In this document: positions 1-64,000 of the stretch, piece by piece | Numbering within the stretch: the first letter of the stretch is position 1 | Layout: the number at the start of each line of letters is the position of its first letter | Source of the DNA: Pseudomonas frederiksbergensis | Lineage (GTDB): Bacteria > Pseudomonadota > Gammaproteobacteria > Pseudomonadales > Pseudomonadaceae | Direction: 5' to 3' | Length of the DNA: 64,000 bases | Assembly: GCF_017114915.1 (NCBI RefSeq) | Contig: NZ_JAAUOE010000006.1 | Span: 62,001-126,000 of the forward strand | Made by a program: the position numbers and the translations under genes | The notes under the pieces: model-generated | Told to the model about the DNA's origin: nothing | Seen by the model: only the letters and a program-made list of their open reading frames with translations | The model's database searches: none

Positions 1-2561
1 AGCAGGGCACCGTCATTGACGCCCAGGCGATCGGCTTCGGACTTGGCCAGCGACACGTAGGCGGCTGGAATGCGTTCCTGCACCGGCGCGGCTTTGGCAG
101 AGTTCTCTTCGCTGCCGAACAGGTGGAAGAACGGCACGACCTGCCAGGTGCCCGGCGCCGGGTTGAACGCGCGCGGAACACTGGCGAACCAGTTCAGCGA
201 ATCACCGGTGCTTTCGATCAGGCGCGTGCCCGGGTCGCCAGCGCGCAGGTGACCACCGACTTCGTCCTGGAACTTGTTCCAGGCTTGCGGCGAGTTCCAG
301 CCCGGAGACCAGGCGAATGGCACTTGCTGACGCGGTTCGGCAGAGCCCGAGTAACCTTCCATGGAGAAGGCAAACGCGGTGTCCTTGTCCTGGGAGGTGC
401 GCGGTTCGTGCACGCTGATGTCAGCGCGCATGGCGGTACGACCGGAGTAACGCAGCGGTTCGCGCGCCAGTTTCAGGCCTTTGATCCGGAACGCGGCGGA
501 CGGTGCGGCGTCGACGATACGCGCCAGTTGCGGCGTGCTTGCAGCAACGGCAGCCGTGACGTGGTCCAGTTGGGTCCAATCGATCGGCTGGTTCAGCAGG
601 GTCGAGCGCAGGGCATGCAGCCAGCGCCAGCCTTCGTGGACCAGAATGCTCGCGTCGAGGTAAGTCGGGTCGAAGACCTGGAAGAAGCGCTGGGCGCGGC
701 CTTCCTGGCTGACCAGCGTACCGTCGCCTTCAGCGAAGCTGGCCGCTGGCAGCACCAGGTGGGCGCGATCGCTGGTGGCAGTCTTCTGATGGTCCGCCAC
801 GATCACCACTTTCGCGGCGTTCAGGGCCGCATCGACCTTGGCTTTGTCGGTACGGGTGTACAGATCGTTTTCCAGCACCACGATGGCGTCGGCTTTGCCG
901 TCGATCACCGCTTGCAGCGCTTCGTCGACCGAGTTGCCGCCAAGCATGGCCAGGCCGAGGCTGTTGGCCTCTGGCACGATCAGGCTGATGGAACCATTCT
1001 TCTCGCGCAGCTTCAGGGCTTTGGCGATGTTCGCCGCTGCTTCGATCAGCGCCTTGGAACCCAGCGAGGTACCGGCAATGATCAGTGGACGCTTGGCCGC
1101 GAGCAGGGCGTTGGCGATGCGCTGAGCCAGTTCGAGGGCTTCAGCATCCAGGCCTTCAACGGCCGGCGCGCTGGCGTCGAGGGCATGAGCCACGGCGAAA
1201 CCGAGGCGGGCCAGGTCGTCTGGTGCGGCGTGAACGCATTCTTCAGCGATGTCGTCGAGCTTGGTTTCAGCCAGGCTGGCGATGAACAGCGGGTTCAGTT
1301 CGTGTTGGCCGATGTTTTTCACGGCGGCGTCGAGCCATGGCTGAACGCGCATCGCGTCGGCCATGTCTTCGGCCTTGCCCTTGACCGATTGACGCAGGGC
1401 CAGGGCCATGCGCGCAGCGGTTTGGGTCAGGTCTTCGCCGAGGACGAAAATTGCATCGTGGTCTTCGATGTCGCGCATGTTCGGGATTGGCAGCGGGCTG
1501 TTTTTCAACACCTGCACCACCAGACGAATGCGTTCCAGCTCCGAGGCTTCGATACCGGAGTAGAAGTGCTCGGCGCCGACCAGTTCAAGCAACGCGTAGT
1601 TGCTTTCCAGGCTGGCACGCGGCGAACCGATACCGACGATGTTGCGACCGCGCAGCAGGTCGGCGGCTTTGTCCAGTGCTTCGTCCAGGCTCAGTTTCGC
1701 GCCGTTGGCCAGCAGTGGCTGACGCGGGCGATCCTTGCGGTTGACGTAGCCATAGCCAAAACGGCCACGGTCGCACAGGAAGTATTGGTTTACCGAACCG
1801 TTGAAACGGTTTTCGATGCGACGCAGTTCGCCGTAACGTTCGCCCGGAGAGATGTTGCAACCGCTGGAGCAGCCATGGCAGATGCTCGGCGAGAACTGCA
1901 TGTCCCACTTGCGGTTGTAGCGCTCGGAGTGAGTCTTGTCGGTGAACACACCGGTCGGGCAAACCTCGGTGAGGTTGCCGGAGAACTCGCTTTCCAGGGT
2001 GCCGTCTTCAACGCGACCGAAGTACACGTTGTCGTGGGCGCCAAATACGCCGAGGTCGGTGCCGCCGGCGTAGTCCTTATAGAAACGCACGCAGCGATAG
2101 CAGGCGATGCAGCGGTTCATTTCGTGGGAAATGAACGGGCCCAGTTGCTGGTTCTGGTGGGTACGCTTGGTGAAGCGATAACGGCGCTCGTTGTGGCCGG
2201 TCATCACGGTCATGTCTTGCAGGTGGCAGTGACCGCCTTCCTCACAGACCGGGCAGTCGTGGGGGTGGTTGGTCATCAGCCATTCGACGACGCTGGCGCG
2301 GAATACTTTCGCTTCTTCGTCGTCGATGGAGATCCAGCTGCCGTCGGTGGCGGGGGTCATGCAGGACATGACGATCCGACCACGCTTGTCATTCTCGTCG
2401 GTGTATTGCTTGACCGCGCACTGGCGGCAAGCGCCAACGCTGCCAAGGGCAGGGTGCCAGCAGAAATAAGGGATATCGAGGCCTAGCGACAGACATGCCT
2501 GTAACAGGTTGTCTGCCCCATCGACTTCGAGCTCTTTGCCGTCTACGTGGATAGTGGCCAT
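1..2561 (-). CDS. nuoG: NADH-quinone oxidoreductase subunit G (partial, 3' end outside window)
   Basis: This is the large iron-sulfur subunit of respiratory complex I, in the peripheral arm, passing electrons from NuoEF along its Fe-S chain. The start is the ATG at 2561 ([10 protein letters not shown]). About 853 codons are visible; family members are about 900 residues, so roughly the last 50 are cut off by the left edge. Visible ligand motifs are the N-terminal 2Fe-2S set (CWHP, GACRQC), the His-Cys set ([10 protein letters not shown]), CIACYRC and CPTG. The extra N7-type motif CHGCSSGC with a later Cys is also present, typical of E. coli-like NuoG. It is the last nuo gene in the window, 138 bp after nuoF. 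The + strand frame at 123-2486 is its shadow. Confidence 0.97.
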
Positions 2562-2660
2562 GGTTCAAAGTTCTTCGTTGGCCCGGTGTCAGCGGGCGTG
2601 GCTAATGGAATCTTGTTATCCGTGTGAATCAATACAGCCGCTTGCGGCGTCATCACACGA

Positions 2661-2693
2661 GAAGGCGAAGGGCACGGACCCTTCGCCTTTTTT
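2661..2693. other. hairpin between nuoF and nuoG
   Basis: An 11-bp perfect stem (2662-2672 with 2679-2689) and a 6-nt loop lie in the 138-bp nuoF-nuoG gap. The T run is on the + strand, so as an intrinsic terminator it would stop antisense transcripts. On the nuo mRNA strand there is no U tract, so it more likely marks processing, mRNA stability or partial pausing. The structure is seen; the role is inferred. Confidence 0.6.
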
Positions 2694-2699
2694 AAGCGT

Positions 2700-4055
2700 T
2701 TACGCGCCGACTACGATCGGCTTTGCCAGAGGCGGGACGACGGCGCGGGTAGGCGCGATGCCGGCTTCGAACTCTGGACGGAAGTATTTGATGGCGCTGC
2801 CCAACGGTTCCACGGCACCCGGTGCGTGAGCACAGAAGGTCTTGCCCGGGCCGAGGAAACCGACCAGACCCAGCAGGGTCTCGATGTCGCCGGCTTGCCC
2901 TTCTCCATTCTCGATCGCGCGCAGCAGCTTGACGCTCCACGGCAGACCGTCACGGCAAGGGGTGCAGAAACCGCACGACTCACGGGCGAAGAACTCTTCC
3001 ATGTTGCGCAGCAGAGACACCATGTTGACGCTGTCGTCCACCGCCATGGCCAGGCCGGTACCCATACGGGTGCCCACTTTGGCGATGCCGCCGGCGTACA
3101 TTTGTGCGTCCAGGTGTTCCGGCAACAGGAAGCCGGTACCGGCGCCGCCTGGCTGCCAGCACTTGAGCTTGTAACCGTCGCGCATGCCGCCGGCGTAGTC
3201 TTCGAACAGCTCGCGACCGGTGACGCCGAACGGCAACTCCCACAGCCCAGGGTTCTTGACCTTGCCGGAGAAGCCCATGAGCTTGGTGCCCATATCCTCA
3301 CTGCCGACCCGGGCCAACGATTTGTACCAGTCCACGCCGTCGGCAATGATCGCCGGCACGTTGCACAGGGTTTCAACGTTGTTCACGCACGTCGGCTTGC
3401 CCCACACGCCCACGGCGGCAGGGAAGGGCGGCTTGGAGCGCGGGTTGGCGCGGCGACCTTCGAGGGAGTTGATCAGTGCGGTTTCTTCACCGCAGATGTA
3501 ACGCCCGGCGCCGGTGTGGACGAACAGCTCGAAATCGAAGCCGCTGCCCAGGATGTTTTTACCCAGCAAGCCCGCTGCCTTGGCTTCTTCCACGGCACGG
3601 TTCAGGTGCCTGGCGGCGGTGGTGTATTCGCCACGCAGGAAGATGTAGCCACGGTAGGTTTTCAGTGCGCGGGCACTGATCAGCATGCCTTCGATCAGCA
3701 GATGGGGCAGTTGCTCCATCAGCATGCGGTCTTTCCAGGTGTTCGGCTCCATTTCATCCGCGTTGCACAGCAGGTAGCGGATGTTGATGGATTCATCCTT
3801 GGGCATCAGGCCCCACTTCACGCCCGTGGGGAAGCCTGCACCGCCGCGGCCCTTGAGGCCGGAGTCTTTCACGGTCTGGACGATGTCGTCCTGGGCCATG
3901 TCGGCGAAGGCCTTGCGCGCAGCGGCGTAACCGTTCTTGGCCTGGTACTCGTCGAGCCATACGGCTTCGCCGTCGTCACGCAGGCGCCAGGTGAGCGGGT
4001 GAGTCTCGGCCGTACGCTTGATGCGGTTGGCGGGACCGAAGGAAGTCAGGGTCAT
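2700..4055 (-). CDS. nuoF: NADH-quinone oxidoreductase subunit F
   Basis: This is the NADH-binding, FMN-containing subunit of complex I (451 aa, normal length); it oxidises NADH and feeds electrons to its 4Fe-4S centre. The glycine-rich NADH/FMN region [10 protein letters not shown] lies near residue 70 and the 4Fe-4S ligand motif CGFCTPCR near residue 355. The start codon overlaps the nuoE stop as ATGA, so translation is probably coupled. The protein works as the NuoEFG dehydrogenase module with its neighbours. Family identity is certain. Confidence 0.98.
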
Positions 4056-4549
4056 ACGTAGCCCTCGAGCAATTTGGCAACACCGGCAGGCTGCACATCA
4101 CCGAATGTGTCGTCGTCGATCATCAGTGCCGGCGCCTTGTCACAGTTGCCGAGGCAGCAGACCGGCAGCAGGGTGAAACGACCGTCGGCGGTGGTCTGAC
4201 CCAGGCCGATGCCCAGCTTGCTCTGGATTTCGCTGACCACGGACTCGTGGCCGCCGATGTAGCAGACCATGCTGTCGCAGACGCGAATGATGTGACGGCC
4301 GACTGGCTGACGGAAGATCTGGCTATAGAAAGTAGCCACCCCTTCAACGTCGCTGGCCGGGATGCCGAGGATCTCGCCGATGGCGTAGAGCGCGCCGTCA
4401 GGCACCCAGCCACGTTCCTTCTGGACGATTTTCAGGGCTTCGATCGACGCCGCGCGCGGGTCTTCATAGTGATGCAGCTCATGCTCGATGGCCGAGCGCT
4501 CGGTTTCGCTGAGGGCGAAACGGTCTGTCAGGATAAGCGTGCTGTTCAT
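4052..4549 (-). CDS. nuoE: NADH-quinone oxidoreductase subunit E
   Basis: This is the thioredoxin-fold 2Fe-2S subunit of complex I (165 aa), carrying centre N1a next to NuoF. Ligand cysteines are visible in VCDSMVC and LPVCCLGNC. It starts 2 bp after the nuoCD stop and its stop overlaps the nuoF start, so nuoCD-E-F are tightly coupled. Nothing unusual in length or motifs. Confidence 0.97.
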
Positions 4550-4551
4550 GC

Positions 4552-6342
<1,791 letters not shown>

Positions 6343-6408
6343 TTATCGCTTTCGGTCAACGTAAAGAATGAAGCCAGTTTCTCGTTCTATAGAAGAAGCA
6401 GATCTGGA

Positions 6409-7083
6409 TCAGACTTCGTCGGGGCTGCGCAGGTTGGTTACCTGAATACGCTGTTCGCGGCGCTGTTCCTTTTGCGAAGGCATCTCGGCGCGGTAAACGC
6501 CTTGATCGCCAACGACCCAGGAAAGTGGGCGACGCTCCTGGCCAATCGACTCCTGCAACAGCATCAAGCCTTGCAGAAAAGCTTCAGGGCGGGGCGGGCA
6601 GCCAGGCACGTAGACGTCCACGGGCAGGAACTTGTCCACCCCTTGAACGACGGAGTAGATGTCGTACATGCCACCGGAGTTGGCGCACGAACCCATGGAT
6701 ATTACCCATTTAGGCTCGAGCATTTGCTCGTAGAGACGCTGAATGATCGGCGCCATCTTGATGAAGCAGGTACCGGCGATAACCATGAAATCCGCCTGAC
6801 GCGGCGATGCCCGGATCACCTCGGCGCCAAAGCGCGCGATGTCGTGGGGCGCCGTGAAGGCGGTGGTCATTTCCACGTAGCAGCACGAAAGACCGAAGTT
6901 ATACGGCCACAGGGAGTTCTTGCGCCCCCAGTTGATCGTGCCGTTGAGCACGTCTTCGAGCTTGCCCATGAAAATGTTTTTGTGGACTTGATCTTCTAAC
7001 GGATCGGAAACGGTTTCCCGTTGGCCAATCGGATACTGCTCGTTAGGAGCATCGGGGTCGATCCTGGTGAGATTGTATTGCAT
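6409..7083 (-). CDS. nuoB: NADH-quinone oxidoreductase subunit B
   Basis: This subunit carries the terminal N2 4Fe-4S cluster of complex I, which hands electrons to quinone. Cluster cysteines are seen in [15 protein letters not shown] and VPGCPPRP. The ATG at 7083 ([10 protein letters not shown], 224 aa) is preferred over an in-frame TTG two codons earlier, because GAGG sits 8 nt before the ATG and the length matches relatives. It begins 10 bp after nuoA. Confidence 0.97.
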
Positions 7084-7093
7084 TGCCAAAGCC

Positions 7094-7507
7094 TCATTGT
7101 TTCAGCTTCGCTTGCCGCTTAAGACGAGCTGCCGGAGCCCAGTCAAGGGCGCCCACTCGAAATAGGTAGACAAGACCTGCCAACAGAATTGCTATGAAAA
7201 CGAGAGCTTCGACGAATCCGGTCCAGCCGCTTTCGCGGACGGACACAGACCAGGCAAAGAGAAAGAGGGCTTCGATATCGAAGATCACGAAGAGCATCGC
7301 GACCAGATAGAATTTGGCTGAGAGCCGCAAGCGGGCGCCACCTGTAGGTAGCATGCCGGACTCGAACGGTTCGTTTTTGCTGCGGCCCCAGGCTTTTGAC
7401 CCGAGGAGGCTGGAGACGCCGAGCATGAAGGCGCAAAGGCCGCCGACACCCAGAAGGAAAATGGCAAAGCCCCAGTTGTGGGCCATGAGTCCGGTCGCTT
7501 CGGGCAT
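7094..7507 (-). CDS. nuoA: NADH-quinone oxidoreductase subunit A
   Basis: This small membrane subunit of complex I (137 aa) has three hydrophobic segments, at about residues 8-33, 60-85 and 95-117. The frame is open further upstream, but the ATG at 7507 ([10 protein letters not shown]) gives the family length and has AAGGA about 8 nt before it. It is the first gene of the nuo operon, so the operon promoter should lie in the AT-rich 7508-7800 region. Confidence 0.95.
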
Positions 7508-7756
7508 GCTGGTAATCCTTAACAGAGAGCAAAGGTCTCTGAGCTTGAAAAGAAACAAAGCAGTGACGATATGTCGCAGCAATCAATCCCGCTGATTTTA
7601 TGGCTAAACACCGTGCAAGTAAAATTCCTGTAGCGAAATTATTTATTGGAATAAGGACATGGCGCACCTCCAAAGCCCTGTAGCCCATGCGGTTCGGGCA
7701 TTAGCGGGGGTTTTGTCAAATATGTTTTGTAGGGAATGTAACGAACATAGTTGTCG

Positions 7757-7775
7757 CTAAATGATAATCAATGTT
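7757..7775 (-). promoter_or_regulatory. candidate Fur box upstream of nuo operon
   Basis: The core AATGATAATCA matches the classical 19-bp Fur consensus at 13 of 19 positions by hand count, about 250 bp before the nuoA start. Complex I is very rich in Fe-S clusters, so iron control would make sense. The distance is long for direct control. The match is seen; the function is a guess. Confidence 0.3.
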
Positions 7776-7970
7776 ATTTGATATGGTTTTTAAACTGTTT
7801 AGCGGGTCACGCTCCGGGAAGTTGTCTTATATGCGCGTTACTGCAAGTAGCATGCGCGGTCGTTTTACCCTTTTTTCCAGATCGTGATACCGCTCTGGAT
7901 CAATGTTTTTGCCAGCATTTTGTGGGTTGGCTCATTTCCTGTGGTCGCTGGCGTCATGGACGCGCAGGCA

Positions 7971-7997
7971 AAAAAACGCCCCGAACCAGTCGGGGCG
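7971..7997 (-). terminator. Rho-independent terminator of aceA
   Basis: A 7-bp GC stem (CGCCCCG/CGGGGCG) with a 7-nt loop is followed on the minus strand by a T run, about 70 bp after the aceA stop. Confidence 0.88.
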
Positions 7998-8065
7998 TCA
8001 GATGAGCGGCTTTGCGGTTAGCTTTTTATTCGGTCCGCAAGGGCCGTTTGTTTAAGCGAAGCAGA

Positions 8066-9391
8066 TCAGTGGAACTGTTCTTCTTCGGTGGAGCCGGTCA
8101 GTGCGGTCACCGAAGACGTGCCGCCCTGGATCACGGTGGTCATGTCGTCGAAGTAACCGGTGCCCACTTCCTGCTGGTGAGCCACGAAGGTGTAACCCTT
8201 GGCGGCGTCAGCGAACTCTTGTTCTTGCAGCTTCACGTAGGCGGTCATGTCGTTGCGGGCGTAGTCGTGCGCCAGGTTGAACATGCTGTGCCACATGTTG
8301 TGAATGCCGGCCAGGGTGATGAACTGGTGCTTGTAGCCCATGGCGGACAGTTCGCGCTGGAACTTGGCGATGGTCGCGTCGTCCAGGTTTTTCTTCCAGT
8401 TGAAGGAAGGCGAGCAGTTGTACGACAGCAGTTGGTCCGGGTATTCCTTTTTGATCGCTTCGGCGAAACGACGGGCTTCGTCCAGATCCGGCTTGGCGGT
8501 TTCACACCAGATCAGGTCGGCGTATGGCGCGTAAGCCAGGCCGCGAGCGATCGCCTGGTCGAGACCGGCGCGAACCTTGTAGAAGCCTTCCTGGGTACGG
8601 GTGCCGGTCACGAATGGCTGGTCGTACGGGTCGCAGTCGGACGTCAGCAGGTCAGCAGCGTTGGCGTCGGTACGGGCCAGAATAATGGTTGGCACACCGG
8701 CAACGTCGGCTGCCAGACGAGCAGCGGTCAGCTTCTGCACGGCTTCCTGAGTCGGAACCAATACCTTGCCGCCCATGTGGCCGCATTTTTTCACGGAAGC
8801 CAGTTGGTCTTCGAAGTGAACGCCGGCGGCGCCTGCTTCGATCATGCTCTTCATCAGCTCGTAAGCGTTCAGTACACCGCCGAAACCGGCTTCAGCGTCC
8901 GCCACGATCGGTGCGAAGTAGTCGATGTAGCCTTCGTCGCCCGGGTTCTTGCCGGCTTTCCACTGGATCTGGTCAGCACGACGGAACGAGTTGTTGATGC
9001 GCTTGACCACGGTTGGAACCGAATCCACCGGGTACAGCGACTGGTCCGGGTACATCGATTCGGCGGAGTTGTTGTCCGCCGCCACTTGCCAGCCCGACAG
9101 GTAGATCGCCTGGATGCCGGCCTTGACTTGTTGCACAGCCTGGCCGCCGGTCAGGGCGCCCATGCAGTTGACGAAATCTTTCTCAGGACGGAAGGACGGC
9201 TTGGCACCCTGGGTGACCAGGTTCCAGAGCTTCTCGGCGCCCATTTTTGCAAAGGTGTGCTCAGGTTGAACCGAGCCACGCAGACGGACGACGTCAGCAG
9301 CGGAGTAATTGCGCTTCACGCCTTTCCAGCGCGGGTTTTCAGCCCAGTCTTTTTCGAGGGCTGCAATTTGCTGTTCGCGTGTCAGTGCCAT
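8066..9391 (-). CDS. aceA: isocitrate lyase
   Basis: This enzyme cleaves isocitrate to glyoxylate and succinate, the first step of the glyoxylate shunt, in the cytoplasm. At 441 aa it matches the ICL family. The catalytic signature KKCGHMGGK is near residue 210, and the metal/substrate region WCETAKPD follows. The ATG at 9391 ([10 protein letters not shown]) has GAGG about 10 nt upstream. It is monocistronic with its own terminator. It competes for isocitrate with Idh and Icd, both encoded 7-11 kb away. Confidence 0.97.
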
Positions 9392-9904
9392 GGAGATAAA
9401 CCTCGTCGCGTCTTTGATGAAAAGTCGTTCTTGGTGAAAGTTCCTGCTCCTGCCAGATACACAATTAAAGGGCGCGTAAAAGGCTGCTCGCTGACCAGAA
9501 GCTTAGGCGGTCAAGTCGGGTTCGGCGGGGATGGCGACGGGATGAACGATGGGCTCGAGGGGGAAGTGAGCAGGTAAGGGCGAACTGGCGAGCGCATTCG
9601 GGCGTCGTGGGCCTTGGTGCGAACTTCAGTGTGGAGCCGGGTTACCTATTTACGCTTCCGTCCCTCGGGACAACTTCGTTCCAGTCGGCAACCTCGTCAA
9701 ACACACCTTGTGGGCGGTACAGACACGAATCGGCTCGCGGGGTAGGGTGCGAACAGCGACTCGAAAGCCCTTGCCAGGGCCTCTGATTAGCGGGAGCGAG
9801 GCCATCATGCCTTTGCTTTTTTGGCTCGTCAAACGTTTTGTAGTGCTTTTTTTCAAGCACTACATCTTTGGTCTAATACGACTAATCAGTCAGTTTTTGG
9901 TGCT
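9392..9904. other. aceA upstream region
   Basis: This 513-bp stretch should contain the aceA promoter. I see no convincing conserved gene. A 9-bp inverted repeat GTAGTGCTT/AAGCACTAC (9840-9848, 9855-9863) could be an operator or a weak hairpin. A 33-codon hydrophobic, basic frame (9807-9908, +) has only a poor ribosome-binding site and remains speculative. Confidence 0.5.
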
Positions 9905-10666
9905 TTAGTCCAACGTATCGACTTTCACCCGCAACGTCATGTCATCCCGGCCCTGAGTCGAGTAGCTGCGGGTCAGGCCCTGTTTGTCGGCCTGAGTCTG
10001 GCGGTTCATGCCGGCCAGGGTGATCCATTCGCCCAGTCGACCGCTGACGGTTGTGTCGGTACTTTGCACGTTCACTACATCGGGGCGTTCCTGGCTCATC
10101 CGGTCACGGTTGGTACTGATTGCCAGATGAACGATGTCGCCGGTGACGCTGGCGGTGACGTAGAAACCCTGGGTGACGTTGCGGTATTCGGTCTGGCTGC
10201 GCAGGTCGCCATAGCCGTCGGTCTGGGTGCTGGTGAGCGGCACGCTCTGTCCGACCTGGATCAGCGCCGGTGCGCCTTCGCTGGCCTGAACCTGCTGGAT
10301 GCCGCCATCACGGCTGTCGGTGCTGCGATTGATGATGCGGGTCTGATTCGGTGCGGCGCCATTCACCGAGTAGCCCTGATCGCCCTGGAAGTTGTTTTCG
10401 TTGGTGTCGACGGTGATCAGCAGGCGCTTGGGCGCGGTGTCCAGTTGCGCGAGGAGGGCTTTGAGTTCGCCGATCTTGCCGGGCTCGGCATTGACGATCA
10501 GTTGGTTGCCGTAGGCGCTGACCTTGCCGTCCTTGCCGATGAAATTCTGCGCCACCGGCAGCAGGTCGGCGCTGGTGCGGTAATTCAGGGGCACGATCTC
10601 GGTGGCGGCCATGACCGAAAAACTGCAGGTCAGCAGCAGCGTGGTGAGCAGGGTGCGTAGGGACAT
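9905..10666 (-). CDS. exported secretin-like (N-domain/NolW-type) protein
   Basis: This 253-aa protein has a clear signal peptide (MSLRTLLTTLL, cleavage likely after VMAATE). The early part (YRTSADLLPVAQNFIG, then AYGNQLIVNA) resembles the short N-domain of secretins such as GspD and NolW. The remainder resembles the beginning of a secretin domain (GQSVPL, GFYVTASV) but is too short to form the outer-membrane barrel. The start at 10666 has GGAG upstream; the frame extends further but into non-conserved sequence. No secretion genes are next to it. A periplasmic location is inferred; the role is unknown. Confidence 0.75.
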   Translation of the reverse strand: MSLRTLLTTLLLTCSFSVMAATEIVPLNYRTSADLLPVAQNFIGKDGKVSAYGNQLIVNAEPGKIGELKALLAQLDTAPKRLLITVDTNENNFQGDQGYSVNGAAPNQTRIINRSTDSRDGGIQQVQASEGAPALIQVGQSVPLTSTQTDGYGDLRSQTEYRNVTQGFYVTASVTGDIVHLAISTNRDRMSQERPDVVNVQSTDTTVSGRLGEWITLAGMNRQTQADKQGLTRSYSTQGRDDMTLRVKVDTLD

Positions 10667-10743
10667 GTCCGTTTCTCCGCAAATCAAAGGTTTGATATTG
10701 CCAGTTTGTCGGCCCGGCGTGGCGCGAGTTGAATCACAGACAG

Positions 10744-10777
10744 CAAAACGCCCCGGCATCCGAGGATGGCGGGGCGT
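10744..10777 (-). terminator. terminator downstream of the GNAT gene at 10901-11326
   Basis: A long stem (ACGCCCCG pairing with CGGGGCGT, extended inward with one mismatch) is followed on the minus strand by TTTT. A 111-bp repeat is inserted between it and the GNAT stop codon. Confidence 0.75.
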
Positions 10778-10888
10778 GATCGTTCCCTCGCGCAGCAAAG
10801 GAATGCAGCCTGTGACGCTCCGCGTCACTGCCGCGAAGGGACGTGGAGCGTCCCGAGAGGCATTCCCACGCAGAGCGTGGGAACGATC
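10778..10888. repeat. 111-bp multi-hairpin repeat, copy 1
   Basis: It is bounded by inverted ends GATCGTTCCC and GGGAACGATC and contains inner palindromes around GACGCTCCGCGTC and GGAGCGTCC. It is the most divergent of four equal-length copies (also 23826, 34756 and 50748). It lies downstream of a gene and does not interrupt any coding sequence. Confidence 0.85.
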
Positions 10889-10900
10889 AGTTACGAGGTA

Positions 10901-11326
10901 TCAAGCCGAGTGACGCACCATGTCTACATGCGGAATCCCGGCTTCCAGGAATTCCTCACTGACCATGCTGAAACCCAAGCGCTCATAGAACGCCGTGGCT
11001 TGCACTTGCGCGCTCAGCATCTGCTGCTTCAGCCCGCGCTTCTCGGCTTCACCGATCACCGCTTGCATCAGCGCATCGCCAACCTTCATGCCGCGCCAGT
11101 CTTTGAGCACCGACACCCGGCCGATGTGGCCATCGGGCAACAGGCGGGCGGTGCCGATCGGAAAGTCGCCTTCGAAGGCCAGGAAATGCACCGCCGTGGC
11201 GTCATCGGCATCCCATTCCAGTTCAGGTGGAACGGATTGCTCGGCGACGAATACCGCTTCACGAATGCGCCGGATCTCGGCGTTGTCCTTCTGCCAGTCT
11301 GCGACACGTACGTGAATTTTATTCAT
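10901..11326 (-). CDS. GNAT family N-acetyltransferase
   Basis: This 141-aa single-domain acetyltransferase uses acetyl-CoA; the substrate is unknown. Visible features are the motif A strand GRVSVLKDWRGMKVG (acetyl-CoA loop) and a C-terminal AFYERLGF, typical of ElaA/YjcF-like GNATs. The ATG at 11326 overlaps the end of the preceding RoxA-like gene by 8 bp, so the two are probably co-translated. An in-frame TTG lies two codons earlier. The linkage with a ribosomal oxygenase could suggest a translation-related target, which is only inference. Confidence 0.85.
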   Translation of the reverse strand: MNKIHVRVADWQKDNAEIRRIREAVFVAEQSVPPELEWDADDATAVHFLAFEGDFPIGTARLLPDGHIGRVSVLKDWRGMKVGDALMQAVIGEAEKRGLKQQMLSAQVQATAFYERLGFSMVSEEFLEAGIPHVDMVRHSA

Positions 11327-12488
11327 CGGCAAACCCCAGGCTGCCTTGCTTGACCAGTTCGCACAGCAGGCCGCAGCCGTCTTCGTCGCTCAGCCATGGG
11401 CCGAGGTTGTCGACATGCAGGGCATCGGCGGCGCAGATCATTTTCAGCAGCTCGCGCAGCTTGCCCGGCAGGTAACGGCTCTGGCCGCTGGCGAACAGCA
11501 GCAGATCGTCGTCGACTTCCGACCAGGCCAGGCGCGCGCTCGGGTTGCGGATCAGCACGGCGCCTTCTTCGAGTGCGCTGAGCAGGTCTTGCTCTTCGAC
11601 TTCTTCCGGGCCGACCACCAGTTCCGGGTAGCGTGGCTCGGTCATGAACTGGCCGAACCAGGTCAGCAGCAAGCGCTCGTCGCTCATGTGCTCAGCCAGC
11701 AAGCTTTTCAGGCGATCGAGGGCATCGTGCTGGATCTGATGAGGATCGACCGCCGGCAGGGCGTCGGCGTCCGTGTAACGCTCTTCGTCCGACAGGAACT
11801 GGCTGAGGAAATCGGTGAAGTGGGTCAGCACTTCAGCGGCGCTCGGTGCGCGGAAACCGACCGAGTAGGTCATGCAATCATCGACAGCTACACCGCTGTG
11901 CGCCAGGCGCGGCGGCAGGTAGAGCATGTCGCCCGGTTCCAGCACCCACTCATCGGTGGCTTCGAAATCGGCGAGGATGCGCAAGTCGGCATGTTGCAGC
12001 AGCGGACTCTCGGAATCGCACATCTGGCCGATTTTCCAGTTGCGCTTGCCGTGGCCCTGCAACAGGAACACGTCGTAGTTATCGAAGTGCGGACCCACGC
12101 TGCCACCCGGAGCGGCGAAGCTGATCATCACGTCGTCGACGCGCCAGCTCGGCAGGAAGCGGAAGTTTTCCAGCAGCTCGGCAACTTCCGGCACGAACTG
12201 GTCGACCGCTTGCACCAGCAGGGTCCATTCACGTTCCGGCAGTTTGCTGAATTCGTCTTCGGCGAACGGGCCGCGGCGCAATTCCCAAGGGCGCTCGCCG
12301 TGCTCGATCACCAGGCGCGATTCGACTTCTTCTTCCAGCGCCAGGCCGGCCAGTTCGTCGGCGTCGATCGGGCTTTCGAAATCAGGAATCGCCTGACGGA
12401 TCAGCAGCGGTTTTTTCTGCCAGTAGTCGCGCAGGAATTCCCGTGCCGTGATGCCGCCCAGAAGTTGAAGAGGAGTATCAGGATTCAT
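11319..12488 (-). CDS. roxA: JmjC/cupin ribosomal oxygenase (uL16 arginine hydroxylase type)
   Basis: This 389-aa cupin 2-oxoglutarate/Fe(II) oxygenase resembles E. coli YcfD/RoxA, which hydroxylates an arginine of ribosomal protein uL16. The iron facial triad is visible as PHFDNYD (His and Asp) and a later His in LAHSGVAV. The C-terminal winged-helix part follows (about 280-389). The ATG at 12488 (MNPDTPLQLL) is used; the earlier in-frame start lacks support. It lies after the purB terminator, so it probably has its own promoter. Confidence 0.87.
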   Translation of the reverse strand: MNPDTPLQLLGGITAREFLRDYWQKKPLLIRQAIPDFESPIDADELAGLALEEEVESRLVIEHGERPWELRRGPFAEDEFSKLPEREWTLLVQAVDQFVPEVAELLENFRFLPSWRVDDVMISFAAPGGSVGPHFDNYDVFLLQGHGKRNWKIGQMCDSESPLLQHADLRILADFEATDEWVLEPGDMLYLPPRLAHSGVAVDDCMTYSVGFRAPSAAEVLTHFTDFLSQFLSDEERYTDADALPAVDPHQIQHDALDRLKSLLAEHMSDERLLLTWFGQFMTEPRYPELVVGPEEVEEQDLLSALEEGAVLIRNPSARLAWSEVDDDLLLFASGQSRYLPGKLRELLKMICAADALHVDNLGPWLSDEDGCGLLCELVKQGSLGFADE

Positions 12489-12526
12489 GTGTAACCTATT
12501 GAAAAAAAGCACTTTTCAGACGGGAA

Positions 12527-12552
12527 TAAAAACGCCCGGCGCTGCCGGGCGT
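12527..12552 (-). terminator. Rho-independent terminator of purB
   Basis: A perfect 8-bp stem CGCCCGGC/GCCGGGCG with a 3-nt loop is followed on the minus strand by a T-rich tail, just after the purB stop. Confidence 0.88.
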
Positions 12553-12574
12553 CTCAAACGGGTAGAGCGGTCGA

Positions 12575-14032
<1,458 letters not shown>

Positions 14033-14072
14033 TTACGCGTTACTGACTACAAAGCGGTACTGCGGGCGCGGT

Positions 14073-14696
14073 TCAGCTGCCGCGCATCAGCGGGTAAAGC
14101 TCTTTAAGCAACTTGCGACGGCTGATCACCAATTGCCAGCGATGGCCGCCCAACTGCCGCCACAGGCGCGCCGAACGAATCCCGGCCAGCAACAGTGCGC
14201 GGATTTTCGAGGCATTGCTCGGTTGCTGCAGGTTGCGCATGTCGCCATGCACCTGGATCCGTTGGCGCAGGGTGCTCAGGGTGTCCTGATACAGCGCGCC
14301 GCAGGCGGCGATCACGTTTTCGTGCGCCGGGCCGAAGTGCTCGACCTGGGACTGAATCTGCGGCAGACGCTTGCCGATCACGTCCAGCATGTCGCCGCGC
14401 TTGGCCAACTGACGCTCCAGCCCCAGCATCGCCAGGGCATAGCGCAGCGGTTCGCGCTGGAGGGTGCTGGGGTCGCGCTCCAGGGCGCCGATCAGTGCGC
14501 GGTAACCGTCACGCAGGTTGATGTCGTCACCGCCATAGACTTCCAGCGTGTCCTTGGGGTCGCGAATCAACAGGCTGCCGAGCATGCAGGTCAGGCCGGC
14601 TTCGTTGGTCTGGCCGGTCTTGGCGATCTTGTCGACCAGCACGGCGGCGAGAAACACACCGCCCAGGGCTGTCAGTTGCTCCTGAGTCGGGCTCAT
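14073..14696 (-). CDS. hflD: high frequency lysogenization protein HflD homologue
   Basis: This 207-aa, largely helical, peripheral membrane-type protein is of the HflD family. In E. coli HflD binds phage lambda CII; its housekeeping role is not settled. Recognised by the N-terminal [17 protein letters not shown] and the C-terminal [14 protein letters not shown]. It overlaps the mnmA stop as ATGA, implying translational coupling. Confidence 0.93.
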
Positions 14697-15826
14697 GGGC
14701 GCTGGCCCTTGCTGGTCCAGGGCTCGGCCACTTCGATCACGCCGCCGCCGAGGCAGATTTCGCCGTCGTAGAACACCACGGATTGGCCCGGGGTGACCGC
14801 GCGTTGCGGGTCATCAAAGGTGGCGCGGTAGCCGGTGGCGGTCTTTTCCAGGGTGCAAGGCTGGTCGCTCTGACGATAGCGGACTTTGGCAGTCAGCCTG
14901 CGCGGCTCGGTCAGATCGATCGGGTTGACCCAGTAGATGTCCGAGGCGAGCAGGGCGCGGGAGAACAGCCACGGGTGGTCATTGCCCTGGCCGACGATCA
15001 GCTCGTTGTGCTCCAGGTCCTTGATCAGCACGTACCACGGCTCTTCACCGGCGTCTTTCAGGCCGCCAATGCCCAGGCCCTGGCGTTGGCCGATGGTGTG
15101 GTACATCAGGCCATGGTGGCGACCGATGACTTCGCCTTCGGTGGTCTTGATCTCGCCGGGTTGGGCCGGCAGGTATTGCTTGAGGAAGTCGCTGAAGCGG
15201 CGTTCGCCGATAAAGCAGATCCCGGTGGAATCCTTTTTCTTCGCGGTGGCCAGGTCGTGTTTCTCGGCAATTGCGCGTACTTCGGGTTTTTCCAGTTCGC
15301 CGACCGGGAACAGCGTCTTGGCGATCTGCTCGCCGCCGACGGCGTGCAGGAAGTAGCTCTGATCCTTGTTCGGATCCAGGCCCTTGAGCAACTCGGTGCG
15401 GCCATCGACGTCGCGGCGGCGCACATAGTGGCCGGTGGCGATCAGATCGGCGCCGAGCATCATGGCGTAATCGAGGAACGCCTTGAACTTGATCTCGCGG
15501 TTGCACAGGATGTCCGGGTTCGGCGTGCGACCGGCCTTGTATTCGGCCAGGAAGTGCTCGAACACGTTATCCCAGTACTCGGCGGCGAAGTTGGCGGTGT
15601 GCAGCTTGATGCCAATCTTGTCGCACACGGCCTGGGCGTCCGCCAGGTCATCCATGGCGGTGCAGTATTCCGTTCCATCGTCTTCTTCCCAGTTCTTCAT
15701 GAACAGGCCTTCCACCTCATAACCCTGCTCGATCAGCAGGAGGGCGGAAACGGAAGAGTCCACGCCGCCGGACATACCGACAATGACGCGCTTCTTTTGT
15801 GTGGCAGAAGGGGCTGGATCACGCAT
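14693..15826 (-). CDS. mnmA: tRNA-specific 2-thiouridylase
   Basis: This enzyme makes the 2-thio group of s2U34 in tRNA-Lys, -Glu and -Gln, using ATP and sulfur relayed by the Tus proteins. At 377 aa it has the PP-loop SGGVDSS near residue 20. The catalytic cysteines lie in the [12 protein letters not shown] and [12 protein letters not shown] regions. The partner sulfur-relay genes tusD-C-B-E are 22 kb away in this window. It follows nudJ by 59 bp. Confidence 0.97.
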
Positions 15827-15885
15827 AGGGATTCAACGAGTGTCTTGAAAAAGGACGCGATTCTAGCAGGCTCAAGCCTGCAAGG

Positions 15886-16332
15886 CTAAAGAGAAGGGCG
15901 GATCAGTTCGAGGCTGAAGTGTTTACCGTCCAGATAATCATCGATGCAGCGGATGATCAGCTCACTGCGCCAGTTTGCGCGCTGTTGCAGCAGTTCGTCA
16001 CGCGTCAGCCATTTTGCACCGACAATGCCGTCGTCCAATGGATAATCCGGGTGGTGCTGGACGGGTTTTGCGCTGAAGCAGACCCGTTGGTAAGTCACGC
16101 CGTTGCTGGGCGCGGTGTAGAGGTAAATGCCTATTACACCGGTCGGTTCGACGTCCCAGCCGGTTTCCTCGAGGGTCTCGCGCACGGCGGCCTCGATCAG
16201 GGTTTCGTCCGGGTCCAGATGGCCGGCGGGCTGGTTGAGCACCGTTCGTCCGTGCTTGGATTCTTCGACCATCAGGAAGCGGCCATTGTCTTCGACGATG
16301 GTGGCGACGGTGATGTGGGGTAGCCAGTCCAT
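15886..16332 (-). CDS. nudJ: Nudix hydrolase, NudJ type
   Basis: A 148-aa Nudix enzyme resembling E. coli NudJ/YmfB, a phosphatase that acts on nucleoside di- and triphosphates and on HMP-PP. The full Nudix box is present at about residues 38-60 (GHLDPDE, then VRETLEETGW). Its position directly before mnmA is conserved with enterobacteria, which supports the assignment. The ATG at 16332 (MDWLPHITVA) is the first codon of the conserved sequence. Confidence 0.9.
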   Translation of the reverse strand: MDWLPHITVATIVEDNGRFLMVEESKHGRTVLNQPAGHLDPDETLIEAAVRETLEETGWDVEPTGVIGIYLYTAPSNGVTYQRVCFSAKPVQHHPDYPLDDGIVGAKWLTRDELLQQRANWRSELIIRCIDDYLDGKHFSLELIRPSL

Positions 16333-16365
16333 GAAGCTTCCTCAAATTAAAATTTGAAACCCGAG

Positions 16366-16461
16366 CCCTGTAGGAGCTGGCTTGCCAGCGAAGGCGGTGG
16401 GTCAGTCAATCGAAGTCTCGGATGATAAACCGCTTTCGCTGGCAAGCCAGCTCCTACAGGG
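16366..16461. repeat. REP doublet (REPIN-like), GGCTTGCCAGCG variant
   Basis: Two inverted REP units, CTGTAGGAGCTGGCTTGCC and its complement, enclose a spacer of about 40 bp (96 bp in total). It lies between nudJ and the idh terminator. The core reads GAGCTGG rather than the GAGCGGG of the other copies in the window. Confidence 0.85.
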
Positions 16462-16480
16462 TTTTGAGGTTTGGCAGATA

Positions 16481-16515
16481 GAAAACACAAACCCCGGCAC
16501 GAGGCCGGGGTTTGT
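16481..16515 (-). terminator. Rho-independent terminator of idh
   Basis: A perfect 12-bp stem (ACAAACCCCGGC/GCCGGGGTTTGT) with a 5-nt loop is followed on the minus strand by TTTTC, just after the idh stop. Confidence 0.85.
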
Positions 16516-16532
16516 GATGCTCCCTTACAACC

Positions 16533-19264
<2,732 letters not shown>

Positions 19265-20521
19265 ATGGGATACAAGAAGATTCAGGTTCCAGCCGTTGGC
19301 GAAAAAATCACCGTCAACGCGGACCATTCTCTCAATGTTCCTAACAACCCGATCATCCCCTTCATCGAAGGCGATGGTATTGGCGTTGATATCAGCCCGG
19401 TCATGATCAAGGTTGTCGATGCTGCTGTTAAGAAGGCTTACGGCGGCGAGCGCAAAATTTCCTGGATGGAAGTCTACGCCGGGGAGAAAGCGACTCAGGT
19501 TTACGATCAGGACACCTGGCTGCCTCAGGAAACCCTGGACGCGGTCAAGGATTACGTGGTTTCCATCAAGGGCCCTCTGACCACACCAGTCGGCGGCGGC
19601 ATCCGTTCCCTGAACGTGGCCCTGCGTCAGCAGCTTGACCTGTATGTGTGCCTGCGCCCGGTGCGCTGGTTCGAAGGCGTGCCGAGCCCGGTCAAGAAGC
19701 CAGGCGACGTCGACATGACTATCTTCCGCGAAAACTCGGAAGACATTTATGCCGGTATCGAATGGAAGGCCGGTTCGCCGGAAGCGACCAAGATCATCAA
19801 GTTCCTTAAAGAAGAAATGGGCGTCACCAAGATCCGTTTCGACGAAAACTGCGGTATCGGCGTCAAGCCGGTTTCCCTGGAAGGCACCAAGCGTCTGGCG
19901 CGCAAAGCCCTGCAGTACGTGGTCGACAATGATCGCGACTCGCTGACCATCGTGCACAAAGGCAACATCATGAAGTTCACCGAAGGTGCCTTCAAGGAAT
20001 GGGCCTACGAAGTGGCCGCCGAAGAATTCGGTGCGACCCTGCTCGACGGCGGTCCGTGGATGCAGTTCAAGAACCCGAAAACCGGCAAGAACGTCATCGT
20101 CAAGGACGCCATCGCCGACGCCATGCTCCAGCAGATCCTGCTGCGCCCGGCCGAGTACGATGTGATCGCGACTCTGAACCTCAACGGCGACTACCTCTCC
20201 GACGCCCTGGCGGCTGAAGTGGGCGGTATCGGTATTGCGCCGGGTGCCAACCTGTCCGACACCGTGGCGATGTTCGAGGCGACCCACGGTACTGCGCCGA
20301 AGTACGCCGGCAAGGACCAGGTCAACCCGGGTTCGTTGATCCTGTCCGCCGAGATGATGTTGCGTCACATGGGCTGGACCGAAGCGGCCGATCTGATCAT
20401 CAAGGGCACTAATGGCGCGATTTCGGCCAAGACCGTGACCTATGACTTCGAGCGTTTGATGGACGGGGCGAAACTGCTGTCGTCTTCTGCGTTTGGTGAT
20501 GCGCTCATCTCGCATATGTAA
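19265..20521 (+). CDS. icd: isocitrate dehydrogenase (NADP+), homodimeric type
   Basis: This 418-aa enzyme is of the E. coli Icd family, converting isocitrate to 2-oxoglutarate with NADP+. Conserved parts include the [12 protein letters not shown] region, which contains the serine that AceK phosphorylates in E. coli, the metal-binding region around [10 protein letters not shown], and the cofactor loop [13 protein letters not shown]. The ATG at 19265 is used because the upstream frame is not conserved and TGGAG lies before it. A 13-bp tandem duplication spans the stop codon. A terminator follows. Confidence 0.97.
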
Positions 20522-20546
20522 GCCGCATATGTAAGCGAATCAGCAC

Positions 20547-20574
20547 AAAAAAACCGCCTTCGGGCGGTTTTTTT
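20547..20574. terminator. bidirectional terminator between icd and cspD
   Basis: Stem ACCGCC/GGCGGT with a TTCG tetraloop, flanked by A7 and T7. It can end icd on the + strand and cspD on the minus strand. Confidence 0.92.
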
Positions 20575-20595
20575 ATGACTGGATGACAGGTTGCG

Positions 20596-20877
20596 TCAGC
20601 TCGACACTGTTTCTTGCCTGGTGGCAGGTGCAGTCTGTTCGTTCGGGGATGTGGCAGGCGCGATCTTTATGGCATGCAACCCTTTGGGGCCCTGAATGAT
20701 CTCGAATTTAACGATTTGCCCAGCCTTGAGGGTCTTGTATCCCTCCATTTCAATGGCCGAATAGTGGGCAAAGAAATCGATTTGTTTTCCGTCCTCGTCG
20801 CGACCTTCTCTGGCGTCGGTATTAATGAAGCCGAACCCCTTGGCATTGTTGAACCATTTCACCTTGCCAACTGACAT
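20596..20877 (-). CDS. cspD: cold-shock domain protein, CspD-like
   Basis: A 93-aa single-stranded nucleic-acid-binding cold-shock protein. The RNP1 motif is KGFGFI and the RNP2-like motif is FFAHYSAI. Compared with usual CspD proteins, which read about GRDEDLFAHYSAI, there is extra sequence ([14 protein letters not shown]) in the loop between the two motifs, and a polar tail. The second ATG (20877, MSVGKVKWF) is chosen because GAGGG sits about 8 nt before it and only 2 nt before the first ATG. It is divergent from clpS, as in other pseudomonads. Confidence 0.9.
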
Positions 20878-21102
20878 ACCCATATCCCTCTGCAACAGAC
20901 TCCATCACTGGAGTATCATCCAGTACATCCGCAGTCTAATCTTGCAAACAGGATTGACTCCGCGGACCTTTTTTACCCACTGTGGGCTCTATTGTTTGTA
21001 ACACCGATTTTCCGATAGTCAAGGTGACCGGGCAGTCGGAGTTGAAAACGTGTGTAGACGCCCCCACCACTGTATTTGCACAACTGACGAACCTTTCTTT
21101 CC

Positions 21103-21465
21103 ATGCATGCAATCAGCCAGATTCGACTAACATTCAATCAGGATCGCCCTGATTTACACGACGACGATTCCGCAGGCATTGCTGTTCAGGAGGCCAAGCC
21201 TGCTTTACAGGCGCCGCCTATGTACAAGGTGGTTTTGTTCAACGATGACTACACACCGATGGATTTCGTCGTCGAAGTGCTCGAGGTGTTTTTTAACCTG
21301 AATCGCGAGCTGGCGACCAAGGTCATGCTGGCCGTCCACACAGAAGGACGGGCAGTATGTGGAGTGTTTACCCGCGACATCGCCGAGACCAAGGCCATGC
21401 AGGTCAACCAGTACGCCAGGGAAAGCCAGCATCCGCTACTCTGTGAAATCGAGAAGGACGGTTAA
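21103..21465 (+). CDS. clpS: ATP-dependent Clp protease adaptor
   Basis: This 120-aa adaptor binds N-degron substrates (N-terminal Leu, Phe, Trp, Tyr) and delivers them to ClpAP. The conserved core [20 protein letters not shown] contains the acidic residues that contact the substrate amino group, and the second half contacts the ClpA N-domain. It precedes clpA by 30 bp. No strong Shine-Dalgarno is seen before the ATG at 21103, but the sequence from that Met matches relatives. Confidence 0.96.
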
Positions 21466-21495
21466 TCGCCGACCACTTGGGTATGAGGTGAAGCT

Positions 21496-23766
<2,271 letters not shown>

Positions 23767-23784
23767 CGTTAACCGCAACAAAGC

Positions 23785-23809
23785 AAAAGGCGCCGAAAGG
23801 CGCCTTTTT
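23785..23809 (+). terminator. Rho-independent terminator of clpA
   Basis: A 10-bp stem AAAAGGCGCC/GGCGCCTTTT with a GAAA tetraloop and a T run, 19 bp after the clpA stop. Confidence 0.92.
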
Positions 23810-23825
23810 GCTGTCTGCCAGATGT

Positions 23826-23936
23826 GATCGTTCCCACGCGCAGCAAAGGAATGCAGCCCGGGACGCTCCGCGTCCCTTCAAAAGCCGAACGCAGAGCGTC
23901 CGTTGAGGCATTCCCACGCAGAGCGTGGGAACGATC
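23826..23936. repeat. 111-bp multi-hairpin repeat, copy 2
   Basis: Same element as at 10778, 34756 and 50748, with ends GATCGTTCCCACGC and GCGTGGGAACGATC. It sits between the convergent clpA and infA terminators. It is very close to copy 4, both carrying the degenerate left arm GCGCAGCAAAGGAATG. Confidence 0.88.
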
Positions 23937-23943
23937 CGCAAAC

Positions 23944-23972
23944 AAAAACGCCCGGCATGGCCGGGCGTTTTG
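23944..23972. terminator. terminator of infA (symmetric)
   Basis: A 12-bp stem AAAACGCCCGGC/GCCGGGCGTTTT with a 3-nt loop, 12 bp after the infA stop. The flanking A and T runs let it work on both strands. Confidence 0.9.
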
Positions 23973-23983
23973 TATTGACTTGA

Positions 23984-24202
23984 TTAGCGAGCGCGGTAGG
24001 TGATGCGCCCTTTGCTCAAGTCATAGGGCGTCAGCTCGACGCGCACTTTGTCGCCGGTAAGAATACGAATGTAGTTCTTGCGCATCTTGCCGGAGATGTG
24101 CGCGGTTACGACGTGCCCATTTTCCAACTCCACACGAAACATGGTGTTGGGCAGGGTGTCGACGACAGTGCCTTCCATTTCGAAGCTGTCTTCTTTCGAC
24201 AT
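23984..24202 (-). CDS. infA: translation initiation factor IF-1
   Basis: This 72-aa S1-fold factor binds the ribosomal A site during initiation. The sequence [20 protein letters not shown] through KGRITYRAR is the full-length family form. The ATG at 24202 has GAGGGC about 9 nt upstream; the longer frame is not conserved. Its position between clpA and the N-degron transferase genes is conserved in gamma-proteobacteria. Confidence 0.97.
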
Positions 24203-24302
24203 GCAGTAAAGCCCTCGGTGTCCAATGAATGGCCCGGTGCAACTGCGCCAGGCAAAAGCGGCGTGCATTGTGCCCGAAAAGTGGGGTTTAAGCCAAGAGG
24301 TT

Positions 24303-25010
24303 CTAGCTCAGGATGACCCAGCGTTGATTAATCAGCAGTTCGATAGGGCGATATTGGGTCTTGTAGCTCATTTTTTTGCAGTTTTTGATCCAGTAGCCCA
24401 GATAGACCGCCTCCAGCTCCAGGCGCCGGGCTTCGGCGATCTGCCAGAGAATCGCGTAACGTCCCAGGCTGCGGCGCTCCTCATCGGGCTCGTAGAAGGT
24501 GTAGACCGCTGACAGACCGTTGGGCAGCAAATCGGTAACGGCCACTGCCACCAGCCGGCCTTCGAGGCGAAATTCGTAGAAGCGGGAGAACGGCAGGTCA
24601 CGTACCAGGAAGGTCGAAAACTGGTCGCGGCTCGGCGGATACATATCGCCATCGGCGTGGCGTTGTTCGATGTAGCGCTGATACAGGTCGAAGTACTCTT
24701 CGCTGAACTTTGGCCGGGCCGGGCGCACCTGCAAATCGGCATTGCGTTTGAGAATGCGTTTCTGCTGACGGTTGGGGGTGAATTGCGCCACAGGAATGCG
24801 CGCCGGTACGCACGCATTGCAATGCTGGCAATGGGGCCGGTAGAGATGATCGCCACTGCGACGAAAGCCCATTTCCGACAGGTCTGCATAGACATGCACA
24901 TCCATGGGCTGACTAGGGTCGAGGAACAGCGTCGTGGCCTGTTCATCGGGCAGATAACTGCAAGAGTGGGGCTGAGTGGCATAGAACTTCAAACGCGCCA
25001 ACTCGGTCAT
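24303..25010 (-). CDS. bpt: aspartate/glutamate leucyltransferase
   Basis: This 235-aa ATE1/Bpt family enzyme transfers Leu from Leu-tRNA to proteins with N-terminal Asp or Glu, making them ClpS/ClpAP targets. The N-terminal cysteine-rich segment HCQHCNAC and the central RYIEQRH and [14 protein letters not shown] blocks are typical. The ATG at 25010 with GAGGG upstream is chosen over an in-frame TTG two codons earlier. It lies next to aat and close to clpS-clpA, which is functionally coherent. Confidence 0.95.
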
Positions 25011-25098
25011 GATCAACCCTCGGGATAAACTTTTGATAAGGGAGCGTTTTCAATTCGTCTCCCCCGCATTAAGTGTAAGCCACACACGCCAATGTCGC

Positions 25099-25779
25099 TC
25101 AGCAAACCCAGGTGGCACGGCCGGGTTGATCCAGGTGTCGCGCAAGGTAGCCGGCAAACTCGCTGCGGGGAATCGCCCGGGCGCCCAGGCTGTGCAGATG
25201 ATCGGTAGGCATCTGGCAATCGATCAGTACAAAACCTGAGTCTTTCAGATGCCGCACCAGTGTGGCAAAGCCATATTTTGAAGCGTTGTCGGCGCGGCTG
25301 AACATCGACTCGCCGAAAAACAGCTGCCCCATGGCCAGGCCGTAGAGCCCGCCAACCAGCGCGCCATCGTCCCAGACTTCCACCGAATGGGCGTACCCGC
25401 GCTTGTGCAGTTCGATGTAGGCGTGCTGCATTTCCTGGGTGATCCAGGTGCCATCAGCGTACTCGCGCGGTGCGGCGCAGGCGCGGATGACCGCGACAAA
25501 ATCCCGATCGAAGGTCACTTGATAGCGTTGCTGGCGCAGCAGTTTGTTCAGGCTGCGAGAGACATGCAGTTCATCGGGAAACAGCACCGTGCGCGGATCC
25601 GGCGACCACCAGAGAATCGGTTGGCCTTCCGAGAACCATGGAAAGCAGCCATGGCGATACGCCTGAATCAGACGGTCGGCAGACAGATCGCCGCCCGCGG
25701 CCAGCAACCCGTTGGGGTCGCGCATGGCTTTTTCCAGTGGCGGAAAGGTCAGTGTGTTGCGTTGTAACCAAGTCAGCAT
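25099..25779 (-). CDS. aat: leucyl/phenylalanyl-tRNA-protein transferase
   Basis: This 226-aa enzyme adds Leu or Phe to N-terminal Lys or Arg, creating primary N-degrons for ClpS. Conserved blocks are [26 protein letters not shown] and GESMFS. The ATG at 25779 ([10 protein letters not shown]) gives the usual length. The frame extends 24 codons upstream to a TTG overlapping trxB, but that part is Pro/Ser-rich and not conserved. With Bpt it supplies substrates to ClpSAP. Confidence 0.95.
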
Positions 25780-25847
25780 GGCATCCGGGCTTGCAGAAGG
25801 GGAGGGCGGTGGCGGGCTGGCGAGCCCGCCTGATGGAAGGTTAACCG

Positions 25848-27113
<1,266 letters not shown>

Positions 27114-29519
27114 TTGAAGAAATCCACCGCAGCACCTAAAACAGTCGTTCCGCTCTGGCGGCAGCAATTGCACTACCGGCTCAAGGAAGGTGCATTGATC
27201 GCCATTGGCGCGTTGTGCCTGTTCCTGATGATGGCCTTGTTGACCTATGGCAAGGACGATCCGGGCTGGAGCCATAACAGCAAGATCGACGATGTGCAGA
27301 ACTTCGGCGGGCCTGCCGGCTCTTACAGCGCCGACATCCTGTTCATGGTCCTGGGTTACTTCGCCTACATTTTCCCGTTGCTGCTGGCGATCAAGGCCTA
27401 TCAGATCTTTCGCCAACGCCACGAGCCGTGGGAGTGGAGCGGCTGGCTGTTCTCCTGGCGCTTGATCGGCCTGGTGTTTCTGGTGCTGTCAGGCGCGGCA
27501 CTGGCCCACATCCATTTTCATGCGGCGACCGGTCTGCCGGCCGGCGCGGGCGGCGCTTTGGGTGAAAGCCTCGGCGATCTGGCCAAAAACGCGTTGAACA
27601 TCCAGGGCAGTACGCTGCTGTTCATCGCGCTGTTCCTGTTCGGCCTGACGGTGTTCACCGACCTGTCGTGGTTCAAGGTGATGGACGTTACCGGCAAGAT
27701 CACCCTCGATCTGTTCGAACTGTTTCAGGGCGCGGCCAATCGTTGGTGGGCGGCCCGTACCGAACGCAAGCAACTGGTTGCCCAATTGCGTGAAGTCGAC
27801 GATCGCGTGCATGACGTGGTTGCACCGACCGTCACCGACAAACGCGAGCAGGCCAAGGTCAAGGAGCGCCTGATCGAACGCGAGCAGGCCCTGAGCAAGC
27901 ACATGTCCGAGCGCGAGAAACAGGTGCCGCCGGTGATTGCCCCGGCTCTGCCCAAACCGGCCGCCCCGAGCAAACGCGTAGAGAAAGAGAAACAGGCGCC
28001 GTTGTTCGTCGACAGCGCCGTGGAAGGCACCTTGCCGCCGATCTCGATTCTCGACCCCGCGGAAAAGAAACAACTCAATTATTCGCCTGAATCCCTGGCG
28101 GCCGTCGGCCACTTGCTGGAAATCAAGCTCAAGGAATTCGGCGTCGAAGTCGCGGTGGATTCGATTCACCCGGGCCCGGTCATTACCCGTTACGAAATCC
28201 AGCCTGCCGCCGGGGTTAAAGTCAGCCGCATCGCCAACCTGGCCAAAGACCTGGCCCGCTCCCTGGCCGTGACCAGTGTGCGTGTGGTGGAAGTGATTCC
28301 GGGCAAGACCACGGTCGGTATCGAGATCCCTAACGAAGACCGGCAGATCGTACGGTTCTCCGAGGTCTTGTCGACCCCCGAGTACGATAATTTCAAGTCG
28401 CCGGTCACCCTGGCCCTGGGTCATGACATCGGCGGCAAGCCGGTCATCACTGACCTGGCGAAAATGCCGCACTTGCTGGTGGCCGGCACGACCGGTTCCG
28501 GTAAGTCGGTGGGCGTGAACGCGATGATCCTGTCGATTCTGTTCAAGTCGGGCCCTGAAGACGCCAAGCTGATCATGATCGACCCGAAAATGCTTGAACT
28601 GTCGATCTACGAAGGCATCCCGCACCTGTTGTGCCCGGTGGTCACCGACATGAAGGACGCTGCCAACGCTTTGCGCTGGAGCGTCGCCGAGATGGAACGG
28701 CGCTACAAACTGATGGCGAAGATGGGTGTGCGTAACCTGTCGGGCTTCAACGCCAAGGTCAAGGAAGCCCAGGACGCTGGCGAGCCGTTGAGCGATCCGC
28801 TGTACAAGCGCGAGAGCATCCACGACGAGGCGCCGCTGCTGCAGAAGCTGCCGACCATCGTCGTGGTGGTCGACGAATTCGCCGACATGATGATGATCGT
28901 CGGCAAGAAGGTTGAAGAACTGATCGCCCGTATCGCCCAGAAGGCGCGTGCGGCGGGCATCCATTTGATCCTTGCGACCCAGCGTCCGTCGGTGGACGTG
29001 ATCACCGGTCTGATCAAGGCGAACATCCCGACCCGTATGGCGTTCCAGGTGTCGAGCAAGATCGATTCGCGGACCATCATCGACCAGGGCGGCGCCGAAC
29101 AACTGCTGGGCCACGGTGATATGTTGTACATGCCGCCGGGCACCAGCCTGCCGATTCGTGTTCACGGCGCATTCGTGTCCGATGACGAGGTGCACCGGGT
29201 GGTTGAAGCCTGGAAGTTGCGCGGCGCGCCGGAATACAACGATGACATTCTCGCCGGTGTCGAAGAGGCTGGTAGCGGCTTTGAAAACGGCGGCGGTGGC
29301 GGTGAAGATGATGCCGAAACCGACGCGCTCTACGACGAAGCGGTGCAGTTCGTCCTGGAAAGCCGTCGCGCATCCATCTCCGCGGTTCAGCGCAAGCTGA
29401 AAATCGGCTACAACCGCGCGGCGCGCATGATCGAAGCCATGGAAATGGCCGGGGTCGTAACGTCCATGAACACCAACGGTTCGCGTGAAGTCCTGGCCCC
29501 TGGCCCGGTGCGCGACTGA
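27114..29519 (+). CDS. ftsK: DNA translocase FtsK
   Basis: This 801-aa septal DNA pump clears the chromosome terminus and activates XerCD recombination. It has an N-terminal membrane part with about four hydrophobic segments (residues 22-45, 75-100, 115-138, 165-185) and a charged linker that is short compared with E. coli. The RecA-like motor has GTTGSGKS (Walker A) and [10 protein letters not shown] (Walker B), followed by a C-terminal winged-helix gamma domain ([21 protein letters not shown]). The start is a TTG at 27114 with AGGA upstream; no ATG fits better. Confidence 0.97.
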
Positions 29520-29587
29520 TCCGGTATTGAAAGGGGCGGCGTCTTGAGGCGCTGCCCGCACTCCCACGAATGTTTATGAGGACTCCC

Positions 29588-30211
29588 ATGCGTCTTATCC
29601 GCATGCTGTTGCTGCCGGTACTGGCTCTGACCACGCTCTCGGCCCACGCCGACGACAAGGACGTGGCGCGTCTGACTCAACTGCTGGAAAAATCCCAGAC
29701 CCTGACCGCGCGCTTCTCTCAGCTGACCCTTGATGGCAGCGGCACCCAGTTACAAGAAACTGCGGGTGAAATGTCCTTGCAGCGCCCGGGCCTGTTCTAC
29801 TGGCACACCAACGCGCCGGCCGAGCAAACCATGGTATCGGACGGTAAGAAAGTGACCCTGTGGGACCCGGATCTGGAACAGGCCACCATCAAGACCCTCG
29901 ACCAGCGCCTGACCCAGACCCCGGCGTTGCTGCTGTCCGGTGACGTGTCCAAGATCAGCCAGAGCTTCGACATCAGCGCCAAGGAAGCCGGCGGCGTGAT
30001 CGACTTCACCCTGAAGCCGAAAACCAAAGACACCCTGTTCGACAGCCTGCGCCTGTCGTTCCGCAATGGTCTGGTCAATGATATGCAGATGATCGACAGC
30101 GTCGGCCAGCGCACCAACATTCTGTTCACTGGCGTGAAGGCCAACGAACCGATCCCGGCATCCAAGTTCAAGTTCGACATCCCCAAGGGTGCCGATGTGA
30201 TCCAGGAATAA
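29588..30211 (+). CDS. lolA: outer-membrane lipoprotein carrier protein LolA
   Basis: This periplasmic chaperone takes lipoproteins from LolCDE to LolB. At 207 aa it has a signal peptide ([14 protein letters not shown], cleavage after AHA), then the conserved LTARFSQ and [15 protein letters not shown] segments. The ATG at 29588 has GAGGA upstream and is preferred over two earlier in-frame starts. It sits between ftsK and rarA, the usual order. A REP doublet begins 3 bp after its stop. Confidence 0.96.
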
Positions 30212-30213
30212 CT

Positions 30214-30301
30214 GTAGGAGCGGGCTTGCCCGCGAATGCGTCGGATCAGCCAACATCAATGTTGAATGACACACCGCTTTCGCGAGCAAGCCCGCTCCTA
30301 C
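30214..30301. repeat. REP doublet (REPIN-like)
   Basis: The left unit GTAGGAGCGGGCTTGCCCGC and the inverted right unit (one mismatch) enclose a spacer with ACATCAATGTTGA, also seen in the copy at 58450. It lies between lolA and rarA. Confidence 0.88.
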
Positions 30302-30340
30302 TGATCGACATCAGGACCCAGTGAGGTTTCATAAGCAGTG

Positions 30341-31666
30341 ATGGACCTGTTTCGCAGCGCCCCGATCGCTCAACCTTTGGCAGCACGCTTGCGTGCGGCC
30401 AATCTGGACGAGTACGTCGGTCAGGAACATGTGCTCGCTCGCGGCAAGCCTTTGCGCGAAGCCCTGGAGCAGGGGGCCCTGCACTCGATGATTTTCTGGG
30501 GGCCGCCGGGGGTGGGTAAAACCACCCTGGCGCGGCTGCTGGCGGAAGTCTCCGATGCGCATTTCGAAACGGTTTCGGCGGTGCTGGCCGGGGTCAAAGA
30601 GATTCGTCAGGCAGTGGAGGTCGCCAAGCAGCAGGCCGGGCAGTACGGTAAACGCACCATCCTGTTCGTCGACGAAGTGCACCGCTTCAACAAGTCCCAG
30701 CAGGATGCGTTCCTGCCATACGTTGAAGACGGCACGCTGATTTTCATCGGCGCGACCACGGAAAACCCCTCGTTCGAACTCAATAACGCGCTCCTGTCCC
30801 GGGCGCGTGTCTATGTGCTCAAGAGCCTCGACGAAGCGGCCCTGCGCAAGCTGGTGCATCGCGCGCTGACCGAAGAGCGCGGGCTGGGCAAGCGGCAACT
30901 GACCCTCAGCGACGAGGGCTTCCAGATGTTGTTGTCCGCCGCCGATGGCGATGGCCGGCGTCTGCTCAATCTGCTGGAAAACGCCTCGGACCTGGCCGAA
31001 GACAACAGCGAAATTGGCATCGACCTGCTGCAAAGCCTGCTCGGCGATACCCGTCGGCGTTTCGACAAGGGCGGCGAAGCCTTCTACGACCAGATATCCG
31101 CGCTGCATAAATCGGTACGCGGTTCCAACCCCGATGGCGCGCTGTACTGGTTCGCGCGAATGATCGACGGCGGCTGCGACCCGCTGTACCTGGCCCGACG
31201 CGTAGTGCGCATGGCCAGCGAAGACATCGGCAATGCCGACCCCCGCGCCCTGAGCCTGTGCCTGGCGGCGTGGGAAGTGCAGGAGCGCCTCGGCAGCCCC
31301 GAAGGCGAATTGGCGGTGGCCCAGGCCATTACGTATCTGGCTTGCGCGCCGAAAAGCAACGCGGTGTACATGGGCTTCAAGGCCGCGATGCGCAGCGCCA
31401 CCGAACACGGCTCGCTCGAAGTGCCGCTGCACCTGCGCAACGCGCCGACCAAGCTGATGAAGCAATTGGGCTACGGCGACGAATACCGTTATGCCCACGA
31501 TGAACCGGATGCCTACGCCGCTGGCGAAGATTACTTCCCGGAAGAGCTGGAGCCACAACGGTTCTATCAACCCGTGCCCCGCGGCCTGGAGCTGAAGATC
31601 GGCGAAAAGCTCAGTCACCTCGCGCAGCTTGACCGTCTAAGCCCCCGGCAGCGGAGAAAAAATTGA
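30341..31666 (+). CDS. rarA: replication-associated recombination protein A (MgsA/RarA)
   Basis: This 441-aa AAA+ ATPase acts at stalled replication forks. Walker [10 protein letters not shown] lies near residue 55, Walker B is [10 protein letters not shown], and sensor 1 is [10 protein letters not shown]. The C-terminal helical tetramerisation domain is complete. The ATG at 30341 gives the family start MDLFRSAP; a GTG one codon earlier is possible. Its stop overlaps the crcB start, so rarA-crcB-serS-cysG are probably one transcript. Confidence 0.95.
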
Positions 31667-32037
31667 TTCCCTTGATTGTTGCGGTTTCTGTCGGCGGTGT
31701 CGCCGGTACGCTGCTGCGCTTCGCCACCGGTAACTGGATCAACGCGAATTGGCCGCGGCACTTCTATACCGCGACGCTGGCCGTTAATATCGTGGGCTGT
31801 TTGCTGATCGGCGTTCTATACGGCCTGTTTTTGATTCGCCCGGAGGTATCGTTTGCGGTACGCGCCGGGTTGATCGTCGGCTTCCTCGGGGGGCTGACGA
31901 CTTTTTCATCCTTTTCACTGGATACGGTGCGCCTGCTGGAAACCGGGCAAGTGCCGCTGGCCCTGGGCTATGCGGCCATCAGCGTATTCGGCGGGCTGCT
32001 CGCCACCTGGGCTGGCCTGTCCCTGACCAAACTTTGA
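31663..32037 (+). CDS. crcB: fluoride ion exporter CrcB/Fluc
   Basis: This 124-aa membrane protein with four hydrophobic helices forms dual-topology dimeric fluoride channels. Family motifs are [10 protein letters not shown], the NIVGC helix and [13 protein letters not shown]. It starts with TTG inside the rarA stop (4-bp overlap), so there is no space for a fluoride riboswitch directly before it. Expression probably depends on rarA translation. serS follows after 15 bp. Confidence 0.94.
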
Positions 32038-32040
32038 TAA

Positions 32041-33333
<1,293 letters not shown>

Positions 33334-34728
33334 ATGGACTATCTGCCGCTGTTTCATAACCTTCGCGGCAGTCGTGTGTTGGTCGTCGGCGGGGGGGAGA
33401 TTGCCTTGCGCAAATCCCGCCTGTTGGCCGAGGCCGGTGCGCTGCTGCGGGTGGTCGCGCCTGACATCGAACCGCAACTGCGTGAGCTGGTGGCGGGCAG
33501 CGGTGGCGAGTGCCTGTTGCGTGGCTACGTCGAGGCGGATCTGGACGGTTGCGGGCTGATCATCGCCGCCACCGACGACGAACCGCTGAACGCGCAAGTC
33601 TCCGCCGATGCTCATCGGCGTTGCGTGCCGGTCAATGTGGTGGACGCCCCGGCGCTGTGCAGCGTGATCTTCCCGGCGATCGTCGACCGTTCGCCGCTGA
33701 TTATCGCTGTGTCCAGTGGCGGCGATGCGCCGGTGCTGGCGCGGTTGATTCGCGCCAAGCTGGAAACCTGGATTCCTTCCACTTATGGACAACTGGCCGG
33801 TCTGGCGGCGCGTTTCCGCAACCAGGTCAAAGGCCTGTTTCCGGATGTGCAGCAGCGTCGGGCGTTCTGGGAGGATGTGTTCCAGGGCCCGATTGCCGAC
33901 CGGCAACTGGCTGGGCAGGGCGCCGAGGCCGAGCGCTTGATGCTGGCGAAAATCAATGGCGAAGCCCCTGTGGCCACCGGTGAGGTCTATCTGGTGGGCG
34001 CCGGGCCGGGTGATCCCGACCTGTTGACCTTCCGCGCCTTGCGCCTGATGCAGCAAGCCGACGTGGTGCTGTATGACCGTCTGGTGGCGCCGGCGATTCT
34101 GGATTTGTGCCGTCGCGATGCTGAGCGGGTCTACGTCGGCAAGCGCCGCGCCGATCACGCCGTGCCTCAGGAACAGATCAACCAGCATCTGGTGGATCTG
34201 GCCAAGGCCGGCAAGCGCGTGGTGCGGTTGAAGGGCGGTGATCCGTTCATTTTCGGGCGTGGCGGCGAAGAGATCGAAGAACTGGCGGCCCATGGCATCC
34301 CGTTCCAGGTCGTGCCGGGTATTACCGCTGCCAGCGGTTGCGCGGCGTATGCCGGGATTCCGCTGACTCACCGCGATTACGCGCAGTCAGTGCGGTTTGT
34401 CACCGGGCACCTCAAGGACGGTTCCACCGATTTGCCGTGGGCCGACCTGGTCGCGCCGGCGCAAACCCTGGTGTTTTACATGGGGCTGGTGGGCTTGCCG
34501 ATCATCTGCGAGCAGTTGATCAAGCACGGTCGCGCGGCCGACACCCCGGCGGCGTTGATCCAGCAGGGCACCACGGTCAATCAGCGGGTATTTACCGGCA
34601 CGTTGGCCGACCTTCCACGGCTGGTGGCGGAGCATGAAGTGCATGCACCGACACTGGTGATCGTCGGGGAAGTGGTGCAACTGCGCGAGAAACTGGCGTG
34701 GTTTGAAGGGGCGCAGGGGCAGGTCTAG
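33334..34728 (+). CDS. cysG: siroheme synthase
   Basis: This 464-aa trifunctional enzyme makes siroheme from uroporphyrinogen III for sulfite and nitrite reductases. The N-terminal half (1-210) is the NAD-dependent dehydrogenase/ferrochelatase ([15 protein letters not shown]). The C-terminal half is the SAM methyltransferase ([30 protein letters not shown]). Its ATG directly abuts the serS stop codon, so translation is probably coupled. Confidence 0.97.
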
Positions 34729-34755
34729 AGACCGAGTCACCGCTCCACATGATGT

Positions 34756-34866
34756 GATCGTTCCCACGCTCCGCGTGGGAATGCAGCCCGGGACGCTCTG
34801 CGTCCCATGCCGAAGCGGACGCGGAGCGTCCATTGAGGCATTCCCACGCAGAGCGTGGGAACGATC
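34756..34866. repeat. 111-bp multi-hairpin repeat, copy 3
   Basis: This copy has the most complete left hairpin (TTCCCACGC TCC GCGTGGGAA), so all four hairpins of the element are intact. It lies between the convergent cysG and the GST-type gene, 5 bp from the latter's stop, and may act as a transcription barrier. Confidence 0.9.
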
Positions 34867-34870
34867 AATC

Positions 34871-35872
34871 TCAGGCCTTGCGCCAAACCCCTTTCCCGCT
34901 CAACCGCTCCCGATCATGGGCCACGGTGAAATCCTGCGCCGGCCCTTTGGGCACAACCCCGGTCGGGTTGATGGTCTTGTGGCTGCCGTAGTAGTGATTC
35001 TTGATGTGGGTGAAATCCACCGTCTCGGCAATCCCCGGCCACTGATAAATCTCCCGTAGCCAGTTCGACAGGTTCGGATAATCGGCAATCCGCTGCAGGT
35101 TGCATTTGAAGTGGCCGTAATACACCGCATCAAAACGAATCAGGGTGGTGAACAGCCGGATATCCGCTTCGGTCAGGTATTCACCCGTCAGGTAACGATT
35201 GGCGCCCAGCAGTTGCTCCAGCCGATCCAGTTCACTAAACAACTCATCGAACGCTTCTTCATAAGCCTGCTGCGAGGTGGCAAACCCGGCGCGGTACACG
35301 CCGTTGTTCACCGCTGGATAAATCCGCTCGTTTAGGGCGTCGATTTCGCTGCGCAGCGGTGCTGGGTAGAAATCCAGGTCATTGCCGGTCAAGTCATCGA
35401 ACGCGCTGTTGAACATGCGGATGATCTCCGCCGATTCATTGTTGACGATACGCCCGAGCTGTTTGTCCCACAGCACCGGCACGGTGACGCGGCCGGTGTA
35501 GTCAGCAGTATCGGCGGTGTAGCGCTGGTGCATGAAATTGAAGTGATCGAGCTTGTCGCCAGTCGAGCCGAGGCTCTGGTCGAAGGTCCAGCCGTTTTCC
35601 AGCATCAACCAGCTGACCACCGACACGTCGACCAGGCTTTCCAGGCCCTTGAGCTTGCGCAGGATCAGCGTGCGATGGGCCCACGGGCAGGCGAGGGACA
35701 CGTAGAGGTGATAGCGACCGGCCTCGGCGGCAAAGCCACCGACGCCGGTCGGGCCTGGCTTGCCGTCGACGGTCAGCCAGTTGCGCCGCTGCGCCTGTTC
35801 ACGCTGGAACGCGCCGTCCTTGCTGCTTTCATACCACTGATCCTGCCAGCGGCCTTCGACTAACAATCCCAT
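34871..35872 (-). CDS. yqjG: glutathionyl-hydroquinone reductase (Xi-class GST, YqjG-like)
   Basis: This 333-aa Xi-class glutathione transferase family member reduces glutathionyl-hydroquinones. The catalytic Cys is in LACPWAHRTLI, near residue 62, and the class-typical sequence WTFDQSLGSTGD and the long C-terminal GST domain are present. Length is close to E. coli YqjG. It is monocistronic and ends at the 111-bp repeat. Confidence 0.92.
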   Translation of the reverse strand: MGLLVEGRWQDQWYESSKDGAFQREQAQRRNWLTVDGKPGPTGVGGFAAEAGRYHLYVSLACPWAHRTLILRKLKGLESLVDVSVVSWLMLENGWTFDQSLGSTGDKLDHFNFMHQRYTADTADYTGRVTVPVLWDKQLGRIVNNESAEIIRMFNSAFDDLTGNDLDFYPAPLRSEIDALNERIYPAVNNGVYRAGFATSQQAYEEAFDELFSELDRLEQLLGANRYLTGEYLTEADIRLFTTLIRFDAVYYGHFKCNLQRIADYPNLSNWLREIYQWPGIAETVDFTHIKNHYYGSHKTINPTGVVPKGPAQDFTVAHDRERLSGKGVWRKA

Positions 35873-35962
35873 GTTTCTGACTCCTCAACCCATAAGCGTT
35901 GGAGAGGAGTCTATCCGCATAGGTTCGAACTAAAAGCGCAAAGGTTGGGCGTTTATGATCGG

Positions 35963-36964
35963 TTAAATCGATCGGTCTCGAGCATCCCAGTACTGCTGGG
36001 CGGTTTCGAACGCTTGCTCGCGGGTCTGGCCGAGGCCGCGCAAGGCCAGGGCCATGGTCGAGATCAATGCCATTTGCGGGTAGCTGTCGACCACGTCACC
36101 ACGCCACACGGCTTTCAAGTGCTCGGGATCGAGGGTGGCCGGTTTGACGTGGCGTTGGCTGGACAACTGCGGCCATTCTTCATCCCAGCTTTTACCGCCG
36201 GTGGTGCCATACAGGTGACTGTCGGCGTCCGGGTTGATCTCGATCTCACCGCCGTCGCCCTTGATCACGATGGCGGTGTCCCCGAGCAGACCGCTGGCAT
36301 CGCGATGCACCGCCTGATAGCCGGGGTGGAAAATGCTTTGCAGGCCACAACGGGCGCCCAGCGGGTTGAGAATCCGCGCCAGGGAATGGATCGGCGAGCG
36401 CAGGCCCAAGGTGTTGCGCAGGTCGATCATCCGCTGAAGCTGCGGGGCCCAGTCCACCAATGGCATGAACGCCAGACCGCCCTGATCGAGTGCCGCACCG
36501 ACCTGCTGCCAGTTGCGACACAGCGGTATGTTCAAGGTCTGGAGCAGTTGTTCACTGTACAGCCGACCCGCCGTGTGCGCGCCGCCGCCATGCATGAAGA
36601 TGCGCACGCCGTTCTGCGCCAGGCACTTGGCCGCCAGCAGATACCACGGCAGATGACGCTTCTTTCCCGCGTAAGTCGGCCAGTCCAGATCGACCGCCAG
36701 CGCCGGTGGATTCAGGCGTTCACGCAAGGCTTCGGTGAAGCCGGCCATTTCCTCGGCGCTTTCTTCCTTGTGCCGCAACAGCATCAGGAAGGCGCCGAGT
36801 TGGGTGTCTTCGATCTTGTCGTCGAGCACCATGCCCATGGCTTGGCGGGCTTCCTCGCGGGTCAAATCGCGGGCGCCGCGTTTGCCTTTGCCAAGGATCC
36901 GCACGAACTGGGCGAACGGGTGTTCGGCGGGCGTTTCTAGGGTCAGCGCTGGATAGTCGGTCAT
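35963..36964 (-). CDS. ybiB: YbiB/TrpD2 family DNA-binding protein
   Basis: This 333-aa protein has the fold of anthranilate phosphoribosyltransferase (helical N-domain LTREEARQAMGMVLD, then FMHGGGAHTAGR in place of the phosphate loop). It belongs to the YbiB/TrpD2 group, which in E. coli binds nucleic acid and is not a Trp enzyme. The ATG at 36964 overlaps the tusE stop as ATGA. It closes the tus operon, suggesting but not proving a link to tRNA thiolation. Confidence 0.88.
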   Translation of the reverse strand: MTDYPALTLETPAEHPFAQFVRILGKGKRGARDLTREEARQAMGMVLDDKIEDTQLGAFLMLLRHKEESAEEMAGFTEALRERLNPPALAVDLDWPTYAGKKRHLPWYLLAAKCLAQNGVRIFMHGGGAHTAGRLYSEQLLQTLNIPLCRNWQQVGAALDQGGLAFMPLVDWAPQLQRMIDLRNTLGLRSPIHSLARILNPLGARCGLQSIFHPGYQAVHRDASGLLGDTAIVIKGDGGEIEINPDADSHLYGTTGGKSWDEEWPQLSSQRHVKPATLDPEHLKAVWRGDVVDSYPQMALISTMALALRGLGQTREQAFETAQQYWDARDRSI

Positions 36965-37296
36965 AAGCAATTCGTCGGTTTGGGCAGGCCCGCCAGTTTC
37001 GCGGCGAGTTTGGCAGGGGTGCCTTTGAACAGTCGGTTCAGGTGCAGGCTGTTGCCCTTGTCGGGGCCCAGTTTCAATGCGGTGTACTTGATCAGCGGGC
37101 GGGTCGCCGGGGACAGCTGGAATTCGTCGTAGAAACTACGCAGCAGCTCGAGGATTTCCCAGTGTTCCGGGCTCAACTCGATGTCTTCGGCGGCGGCGAG
37201 GGCGGTGGCCACCTCGGCAGACCAGTCACTCAGTTCGACCAGGAAGCCGTCCTTGTCCAGTTCAACGGCGCGGGCGCCAACGGTCAGGGATTTCAT
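36961..37296 (-). CDS. tusE: sulfurtransferase TusE (DsrC family)
   Basis: This 111-aa DsrC-fold protein takes persulfide from TusBCD and passes it to MnmA for s2U34 synthesis. The penultimate conserved Cys is present (C-terminus TNCL), and the DsrC signature WEILELLRSFYDEFQLSPATRPL is there in full. The start overlaps the tusB stop as ATGA and the stop overlaps ybiB. Confidence 0.95.
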   Translation of the reverse strand: MKSLTVGARAVELDKDGFLVELSDWSAEVATALAAAEDIELSPEHWEILELLRSFYDEFQLSPATRPLIKYTALKLGPDKGNSLHLNRLFKGTPAKLAAKLAGLPKPTNCL

Positions 37297-37586
37297 AGCC
37301 AACTGTTGACCTTGTCGTAATGAATCGACAACTCGACGAAGGCCGGATAATCGATGGCACTGGCCCAGTCCGGAACTTGCAGGGCACGCGCCTGAGCATC
37401 TTCGGCCAGTACGAACAGTTTCAGCTGGCGGGCGTTCAGCGCGCCGAACGGCGCGGTGCCTGGCTGCAAGGCATACGCTGCGTCGCCGCTCAGCAGCAGG
37501 GCATCGTTGGGGCCGATCACGCGCAGGCAACTGCTCAGGCGCTCGTCGCCGAAAGGGGAATGAGACAACACATGCAAAGTCGACAT
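37293..37586 (-). CDS. tusB: sulfur relay protein TusB (DsrH)
   Basis: This 97-aa DsrH-family subunit of the TusBCD complex starts MSTLHVLSHSPFGD. It structurally supports the complex and has no catalytic Cys of its own. Its first base overlaps the last base of tusC and its end overlaps tusE. Confidence 0.93.
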   Translation of the reverse strand: MSTLHVLSHSPFGDERLSSCLRVIGPNDALLLSGDAAYALQPGTAPFGALNARQLKLFVLAEDAQARALQVPDWASAIDYPAFVELSIHYDKVNSWL

Positions 37587-37948
37587 CAGAGGGTGATCAC
37601 CTGGTCGTAACGGTCAATGAGGGCGGTGATGTCCTGGGCGGTCAACAGCCGGGCTTCTTCAAGCGACAGACCTTCAGGGTCCAGACCACGGGCAGCGACG
37701 CTTTCGGCGCACACGAACAGGTCTTCGACACCAAACATCGGCAAGGCCTGCAGGTTGGCGCTCAGGTCTTTCTGTTGCAACGCCTTGGCATCCTGTTTTG
37801 CGGCGAGCTGGAACACCCCGTCATCGAGAAACAGCAGGCCGATCGGCAGATCGAAGGCGCCGCCGGCCAGCACGATGTCCAGCGCTTCGCGCGCATTCGG
37901 CCCGGACCACGGCGCCTGACGGCTGATAATCAGCAAGGATTTAGCCAT
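37586..37948 (-). CDS. tusC: sulfur relay protein TusC (DsrF)
   Basis: This 120-aa DsrE/F-fold subunit of TusBCD carries the family start KSLLIISRQAPWSGPNAREALD and the segment LFLDDGVFQLA. It sits 1 bp after tusD and overlaps tusB by 1 bp, so the four tus genes are translated as a tight series. Confidence 0.94.
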   Translation of the reverse strand: MAKSLLIISRQAPWSGPNAREALDIVLAGGAFDLPIGLLFLDDGVFQLAAKQDAKALQQKDLSANLQALPMFGVEDLFVCAESVAARGLDPEGLSLEEARLLTAQDITALIDRYDQVITL

Positions 37949-37949
37949 C

Positions 37950-38342
37950 TCACGCGCCTCCGAAACAGATCAGGCGGTCGGCGTCCTGCACCGCGTCATG
38001 CAACTGGCCAAGGCCGGACAATTCCCATGGTGCGCCCACGGCGACCGCTTCACGCTGATAGCGCTGGGCTTCTTCCTCGTTCAGCACACCACGGCGCAGG
38101 GCGGCGGCGATGCAGACCACGCCATCGAGTTGATGCTCGCTGACAAAGTTGCGCCATTGCTTGGGCAAATCCTGCTCATCCTGCGGCGTGACCACGCTGG
38201 CGGACGCGTTGTAGACGCCATCCTGATAAAAAAACAGCCGGACAATCTCATGCCCGCCGGCAAGCAGAGCCTGGGCGAACAGCAAGGCACGGCGCGAGGA
38301 AGGCGCATGGGCGGCGGAAAACAGCGCAATGGCGAATTTCAT
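37950..38342 (-). CDS. tusD: sulfurtransferase TusD (DsrE)
   Basis: This 130-aa catalytic subunit of TusBCD accepts sulfur from TusA. The active-site Cys is in GVVCIAAALRRGV, near residue 78, as in E. coli. The ATG at 38342 (MKFAIALFSA) is the family start; ten further in-frame codons upstream are not conserved. It is the first gene of tusD-C-B-E-ybiB, so the promoter should lie at 38343-38498. Confidence 0.94.
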   Translation of the reverse strand: MKFAIALFSAAHAPSSRRALLFAQALLAGGHEIVRLFFYQDGVYNASASVVTPQDEQDLPKQWRNFVSEHQLDGVVCIAAALRRGVLNEEEAQRYQREAVAVGAPWELSGLGQLHDAVQDADRLICFGGA

Positions 38343-38498
38343 GACGGACTCGATCAGCGAAACTGCGGCCATGATAAAGCTTTATCGGCGAGGCGGCGAA
38401 GGTGGTGTGTCAGATGCCCCCCATTCAACCTACGTCAACCCATATAACTCGCAATGCTCCTGGTGATACAGTCCGCTTTTTTCTGATGAGCGAACGCA

Positions 38499-38849
38499 AT
38501 GCGAATTCTGATGGTGGCGCTGGCCGCGACCTTGCTGGCGGGCTGCGCCGGATCGGCGATGAACGATGCCCGCAGCAAAACCCCGTACAAAACCCTGACG
38601 TCGGACAAGCCGGAAAAAGTCGTCGCCCAGTGCGTGCAGTTTGCCTGGCAGGACGAGGCGGTATTCGGCGTCGATGCGGGCGCATATTTGCAGCCGGGCA
38701 AGAAGGGCGGCTCGACGGTCTACACCCGTTCGGCCGAGTCCTTTGTGGACGTGACCACCGATGCTTCAGGCACGGCCTTGAGCTACTACGCCCAGCACGA
38801 TGATTTTGTCGCCAAGCGCCGGTTGGCGGCGTTGGCGACCTGTTTGTAA
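38499..38849 (+). CDS. small putative lipoprotein
   Basis: This 116-aa protein has a signal peptide ending in the lipobox LLAGC (Cys 16). The mature part is short and polar, with one further internal Cys pair (AQCVQFAW and the C-terminal ATCL). No known domain recognised. It is divergent from tusD and convergent with the GNAT at 38871. An outer-membrane location is likely because the residue after Cys is Ala rather than Asp. Confidence 0.8.
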   Translation: MRILMVALAATLLAGCAGSAMNDARSKTPYKTLTSDKPEKVVAQCVQFAWQDEAVFGVDAGAYLQPGKKGGSTVYTRSAESFVDVTTDASGTALSYYAQHDDFVAKRRLAALATCL

Positions 38850-38873
38850 GCAAGATCGAAAGATCGCAGCTTA
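38850..38873. repeat. short palindromic intergenic element
   Basis: GATCGAAAGATC with flanking GCAA and GCAGC lies in the 21-bp gap between convergent genes. Related GGCTGCGATC-type sequence occurs near 48226. It may help end transcription; no T tract is present. Confidence 0.4.
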
Positions 38874-39299
38874 CAAATCCATCAAACGCTTCTGGAAAAA
38901 GAAGCGCTTGTGGCCCGGCGGGTAATCGGCAATGTGCCCCAGCTCGCTGTAGCCGTGTTTCTTGTAGAACTCCGGCGCCTGGAAGTCGAAGGTGTCCAGC
39001 CAGATCCCGATGCATTCCTTCTCCCGCGCCAGGTCTTCGGCCATTTGCATCAGCTTCGAGCCCATCCCTTGTCCCCGGGCCTGATCCGGTACCGACAACA
39101 ACTCAATGAAAAACCACTGGTAAAACACCCGGCCATAAAGCCCGCCGAGAATCTCGTCGTTGTCATCGCGTACCAGTAAAGCAATCTGCTCTGACACCGT
39201 GGGCCCGGCCTTTGAAACGTTGTAGGCGCGCAGCGGGGTGAGGATCGCCTCGCGCTCTTGCTGAGTGGCATTTGTCGACAATTCGATTCGCAGGGTCAT
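38871..39299 (-). CDS. GNAT family N-acetyltransferase
   Basis: This 142-aa acetyltransferase has the acetyl-CoA loop DQARGQGMGSKLM preceded by the strand WFFIELLSV, and ends with the typical FYKKHGY. The segment EKECIGIWLDTFDFQAPEF marks a subgroup common in pseudomonads. The substrate is unknown. It converges with the lipoprotein gene, 21 bp apart. Confidence 0.87.
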   Translation of the reverse strand: MTLRIELSTNATQQEREAILTPLRAYNVSKAGPTVSEQIALLVRDDNDEILGGLYGRVFYQWFFIELLSVPDQARGQGMGSKLMQMAEDLAREKECIGIWLDTFDFQAPEFYKKHGYSELGHIADYPPGHKRFFFQKRLMDL

Positions 39300-39428
39300 G
39301 TGCTACTTCCTTATGGCAGTGAAGGCTGAGCCTATCCCGGTCGCGGCGATTGTTCTATCCCCCCACACCGGAGAAATCCGTTTTCGTCTAACATCGACGC
39401 CCTCTGACGAAAATAAGGATGAATTGTC

Positions 39429-40022
39429 ATGTCGAACACAGCCGAGCGGGTCAACATCATCGAGTCTCAGGTGTTGTCCCACAACTGGTATCTGCTGAAG
39501 AAAATCACCTTCGATTACCTGCGCAACAACGGCGACTGGCAGCGCCAGAGCCGCGAGGTCTACGACCGTGGCAACGGCGCGGCGATTCTGCTGTTCAACC
39601 GCGAGAAGAAAACCGTCGTGCTGACTCGCCAGTTCCGGTTGCCGGTATTCGTCAACGGCCATGATGGCTTGCTGATTGAAGTGGCGGCGGGGCTGCTGGA
39701 AGGCGCTGCGCCTGAAGAGCGCATTCGCGCTGAAGCCGAAGAAGAAACCGGCTATCGCGTCCACCATGTGCAGAAGGTGTTCGAGTCTTACATGAGCCCC
39801 GGTTCGGTCACGGAGAAACTGCATTTCTTTATCGCCGAATACGACGCGTCTTCGAAAGTCAGCGAGGGCGGTGGGCTGGAAGAAGAAACCGAGGAACTGG
39901 AAGTGCTGGAGTGGAAGTTCGACGACGCACTCGCGGCGTTTTATCGCGGGGAGATCTGCGATGCCAAGACCATCATGCTGCTGCAGTATGCGGCGATGAA
40001 AAATATCTTCGCAGGGGTTTGA
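39429..40022 (+). CDS. nudK: Nudix hydrolase, NudK-like (GDP-mannose pyrophosphatase type)
   Basis: This 197-aa ADP-ribose/GDP-mannose pyrophosphatase-like Nudix protein resembles E. coli NudK (WYLLKKITFDYLR, VVLTRQFRLP, ESYMSPGSVTE). The Nudix box is near residue 88; the first Glu of the standard box is Ala here, and the second half is EAEEETGY rather than REUXEEXGU, which is close to the NudK pattern. The core metal-binding EExxE is kept. A collapsed REP follows its stop. Confidence 0.88.
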   Translation: MSNTAERVNIIESQVLSHNWYLLKKITFDYLRNNGDWQRQSREVYDRGNGAAILLFNREKKTVVLTRQFRLPVFVNGHDGLLIEVAAGLLEGAAPEERIRAEAEEETGYRVHHVQKVFESYMSPGSVTEKLHFFIAEYDASSKVSEGGGLEEETEELEVLEWKFDDALAAFYRGEICDAKTIMLLQYAAMKNIFAGV

Positions 40023-40028
40023 ACGGAG

Positions 40029-40058
40029 CTGTAGGAGTGGGCTTGCCCGCTCCTACAG
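40029..40058. repeat. collapsed REP hairpin
   Basis: GTAGGAGTGGGC and GCCCGCTCCTAC pair directly around a 3-4 nt loop, leaving no spacer. It looks like a REP doublet with its centre deleted. It lies 7 bp after the NudK-like gene and could act as a weak transcription or mRNA-end signal. Confidence 0.75.
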
Positions 40059-40075
40059 GCGTTGGGACGATGGGG

Positions 40076-40798
40076 TTATGGCATTTGCGGCAACTCCTGC
40101 GGCCGCAGATCAAACACCAGCACCTCGGCATCCACGCCGTTGCTCAAGGTCAGCACCTGTTCTTCGCGAACCCGCACGCCATCGCCTTCCTGTAACGGCA
40201 TGCCGTTGAGCTCGACACTGCCGCGTGCCACATGCACATATGCGTAGCGATTGGCGGCCAGTTCCAGCGTGGCGCTTTCCTGGCCGTCGATCAGGCCGGC
40301 ATACACCCGCGCATCCTGCCGGACTTTCAGCGATCCCTTGGCCCCGTCCGGGGAGATGATCAGTTGCAGGCGTCCGCGTTTTTTCTGCGTGCTGAAGTGC
40401 TCTTGCTGGTAACGCGGTTTGGCGCCGCCGACGTCAGGCACGATCCAGATTTGCAGGAAGTGCACCGGGCGTGTCGAGGAGTGATTGTATTCACTGTGCG
40501 CCACGCCACTGCCGGCGCTCATCAGTTGCACGTCACCGGGGCGGATCACCGAACCGGTGCCCAAGGTGTCCTTGTGTTCCAGTGCGCCTTCGAGCACGTA
40601 GGAGAATATCTCCATGTCGCGGTGCGGGTGCTGACCAAAGCCTTTTCCGGCCGCCACGCGGTCGTCGTTGATCACCAGCAGGTCGGAAAAACCCTGCTCC
40701 CGAGGGTTGCGGTAGTTGGCGAAAGAAAAGGTGTGGAACGACTTCAACCATCCGTGATTGGCCGCGCCGCGATCCGAAGCTTTACGAAGGGTCAGCAT
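40076..40798 (-). CDS. pirin family protein (YhhW-like)
   Basis: This 240-aa bicupin of the pirin family is close to E. coli YhhW, which has quercetin 2,3-dioxygenase activity in vitro. Metal-binding His residues are visible in the FGQHPHRDMEI block and in the GSGVAHSEYNHS block of the first cupin. The physiological substrate is unknown. It is divergent from the GlxA-type regulator (213-bp gap), a candidate regulator-target pair. Confidence 0.9.
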   Translation of the reverse strand: MLTLRKASDRGAANHGWLKSFHTFSFANYRNPREQGFSDLLVINDDRVAAGKGFGQHPHRDMEIFSYVLEGALEHKDTLGTGSVIRPGDVQLMSAGSGVAHSEYNHSSTRPVHFLQIWIVPDVGGAKPRYQQEHFSTQKKRGRLQLIISPDGAKGSLKVRQDARVYAGLIDGQESATLELAANRYAYVHVARGSVELNGMPLQEGDGVRVREEQVLTLSNGVDAEVLVFDLRPQELPQMP

Positions 40799-41011
40799 GA
40801 TGAAATCTCCTGTCAGGACGTGAATTCGTCCGAGTGAGGAGAAGGTTAATGTTTACCTTTCGGTGCGGTAAGTAGATGAAAATTGAAAAACTGTCCCTGT
40901 CAGGTTGACAGTTGTGTGGGTAGGTTCACGTATCCTTATTGTTACAATCAGCGATAATGTTCAGTACTGACGCTACGTTCCGATGACTTTGATTACAGTG
41001 ATGTCCGATCC

Positions 41012-41962
41012 ATGAAAACCGTGGCAATGGTGTTGTTCCCAGACTTTCTCCTGCTCGACATGGCCGGCCCCATGGAGGTGTTTTCCATCGCCAATCGTTA
41101 TCTGCAACCGGCGGACCGTTACGAGCTGCAGACCATTGGCACCGAGCAGGGTGCATTGCGGGCTTCCAACGGCGTCAATGTCCAGGCTGATCTGCACATC
41201 GATCAGGCGAACGGACACTATGACGTGTTGCTGGTGCCGGGCGGGCCGGGGGCCTACAACGAAAAGCATCCGCCGCTGCTCGACTGGCTTCAGGGCGCCG
41301 TCAGCCGTGCACACCGTTATGGTTCGATCTGCACCGGGGCGTTCGTGCTCGGGCATGCCGGGTTGCTGGATGGGTATCGCGTGACCACCCACTGGCATTA
41401 CACCGAGCGACTGATCAAGGGCTTCCCCAAGGCTGTCGTCGAGACCGATCAGATTTTCGTGCAGGATCGCAACCTCATCACCTCCGGCGGTGTCACCGCC
41501 GGCATCGACCTGGCGCTGGCGGTGGTTGCCCAGGACCACGGCAAGAAAGTCGCTCAGGACGTGGCCAAAGTGCTGCTGGTGGTGATGAAGCGCCAGGGCG
41601 GGCAGGCACAGTTCAGTCCATTGATGGCCGCGGTGGCTCCCCAGGAAACGCCGGTCACCCGGGTGCAGAACCATGTGCTCGAACACCTTGACGAAGCGTT
41701 CAGCATCGAGCGCATGGCCAGTCTGGTGAACATGAGTGCACGCCACTTCGCCAGGGTTTTCGCCCGGGAAGTGAACATGACGCCGATGGAGTTTCTGCAA
41801 AGCGCGCGCATCGATCACGCCAGGAACCTGCTGGAAACCAGCGAGCTGCCGCTCAAGACCGTGGCCTATAAAAGTGGCTTCGGCAGCGTGCGGCACATGC
41901 GTTTTCTGTTCAGTGAAAAGCTCGGCCTGACGCCCACTCAATACCGCGAACAGTTCAGCTAG
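41012..41962 (+). CDS. GlxA family transcriptional regulator (DJ-1/PfpI + AraC)
   Basis: This 316-aa regulator has an N-terminal class I glutamine amidotransferase-like (DJ-1/PfpI) domain (about 1-190, nucleophile-type Cys in SICTGAFVLG) and a C-terminal AraC double helix-turn-helix (about 215-312; MSARHFARVF, then AYKSGFGSVRHMRFLFSEKLG). The family includes amine-catabolism regulators such as GbdR and CdhR. Its ligand cannot be told from sequence. It is divergent from the pirin gene. Confidence 0.9.
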   Translation: MKTVAMVLFPDFLLLDMAGPMEVFSIANRYLQPADRYELQTIGTEQGALRASNGVNVQADLHIDQANGHYDVLLVPGGPGAYNEKHPPLLDWLQGAVSRAHRYGSICTGAFVLGHAGLLDGYRVTTHWHYTERLIKGFPKAVVETDQIFVQDRNLITSGGVTAGIDLALAVVAQDHGKKVAQDVAKVLLVVMKRQGGQAQFSPLMAAVAPQETPVTRVQNHVLEHLDEAFSIERMASLVNMSARHFARVFAREVNMTPMEFLQSARIDHARNLLETSELPLKTVAYKSGFGSVRHMRFLFSEKLGLTPTQYREQFS

Positions 41963-42147
41963 AGTCCCTGGTGTCCGTCACGCGCACCGTGATGGCCGTG
42001 ACGCTCCTCCCATGGCCGTTGTACCCTCACCCATGCCTGCCAAGATACCCGTGAACTCTTTTTCTTGGAGGTGCGGGAGCCTGGATGGGGTTCGATGGAG
42101 CTTGCAGTTCCTTGAGCCGGGGCCAGGTTTTCAGCGCTTGAACGTGC

Positions 42148-43626
42148 ATGAACAGCTTCAGAAATATACACAGCGACACGGTGCTGCGGTTCGGGCCCTA
42201 CGCATTCCACCTGCATCAGCGGCTGATCCTGGAGGGGGATCGACCGCTGCGCATGGGTGGGCGGGCCCTGGATATTTTGCAGATGCTGGTCGAACACGCC
42301 GGTGCGGTGGTCAGCAAAGAGGCGTTGATTGCCCGCGTCTGGCCGACCTCGGTGGTCGAGGAAATCAACCTGCGCGTACACATCGCCGCCCTGCGTCGGG
42401 CACTTGGCGATATGCCGAACGGGCACCCCTATATCGTTAATATTCCCCAGCGAGGTTATAGCTTCATCGCCCCGGTGCAGCACGACCGTACGGGCACGCC
42501 GGTGCTGGTCGAAACCTTGCACAAGCCGCAACACAACCTGCCTGCGCGACTCACACCGGTGACCGGTCGCGATTCGATCGTCGGCAGCGTGGTCCGGCAG
42601 TTACCGGTTCGACGCTTCATGACCCTGGTCGGCCCCGCCGGCATCGGCAAGACCACCGTGGCGTTACGCGTGGCCGAATTGCTGTTGCAGCACTATCGGG
42701 ATGGCGTCTGGATGGTTGATCTGGCGGCCATCGACGACCCGTCGCAGCTTGTCGATCATCTGTCGTGCACGCTGGAACTGGACGTCGGCGCAAAGGCACT
42801 GGCGCAACGACACGCCTTGGTGGTGCTCGACAATTGCGAACACCTGCTTGAACGTTGTCGGACAGTGGTCGAGGGTCTGCTGGCCTCGGCGCCTCGCTTG
42901 TCGATCCTCGCCACCAGTCGCGAACCGCTACGAGCGGCAACGGAAACGCTGCTGCGGTTACCAGCCCTGACGGTGCCACCCGCCTCGGCGATTTATAGCG
43001 TGGCCGAAGCCATGGGCTATTCAGCGGTGCAGCTGCTGATCAGCCGCGCCCGAGCCCGTCAGCAAGGGTTTGCCCTGCGCCAACAGGATCTCAATGCCGT
43101 GCGCGAAATCTGTCGACGGCTCGATGGCCTGCCCCTGGCCATTGAGCTGGCGGCGGCGCAGATCGATGCGCTGGCGCTGGTGGGGGTGCAAGCGCAACTC
43201 GGCAACTGTTTTCAACTGTTGAGCCAAGGTCGACGCACCGCCGTGCCACGGCATCAGAGTCTCAAGGCTGCGCTGGACTGGAGCTATGAACGGCTGAGCC
43301 CGTTGGAGCAGATCGTGTTGCAGCGCTTGGCGGTGTTCAAGATGGCGTTCACCCTGGACGCGGCGATTGGCGTGATCAGTGGCGCGATGCTGCTGCCCGC
43401 AAGCCTGGTCAACGTGGTGGAGAGTCTGGCGAATAAATCGCTTTTGTCAGTGGAGCAGGGCAGCGGCGTGACCCGCTACCGTTTCCTCAATACCACGCGC
43501 ACCTACGCCCTGGAGAAACTCGAACGCAGCGGTTACTTGCGCGCCTTCGAACTGCGTTATGAGCGCTACACCAGTCGGTCCTTCTGGGCATCAGGCGGGC
43601 AGGTCGCGCTGCAACTCGTCGAGTAA
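42148..43626 (+). CDS. winged-helix / STAND ATPase regulator, short form
   Basis: This 492-aa protein has an N-terminal OmpR/PhoB-type winged-helix DNA-binding domain (about 10-108, ending QRGYSFIAPV). A STAND/NB-ARC-like ATPase follows, with Walker A GPAGIGKTT at 162-170, Walker B ALVVLDN at 223-229 and sensor ATSREPL. The similarity to its neighbour (43591-46395, minus) is collinear to about residue 473. The last 12 codons, including the stop, are antisense to the neighbour's 3' end, and the TPR-like C-terminal half is missing. No strong Shine-Dalgarno is seen. It is probably a shortened regulator whose sensor part is lost. Confidence 0.85.
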   Translation: MNSFRNIHSDTVLRFGPYAFHLHQRLILEGDRPLRMGGRALDILQMLVEHAGAVVSKEALIARVWPTSVVEEINLRVHIAALRRALGDMPNGHPYIVNIPQRGYSFIAPVQHDRTGTPVLVETLHKPQHNLPARLTPVTGRDSIVGSVVRQLPVRRFMTLVGPAGIGKTTVALRVAELLLQHYRDGVWMVDLAAIDDPSQLVDHLSCTLELDVGAKALAQRHALVVLDNCEHLLERCRTVVEGLLASAPRLSILATSREPLRAATETLLRLPALTVPPASAIYSVAEAMGYSAVQLLISRARARQQGFALRQQDLNAVREICRRLDGLPLAIELAAAQIDALALVGVQAQLGNCFQLLSQGRRTAVPRHQSLKAALDWSYERLSPLEQIVLQRLAVFKMAFTLDAAIGVISGAMLLPASLVNVVESLANKSLLSVEQGSGVTRYRFLNTTRTYALEKLERSGYLRAFELRYERYTSRSFWASGGQVALQLVE

Positions 43627-46395
43627 CCGCCGGACTTTGATCAGGTCCGGTGTGGCGAAGCCTTCGGTGAAACGCTGGTAAATCGGCGCCAGCAGCTCAT
43701 GGGCTTGCCGGAAGTGGCCCTGACGCTGCCATAGCTGGGCCAGTGATGTGGCGCTGCGCAGTTCCCAGGCCAGCGCTCCCTGTTTTTTTGCTACGGTCAA
43801 AGCCTTGAGCAGCACCGCCTCGGCCGCGCCAACGCTGCCCGGGCAATCCTCTGCCAGTAACGCGTCTGCCCCGGCCCGCAGAATCTCCGCCGTGCTCCAG
43901 CCCGCGGCGCCGTTTTCGACCCGCTCCAGCAACGCATCATCGATGAAACGGCTGTCCAGTGTGACCATGATTTCCTTGATCAACCCGGTGTCTGGTCGCG
44001 GGGGCGAGGGGGTATCGGCAACGTCGATCACCTGCGCGTAATGTTTGGCCCACTTATAGAACAGCAGCACCGAATGTTTCTTCGCCTGCTCAAGCAGCAA
44101 GGCCAGGAGCTCGCGGGCGAGCGGGGTGTCGCCGTTGTAGTGGGCGATCAGGCAGCCGGACAGCGCCAGGGTGTAGCAGATGGACGTGCCATGATTGATC
44201 TGCATCGCGATGTCGAGTGCCTGTCGCGCGGTGTGCCAGGCTTTTTCCGGGTGCCCTTGCAACCAGAGAATGCGCGCCAGAATCGTCAGGGCCGCCACGC
44301 TCTGGTCGTACTGCACGCCAAAGCCATGGGTGAAACGGTTGAGGTGGCCGCACTGGGCCAGGCGTTGAATGACCTGTTCGGCGTTCTCCCGCGCCAGTGG
44401 CTGATCGCCGGCAAAGTGCAGGGCCAGAACCCGCAAGCGCTGGGTGCTGAGGGCTGTCACTGCGTCGTCGTGCGGCCTCAACCGCTCGAATTGTAGGCTC
44501 TGCTCCAGGGCCAGTTGGTAGTGGCCGCGACTGAGATCAACCGCCAGGTGTCCGGAAATCGCTTTGAGCTGACCGGCCACATCGTTGCAGAGTTCGGCCA
44601 GGTGTCTGGCGCTGACGAACGCTTCGACGGCTTCGGCGCTGCTGCCCAGGGTGTGGTAGCAGCAACTGCCGAGGGCGAGCATGAGGGCCATGGTCAAACG
44701 CGGGCAGGGCGGGCGTATCGCTTCGTCCAACGCCAGGGCTTTGCGCACGTACTGGCCGTGTTCCTTGAGCAGCGACAACTCTTGCCAGAGCGGTGCCGAG
44801 GTCGCGGTGAGGCGGATGGCCAACCCTTGCGACCCTTGCGCATTCAAGCCCCAATCGAGCGCCGCACGAATGTCTTCCAGGCTGCGGGCGTAACGCTCGG
44901 TCCAGCGTTCGCTCGGGGTGTGGTCCCAGTCACTCTGCGCCTGCTGCATCAAGGCCAGGCAGCGTTCGGCGTGACGCTCGCGGGTGTCCGCCAGCTCCTG
45001 GGCCTGATCGAGTTTTTCCAGTGCATAGCTACGTGTGGTGTCGAGCAGACGGTAGAACACTTCTTCGTCGCCGACTTCCACGTTCAGCAATGACTTGGCC
45101 ACCAATTGGGTAATAGAGGCAAGCACCACGTCGGGCTCGACGTGCTGGCCGACAATCACGGCGGCTGCCGACTCCAGGGTAAACCCGCCCCGGAACACCC
45201 CCAATCGGCGCAGGCAGGTTTGCTCGCAGGCATTGAGCAGTTCGAAGCTCCAGTCCAGTGTGGCGCGCAGGGTCTGATGGCGGCCCAGGGTCGTCGGGCA
45301 ACCCTGGGTGAGCAGACGAAAACTGCCTTGCAGTTGCGACAGCAAGCCACTCAAGCCCAGGTTGCCCACTTGCGCCGCTGCCAGTTCGATCGCCAGCGGT
45401 ATGCCGTCCAGGCGACGGCAGATTTCAATCGCCAGCGGCAGTTCGGCTTCGCTCAGTTCAAAGCTGTCATGGCTGGCCATCGCCCGCTCGACAAACAATT
45501 GCAGCGCCGAAAACGTCAGGGCCTGAGCGCGGTCGAGCACGGCGACGGGCGGCGGGCAGTCCAGCGATTCCAGGCGCTGCACGCATTCGCCTTCGGCCCG
45601 CAGGCTCTCGCGGCTGGTGGCCAGAATGTGCACCTGGGGCGCCGCGCGCAGGATACTTTCGCTGAGCAACGCAATGGCATCGATCAGGTGTTCGCAGTTG
45701 TCGATGACCAGCAGCATCTGTCGTTCGCGCAAGCATGTGGCGAGCCCGTTCATGGGGTCGGCGTCATGCAACGACAAGCCCAGCGCTGTCGCCAAGTGCG
45801 CGCCGATCATCAAAGGGCAGTTGATCGGTGCCAGGTCCACCAGGCGAATGCCGTCTCGATAGCGACCGATCAGTTGCTCGGCGACGCGCAGCGCCACGGT
45901 CGTCTTGCCGATCCCGCCGGGGCCCACGAGGGTGATGAAACGTTGCTGTGAGAGTTGCGCCAGCAGTCTGTCGACCAGGGCCTGACGGCCGATCATGCGA
46001 GTCCGGCGCACCGGCAGGTTATGGCCGCCTGGTTCATTAGCGTCGTTTTGGGGGCGTTGTTCGATGGATTCCAGGGAAAATGGCGCGACAAAACTGTAGC
46101 CGCGTTGGGCGACGGTGATGATGTAACGCTGACCGGCCTGACCGTCACCGAGGGCTTTGCGCAGTGCTGCCATGTGCACGCGCAGATTGATGTCTTCCAC
46201 CACGCTTTTGGGCCAGACCCGCGCGATCAGTTGTTGTTTGCTCACCACCTGGCCTGCGTGCTCCAGCAGGACCAACAGAATGTCCATGGCTTGCCTGCCC
46301 AGGCGCAGGGGCTGGTCGGCCTCCATCACCAGGCGTTGTCCGGGGTAGATCCGGTAGGGGCCGAAACGGATGGCCTGTTCGGGGGTAAGGGTCAA
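43591..46395 (-). CDS. winged-helix / STAND ATPase regulator, full length
   Basis: This 934-aa protein has an OmpR-type winged helix (about 8-106), a NB-ARC-like ATPase (Walker A GPGGIGKTT at 158-166, Walker B MLLVIDNCEHL, ATSRESL) and a long helical, TPR-like C-terminal region (about 470-930) that probably senses a signal or partner. This is the LuxR/AfsR-like STAND class. The start is a TTG at 46395 with AGGAG 8 nt upstream and no in-frame ATG nearby. It faces a shorter paralogue and is divergent from the WrbA-like gene. Confidence 0.88.
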   Translation of the reverse strand: MTLTPEQAIRFGPYRIYPGQRLVMEADQPLRLGRQAMDILLVLLEHAGQVVSKQQLIARVWPKSVVEDINLRVHMAALRKALGDGQAGQRYIITVAQRGYSFVAPFSLESIEQRPQNDANEPGGHNLPVRRTRMIGRQALVDRLLAQLSQQRFITLVGPGGIGKTTVALRVAEQLIGRYRDGIRLVDLAPINCPLMIGAHLATALGLSLHDADPMNGLATCLRERQMLLVIDNCEHLIDAIALLSESILRAAPQVHILATSRESLRAEGECVQRLESLDCPPPVAVLDRAQALTFSALQLFVERAMASHDSFELSEAELPLAIEICRRLDGIPLAIELAAAQVGNLGLSGLLSQLQGSFRLLTQGCPTTLGRHQTLRATLDWSFELLNACEQTCLRRLGVFRGGFTLESAAAVIVGQHVEPDVVLASITQLVAKSLLNVEVGDEEVFYRLLDTTRSYALEKLDQAQELADTRERHAERCLALMQQAQSDWDHTPSERWTERYARSLEDIRAALDWGLNAQGSQGLAIRLTATSAPLWQELSLLKEHGQYVRKALALDEAIRPPCPRLTMALMLALGSCCYHTLGSSAEAVEAFVSARHLAELCNDVAGQLKAISGHLAVDLSRGHYQLALEQSLQFERLRPHDDAVTALSTQRLRVLALHFAGDQPLARENAEQVIQRLAQCGHLNRFTHGFGVQYDQSVAALTILARILWLQGHPEKAWHTARQALDIAMQINHGTSICYTLALSGCLIAHYNGDTPLARELLALLLEQAKKHSVLLFYKWAKHYAQVIDVADTPSPPRPDTGLIKEIMVTLDSRFIDDALLERVENGAAGWSTAEILRAGADALLAEDCPGSVGAAEAVLLKALTVAKKQGALAWELRSATSLAQLWQRQGHFRQAHELLAPIYQRFTEGFATPDLIKVRRLLDELQRDLPA

Positions 46396-46738
46396 CGGGT
46401 CACTCCTGCTTGCATCCTTCTATCACGCGGTATCCAGGCATATTCCTGAGGTTTTTTCGGTAGCGCAACGTGGCGTCATACATCTCGACAGCAGGTACAA
46501 CGGCTGCGGCCTTGCCGTCAGTGCCCGGCGGTCCCGTATTTATTGGACTCAGCGCCGGTGAACGGCACGCCGGGGCCATGGGTGTACGGCAGAAAATTAA
46601 CAACGTTTAACTCGTACCGATCCGGTCTACGCTCAAAAATCCATTTCTTCAAGTAGCCGAAGGTATCGGCCTTTTTGCAACAGAAAGTGCAACAAAAAGC
46701 GTGCCGCAAAAAGGACGAACACTTCTGGAGGAACCGGA
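46396..46738. other. divergent intergenic region (STAND regulator / WrbA-like gene)
   Basis: This 343-bp gap has no supported gene. It contains the 20-bp operator candidate at 46595-46614, a CAAAAAT block 19 nt further on (46634-46640), and a good ribosome-binding site (TGGAGGA) for the WrbA-like gene. Confidence 0.6.
46595..46614 (+). promoter_or_regulatory. shared 20-bp operator candidate, site 1
   Basis: AATTAACAACGTTTAACTCG occurs here and, inverted, at 48774-48793. It contains an imperfect dyad (TTAAC-AAC-GTTTAA) with the T-N11-A spacing usual for LysR-type regulators. Its right end is 125 nt before the WrbA-like ATG. It is AT-rich in a GC-rich region. Confidence 0.6.
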
Positions 46739-47314
46739 ATGAGCAACGTGGTGGTGGTCTATCACAGCGGTTACGGGCACACCCGGGTCATGGCCGAAGC
46801 TGTGGGCCTGGGGGTGGAACGGCACCTGGGTAGCACCTGTCGGCTGATTCCGGTGGAGGACGTGGACGACCACTGGGAGCGCTTGCACCTTGCTGATGCA
46901 ATCATCTTCGGCGCCCCCACCTACATGGGCAGCGCTTCGGCAGCCTTCAAGGGCTTCATGGAGGCCACCGCCTCTTTCTACCTGGCCCAGCCCTGGCGCG
47001 ACAAGCTCGCTGCCGGGTTTACCAACTCCGGTTGCCTGTGTGGCGACAAGCTCAACACCTTGCTGCAGATGGCGGTGTTCGCCGCCCAACACTCGATGAT
47101 TTGGGTCGGCCTCGACCTGCTGCCAGCGCGCAGCAGCGTCGGCCTGTTCGACGGGCAGTTGAACCGACTCGGCAGTTCGCTGGGGGCGATGGCCCAATCG
47201 AACGTCGAACAATCCCCCGAATTTGCTCCGCCCCTGGAAGACCGCCGCACCGCCGCACATTTGGGCGAGCGGGTCGCGCGCCTGGCCGAACGCCTGGCTC
47301 AAACCTCTTGTTAA
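46739..47314 (+). CDS. WrbA-like flavodoxin-fold NAD(P)H:quinone oxidoreductase
   Basis: This 191-aa flavodoxin-fold protein has the FMN phosphate loop [15 protein letters not shown] at the N-terminus and [20 protein letters not shown], typical of the WrbA family. It probably performs two-electron quinone reduction. It is somewhat divergent from canonical WrbA in the second half. It is followed 32 bp later by an alpha/beta hydrolase, probably co-transcribed. The putative operator lies 125 nt upstream. Confidence 0.87.
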
Positions 47315-47346
47315 TCGTCGTAAACCCATGCATCAGGAGAATCGTA

Positions 47347-48171
47347 ATGAGCACCTTTACCACCCGTGACGGCACCGAGATTTACTACAAGGACTGGGGC
47401 ACCGGTCAGCCGATCGTCTTCAGCCACGGCTGGCCATTGAACGCCGACAGTTGGGAATCGCAGATGATCTTCCTGGCCTCCCAAGGCTACCGGGTCATCG
47501 CCCACGACCGCCGTGGTCACGGTCGTTCGAGCCAGCCATGGTTCGGCAATGACATGGACACCTACGCCGATGACCTGGCGCAGTTGATCGAGCATCTGGA
47601 TCTGCAAAACGCCGTGCTGTTCGGCTTCTCCACCGGCGGCGGCGAGGTGGCGCGTTACATCGGTCGCCACGGCACCGGTCGCGTGGCCAAGGCCGGGCTG
47701 ATTTCCGCGGTGCCGCCGCAGATGCTCAAGACCGAAGCCAACCCCGGTGGCTTGCCGATGGAAGTGTTCGACGGTATTCGTCAGGCGTCCTTGGTCGACC
47801 GTTCGCAACTGTACAAGGATCTGGCCAGCGGTCCGTTCTTCGGTTTCAACCGGCCGGGTGCCAAACCGTCCCAAGGCATGATCGACTGGTTCTGGCTGCA
47901 GGGCATGGCTTCCGGTCATAAGAACGCGTACGACTGCATCAAGGCGTTCTCTGAAACCGACTTCACCGAAGACCTGAAGAAGTTCGACGTGCCGACCCTC
48001 GTGGTGCATGGCGACGACGACCAGGTGGTGCCGATCGAAGCGGCGGGCATCGCCTCGGCGAAACTGGTCAAGGGCTCTACGTTGAAAGTCTACCCAGGAG
48101 CCCCGCACGGCCTGACCGATACCCACAAGGATCAACTCAACGAAGATCTGCTGGCGTTCATCAAGGCCTGA
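47347..48171 (+). CDS. alpha/beta hydrolase (non-haem chloroperoxidase/arylesterase type)
   Basis: This 274-aa alpha/beta hydrolase resembles cofactor-free haloperoxidases and P. fluorescens aryl esterase. The oxyanion segment is [11 protein letters not shown], the nucleophile elbow [12 protein letters not shown], the acid Asp lies in [10 protein letters not shown] and the catalytic His in [11 protein letters not shown]. The ATG at 47347 follows AGGAGAATCGTA; the longer frame back to 47032 overlaps the flavoprotein gene and is not used. It probably acts with the preceding quinone reductase in detoxification, which is inferred. Confidence 0.92.
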
Positions 48172-48183
48172 TCAAAATCAAAG

Positions 48184-48217
48184 GCGCCTACAGGGTTATG
48201 TGAACACCTGTAGGCGC
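48184..48217. terminator. hairpin at convergent gene ends
   Basis: An 11-bp perfect stem GCGCCTACAGG/CCTGTAGGCGC with a 12-nt loop starts 13 bp after the hydrolase stop and overlaps the last codons of the AraC-type gene. It lacks a T run but could hinder read-through on both strands. Confidence 0.5.
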
Positions 48218-48652
48218 TGGCGAAGGCTGCGATCTTTTGCTGTTGAGAGAGGGAAGCGTACGCATGGCGCGGCAACGCCAGGCAAACGGTGTGATGCCTT
48301 CGCTGCGGGTAAAAATATGAGAGAAATGCGCCTGATCGCAGAAGCCGCATTCCAGGCTGATTTGCGTCAGGGTCAGGTCGGTGTTGCGGATCAACTGTTT
48401 GGCCCGGGCGATGCGTTGCTGTCGGATCCAGTCCTGCGGTGAAGCACCGATGCTGCACTTGAACGCACGGGAAAAATGACTGCGCGACAGGGCACAGGCC
48501 CGTGCCAGTTCGGTCACTTCCAGGGGGGCACCGAGGTTATCGAGGATCAACTGCTTGACCAGGGTTTCACGCCAGGGACTCAGACCGCCCGTGGCTTTTT
48601 TTCGTGTTTCAGTGGCACGCGCACTGATCGCGGTTTGCTGAAAATGAGCCAT
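48188..48652 (-). CDS. AraC family transcriptional regulator (DNA-binding domain only)
   Basis: This 154-aa protein consists almost only of an AraC/XylS double helix-turn-helix domain (about 30-130; LSRSHFSRAFKCSIGASPQDWIRQQRI, then ECGFCDQAHFSHIF), without a ligand-binding domain, so it resembles SoxS/MarA in layout. The ATG at 48652 (MAHFQQTAIS) is chosen; an in-frame start at 48694 is possible. It converges with the hydrolase gene. The 20-bp operator candidate lies 122 nt upstream. Confidence 0.85.
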   Translation of the reverse strand: MAHFQQTAISARATETRKKATGGLSPWRETLVKQLILDNLGAPLEVTELARACALSRSHFSRAFKCSIGASPQDWIRQQRIARAKQLIRNTDLTLTQISLECGFCDQAHFSHIFTRSEGITPFAWRCRAMRTLPSLNSKRSQPSPAPTGVHITL

Positions 48653-49051
48653 GGCCAATGTCCGTGTCAATGGGCGCGCGCGGTTGCGCTGCACGGTGGG
48701 TCAGCACATTCCTTTGTCTAAAAAACAAGTCTGTGCAGAAGGCTTCATTTTTGGTCGCGAGGGCTTTGGCTTGCGAGTTAAACGTTGTTAATTCCGCAGT
48801 CAGGCTTAAGGGTAAAAATGCGCCAACTGAGCACATCGCTTCAATTCGCACTGACGCACGGTCATGTAAGATTGACGACGCGTAGCGGGCTGGGCAGGGG
48901 CGCCTTTTCTGGCTTGATCAAGGGTGATCTCCTTGGCCAAGGCACCGGCCGGTGCCAGGGAATTCTTCAAAATCGCCCTGGACTCCACCGCGCCATCGAG
49001 TAAAGTCCGACAGACCTCGCGCCTGCTGAACACAAAAAGGGAACCGCGCCC
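48653..49051. other. divergent intergenic region (AraC-type / LysR-type genes)
   Basis: This 399-bp gap without a supported gene contains operator site 2 (48774-48793) and an ATTTTTG block (48747-48753) that mirrors the CAAAAAT block after site 1. The remainder shows no clear structure. Confidence 0.55.
48774..48793 (-). promoter_or_regulatory. shared 20-bp operator candidate, site 2
   Basis: This is the exact reverse complement of 46595-46614. Read on the minus strand it points toward the AraC-type gene and ends 122 nt before its ATG, almost the same spacing as site 1 has to the WrbA-like gene. The LysR gene starts about 260 bp away on the other side. Confidence 0.6.
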
Positions 49052-49975
49052 ATGAACCGTAACGATCTACGCCGCGTCGACATGAACCTGCTGGTGATTT
49101 TCGAAGCCCTGATGTTCGAAAAAAACCTGACCCGCGTCGCCGAAAAACTGTTCATGGGCCAACCGGCGGTGAGCGCCGCGCTGGGGCGGCTGCGTGATCT
49201 GTTCGACGATCCGTTGTTGCTGCGCAACGGTCGCGGCATGGAGCCGACGGCGCGTGCGCTGGCGATTCTCAAGGAGCTGCAACCGGCGATGGACACCATC
49301 TCCGGCGCGGTCAGCCGGGCCAAGGAGTTCGACCCGGCCAGCAGTTGCGACGTGTTCCGCATCGGGTTGTCGGACGATGCCGAGTTCGGTCTGTTTCCGC
49401 CGTTGCTGCGCCAGTTGCAGGAAGAGGCGCCGGGGATCGTGGTCGTGGTGCGCCGCGCCAATTACCTGTTGATGCCGGCGTTACTGGCGTCGGGAGAAAT
49501 CTCGGTGGGGGTGAGCTACACCACCGACCTGCCGGCCAATGCCAAGCGCAAGAAGCTGCGCGACATCCCCTGCAAAGTCCTGCGCGGCGATGACCGCCCG
49601 GGGCCGTTGACGCTGGACGAATACTGCGCCCGTCCGCATGCGATGGTGTCGTTCTCCGGTGATCTGAGCGGCAACATCGACCTGGATCTGGCCAAGGTCG
49701 GTCGCACCCGCCGCGTGGTGCTGGGCGTACCGCAATTCAGTGGCTTGCGCGCGCTGCTTGCCGGTACCGAGATGATCGCCACCGTGCCGGATTACGCCGC
49801 GTGCGCGTTGGTTGAGGGGTGTGGGTTGCGCGCCGAAGATCCGCCGTTTCCCATCGACGCCGCGCAACTGTCGATGGCCTGGAGCGGGGTGCACGACAAC
49901 GATCCTGCCGAGAAATGGCTGCGGTCGCGGATCAGTCAATTCATGTCCGAACCCTTGAAAATACCGGCACCGTAG
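49052..49975 (+). CDS. LysR family transcriptional regulator
   Basis: This 307-aa LysR-type regulator has an N-terminal winged helix (VDMNLLVIFEALMFEKNLTRVAEKL, QPAVSAALGRLRDLFDDPLLLRNGRGMEPT) of the NodD/NahR-like branch and a substrate-binding domain from about residue 95. The ATG at 49052 has AAGGGAA upstream. It is divergent from the AraC-type gene, whose upstream region carries a LysR-compatible site. It is the best candidate reader of that site; the ligand is unknown. Confidence 0.92.
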   Translation: MNRNDLRRVDMNLLVIFEALMFEKNLTRVAEKLFMGQPAVSAALGRLRDLFDDPLLLRNGRGMEPTARALAILKELQPAMDTISGAVSRAKEFDPASSCDVFRIGLSDDAEFGLFPPLLRQLQEEAPGIVVVVRRANYLLMPALLASGEISVGVSYTTDLPANAKRKKLRDIPCKVLRGDDRPGPLTLDEYCARPHAMVSFSGDLSGNIDLDLAKVGRTRRVVLGVPQFSGLRALLAGTEMIATVPDYAACALVEGCGLRAEDPPFPIDAAQLSMAWSGVHDNDPAEKWLRSRISQFMSEPLKIPAP

Positions 49976-50040
49976 GCGCTGCCGAAGGCTGTGTTTAATG
50001 GTGTTTAGCGTTACTTCCTGAAAGCTACAGATCCTTGCGT

Positions 50041-50340
50041 CGTTGCCTACGATTGCGCCAGAATCCGCCGGCTTGTGTGCCTTGGGGGCGGGCTCTATCG
50101 TTTGCCGGTCGCTGACGAATCAGCGATCGGATTTAGCGACCCGAACCTTTGTAGGCGCAACAGCGCTCCAAACCCTCTTGCAGATTGTTCATGTCTGCGA
50201 TTGATGTCATGGCGGCTGTGCGCGGGAGACCTTCGGGTCTGCCGGGCGCCTACACTCGGTTCGCTAACCTGCGTGCAGCCGCCACCCTTACCTGTTTAGC
50301 GACAGGTCTTGGTGGCTCCATTTCTTGTAGGAGTTTCACC
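50041..50340 (+). promoter_or_regulatory. structured leader upstream of DUF6124-type gene
   Basis: About 300 nt with several hairpins: TCGCTG/CAGCGA (50109-50126), AGACC-TTCG-GGTCT (about 50228-50241) and CCTGT/ACAGG within 50291-50306, enclosed by CCACC/GGTGG. TTTAGCGAC occurs twice (50132-50140, 50295-50303). From 50191 the frame is open and in phase with the downstream gene for 50 codons. From memory, similar leaders precede related genes in other Pseudomonas; this was not checked. It could be a cis-acting RNA or a leader peptide region. Confidence 0.5.
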
Positions 50341-50721
50341 ATGTTCAAGGTCACACCTAACCCGCCCCAAACCGACGATGTTTCCCCCTACGATCCCCTC
50401 GATCCCAAAAAACTCAACGAAGCCGCCGAACGCGCCCTCGATCACTACCTCAAACCGTCCGACCCCGACGGCGCCAAACAGCCCCCGCGCAAACCGAGCA
50501 CGATTTACACCGTCGCCCCCAACATCGACATCGAAGAGTTACTGGCCAATGCCTGCGAGTCCTTTGCCTCGGCCAAGGTGATCGCCAGTGACTGCGCCGG
50601 GTTTCTGGAAGGGCCGCAGCGCAATACGATCCTGGGCGTCGCGCAGCTCATCATGTTCGGTGAATTGGCGGTGAATCGGGCGCTGGATAGTCTGGAGCTG
50701 AAGGCCGACCCGGCCCTGTAA
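50341..50721 (+). CDS. DUF6124-type small protein
   Basis: This 126-aa soluble protein begins MFKVTPNPP and contains AAERALDHYLKPSDPDG and NIDIEELLANACESFASAKVIASDCAGFLEG, the pattern I associate with the Pseudomonas DUF6124/DUF3077-type family of unknown function. It has no signal peptide or membrane segment. The ATG at 50341 has TAGGAG 8 nt upstream. The in-phase leader frame would add about 50 residues, but the ribosome-binding site argues for 50341. Confidence 0.8.
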   Translation: MFKVTPNPPQTDDVSPYDPLDPKKLNEAAERALDHYLKPSDPDGAKQPPRKPSTIYTVAPNIDIEELLANACESFASAKVIASDCAGFLEGPQRNTILGVAQLIMFGELAVNRALDSLELKADPAL

Positions 50722-50747
50722 CCTGATCTTATACGCTGATCCCTGTC

Positions 50748-50858
50748 GATCGTTCCCACGCGCAGCAAAGGAATGCAGCCCGGGACGCTCTGCGTCCCCT
50801 CCAGAGCCGAACGCGGAGCGTCCGTTGAGGCATTCCCACGCAGAGCGTGGGAACGATC
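50748..50858. repeat. 111-bp multi-hairpin repeat, copy 4
   Basis: Nearly identical to the copy at 23826; same inverted ends GATCGTTCCCACGC/GCGTGGGAACGATC. It lies 26 bp after the DUF6124-type gene. The rest of the gap to 51099 holds degenerate palindromic sequence (for example GTGGC...GCCAC at 50951-50979) and no gene. Confidence 0.88.
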
Positions 50859-51099
50859 AACACTCACGACTGCTGCGCAGCCGAACGCAGCCTCGCAAGC
50901 TCGACAGCTGCTACAGATTGCATTACGGCTTAAGTGAACAGTATTACCCCGTGGCGAGGGGCAAACTCTCTTGCCACAACGGGTCTTACGGGGGGCGTTG
51001 AGCCTAAGCTCTTCGTACCGCAAAGAGAGCACGTACATTCAATTTTTCCCCACCCCTTGGCGGCACTATTCAAGCCAATGATTGAACAGGGGGGCGGCC

Positions 51100-51516
51100 A
51101 TGAATGCTTCGCAACGCAATGAACAGGCGCAAAGCCTCGGTTTGCTGTTTCTGCGGGTCACCGGCAGCGTGTTCCTGCTGTGGGTGCATGGCTTGCCCAA
51201 GCTGCTGGACTTCAATGCGCAGTTGCAACTGATCGAAGACCCGTTCCACCTCGGTGCCCACCTCACGCTGATCCTGGCGATTTTCGCCGAAGTCCTGTGC
51301 CCGCTGTTGATCGTCGCCGGTGTCCTGGCGCGGTTGGCGTGCTTGCCTATTCTGTTTGTGCTGCTGGTGGCGCTGCTGGTGGTTCATCCGCAATGGAGTG
51401 TGGCCGAAGGGCAGTTCGGCTGGCTGTTGTTGATCATCTTCACCTCTGTGTTTATCGCCGGCCCCGGACGGCTGGCGCTCAATGTTCGTTTGCCCGGAGT
51501 GCTCCGTTATGTCTGA
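51100..51516 (+). CDS. DoxX family membrane protein
   Basis: This 138-aa DoxX-type inner-membrane protein has four hydrophobic helices (about 12-32, 54-75, 78-98, 106-126). Members are often linked to quinone or thiosulfate redox partners, but the function here is unknown. The ATG at 51100 (MNASQRNEQA) follows a G-rich site. It overlaps the next gene by 8 bp and is the first gene of a four-gene operon. Confidence 0.85.
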   Translation: MNASQRNEQAQSLGLLFLRVTGSVFLLWVHGLPKLLDFNAQLQLIEDPFHLGAHLTLILAIFAEVLCPLLIVAGVLARLACLPILFVLLVALLVVHPQWSVAEGQFGWLLLIIFTSVFIAGPGRLALNVRLPGVLRYV

Positions 51517-52135
51517 AGCCCAAACTCAAAAAGCGCCGGGGTCCGATGAGATCGTGACGCTGATCGTCAAGCACCGGGTCAAGGCCGGTTTCGAAGCGGC
51601 CTATGAAGCCTGGTTGCGCAACATCGTCAGCGTAGCGGGGCGCATGGAAGGACATCTGGGCGTGGACGTGATCCGTGGCAAGAACGGTGGCCTGGACATG
51701 TTCACCTGCGTGCTGCGCTTTTGCTCCACCGAGGCCATGCAGCGCTGGCTCGATTCGCAGCAACGTCAGGCGTTGATCGATGAAGCCGCGCCGATGCTGG
51801 CCGACGGCGATCAGACCGAGGTCAACCCGGTCAACGAATTCTGGTTCGCGCCGCTGGCCGATGCCGCCTCGCCACCGCCGCGCTGGAAGCAGGCCGTGCT
51901 GTCGTTGCTGGTGATTCTGCCGCACACCTTGCTGGTGCCGCTGCTCTGGGGGCCGCTGCTAAAACTCAACGCTTTTCTCTCCAACTACCTGGTCGCCACG
52001 TTCCTGATCACCGTGACCATCGTGGTGTCGGTGGTGTACGTGTGCATGCCGGCCGCGACTCGCTTGTTTGCGCCGTGGCTGGCGCCCAGTCAGCCACGGG
52101 AACACCTCGAATCCAACGCAAATTCGCCGCGCTGA
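51509..52135 (+). CDS. antibiotic biosynthesis monooxygenase-like protein with membrane tail
   Basis: This 208-aa protein has an N-terminal ABM (dimeric alpha/beta barrel) domain (about 15-115; TLIVKHRVKAGFEAAYEAWL, GVDVIRGK). Two hydrophobic helices follow in the C-terminal part (about 135-155 and 165-190), so the enzyme-like domain is membrane-tethered. The ATG at 51509 has GGAG upstream and overlaps the DoxX gene; the longer frame is not supported. The reaction is unknown. Confidence 0.85.
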   Translation: MSEAQTQKAPGSDEIVTLIVKHRVKAGFEAAYEAWLRNIVSVAGRMEGHLGVDVIRGKNGGLDMFTCVLRFCSTEAMQRWLDSQQRQALIDEAAPMLADGDQTEVNPVNEFWFAPLADAASPPPRWKQAVLSLLVILPHTLLVPLLWGPLLKLNAFLSNYLVATFLITVTIVVSVVYVCMPAATRLFAPWLAPSQPREHLESNANSPR

Positions 52136-52180
52136 GCTGGCGCTTATTTGCTTCATTTCACTGATGACGAAGGAACTGCG

Positions 52181-54019
52181 ATGAACGCCGATCTGATTCT
52201 GTTCAATGGCCAATTTCATACCGTAGACCGCGAAAAACCCCTCGCCAGCGCCGTGGCGATCAGCGATGGCCGCTTCGTCGCGGTCGGCACCGACGCCGAG
52301 GCCATGGCCCTGCGCGGCTCGGGCACCCAGGTGATCGACCTCAAGGGCCGTTGCGTCATCCCTGGCCTCAACGACTCGCACTTGCACCTGATCCGTGGCG
52401 GCTTGAACTACAACCTCGAACTGCGCTGGGAAGGCGTGCCGTCCCTGGCCGATGCGTTGCGCATGCTCAAGGAGCAAGCCGACCGCACGCCGACGCCGCA
52501 GTGGGTGAGGGTGGTCGGTGGCTGGAACGAATTCCAGTTTGCCGAGAAGCGCATGCCGACCCTGGAAGAACTCAACCAGGCGGCGCCCGATACGCCGGTG
52601 TTCGTGCTGCATTTGTACGACCGCGCCTTGCTCAACCGCGCCGCATTGCGGGTTGTCGGTTACACCCGCGACACGCCGAACCCGCCGGGTGGCGAAATCG
52701 TGCGTGATGCCAACGGCAACCCAACCGGCATGTTGGTGGCGCGGCCGAACGCGATGATTTTGTACTCGACCCTCGCCAAGGGGCCGAAGCTGCCGCTGGA
52801 ATATCAGGTCAACTCGACCCGCCAGTTCATGCGCGAACTCAACCGTCTCGGCCTGACCAGCGCCATTGATGCCGGCGGTGGTTTCCAGAATTACCCGGAC
52901 GATTACCAGGTGATCGAGCAGTTGGCGAAAGATGACCAACTGACCGTGCGCATCGCCTACAACCTGTTTACCCAGAAGCCAAAAGAAGAGCTGACCGACT
53001 TCAAGAACTGGACCGGCAGCGTCAAGCTGCATCAGGGCGACGACTTCCTGCGGCACAACGGCGCCGGCGAGATGCTGGTGTTCTCGGCGGCGGACTTCGA
53101 GGACTTCCTCGAACCACGTCCAGACCTGCCGCAGACCATGGAACAGGAGCTGGAGCCGGTGGTGCGCCATCTGGTGGAACAGCGCTGGCCGTTCCGTTTG
53201 CACGCCACTTACAACGAATCGATCAGCCGCATGCTCGACGTGTTCGAGAAGGTCAACCGCGATATTCCGTTCAACGGTTTGCCATGGTTCTTCGACCACG
53301 CCGAAACCATCACCCCGCAGAACATCGAGCGGGTGAGGGCGCTGGGCGGTGGCATTGCGATCCAGGACCGCATGGCGTTCCAGGGTGAATATTTTGTCGA
53401 CCGCTACGGCAAGCAGGCCGCCGAATCTACGCCACCGATCAAGCGCATGCTGGCCGAGGGTGTACCGGTCGGCGCCGGCACCGATGCCACGCGAGTGTCC
53501 AGCTACAATCCATGGACCTCGCTGTACTGGATGGTCAGCGGTCGTACCGTCGGCGGTCTGGCGCTGTACGAGGAAGGCTTGCCGCGCACCACTGCACTGG
53601 AGCTGTTCACCCACGGCAGCGCCTGGTTCTCGTCGGAGCAGGGCAAGAAAGGCCAGATCAAGGTCGGGCAACTGGCGGACCTGGCAGCACTGAGCGCGGA
53701 CTTTTTCAGCGTCGAGGAAGAAGCCATCAAGTGGATCGAGTCGGTACTGACCGTGGTCGGCGGCAAGGTGGTGTACGCCGCCGGCGACTTCGAAAAACTC
53801 GGGCCTGTCAGCCTGCCGGTGCTGCCGGACTGGTCGCCGGTGGCGAAGGTTCCGGGACACTGGCGGCCGAACGCGCCGATGCAGGCGCAGGTTCACCAGT
53901 GCAGCGGCCCGTGCACCGTGCATACCCACAGCCATGAGAAGGCCCGTATGTCGAACGTGCCGGTGAGTGACTTCGCCGGTTTCTGGGGCGCCTTCGGCTG
54001 TTCCTGCTTCGCGTTCTGA
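52181..54019 (+). CDS. amidohydrolase family protein (YtcJ-like)
   Basis: This 612-aa metal-dependent hydrolase is of the amidohydrolase-3/YtcJ group, which includes N-substituted formamide deformylases. Metal ligands are His67 and His69 in DSHLHL, later His residues in FRLHATYN and FFDHAETI, and an Asp in GAGTDAT. The C-terminus carries an unusual Cys/His-rich tail (CSGPCTVHTHSH, then FGCSCFAF). The ATG at 52181 has AAGGA upstream. The substrate is unknown; an amide or formamide is possible given the family. Confidence 0.9.
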   Translation: MNADLILFNGQFHTVDREKPLASAVAISDGRFVAVGTDAEAMALRGSGTQVIDLKGRCVIPGLNDSHLHLIRGGLNYNLELRWEGVPSLADALRMLKEQADRTPTPQWVRVVGGWNEFQFAEKRMPTLEELNQAAPDTPVFVLHLYDRALLNRAALRVVGYTRDTPNPPGGEIVRDANGNPTGMLVARPNAMILYSTLAKGPKLPLEYQVNSTRQFMRELNRLGLTSAIDAGGGFQNYPDDYQVIEQLAKDDQLTVRIAYNLFTQKPKEELTDFKNWTGSVKLHQGDDFLRHNGAGEMLVFSAADFEDFLEPRPDLPQTMEQELEPVVRHLVEQRWPFRLHATYNESISRMLDVFEKVNRDIPFNGLPWFFDHAETITPQNIERVRALGGGIAIQDRMAFQGEYFVDRYGKQAAESTPPIKRMLAEGVPVGAGTDATRVSSYNPWTSLYWMVSGRTVGGLALYEEGLPRTTALELFTHGSAWFSSEQGKKGQIKVGQLADLAALSADFFSVEEEAIKWIESVLTVVGGKVVYAAGDFEKLGPVSLPVLPDWSPVAKVPGHWRPNAPMQAQVHQCSGPCTVHTHSHEKARMSNVPVSDFAGFWGAFGCSCFAF

Positions 54020-54084
54020 GTCTTGCAACAAAGCGTCGGCCATTGTGGTCGACGCTTCACTCATCACCCTCCGAGGAGTTTCAC

Positions 54085-54711
54085 ATGAGCAACGTACCTT
54101 ACAAACGTCTGAACAAAGATGACGCCGTTGTGCTGCTGGTCGATCACCAGACTGGCCTGATCTCGCTGGTGCAGGATTTTTCGCCCAACGAATTCAAGAA
54201 CAACGTGCTGGCCCTGGGTGATATCGCCAAGTTCTTCAATCTGCCGACCATCCTCACCACCAGTTTCGACAGCGGCCCGAACGGCCCGATCGTGCCAGAG
54301 CTCAAAGAACAGTTCCCGGATGCGCCGTTCATTGCCCGTCCAGGCCAGATCAATGCCTGGGACAACGAAGACTTCGTCAAGGCAATCAAGGCGACCGGCC
54401 GCAAGCAACTGATCATCGCCGGCGTGGTGACTGACGTCTGCGTGGCGTTCCCGACCCTGTCGGCCATTGCCGAAGGTTATGAAGTGTTCGTGGTAACCGA
54501 TTCTTCCGGCACCTTCAACGAAACCGTGCAGCAAGCAGCGTGGGCGCGGATGTCGGCGGCGGGTGCACACCTGATGAACTGGTTCGCCGTGGCGTGCGAG
54601 CTGCAGGGCGACTGGCGCAACGATATGGAAGGCCTGGCCAACCTGCTGTCCCAGCGTCTGCCGAACTACCGCAACCTGATCAACAGCTACACCAAGTTCA
54701 CTGCCAAGTAA
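54085..54711 (+). CDS. ycaC: isochorismatase-like cysteine hydrolase (YcaC type)
   Basis: This 208-aa cysteine hydrolase is of the YcaC subgroup: Asp20 in LLVDHQTG, catalytic Cys119 in GVVTDVCVAF, and the family-typical INAWDNEDFVKAIKATG and VACELQGDWRND. E. coli YcaC has no settled substrate. GAGGAG precedes the ATG at 54085. It is the last gene of the DoxX-ABM-amidohydrolase operon, ending at a strong terminator, so it may process the amidohydrolase product. Confidence 0.92.
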   Translation: MSNVPYKRLNKDDAVVLLVDHQTGLISLVQDFSPNEFKNNVLALGDIAKFFNLPTILTTSFDSGPNGPIVPELKEQFPDAPFIARPGQINAWDNEDFVKAIKATGRKQLIIAGVVTDVCVAFPTLSAIAEGYEVFVVTDSSGTFNETVQQAAWARMSAAGAHLMNWFAVACELQGDWRNDMEGLANLLSQRLPNYRNLINSYTKFTAK

Positions 54712-54721
54712 GGTGCTGAAG

Positions 54722-54753
54722 AAAAAATGCCCGCGATGTGCGGGCATTTTTTT
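54722..54753 (+). terminator. Rho-independent terminator of the DoxX-ycaC operon
   Basis: An 11-bp stem AAAATGCCCGC/GCGGGCATTTT with a 5-nt loop and a T7 tail. The flanking A run allows it to work for the converging MscS-type gene too. Confidence 0.92.
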
Positions 54754-54776
54754 GTGCTGATCGAATGTCCGATACA

Positions 54777-56204
54777 TCAGCGCTTCTGCAACCATCCCAA
54801 AAAACCACCTTTGCGGATCGGTGCCGGTTTGGCCATCAACGCCAGCCGGCTGTTCTGCTGCCGCACCGCCTGCAACTTGTTCAACGCCTGGCCCACTTCG
54901 CTGCGCTGTTCCATGCACTGGCGGGTCAGGTTCTTGTCGAGACGGTAGATGATCGAAGACGTCAGCGCGGTGAACGTCGCCTGCGACGGCGTATCGGCCA
55001 GGATGCTCTGTTCCCCCATGACTTCGCTCGGCCCCATGCGACCGGCCTCGGTGAAGCCATCGCCGTCCGGCACGCTGGCGCTGACGACGCCGGTGGCGAT
55101 CACGAACAGGCTGTCCGGCACTTCATCCAGATCCAGCACCACCTGGCCTGCGGCGTATTGTTGCGCGACCATCGATTCGGCGAGGCGATCACGTTCCTCA
55201 TGGCTCAGCGAGCGGAATATCTTCACTTCATCGAGCAGCGCGCGGGCGCGGGTCGAGGGTTCGATCACGCCGTCGGGGTGTCGTGAGATGCCGGCCGCTT
55301 CCAGATGGCGATGGGCGAGGTCGAACAGTTGATTGCGCACGTCGCTTTTCTTGCTCAGCTCGGCGATGAAACCGCTGGCCACGTATTCGGACATCTCTTC
55401 GCCGGCCTCTTTCAACACCGCTTTGGGTGCCGGGTTCAGCAACAGGTTGCTGCTGCCTTGCAGTGTGCGGTCGAGGGCGTCGAGCACCCGGCGTGGGCGG
55501 ATGTGGTTCGCCACCTTGATGCTGATCGATACCCCGTGCAGGTTGTTCGGGCGGCTGAGGTTGACGATCTTGGCCTTGGCCGCCACCGAGTTCGGCACCA
55601 CGGCCATCGTGCCGGCGCTGCTCAACAGGTGCGTGGCGCGCCAGTTGATGTCCAGCACTTTGCCTTCGACGCCGTCGATCACCACAAAGTCGTCCACCTG
55701 ATAGGGCTTGGTGGTGTTGAGCACGATGCCGGAGAACACATCGGCCAACGTACTCTGCAGCGCCAGACCGACCACGATGGCGAACACGCCGGAAGTCGCG
55801 AGCAGACCTTTGACCGGCAGATCCAGTACATAACCGGCGGCCGCGACGATGGAGGCCAGAAACACCAGCGCACCGATAACGTCCTGCAACAAACGGCCGC
55901 TGTGACCTATGCGGCGCATCAGCACCAGACCGAACACTTCCGTGAGCACCCGTGCGGCATACAGCCACCAGAGAATCCCCAGCGCCGTCGCACCCAGTTG
56001 CGCCACCGGGTCATCGGCAAACAACGGCGTCTGCAACGGGCTGACGCCGGCGTTGATGACCAGTGCACTGAACGCCAGAAACAGCACCAGCCGCACACCG
56101 ACCTTTGGCGCGCGATGCTTGAACGGGACGAGGTGCCAGAGCAGCGCGTCGAGCACCAGCAGCAGGGCGCTCCAAGGCAACAGGTGGGCAGAGAAAAGAC
56201 TCAT
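54777..56204 (-). CDS. MscS-family mechanosensitive channel with C-terminal cyclic-nucleotide-type domain
   Basis: This 475-aa protein has about four to five membrane helices (residues 5-28, 38-55, 70-95, 108-130, 135-160), the last being the MscS pore-like helix (LLATSGVFAIVVGLALQSTLADVFSG). A beta domain follows (KPYQVDDFVVIDGVEGKV), then a cNMP-binding-type domain at about 335-450. The phosphate-binding cassette reads GEQSILADTPSQATF and lacks the usual Arg (normally PRAAT). The ATG at 56204 has GGAG upstream. It probably combines osmotic gating with an altered ligand sensor. Confidence 0.9.
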   Translation of the reverse strand: MSLFSAHLLPWSALLLVLDALLWHLVPFKHRAPKVGVRLVLFLAFSALVINAGVSPLQTPLFADDPVAQLGATALGILWWLYAARVLTEVFGLVLMRRIGHSGRLLQDVIGALVFLASIVAAAGYVLDLPVKGLLATSGVFAIVVGLALQSTLADVFSGIVLNTTKPYQVDDFVVIDGVEGKVLDINWRATHLLSSAGTMAVVPNSVAAKAKIVNLSRPNNLHGVSISIKVANHIRPRRVLDALDRTLQGSSNLLLNPAPKAVLKEAGEEMSEYVASGFIAELSKKSDVRNQLFDLAHRHLEAAGISRHPDGVIEPSTRARALLDEVKIFRSLSHEERDRLAESMVAQQYAAGQVVLDLDEVPDSLFVIATGVVSASVPDGDGFTEAGRMGPSEVMGEQSILADTPSQATFTALTSSIIYRLDKNLTRQCMEQRSEVGQALNKLQAVRQQNSRLALMAKPAPIRKGGFLGWLQKR

Positions 56205-56225
56205 GGATTGCACTCCAGCGGGCAC

Positions 56226-56258
56226 AAAAAAACTCGCCACACCCTGGGGTGTGGCGAG
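56226..56258 (-). terminator. Rho-independent terminator of the esterase gene
   Basis: An 11-bp stem CTCGCCACACC/GGTGTGGCGAG with a 4-nt loop and a T7 tail on the minus strand, 10 bp after the esterase stop. It separates it from the MscS-type gene. Confidence 0.92.
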
Positions 56259-56267
56259 AGATTGGAC

Positions 56268-57284
56268 TCAGTTCAGATGCGTCTTGAGCTCGGCCGCGGC
56301 CTGACGTACCGCCGCTTTGACTTCCGGAATCTGATTCAGCGGATTGAGCAGGCCAAAGTCATGAATCATCCCGTTGTAGCGCACCGAGGTCACCGGCACA
56401 CCGGCCGCATCGAGGTGGCGGGCGTAGCCTTCGCCCTCGTCACGCAGCACGTCGAATTCGGCGGTCTGCACCAGTGCGGCGGGCAGGCCCTTGAGCTGTT
56501 CGGCGCTGGCATTGAGCGGCGAGGCATGGATCTGCGCACGCTCGGCCGGGTGGGTGGTGTAGTTGTCCCAGAACCACTGCATCATCCCTTTGGTGAGGAA
56601 GTGCCCCTCGGCAAATTGCGGGTACGAGCCGTTGTCGAACTGTGCGTTGGTCACCGGCCACATCAACAGCTGGAAGCGCAGGGCAGGGGTTTTCTGCTCC
56701 TTGGCCATCAGCGCCACGACCGCCGCCATGTTGCCGCCGACGCTGTTACCGGCCACCGCCAGTCGCTTGCCATCGACACCGATCTCTTTGCCGTGCTCGG
56801 CCACCCATTTCGTTGCGGTGTAGGCCTGGTTGATGGCGGTCGGGTATTGCGCTTCCGGCGACGGCGTGTAGTCGACGTATACCGCGACGGCGCCGGAGCC
56901 CACTACCAGGTCACGGATCAAGCGCTGGTGAGTCGGGAAGTCGCCCAATACCCAGCCGCCGCCGTGGAAGAACATGAACACCGGCAACTCGCCCTTGACC
57001 TTGGCCGGACGCACCACTTTCAAGTTGATGGTCTGGCCGTCGACCTTGATCGCCTTGTCGCTGATTTCAACACCCGACAGATCAACCTTCACCGAAGCCT
57101 GGGCACCGGTCAGCACCGCGCGGGCGTCTTTCGGGCTCAATTGCTCAAGCGGCTTGCCACCACCGGCGGCGAGGGCTTCGAGGAAGGCCTGGGTGTTGTG
57201 TTCGACACCGGGGCTGCCGGCGGCGAATGCGTTGCCGATGGACAGGGCGAGGAGGGAAGCGACGAGGGTTTTCTTGATGTTCAT
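56268..57284 (-). CDS. secreted alpha/beta hydrolase (HSL/lipase-esterase family)
   Basis: This 338-aa esterase has a signal peptide (MNIKKTLVASLLALSIG, cleavage after AFA). The hormone-sensitive-lipase motif is FFHGGGWVLG, the nucleophile elbow is GNSVGGN, the acid residue lies near QTAEFDVLRDEGE and the catalytic His in MIHDFGLL. A periplasmic or extracellular location is likely. The ATG at 57284 has AAGGA upstream; an in-frame start six codons earlier is weaker. It is divergent from a LysR gene that may control it. Confidence 0.92.
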   Translation of the reverse strand: MNIKKTLVASLLALSIGNAFAAGSPGVEHNTQAFLEALAAGGGKPLEQLSPKDARAVLTGAQASVKVDLSGVEISDKAIKVDGQTINLKVVRPAKVKGELPVFMFFHGGGWVLGDFPTHQRLIRDLVVGSGAVAVYVDYTPSPEAQYPTAINQAYTATKWVAEHGKEIGVDGKRLAVAGNSVGGNMAAVVALMAKEQKTPALRFQLLMWPVTNAQFDNGSYPQFAEGHFLTKGMMQWFWDNYTTHPAERAQIHASPLNASAEQLKGLPAALVQTAEFDVLRDEGEGYARHLDAAGVPVTSVRYNGMIHDFGLLNPLNQIPEVKAAVRQAAAELKTHLN

Positions 57285-57446
57285 GTGCAAATCCTTTTTC
57301 AATCGTTTGAGTTTTTGTATGCCTTGGGATCGGGCTGCTGTGGCGCTGGGGTTCAGGCCTCAGCAACACCGTGAGCACAGATTAATGAGGTGCCGGAAAG
57401 TGAAAAAGCGGCTATAAAGCGAATAACTGTCAACCAGAGAGCGACA

Positions 57447-58325
57447 ATGAACCCGTTCGAAGACATGCGTATTTTTTGCCAGGTCATGGACTCCGGCAGC
57501 TTCACCGCGGCAGCCGATCAATTAGGGCTGTCCAAGCAATTCGTCAGCCGCCGCCTGATGCAGCTGGAAGAGCGTCTCGGCGTGCGCCTGCTCAATCGCT
57601 CCACCCGACGGCTGGACGTCACCCCGCTGGGGCAGAGTTATTACGAATCGGCCCTGCGCCTGCTCAGTGAAGTCGAGCAGGTGGAGCAGGGCATCGCCGG
57701 CCAGACCACCGAACCGCGCGGCACCATTCGCCTGAGCGCGCCGTTGTCGTTTGCCGTGGCACATTTGGGCTGTTTGCTGCCGGTATTTTTGCAGCGTTAT
57801 CGCGACGTCACCGTGGAAGTCGACCTGAGCGATCGGCCGGTGGACTTGCTCGGCGAAGGTTACGATTTGGCATTGCGCATCGGCGTGCTGGAAGACTCGA
57901 CACTGATCGCACGGCGCATCGCCTCCATCGAGCGCTTGTACTGCGCCAGCCCGGCGTATCTGGCCGAGCGTGGCACGCCGCTTAAACCCGAAGATCTACA
58001 CAGCCACGATTGCCTGCCCTACGGCCACGGTCGTCAGGTGCAATGGCGTTTCGAAGGGCGGGGTAAACCGCTGACCGTCAACGTCACCGGGCGGATGCGG
58101 GTCAACAACGGTGAACTGCTCAAGGACGCGGCCATTGCCGGCATGGGCATCACATACTTGCCGACCTTCATCGTCGATTCGGCCCTGGAAGACGGTAGGC
58201 TGGTGCCGGTACTGGATGATTTGCGCCCCGAGCCGCTGACCTTGTCGGCGGTCTACCCTCAGCATCGCCAGGGCTCGCGACCGGTGAGGGCGCTGATCGA
58301 GTTCTTGCGTGAGCGGTTGAATTAA
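57447..58325 (+). CDS. LysR family transcriptional regulator
   Basis: This 292-aa LysR regulator is of the DmlR/CrgA-like branch (MNPFEDMRIFCQVMDSGSF, LSKQFVSRRLMQLEERLGVRLLNRSTRRLDVT), with a substrate-binding domain from about residue 90. The ATG at 57447 is preferred over a longer in-frame extension with no conservation. It is divergent from the secreted esterase across 162 bp, the classical layout for a LysR regulator and its target. Confidence 0.92.
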   Translation: MNPFEDMRIFCQVMDSGSFTAAADQLGLSKQFVSRRLMQLEERLGVRLLNRSTRRLDVTPLGQSYYESALRLLSEVEQVEQGIAGQTTEPRGTIRLSAPLSFAVAHLGCLLPVFLQRYRDVTVEVDLSDRPVDLLGEGYDLALRIGVLEDSTLIARRIASIERLYCASPAYLAERGTPLKPEDLHSHDCLPYGHGRQVQWRFEGRGKPLTVNVTGRMRVNNGELLKDAAIAGMGITYLPTFIVDSALEDGRLVPVLDDLRPEPLTLSAVYPQHRQGSRPVRALIEFLRERLN

Positions 58326-58449
58326 CGGGGGAGAGGGTTCACGCCACCGGTGATACCCCTGGAGTGGGCAGAAGTAACGTAGTGCCAAAGATTGATCTCT
58401 GTGCGCATCCGGGGCATGCAGCAAATCAATCAACAGTTAAGCCACGGAA

Positions 58450-58543
58450 CCTGTAGGAGCGGGCTTGCCCGCGAAAGCGGTGTGTCAGGCGACATCAATG
58501 TTGACTGTACCGACGTCTTCGCGGGCAAGCCCGCTCCTACAGG
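58450..58543. repeat. REP doublet (REPIN-like)
   Basis: CTGTAGGAGCGGGCTTGCCCGCG and its inverted partner enclose a spacer with ACATCAATGTTGA, shared with the copy at 30214. It lies between the convergent LysR and GNAT genes. Confidence 0.9.
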
Positions 58544-58575
58544 GAGATGCGGCCAAATGTGGGAGCGGAAGCCAA

Positions 58576-59265
58576 TCACACCTGCGCCGCAGTCACCGTC
58601 CGCTGCTCCGGTTTACGCAACGCCGTCAGCCGCGAGCCGCTGTAGCGGGTTTCGCGGAAGAAGCGCCAGCGACCGAACAGGTCGTAGACGTGGGTGATGC
58701 GCCCTTGCTCCTGGTAGTCCATGCGGATGTGCATTTTCATGGCCTGGATGTTGCGGGTATCGCAGACGTCGACGATCTTGTTGTAGCCTTTGGCCCGCAT
58801 CGCACTCCAGAGATTGAACTGGGCGTCCACCGACAGGTTGGAGCCGAAGTATTGAGGGATCATTTCACCGCCGAATTCAAAAAATTCGCCGGGATTGACC
58901 CGGAACCAGCAGCCGTAATAGTGCCGATCAAAGTAGTCCCCGGTGCTGCCCCAGATAAATCCGATGGCATCACCTTGCTCGTCCACGTACATGTGCCCGG
59001 TGTGGCCCTCGGCGGCGATTTCGGCCATGGCCTTGACGCGGTTGCCGTAATACCTGGTGAAGGCCGTGGCGTTTTCCGGGGTGATGGTCACCAGACGCAA
59101 ACCCGAATAGGGCCGCAGATTGTGCGGCGCCACCGGGGTGACCAGATCGCGCCCCAGCCACAACAGCTCTCGATGGAAGAACACATAGCGCTTCCAGAGC
59201 GTCTGGAGCGTGTGGAGCAGGCCTTTTTGTCTGATGCGTTCGTGAAGCTTTTCGATGGCGCTCAT
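58576..59265 (-). CDS. GNAT-type acetyltransferase, paralogue A
   Basis: This 229-aa protein has a C-terminal GNAT-like part (IVDVCDTRNIQAMKMHIRMDYQEQG) preceded by AEGHTGHMYVDEQGDAIGFIWGST. It is clearly paralogous and equal in length to 61320-62009. The two differ mainly at the ends. A helical, basic N-terminus (RIRQKGLLHTLQTLWKRYVF) may attach to the membrane surface. Its neighbours suggest sugar or polysaccharide acetylation; the substrate is unknown. Confidence 0.75.
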   Translation of the reverse strand: MSAIEKLHERIRQKGLLHTLQTLWKRYVFFHRELLWLGRDLVTPVAPHNLRPYSGLRLVTITPENATAFTRYYGNRVKAMAEIAAEGHTGHMYVDEQGDAIGFIWGSTGDYFDRHYYGCWFRVNPGEFFEFGGEMIPQYFGSNLSVDAQFNLWSAMRAKGYNKIVDVCDTRNIQAMKMHIRMDYQEQGRITHVYDLFGRWRFFRETRYSGSRLTALRKPEQRTVTAAQV

Positions 59266-59322
59266 GAAGTCCTCCGCGGCCGAAGCCAGGGTGTGGTGGG
59301 TAACGTGTTCAATGGCGATAAA

Positions 59323-60135
59323 TCATGGTTTCAATGGATGTAGCTCAGTCGTGTACTGCAGCTCCTCCTTGAGTGTGCGTGGCACCACGGCATAGGACAC
59401 TCTGGGAATACCCCGAAGACGCTGATCCAGCACATGGCTCAGAGACTCTCCCTGGTTCAGATAGGCATCGCCAAAATCAGCGCCGATATGGATCGGATGG
59501 ACGACGATTTCCAGCAGGCCGTCGATTGGCATCGCCACGGTGCGCAGGTCGACGGGGGTGCATACGTTTTGGGCGGTCGCTCCAGCCAGGCTGTTCAATC
59601 GATGGTTGAGTAACGTCTTGAACACTCGCTTGGGCACACTCAGGTTACTGCCCAGATCCCGGGCCAGGCGCACGGGCACCCCTTGGCGGGCGGCAAAGCG
59701 CGCGACGATTTCGCCGACGGGCCAGATGTTGTGCACGTGCTGATGGGAATCGATGTGGCTGGGGCGCAGGCCGTTGTCCAGGCAGCGTTGCCACTGGGCC
59801 TCGAGTTCTTCCAGCACTGCATCGCGATCCAGGCGGTTGAGCCAGAGACTGTGGCGGGGCAGGCTGAGGTCGAACTCACCCTGGCTGTCACAGAACGTCG
59901 AGCGCGCGAGAATCGACGGGCTCAACGGTCGGCCATAGGTGAGGTTGAAGTGCAGCCCGATTCGCCCCTTGAGCAACGGCTGCCGGGCCAGGATGCAGGC
60001 CGCTTCGAACGCCGGCATGTTGGCCATGGCGGTGGCGGAGCTGATGACCCCGGCCTGGAAGGCGCCCAGGATCACCGCGTTTTCGCTCGGGCTGAGCCCG
60101 AAATCGTCAGCGTTGACGATGACTTGGCGAGGCAT
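59323..60135 (-). CDS. ChbG/HpnK (YdjC) family carbohydrate deacetylase
   Basis: This 270-aa deacetylase of the YdjC/ChbG fold removes acetyl groups from N-acetylated sugars. Metal ligands are visible as NADDFG (Asp), IGLHFNLT (His) and HIDSHQHVH (His). GGAGGG precedes the ATG at 60135. The start overlaps the end of the CelD-like gene by 29 bp. It has no signal peptide, so cytoplasmic sugar or lipid-linked substrates are likely. Confidence 0.9.
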   Translation of the reverse strand: MPRQVIVNADDFGLSPSENAVILGAFQAGVISSATAMANMPAFEAACILARQPLLKGRIGLHFNLTYGRPLSPSILARSTFCDSQGEFDLSLPRHSLWLNRLDRDAVLEELEAQWQRCLDNGLRPSHIDSHQHVHNIWPVGEIVARFAARQGVPVRLARDLGSNLSVPKRVFKTLLNHRLNSLAGATAQNVCTPVDLRTVAMPIDGLLEIVVHPIHIGADFGDAYLNQGESLSHVLDQRLRGIPRVSYAVVPRTLKEELQYTTELHPLKP

Positions 60136-61315
60136 GTTCGCCCTCCAGGGGTATTGCGTTGGGCTCAGGGCTCTTGTCCCCAGGTGCGGAAGTCGGCTTG
60201 AGCGCCGCTGCTGCGCGCCAGGCTCGCCACTTTTTCAACCAGGGTTTGAACTGGTGCCAGAGTCGCATGGCCAACCCCAGGACGAGGCCGCTGGGGCGCC
60301 AGGAGTAGAAACTCCAGCGCCAGTGCTCCAGTTGCCCGGTCATGCGTTCCTGGAGTTGATGGCTGGAGTTTTCCAGGCTGATCCGCGAAGCGTCGATCCA
60401 GTGCCAATTGTCATCCAGCCCCCAGAGGATCCACTCGTCGAGCAGCACACGACCGCTGCCCAGGTCGGCGTATCGCGGCACAAACGCCAGGTTGTAGTCG
60501 TACAGCCGGCCCTGTTCCAGCAACCCGAGGCGATAGCTGATGCAGCGCTCGTCCAGTTCCAGCACCACCACCCGCATCAGTCCCTGTTCGGCGAGGGCGG
60601 TGAAGGCCCGCTCGATCCATTGGCGGCTGCGGTCGCTGGTGAAAATCCCCACGCCTTGAAGCCCTTTCCAGCTCTGCGCTTCGACTTTGCCGAGAACCCG
60701 CAACAGCGACCCGATGGTGGACGCGTCGGGGGTTATCCGTCGGACCTGGGCACCGCAGGCCGCAATGCGTTTACGCGCACGGCGCAGTTTGTAGCGTGGG
60801 TCGCCGGACACCTCCAGACGGTCGGCATCGCTGATCAGGTGCACCGGCACCCGACAACTGAGGCGGCGTTCGCCGGTCGAGCTATGCGCCATCCAGGCGG
60901 TCAGCGCACTTTCTTCACCGATGGGTTCGGACAATTCATTGAGTTGCAGCATCGCATGGGGCACGCGATGGCGGATCATCACCAGCGCCTTGCGCATGCT
61001 CTCGGCATCGAGGCAGGTGAGCAGGGCCAGGCGATCGGTGAGGGGATAACCGAGGTGACGCAGGATACGAAACGGCAGCCCGCCAAAGCGCTCCGTGGAC
61101 GCCACCAATGGCAGGCACAAGGCCAATTCATCGTCCTGCCAGCCCAGCAGAACGTGCAAGCGTTCCCCGGCGGCCAGTGCCTGTTCCGACGCGCACAGCC
61201 AGGCCAAGGTGTTGAAGGGCGTGTGGTCGGTCACGCGCAGGCGCAGCCCCTCGTAGGCGGCTGTCGGAAAGTCCGGGGCGCACAGCGAGGTGCGCCATTC
61301 GAATCGCGCCATCAT
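60107..61315 (-). CDS. CelD/BcsL-like acyltransferase (GNAT-6/FemAB-type)
   Basis: This 402-aa protein resembles CelD/BcsL-type acetyltransferases of polysaccharide clusters: YKLRRARKRIAACGAQVRRI, then VGIFTSDRSRQWIERAFTALAEQGLMRVVVLELDE and a C-terminal LAFVPRYADLGSGRVLLDEWILWGLDD. The ATG at 61315 starts 4 bp after the upstream GNAT stop; an earlier in-frame start overlaps that gene and is less likely. It probably O- or N-acylates sugars of an exopolysaccharide, by inference from family. Confidence 0.8.
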   Translation of the reverse strand: MMARFEWRTSLCAPDFPTAAYEGLRLRVTDHTPFNTLAWLCASEQALAAGERLHVLLGWQDDELALCLPLVASTERFGGLPFRILRHLGYPLTDRLALLTCLDAESMRKALVMIRHRVPHAMLQLNELSEPIGEESALTAWMAHSSTGERRLSCRVPVHLISDADRLEVSGDPRYKLRRARKRIAACGAQVRRITPDASTIGSLLRVLGKVEAQSWKGLQGVGIFTSDRSRQWIERAFTALAEQGLMRVVVLELDERCISYRLGLLEQGRLYDYNLAFVPRYADLGSGRVLLDEWILWGLDDNWHWIDASRISLENSSHQLQERMTGQLEHWRWSFYSWRPSGLVLGLAMRLWHQFKPWLKKWRAWRAAAALKPTSAPGDKSPEPNAIPLEGEHASPSHRQR

Positions 61316-61319
61316 AGGT

Positions 61320-62009
61320 TCAGCCCGCCGACTCAGGAGCAGGTGAACGGGACGGTTTGCGTAACGCATCCAGACGTGAGCCGCTGTAACGGGTCTCACG
61401 AAAGAAGCGCCAGCGGCCGAATAATCGGTAGACGTGCAGGGCGCGTCCTTGTTCTTGATAGCCCATGCGAATATGCAGTTTCATCGCCGGTATGTTGTCG
61501 GCATCGCAGACATCCACAACGGTGTTGCAGCCTTGGGCGTGCATGGCTTTCCAGAGTTGCAGCTGCAGATCCACCGAGAGCGTGGAGCCCCAATAGGCGC
61601 GGGCCAGTTCACCGCCGAACTCGAAAAATTCGCCTTTGTTGACCGCGGATGTGCAGCCATAGAAATGCCGGTCGTGATAAGCCCGGGTGCTGCCCCATAT
61701 GAAGGCTACCGTGTCGCCTTTGTCATCCAGATACATATGCCCGGTGTAACCCTCGGCGGCCAGTTCCGCCATGGTGTTGACACGATCGCCAAAATGACGG
61801 GTGAAGGCCGTGGCGTTCTGCACGGTGATGGTCTTCATCCGTAGCGGTGGATAAGGCTTGAGGTGATGGGGCGGCACCGGGCTGACCAGGTCACGCCTCA
61901 TCCATAACAGCTCCCAGTGAACAAACACGTAGCGCTTCCACCCCCCCCTGATCGTTGCAAGCAGACCTTTGTGTTTGATGTGCTGGCGAAGTTTCCCTGA
62001 GACATTCAT
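61320..62009 (-). CDS. GNAT-type acetyltransferase, paralogue B
   Basis: This 229-aa protein is paralogous to 58576-59265 along its whole length (shared blocks RLFGRWRFFRETRYSGSRL at the C-terminus, AEGYTGHMYLDDKGD, KGEFFEFGGE). AGGAGG lies 7 nt before the ATG at 62009, a near-perfect site. It is followed within 4 bp by the CelD-like gene, so both are probably co-translated. Tandem duplication around the ChbG/CelD-like genes is likely. Confidence 0.78.
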   Translation of the reverse strand: MNVSGKLRQHIKHKGLLATIRGGWKRYVFVHWELLWMRRDLVSPVPPHHLKPYPPLRMKTITVQNATAFTRHFGDRVNTMAELAAEGYTGHMYLDDKGDTVAFIWGSTRAYHDRHFYGCTSAVNKGEFFEFGGELARAYWGSTLSVDLQLQLWKAMHAQGCNTVVDVCDADNIPAMKLHIRMGYQEQGRALHVYRLFGRWRFFRETRYSGSRLDALRKPSRSPAPESAG

Positions 62010-62103
62010 GTCATGGCCTCCTGACGGAGACCGGCCGTGGATGACATGCTGCAATGCGCACTCGGCAGCGGCGCGATCTTTGTGTAATGCAAGTTGACGG
62101 CGT

Positions 62104-64000
62104 TCACGAGGCGCTCCAGCTCAGAGCGAACAGGGTTTGCCCCGGCAAATCGAAGCTGACGCGACCGTCCTTACAGTCGAATGGAGCGCTACGACTGCGG
62201 CTGTCGGCACCGAAATACATCAGCGACCCCTTGGCCAGCGGACACGCCGCCCCGGCCAGATCGACACGCTGCAAGCGCGGGCCCTTATTGACCCCCAGCA
62301 AACTGCGTTGGTGTTCGGTGGCCATGGCCAATACGTCGACTTCGAAGGCGTCGTTGTCCAGGCGCATGACGTTTTTCAGCCAGTGCTGCTGGATGAATTG
62401 CTGGGCCAGGCCCACCGGTTTGAGCTCGAAACGATCGCCGCCCAGCACCCGCACCATGCCTTTGGGGTAGGTCGGTTCGTCGGCGGCCTGGAACCAGTTG
62501 AGCATGTCCAGCAAGCCGTCCTGCGCCGAGTTGATGACCACCGAGGTCCACCATAGCGAAGCAAAATGGGTTTCTTGATCGTAGGGGCTCAGGCTTGAAC
62601 CGCTGGACAGGTTGGTCTGGTCCAGCAGCAAGGCCTTGCGTGGCCGGCCCTTGGCATCGAGGCCCACCAGTTCGGCGGCGCGGCGCACGCTGTCGCGGTA
62701 GACCCGGGTTGCCAGCAGGTCACGAATCATCCATTCGTGCCAGGCGAGGGCATCGATTTGCGCACCGGATTCGGCCAGCAGGCGCCGTGCCCAGTCGATA
62801 CCGCGCTTATCGATGGCGTCATCGGCGAACGGACCGTTGACGAAGCGCGAAGTGGCGGGCATGGCGATGCGCACACCGGCCCTGGCGTTGGCCGGGTCGC
62901 TGCGCACCTGCCGGGCCATGCTGTTGAAGATCGCCTGGTAGTTGGTGTAGCTCGGGTAATTGAGGTTCGGCTCGTCGGCGAAGGCGATGTAGTGAGTGCC
63001 GGTGCCGCCGAGGGCACGGGTCGCAGCCAGCCAGGCGTCGAGGCCGGCGTTGCTCACGGGGTCGGCCCGCAGATCGGCCTGGCGTTGGCTGCCGGCCAGC
63101 AGCGTGATGTCCTGGGTGATGCCGAAGCGGTTCTGATAGAGCTGGCGGAACGCATCTTCGTGGTGCGGATTTTGCGCGGTGACATCGACGAAACTGTAAT
63201 AGGAACCCGCCTGAGGCTTGAGGGCGTCGAGTACCGCGAAACTGGATTGAGGGGGCAGCACATAGGGCAGGTAAATGCCCAGGTTCGGGGTCGGGCCGAG
63301 CAGTTCTTTGTGCAGGGTCAAGCGGGTCTGGCCATCATCCTCGCGCAGCGGTTTGAGTTGCTGCGGGTTCTGGGCGAACAGGTTTGCCGTGCCATCGAGC
63401 CAGAACGCAACTTTGCCGCTGCCTTGCAGGCGCAGGCGCCAGACCTGTTCATCCTGGGTGACGGGCAATGCCACCTGATCGAACTGCCAATAGGCGCGAT
63501 AGGGTTTGAGCGTAAGCGTCACGTGTTGGTTGTCGCTCACACGCTGGGCCAGCAGAGCGCTGACGCCACCGTGAAACTTGCCGGCCAGCACCGCGTGTTC
63601 CCCCGGTGCGACTTTGAAATACAGCTCATCGCCGCCGCGGGTTTCGGCGCTGAAATGCACCTTGGCCGGGGCGAACAACGCCACGGTGCGTTCGTCGTGT
63701 TCGACCGTGTAGCGGCGGAAGCTGTAGCCGGGAATTTCCAGTCGATAACTGGCGGCCCCCGGCTTCAGTGGCCAGCTCTGTTTGCCTTGGGTTTCACTGG
63801 CGCCGATCAGGCGTTCGCCTTTCAGGTTGCCGTTGCCGTCGAGCAGGTACAGGCGTTCTTCGTTGGCATCGGCCTGCCACGCCGGGACCCAGCGGATGGT
63901 CAGTGTGTCGGGGCGATCCGCTTGCAGGTACAGACTGCCATCGCGAATATCAGCCCAGCGCATGGGCGCCGCCTGGGCACTCAAGCCGAGGCCCAGGCTC
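62104..64000 (-). CDS. secreted glycosidase-like protein (partial, 5' end outside window)
   Basis: At least 632 codons of an exported protein are visible; the frame is open to the right edge and the start codon lies outside. The last visible part (SLGLGLSAQAAPMRW) is the end of a signal peptide with cleavage after AQA. The N-terminal half is beta-rich. From about 350 on it resembles a TIM-barrel glycosidase, with a possible acid/base Glu in FADEPNLNYPSY and another conserved-looking acidic pair in LAWHEWMIRD. Family not identified with certainty. It lies ahead of the acyltransferase/deacetylase genes. Confidence 0.7.
   Translation of the reverse strand, partial: SLGLGLSAQAAPMRWADIRDGSLYLQADRPDTLTIRWVPAWQADANEERLYLLDGNGNLKGERLIGASETQGKQSWPLKPGAASYRLEIPGYSFRRYTVEHDERTVALFAPAKVHFSAETRGGDELYFKVAPGEHAVLAGKFHGGVSALLAQRVSDNQHVTLTLKPYRAYWQFDQVALPVTQDEQVWRLRLQGSGKVAFWLDGTANLFAQNPQQLKPLREDDGQTRLTLHKELLGPTPNLGIYLPYVLPPQSSFAVLDALKPQAGSYYSFVDVTAQNPHHEDAFRQLYQNRFGITQDITLLAGSQRQADLRADPVSNAGLDAWLAATRALGGTGTHYIAFADEPNLNYPSYTNYQAIFNSMARQVRSDPANARAGVRIAMPATSRFVNGPFADDAIDKRGIDWARRLLAESGAQIDALAWHEWMIRDLLATRVYRDSVRRAAELVGLDAKGRPRKALLLDQTNLSSGSSLSPYDQETHFASLWWTSVVINSAQDGLLDMLNWFQAADEPTYPKGMVRVLGGDRFELKPVGLAQQFIQQHWLKNVMRLDNDAFEVDVLAMATEHQRSLLGVNKGPRLQRVDLAGAACPLAKGSLMYFGADSRSRSAPFDCKDGRVSFDLPGQTLFALSWSAS

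Follow-up and report, generated by a model that had tools for sequence, protein, structure and literature searches.

Activators of the MalT type, which belong to the STAND class, combine an ATPase and a TPR-like sensor half with a C-terminal LuxR-type helix-turn-helix. MarA/SoxS-type proteins act from the marbox, a 20-bp asymmetric box at the class II position whose two elements lie one helical turn apart, upstream of the -35 element. AfsR, a large SARP of Streptomyces, consists of an OmpR-type winged helix, a STAND/NOD ATPase and a TPR sensor, and is described in PMC10936776 as binding a pair of direct repeats close to -35 where the promoter is poor. For OmpR, PMC7380067 reports tandem 10-bp half-sites within 20 bp. 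We compared with these systems a locus in a 64,000-nucleotide stretch of Pseudomonas DNA (the window), which contains the following features:

42148..43626, + strand: WSR2, 492 aa, winged helix and STAND ATPase, convergent paralogue of WSR1 and possible co-reader of the box
43591..46395, - strand: WSR1, 934 aa, proposed reader of the box (from Pfam, Foldseek on the AF2 model and co-occurrence)
46595..46614, + strand: box 1, AATTAACAACGTTTAACTCG, 5' of wrbA-cpo, between wrbA and the divergently transcribed WSR1 gene
46634..46640, + strand: CAAAAAT block, probably the -10 of the wrbA-cpo promoter
46739..47314, + strand: WrbA-like flavodoxin-fold NAD(P)H:quinone oxidoreductase (wrbA), below the NCBIfam WrbA cut-offs
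47347..48171, + strand: alpha/beta hydrolase of the chloroperoxidase F type (cpo), from the cofactor-free haloperoxidase/perhydrolase family (1a8s match)
48188..48652, - strand: solitary AraC-type helix-turn-helix protein, 154 aa (araC), second target
48747..48753, - strand: CAAAAAT block, probably the -10 of the araC promoter
48774..48793, - strand: box 2, the same 20-mer, 5' of araC, between araC and the divergent lysR
49052..49975, + strand: LysR-type regulator, earlier candidate reader, judged a non-reader on current evidence from the comparison

WSR1 is made up of an OmpR/PhoB-type winged helix, a STAND/NB-ARC ATPase and TPR-like repeats. Residues 28-102 match Pfam Trans_reg_C (E 8e-18; OmpR/PhoB/CadC-type winged helix), and the best PDB sequence matches are CadC, PhoB and KdpE. 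The ATPase starts at approximately residue 133-149, is recognized by AAA_22 (31.1 bits, cut-off 27) as well as NB-ARC (26.2 bits, cut-off 23.5), and carries a conserved P-loop (GPGG-I-GKT, residues 158-165). No Pfam TPR family matched; the AF2 model shows helical repeats with good pLDDT, its top Foldseek match is the STAND protein with TPR 6mfv, with low TM-scores, and MalT domain III is among the structure matches. Over the winged helix, pLDDT falls below 40, which is too poor for DNA contacts to be modeled. Like AfsR, WSR1 appears to be a one-component regulator with an N-terminal OmpR-type winged helix and a STAND/NOD ATPase, and would likewise be an activator; unlike AfsR, it has no BTA domain after the winged helix among its Pfam matches. 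Further, WSR1 shares the winged-helix family with the OmpR/PhoB response regulators but carries the ATPase and TPR-like half in place of their receiver, no receiver domain with a phospho-acceptor being found among the Pfam matches. It resembles MalT in this same half and differs from it in the N-terminal winged helix. WSR2 nearly always accompanies WSR1, and the presumed recognition helix, NLRVH[MI]AALR[KR], is near-identical in the two proteins.

Both perfect copies of the 20-mer reported by the first-pass annotation, at 46595 (+) and 48774 (-), were confirmed by reading the window. No further copy exists in the 5.9 Mb genome with up to three mismatches allowed, and 100 dinucleotide shuffles of the window yielded zero matches at the same tolerance, which bears out the claim that the repeat is not a product of chance. 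The conserved core of the 20-mer is a direct repeat, TTAAC-N5-TTAAC, whose half-sites recur with a period of 10 bp, or one helical turn. The bare core occurs twice in this genome compared with four times for a reversed control and is thus not rarer than the control. A T-N11-A spacing, earlier taken as LysR-like, is literally there (T3 to A15); since the 20-mer is an AT-rich direct repeat, it is not diagnostic of a LysR site. A LysR-like dyad was considered and rejected, as other genera conserve the direct repeat only.

The spacing and orientation noted in the first reading of the DNA hold, with 124 nt between the end of box 1 (46614) and the wrbA ATG (46739), 121 nt between the downstream edge of box 2 (48774) and the araC ATG (48652), and each box pointing at its gene. 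The CAAAAAT blocks follow at exactly 19 and 20 nt. Across the fetched loci, a -10-like CAARAAT lies 19-20 nt downstream of the box at 65 of 65 wrbA-class and 98 of 115 araC-class sites, and a similar block is less frequent elsewhere (7/29 cpo-class and 12/27 unclassified sites). If CAARAAT is taken as the -10 element, with the box ca. 20 nt upstream of it, the box centre would fall near -43, close to the class II activator position. This differs from the afs box, which is centred near -29.5 and has a repeat period of 11 bp. A 20-bp tandem direct-repeat operator is in line with what is reported for OmpR.

We found the 20-mer with at most three mismatches in 143 of 298 Pseudomonas genomes, corresponding to about half of the sampled species, and nearly unchanged. 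The first-pass annotation had asked about conservation and scatter; the 20-mer proved to be conserved 5' of orthologues and not scattered over unrelated places. Judged from these patterns, it behaves as an operator-like element. The fetched loci contain 65 wrbA-class, 29 cpo-class and 115 araC-class sites. For quantification, 207 sites were used, defined as sites with up to three mismatches in fetched loci with wrbA, cpo or araC downstream; 27 sites without a recognized downstream gene, one near lysR and the cpo-class sites of genomes G114 and G237 were excluded. Outside G114/G237 the excluded set numbers 26, six of which have core changes: L024 and L033, where WSR1 is present and wrbA/cpo are absent, and L165, L166, L173 and L174, which look like chance matches. 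Three-mismatch matches with broken cores in G093 and G118, where WSR1 is absent, were also counted as chance, because the reversed control pattern matched in 21 of 298 genomes. Two further genera of the family, with WSR1 ca. 48-56% identical, keep the TTAAC core in 11 of 11 loci with a variable spacer sequence. Each of these loci holds exactly one TTAAC-N5-TTAAC, and neither TTAAC pairs at any other spacer from 0 to 15 nor the reversed core occur in the 60.5 kb covered.

Two perfect inverted copies ca. 2.2 kb apart could in principle be a chance match or the terminal repeats of a mobile or invertible element. We assign this explanation a negligible probability and regard it as refuted because the 20-mer is conserved. 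It is near-invariant over 143 genomes, the flanks differ and are each conserved within their own promoter class, the spacing to the -10-like block is fixed, and the copies are widely separated in several genomes (e.g. G125, G267 and G268).

The distribution of the site follows that of WSR1, which the first-pass annotation had not mentioned. Among the 298 genomes, 137 have both WSR1 and the site, 155 have neither, none has WSR1 without the site and six have the site without WSR1 (phi 0.96), counted over related species such that 137/137 does not represent 137 independent events. Some WSR1 absences could be misses because only two first-look candidates per genome were scored. Site and WSR1 are discordant in 6 of 298 genomes, compared with 39 of 298 for the site and AraC (E<=1e-40). 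Among 80 loci found via AraC, 74 contain a WSR1 start. In 62 of these, wrbA and/or cpo are kept and the partner site has zero to one mismatch (61 loci) or two mismatches (one locus). The other 12, with neither gene, have no site (seven), a degraded site with 2-3 mismatches (three) or a perfect site beside WSR1 (two, L041 and L076). The site lies 95-274 nt from the WSR1 start codon (median 219, 63 loci), and araC and WSR1 are co-stranded with a gap below 300 nt in 28 of 104 fetched loci with both genes, a set in which a few loci represent one genome fetched twice.

The annotation had proposed the adjacent LysR or AraC protein as the reader, and neither turns out to be necessary or sufficient. 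In case of the LysR-type protein (49052), transcription divergent from araC with box 2 in between is the classical arrangement, and T-N11-A is present. However, a LysR match of at least 82% identity occurs in at least 16 genomes without the site, where six inspected loci have at least six mismatches in their best match, and the core is a direct repeat rather than a LysR-like dyad. In nine genomes with both site and WSR1, the LysR match only reaches an E level found in nearly every genome; in G286, which is among these nine, a broken LysR copy is in place (L098). We therefore consider a LysR reader very improbable. The solitary AraC could instead read the box in the manner of MarA/SoxS on the marbox, autoregulating araC and activating wrbA-cpo. 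Such a protein would fit a 20-bp box that is asymmetric, lies at a class II position, has its two elements separated by a single helical turn 5' of -35 and has a solitary AraC encoded beside it. An AraC relative (E<=1e-40) is present in 116 of 143 site-bearing genomes, and at 9 of 11 other-genus loci a more distant AraC is found downstream of the box. Co-occurrence nevertheless speaks against AraC as a general reader. With 12 candidates per genome scored, 27 of 143 site-bearing genomes lack AraC at this threshold, and loci from AraC-less genomes hold four perfect and eight one-mismatch sites beside WSR1 with no AraC nearby. Perfect sites persist at L147 and L162, where both LysR and AraC are absent. 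Conversely, 12 genomes with AraC (E<=1e-40) lack the site, with no intact core at those loci and at best 2 of 10 core positions mismatched, although some of these proteins may be paralogues. An AraC reader is thus unlikely.

Two genomes provide a natural loss-of-regulator comparison. With all candidates scored, G114 and G237 have no WSR1 match at E<=1e-30, while LysR (97%) and cpo (96%) are kept. The TTAAC core is mutated in three of their four sites compared with 0 of 207 target-linked sites elsewhere (Fisher 2.6e-6), and this despite an intact LysR. As wrbA is truncated in G237 and was not found in G114, with cpo intact in both, the sites may also decay owing to damaged target genes, and two loci that have WSR1 and lack wrbA/cpo, L024 and L033, likewise carry a mutated core.

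WSR2, or a WSR1-WSR2 pair, might also read the box. This is suggested by the near-identical presumed recognition helix, by G042 and G166, two WSR1-negative genomes in which a WSR2-type gene lies close to a site with an intact core, and by the information content of the box, as its 38 bits (207 sites; inflated by ancestry and the three-mismatch cut) exceed the 22.5 bits needed to mark two genomic places and could mean two readers. Against this, 7 of 11 other-genus loci have an intact core and no second family member within the fetched stretch, and the draft genome G286 has the site with a single family match at E<=1e-100. We regard this explanation as quite unlikely.

Based on these sequence comparisons, the 20-mer is probably the operator of WSR1, a putative activator of wrbA-chloroperoxidase F and araC and, in related genomes, of its own gene or that of an OprD-like porin. 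WSR1 binding, activation rather than repression, and control by ATP or a ligand are what we infer. Once its sensor half is triggered, WSR1 would oligomerize, and a pair of adjacent winged helices would occupy the TTAAC half-sites, 10 bp apart. WSR1 would then recruit RNA polymerase to a promoter whose -10 element is weak and which lacks a good -35 element. Targets in this genome would be wrbA-chloroperoxidase F and araC, while in relatives the box also lies 5' of an araC-WSR1 pair, pointing to self-activation, or of an OprD-like porin. The small regulon with a common box proposed initially, comprising the quinone reductase, the hydrolase and the solitary AraC, is supported, with the box pointing at each gene. 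A broader and tentative possibility is that WSR1 founds an AfsR-like STAND class without BTA domain in Pseudomonas, with TTAAC-N5-TTAAC as its code. Here, operator and regulator would stay fixed while targets are swapped from species to species (chloroperoxidase F/WrbA, AraC, OprD-like porin, amidohydrolase, a monooxygenase-like protein or another alpha/beta hydrolase), and two readers, e.g. WSR1 and WSR2, would stand behind the excess conservation.

WSR1 also differs from AfsR in its proposed targets, a chloroperoxidase plus a quinone reductase. The best PDB match of the chloroperoxidase is 1a8s (585 bits, E 2e-175, residues 2-273). Metal-free haloperoxidases/perhydrolases, to which chloroperoxidase F belongs, are of debated nature according to PMC6864650, and PMC5945926 mentions chloroperoxidase transcripts in wheat soils and has no bearing on the box. 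Our literature search returned no description of the 20-mer, nothing on point for this regulator class, with papers on Streptomyces alone, and neither ligand nor operator for WSR1-like winged-helix/STAND-ATPase regulators in Pseudomonas. Through the proposed pairing of WSR1 with its box, one such regulator gains a sharp DNA code that can be tested, along with a minimal regulon and the loss-of-regulator comparison outlined above. A candidate regulator is thereby proposed for chloroperoxidase F, and the trigger of WSR1, once found, would reveal the purpose of this enzyme.

The 20-mer AATTAACAACGTTTAACTCG, described in the first-pass annotation as an operator-like sequence shared by two facing transcription units, was recovered at both of its positions, and a genome-wide search at up to 3 mismatches returned these two copies only, with no others in the window or the 5.9 Mb genome. 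No match at this cutoff was obtained in 100 shuffles of the window. The core of the box, the direct repeat TTAAC-N5-TTAAC, also occurs twice in the genome, both times within the boxes; since the reversed control occurs four times, the core alone is not rare. The boxes and one neighboring gene are as follows.

46595-46614, plus strand: box 1, AATTAACAACGTTTAACTCG, 5' of a WrbA-like gene (wrbA) and an alpha/beta hydrolase gene (cpo; best solved relative chloroperoxidase F)
48774-48793, minus strand: box 2, AATTAACAACGTTTAACTCG, 5' of a solitary AraC-type gene (araC)
42148-43626, plus strand: WSR2, half-length paralogue of the winged-helix/STAND-ATPase regulator WSR1 and convergent with it; the ORFs overlap at 43591-43626

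At up to 3 mismatches, the 20-mer was found in 143 of 298 sampled Pseudomonas genomes and the reversed pattern in 21 (counted from the table). Sites precede orthologues of the target genes across these genomes: the gene downstream of de-duplicated sites in fetched loci was araC in 115 cases, wrbA in 65, cpo in 29, lysR in one and none of these in 27. Mean information within the site was 1.96 (wrbA), 1.95 (araC), 1.85 (cpo) and 1.69 (unclassified) bits per position, somewhat raised by choosing sites via the 3-mismatch cut; values for the same classes were 0.64, 0.25, 0.32 and 0.17 in the 40 bases upstream and 1.0, 0.78, 0.75 and 0.41 in the 40 bases downstream. Among 207 wrbA, araC and cpo sites (G114 and G237 left out), 151 were identical and 8 variants occurred altogether. 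These sites carry about 38 bits, a figure inflated by shared ancestry and the mismatch cut (29.6 bits when each of the 8 variants is counted once); roughly 22.5 would be sufficient for two sites per genome. The 20-mer is conserved as a predicted operator. The CAAAAAT-like block noted 19-20 nt downstream held for wrbA sites (CAARAAT-like in 65/65) and mostly for araC sites (98/115), and was missing from most cpo sites (present in 7/29) and found at 12/27 unclassified ones. If this block is the -10 element, the box would be centered near -43.

WSR1, a large regulator encoded at 43591-46395 divergently from the box 1 operon, is the probable reader of the box. At E<=1e-150, 137 of the 298 genomes had both WSR1 and the site, 6 the site only, none WSR1 only and 155 neither; the counts are of related genomes and do not represent independent events. 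Some WSR1 absences may be misses because two candidates were scored per genome, with all candidates scored in 7 re-searched genomes. Of the six site-only genomes, G093 and G118 have chance-like 3-mismatch matches, while G114 and G237 are without WSR1. In the remaining two (G042, G166) a WSR2-type gene lies near a core-intact site without WSR1, and WSR2 otherwise nearly always accompanies WSR1 and shares its presumed recognition helix. The comparison separates the two proteins only in part; a reading of the box by WSR2, or by a WSR1-WSR2 pair, seems improbable.

The readers suggested initially, AraC or the adjacent LysR protein, were not supported by the comparison. AraC, expected first, seems improbable: in a search at E<=1e-30 that scored 12 candidates in each genome, 19 genomes keep a 0-1 mismatch site and a WSR1 match without AraC; at E<=1e-40, AraC and site co-occurred in 116 of 298 genomes, with 27 site-only, 12 AraC-only and 143 with neither. 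In fetched loci of AraC-less genomes, the cpo-side box is divergent from WSR1 in all cases except G114. LysR matches (E<=1e-120, paralogues included) occur in 293/298 genomes, and LysR of at least 82% identity in at least 16 site-less ones. In nine genomes that carry both the site and WSR1, the LysR match is no better than the E level found everywhere; among them are G286, with a broken LysR in place, and G273, a 1,200-contig draft. Neither LysR nor AraC occurs within the 8 kb fetched at loci L147 and L162, where WSR1 and cpo accompany a perfect site. No intact core was present in 12 AraC-bearing and 6 LysR-bearing loci of WSR1-less genomes (best 2/10 core mismatches).

A weakly similar recurring sequence, e.g. 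CATTCAGAACGTTTAATACT, lies close to an AraC of ~50% identity and the LysR orthologue in the araC-lysR neighborhood at L250, L252 and L254, all from WSR1-less genomes, and may be an operator read by some other regulator.

In G237 and G114, no WSR1 match was found at E<=1e-30 with all candidates scored, nor any WSR1 or WSR2 remnant in 14 kb around the loci. Both retain LysR (97% identical) and cpo (96%); G237 has truncated wrbA and araC, and G114 no detected wrbA and an AraC match of only 28%. A core TTAAC half-site is mutated in 3 of their 4 sites versus 0 of 207 target-linked sites elsewhere (Fisher 2.6e-6). Among the other 26 sites outside these genomes the core is changed in 6, of which 4 resemble chance matches and 2 lie in WSR1-bearing loci without wrbA and cpo, so site decay can follow target loss as well as reader loss, although cpo is intact in both G114 and G237. 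Twelve loci keep WSR1 without wrbA and cpo; seven of them lack the site next to WSR1, three show a degraded site and two an intact one. Where either or both of wrbA and cpo are present, 61/62 loci have a 0-1 mismatch site.

Beyond the genus, WSR1 (E<=1e-150) was found in 12/329 phylum and 17/119 family genomes, overlapping sets that include same-genus members. In each of 11 loci from two other family genera (WSR1 ~48-56% identity; 4.4-5.8 kb fetched per locus), TTAAC-N5-TTAAC occurs once and only once, with no match at any other spacer of 0-15 and none for the reversed core. Since these boxes keep the core while spacer and outer bases vary, the predicted recognition code is a 10-bp direct repeat. 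Five more distant loci (36-42% identity) have an intact core in one (L224, just beyond the end of the WSR1-like gene) and not in four.

WSR1 combines an OmpR/PhoB/CadC-type winged helix (residues 28-102), whose probable recognition helix hardly varies across 23 aligned sequences, with a STAND/NB-ARC ATPase. Its C-terminal half is modeled as helical repeats closest in fold to a STAND protein with TPR and also matching MalT domain III (low TM-scores in both cases; N-terminal model poor); Pfam found no TPR. According to PMC7380067, OmpR binds two tandem 10-bp half-sites within 20 bp. The closest described architecture we found is AfsR, as portrayed in PMC10936776. Because AfsR has a BTA domain and 11-bp repeats in a box centered at -29.5, whereas Pfam found no BTA family in WSR1 and its predicted box is a 10-bp repeat near an inferred -43, WSR1 is predicted to work like AfsR in outline only, failing two AfsR-defining features. 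The open-access literature searched held no relevant paper on the 20-mer, its core variants or the WSR1-type regulator class.

The predicted targets in this genome are wrbA-cpo and araC, in line with the small regulon of quinone reductase, hydrolase and AraC regulator envisaged earlier. In other species, with names read from translations without a family scan, the box precedes OprD-like porins (e.g. L143, L148, L152, L155, L157, L160, L168), an amidohydrolase (L150, L178), a monooxygenase-like protein (L167), another alpha/beta hydrolase (L164, L229) and a LysR gene (L175). At L175 (G211 contig 24, position 4001, minus strand), a third box, AATTAACAACGGTTAACTCG, lies 66 nt ahead of a LysR-type gene other than the one discussed above, and G211 also carries the usual two. 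Within the window, a neighboring cluster without a box (51082-54019) encodes DoxX-like, monooxygenase-like and amidohydrolase ORFs, apparent homologues of which directly follow the WSR1-side box at L150/L178 (amidohydrolase) and L167 (monooxygenase-like). Close by, at 50050-50720, a long leader precedes a short ORF (MFKVTPNPPQTDD...), which seems similar to a multi-copy family found in Pseudomonas of the fluorescens group. Finally, in 28 of 104 fetched loci holding both genes (a few being the same genome fetched twice), araC and WSR1 lie co-linearly less than 300 nt apart, an arrangement in which WSR1 would come under the control of the box that it is predicted to read.
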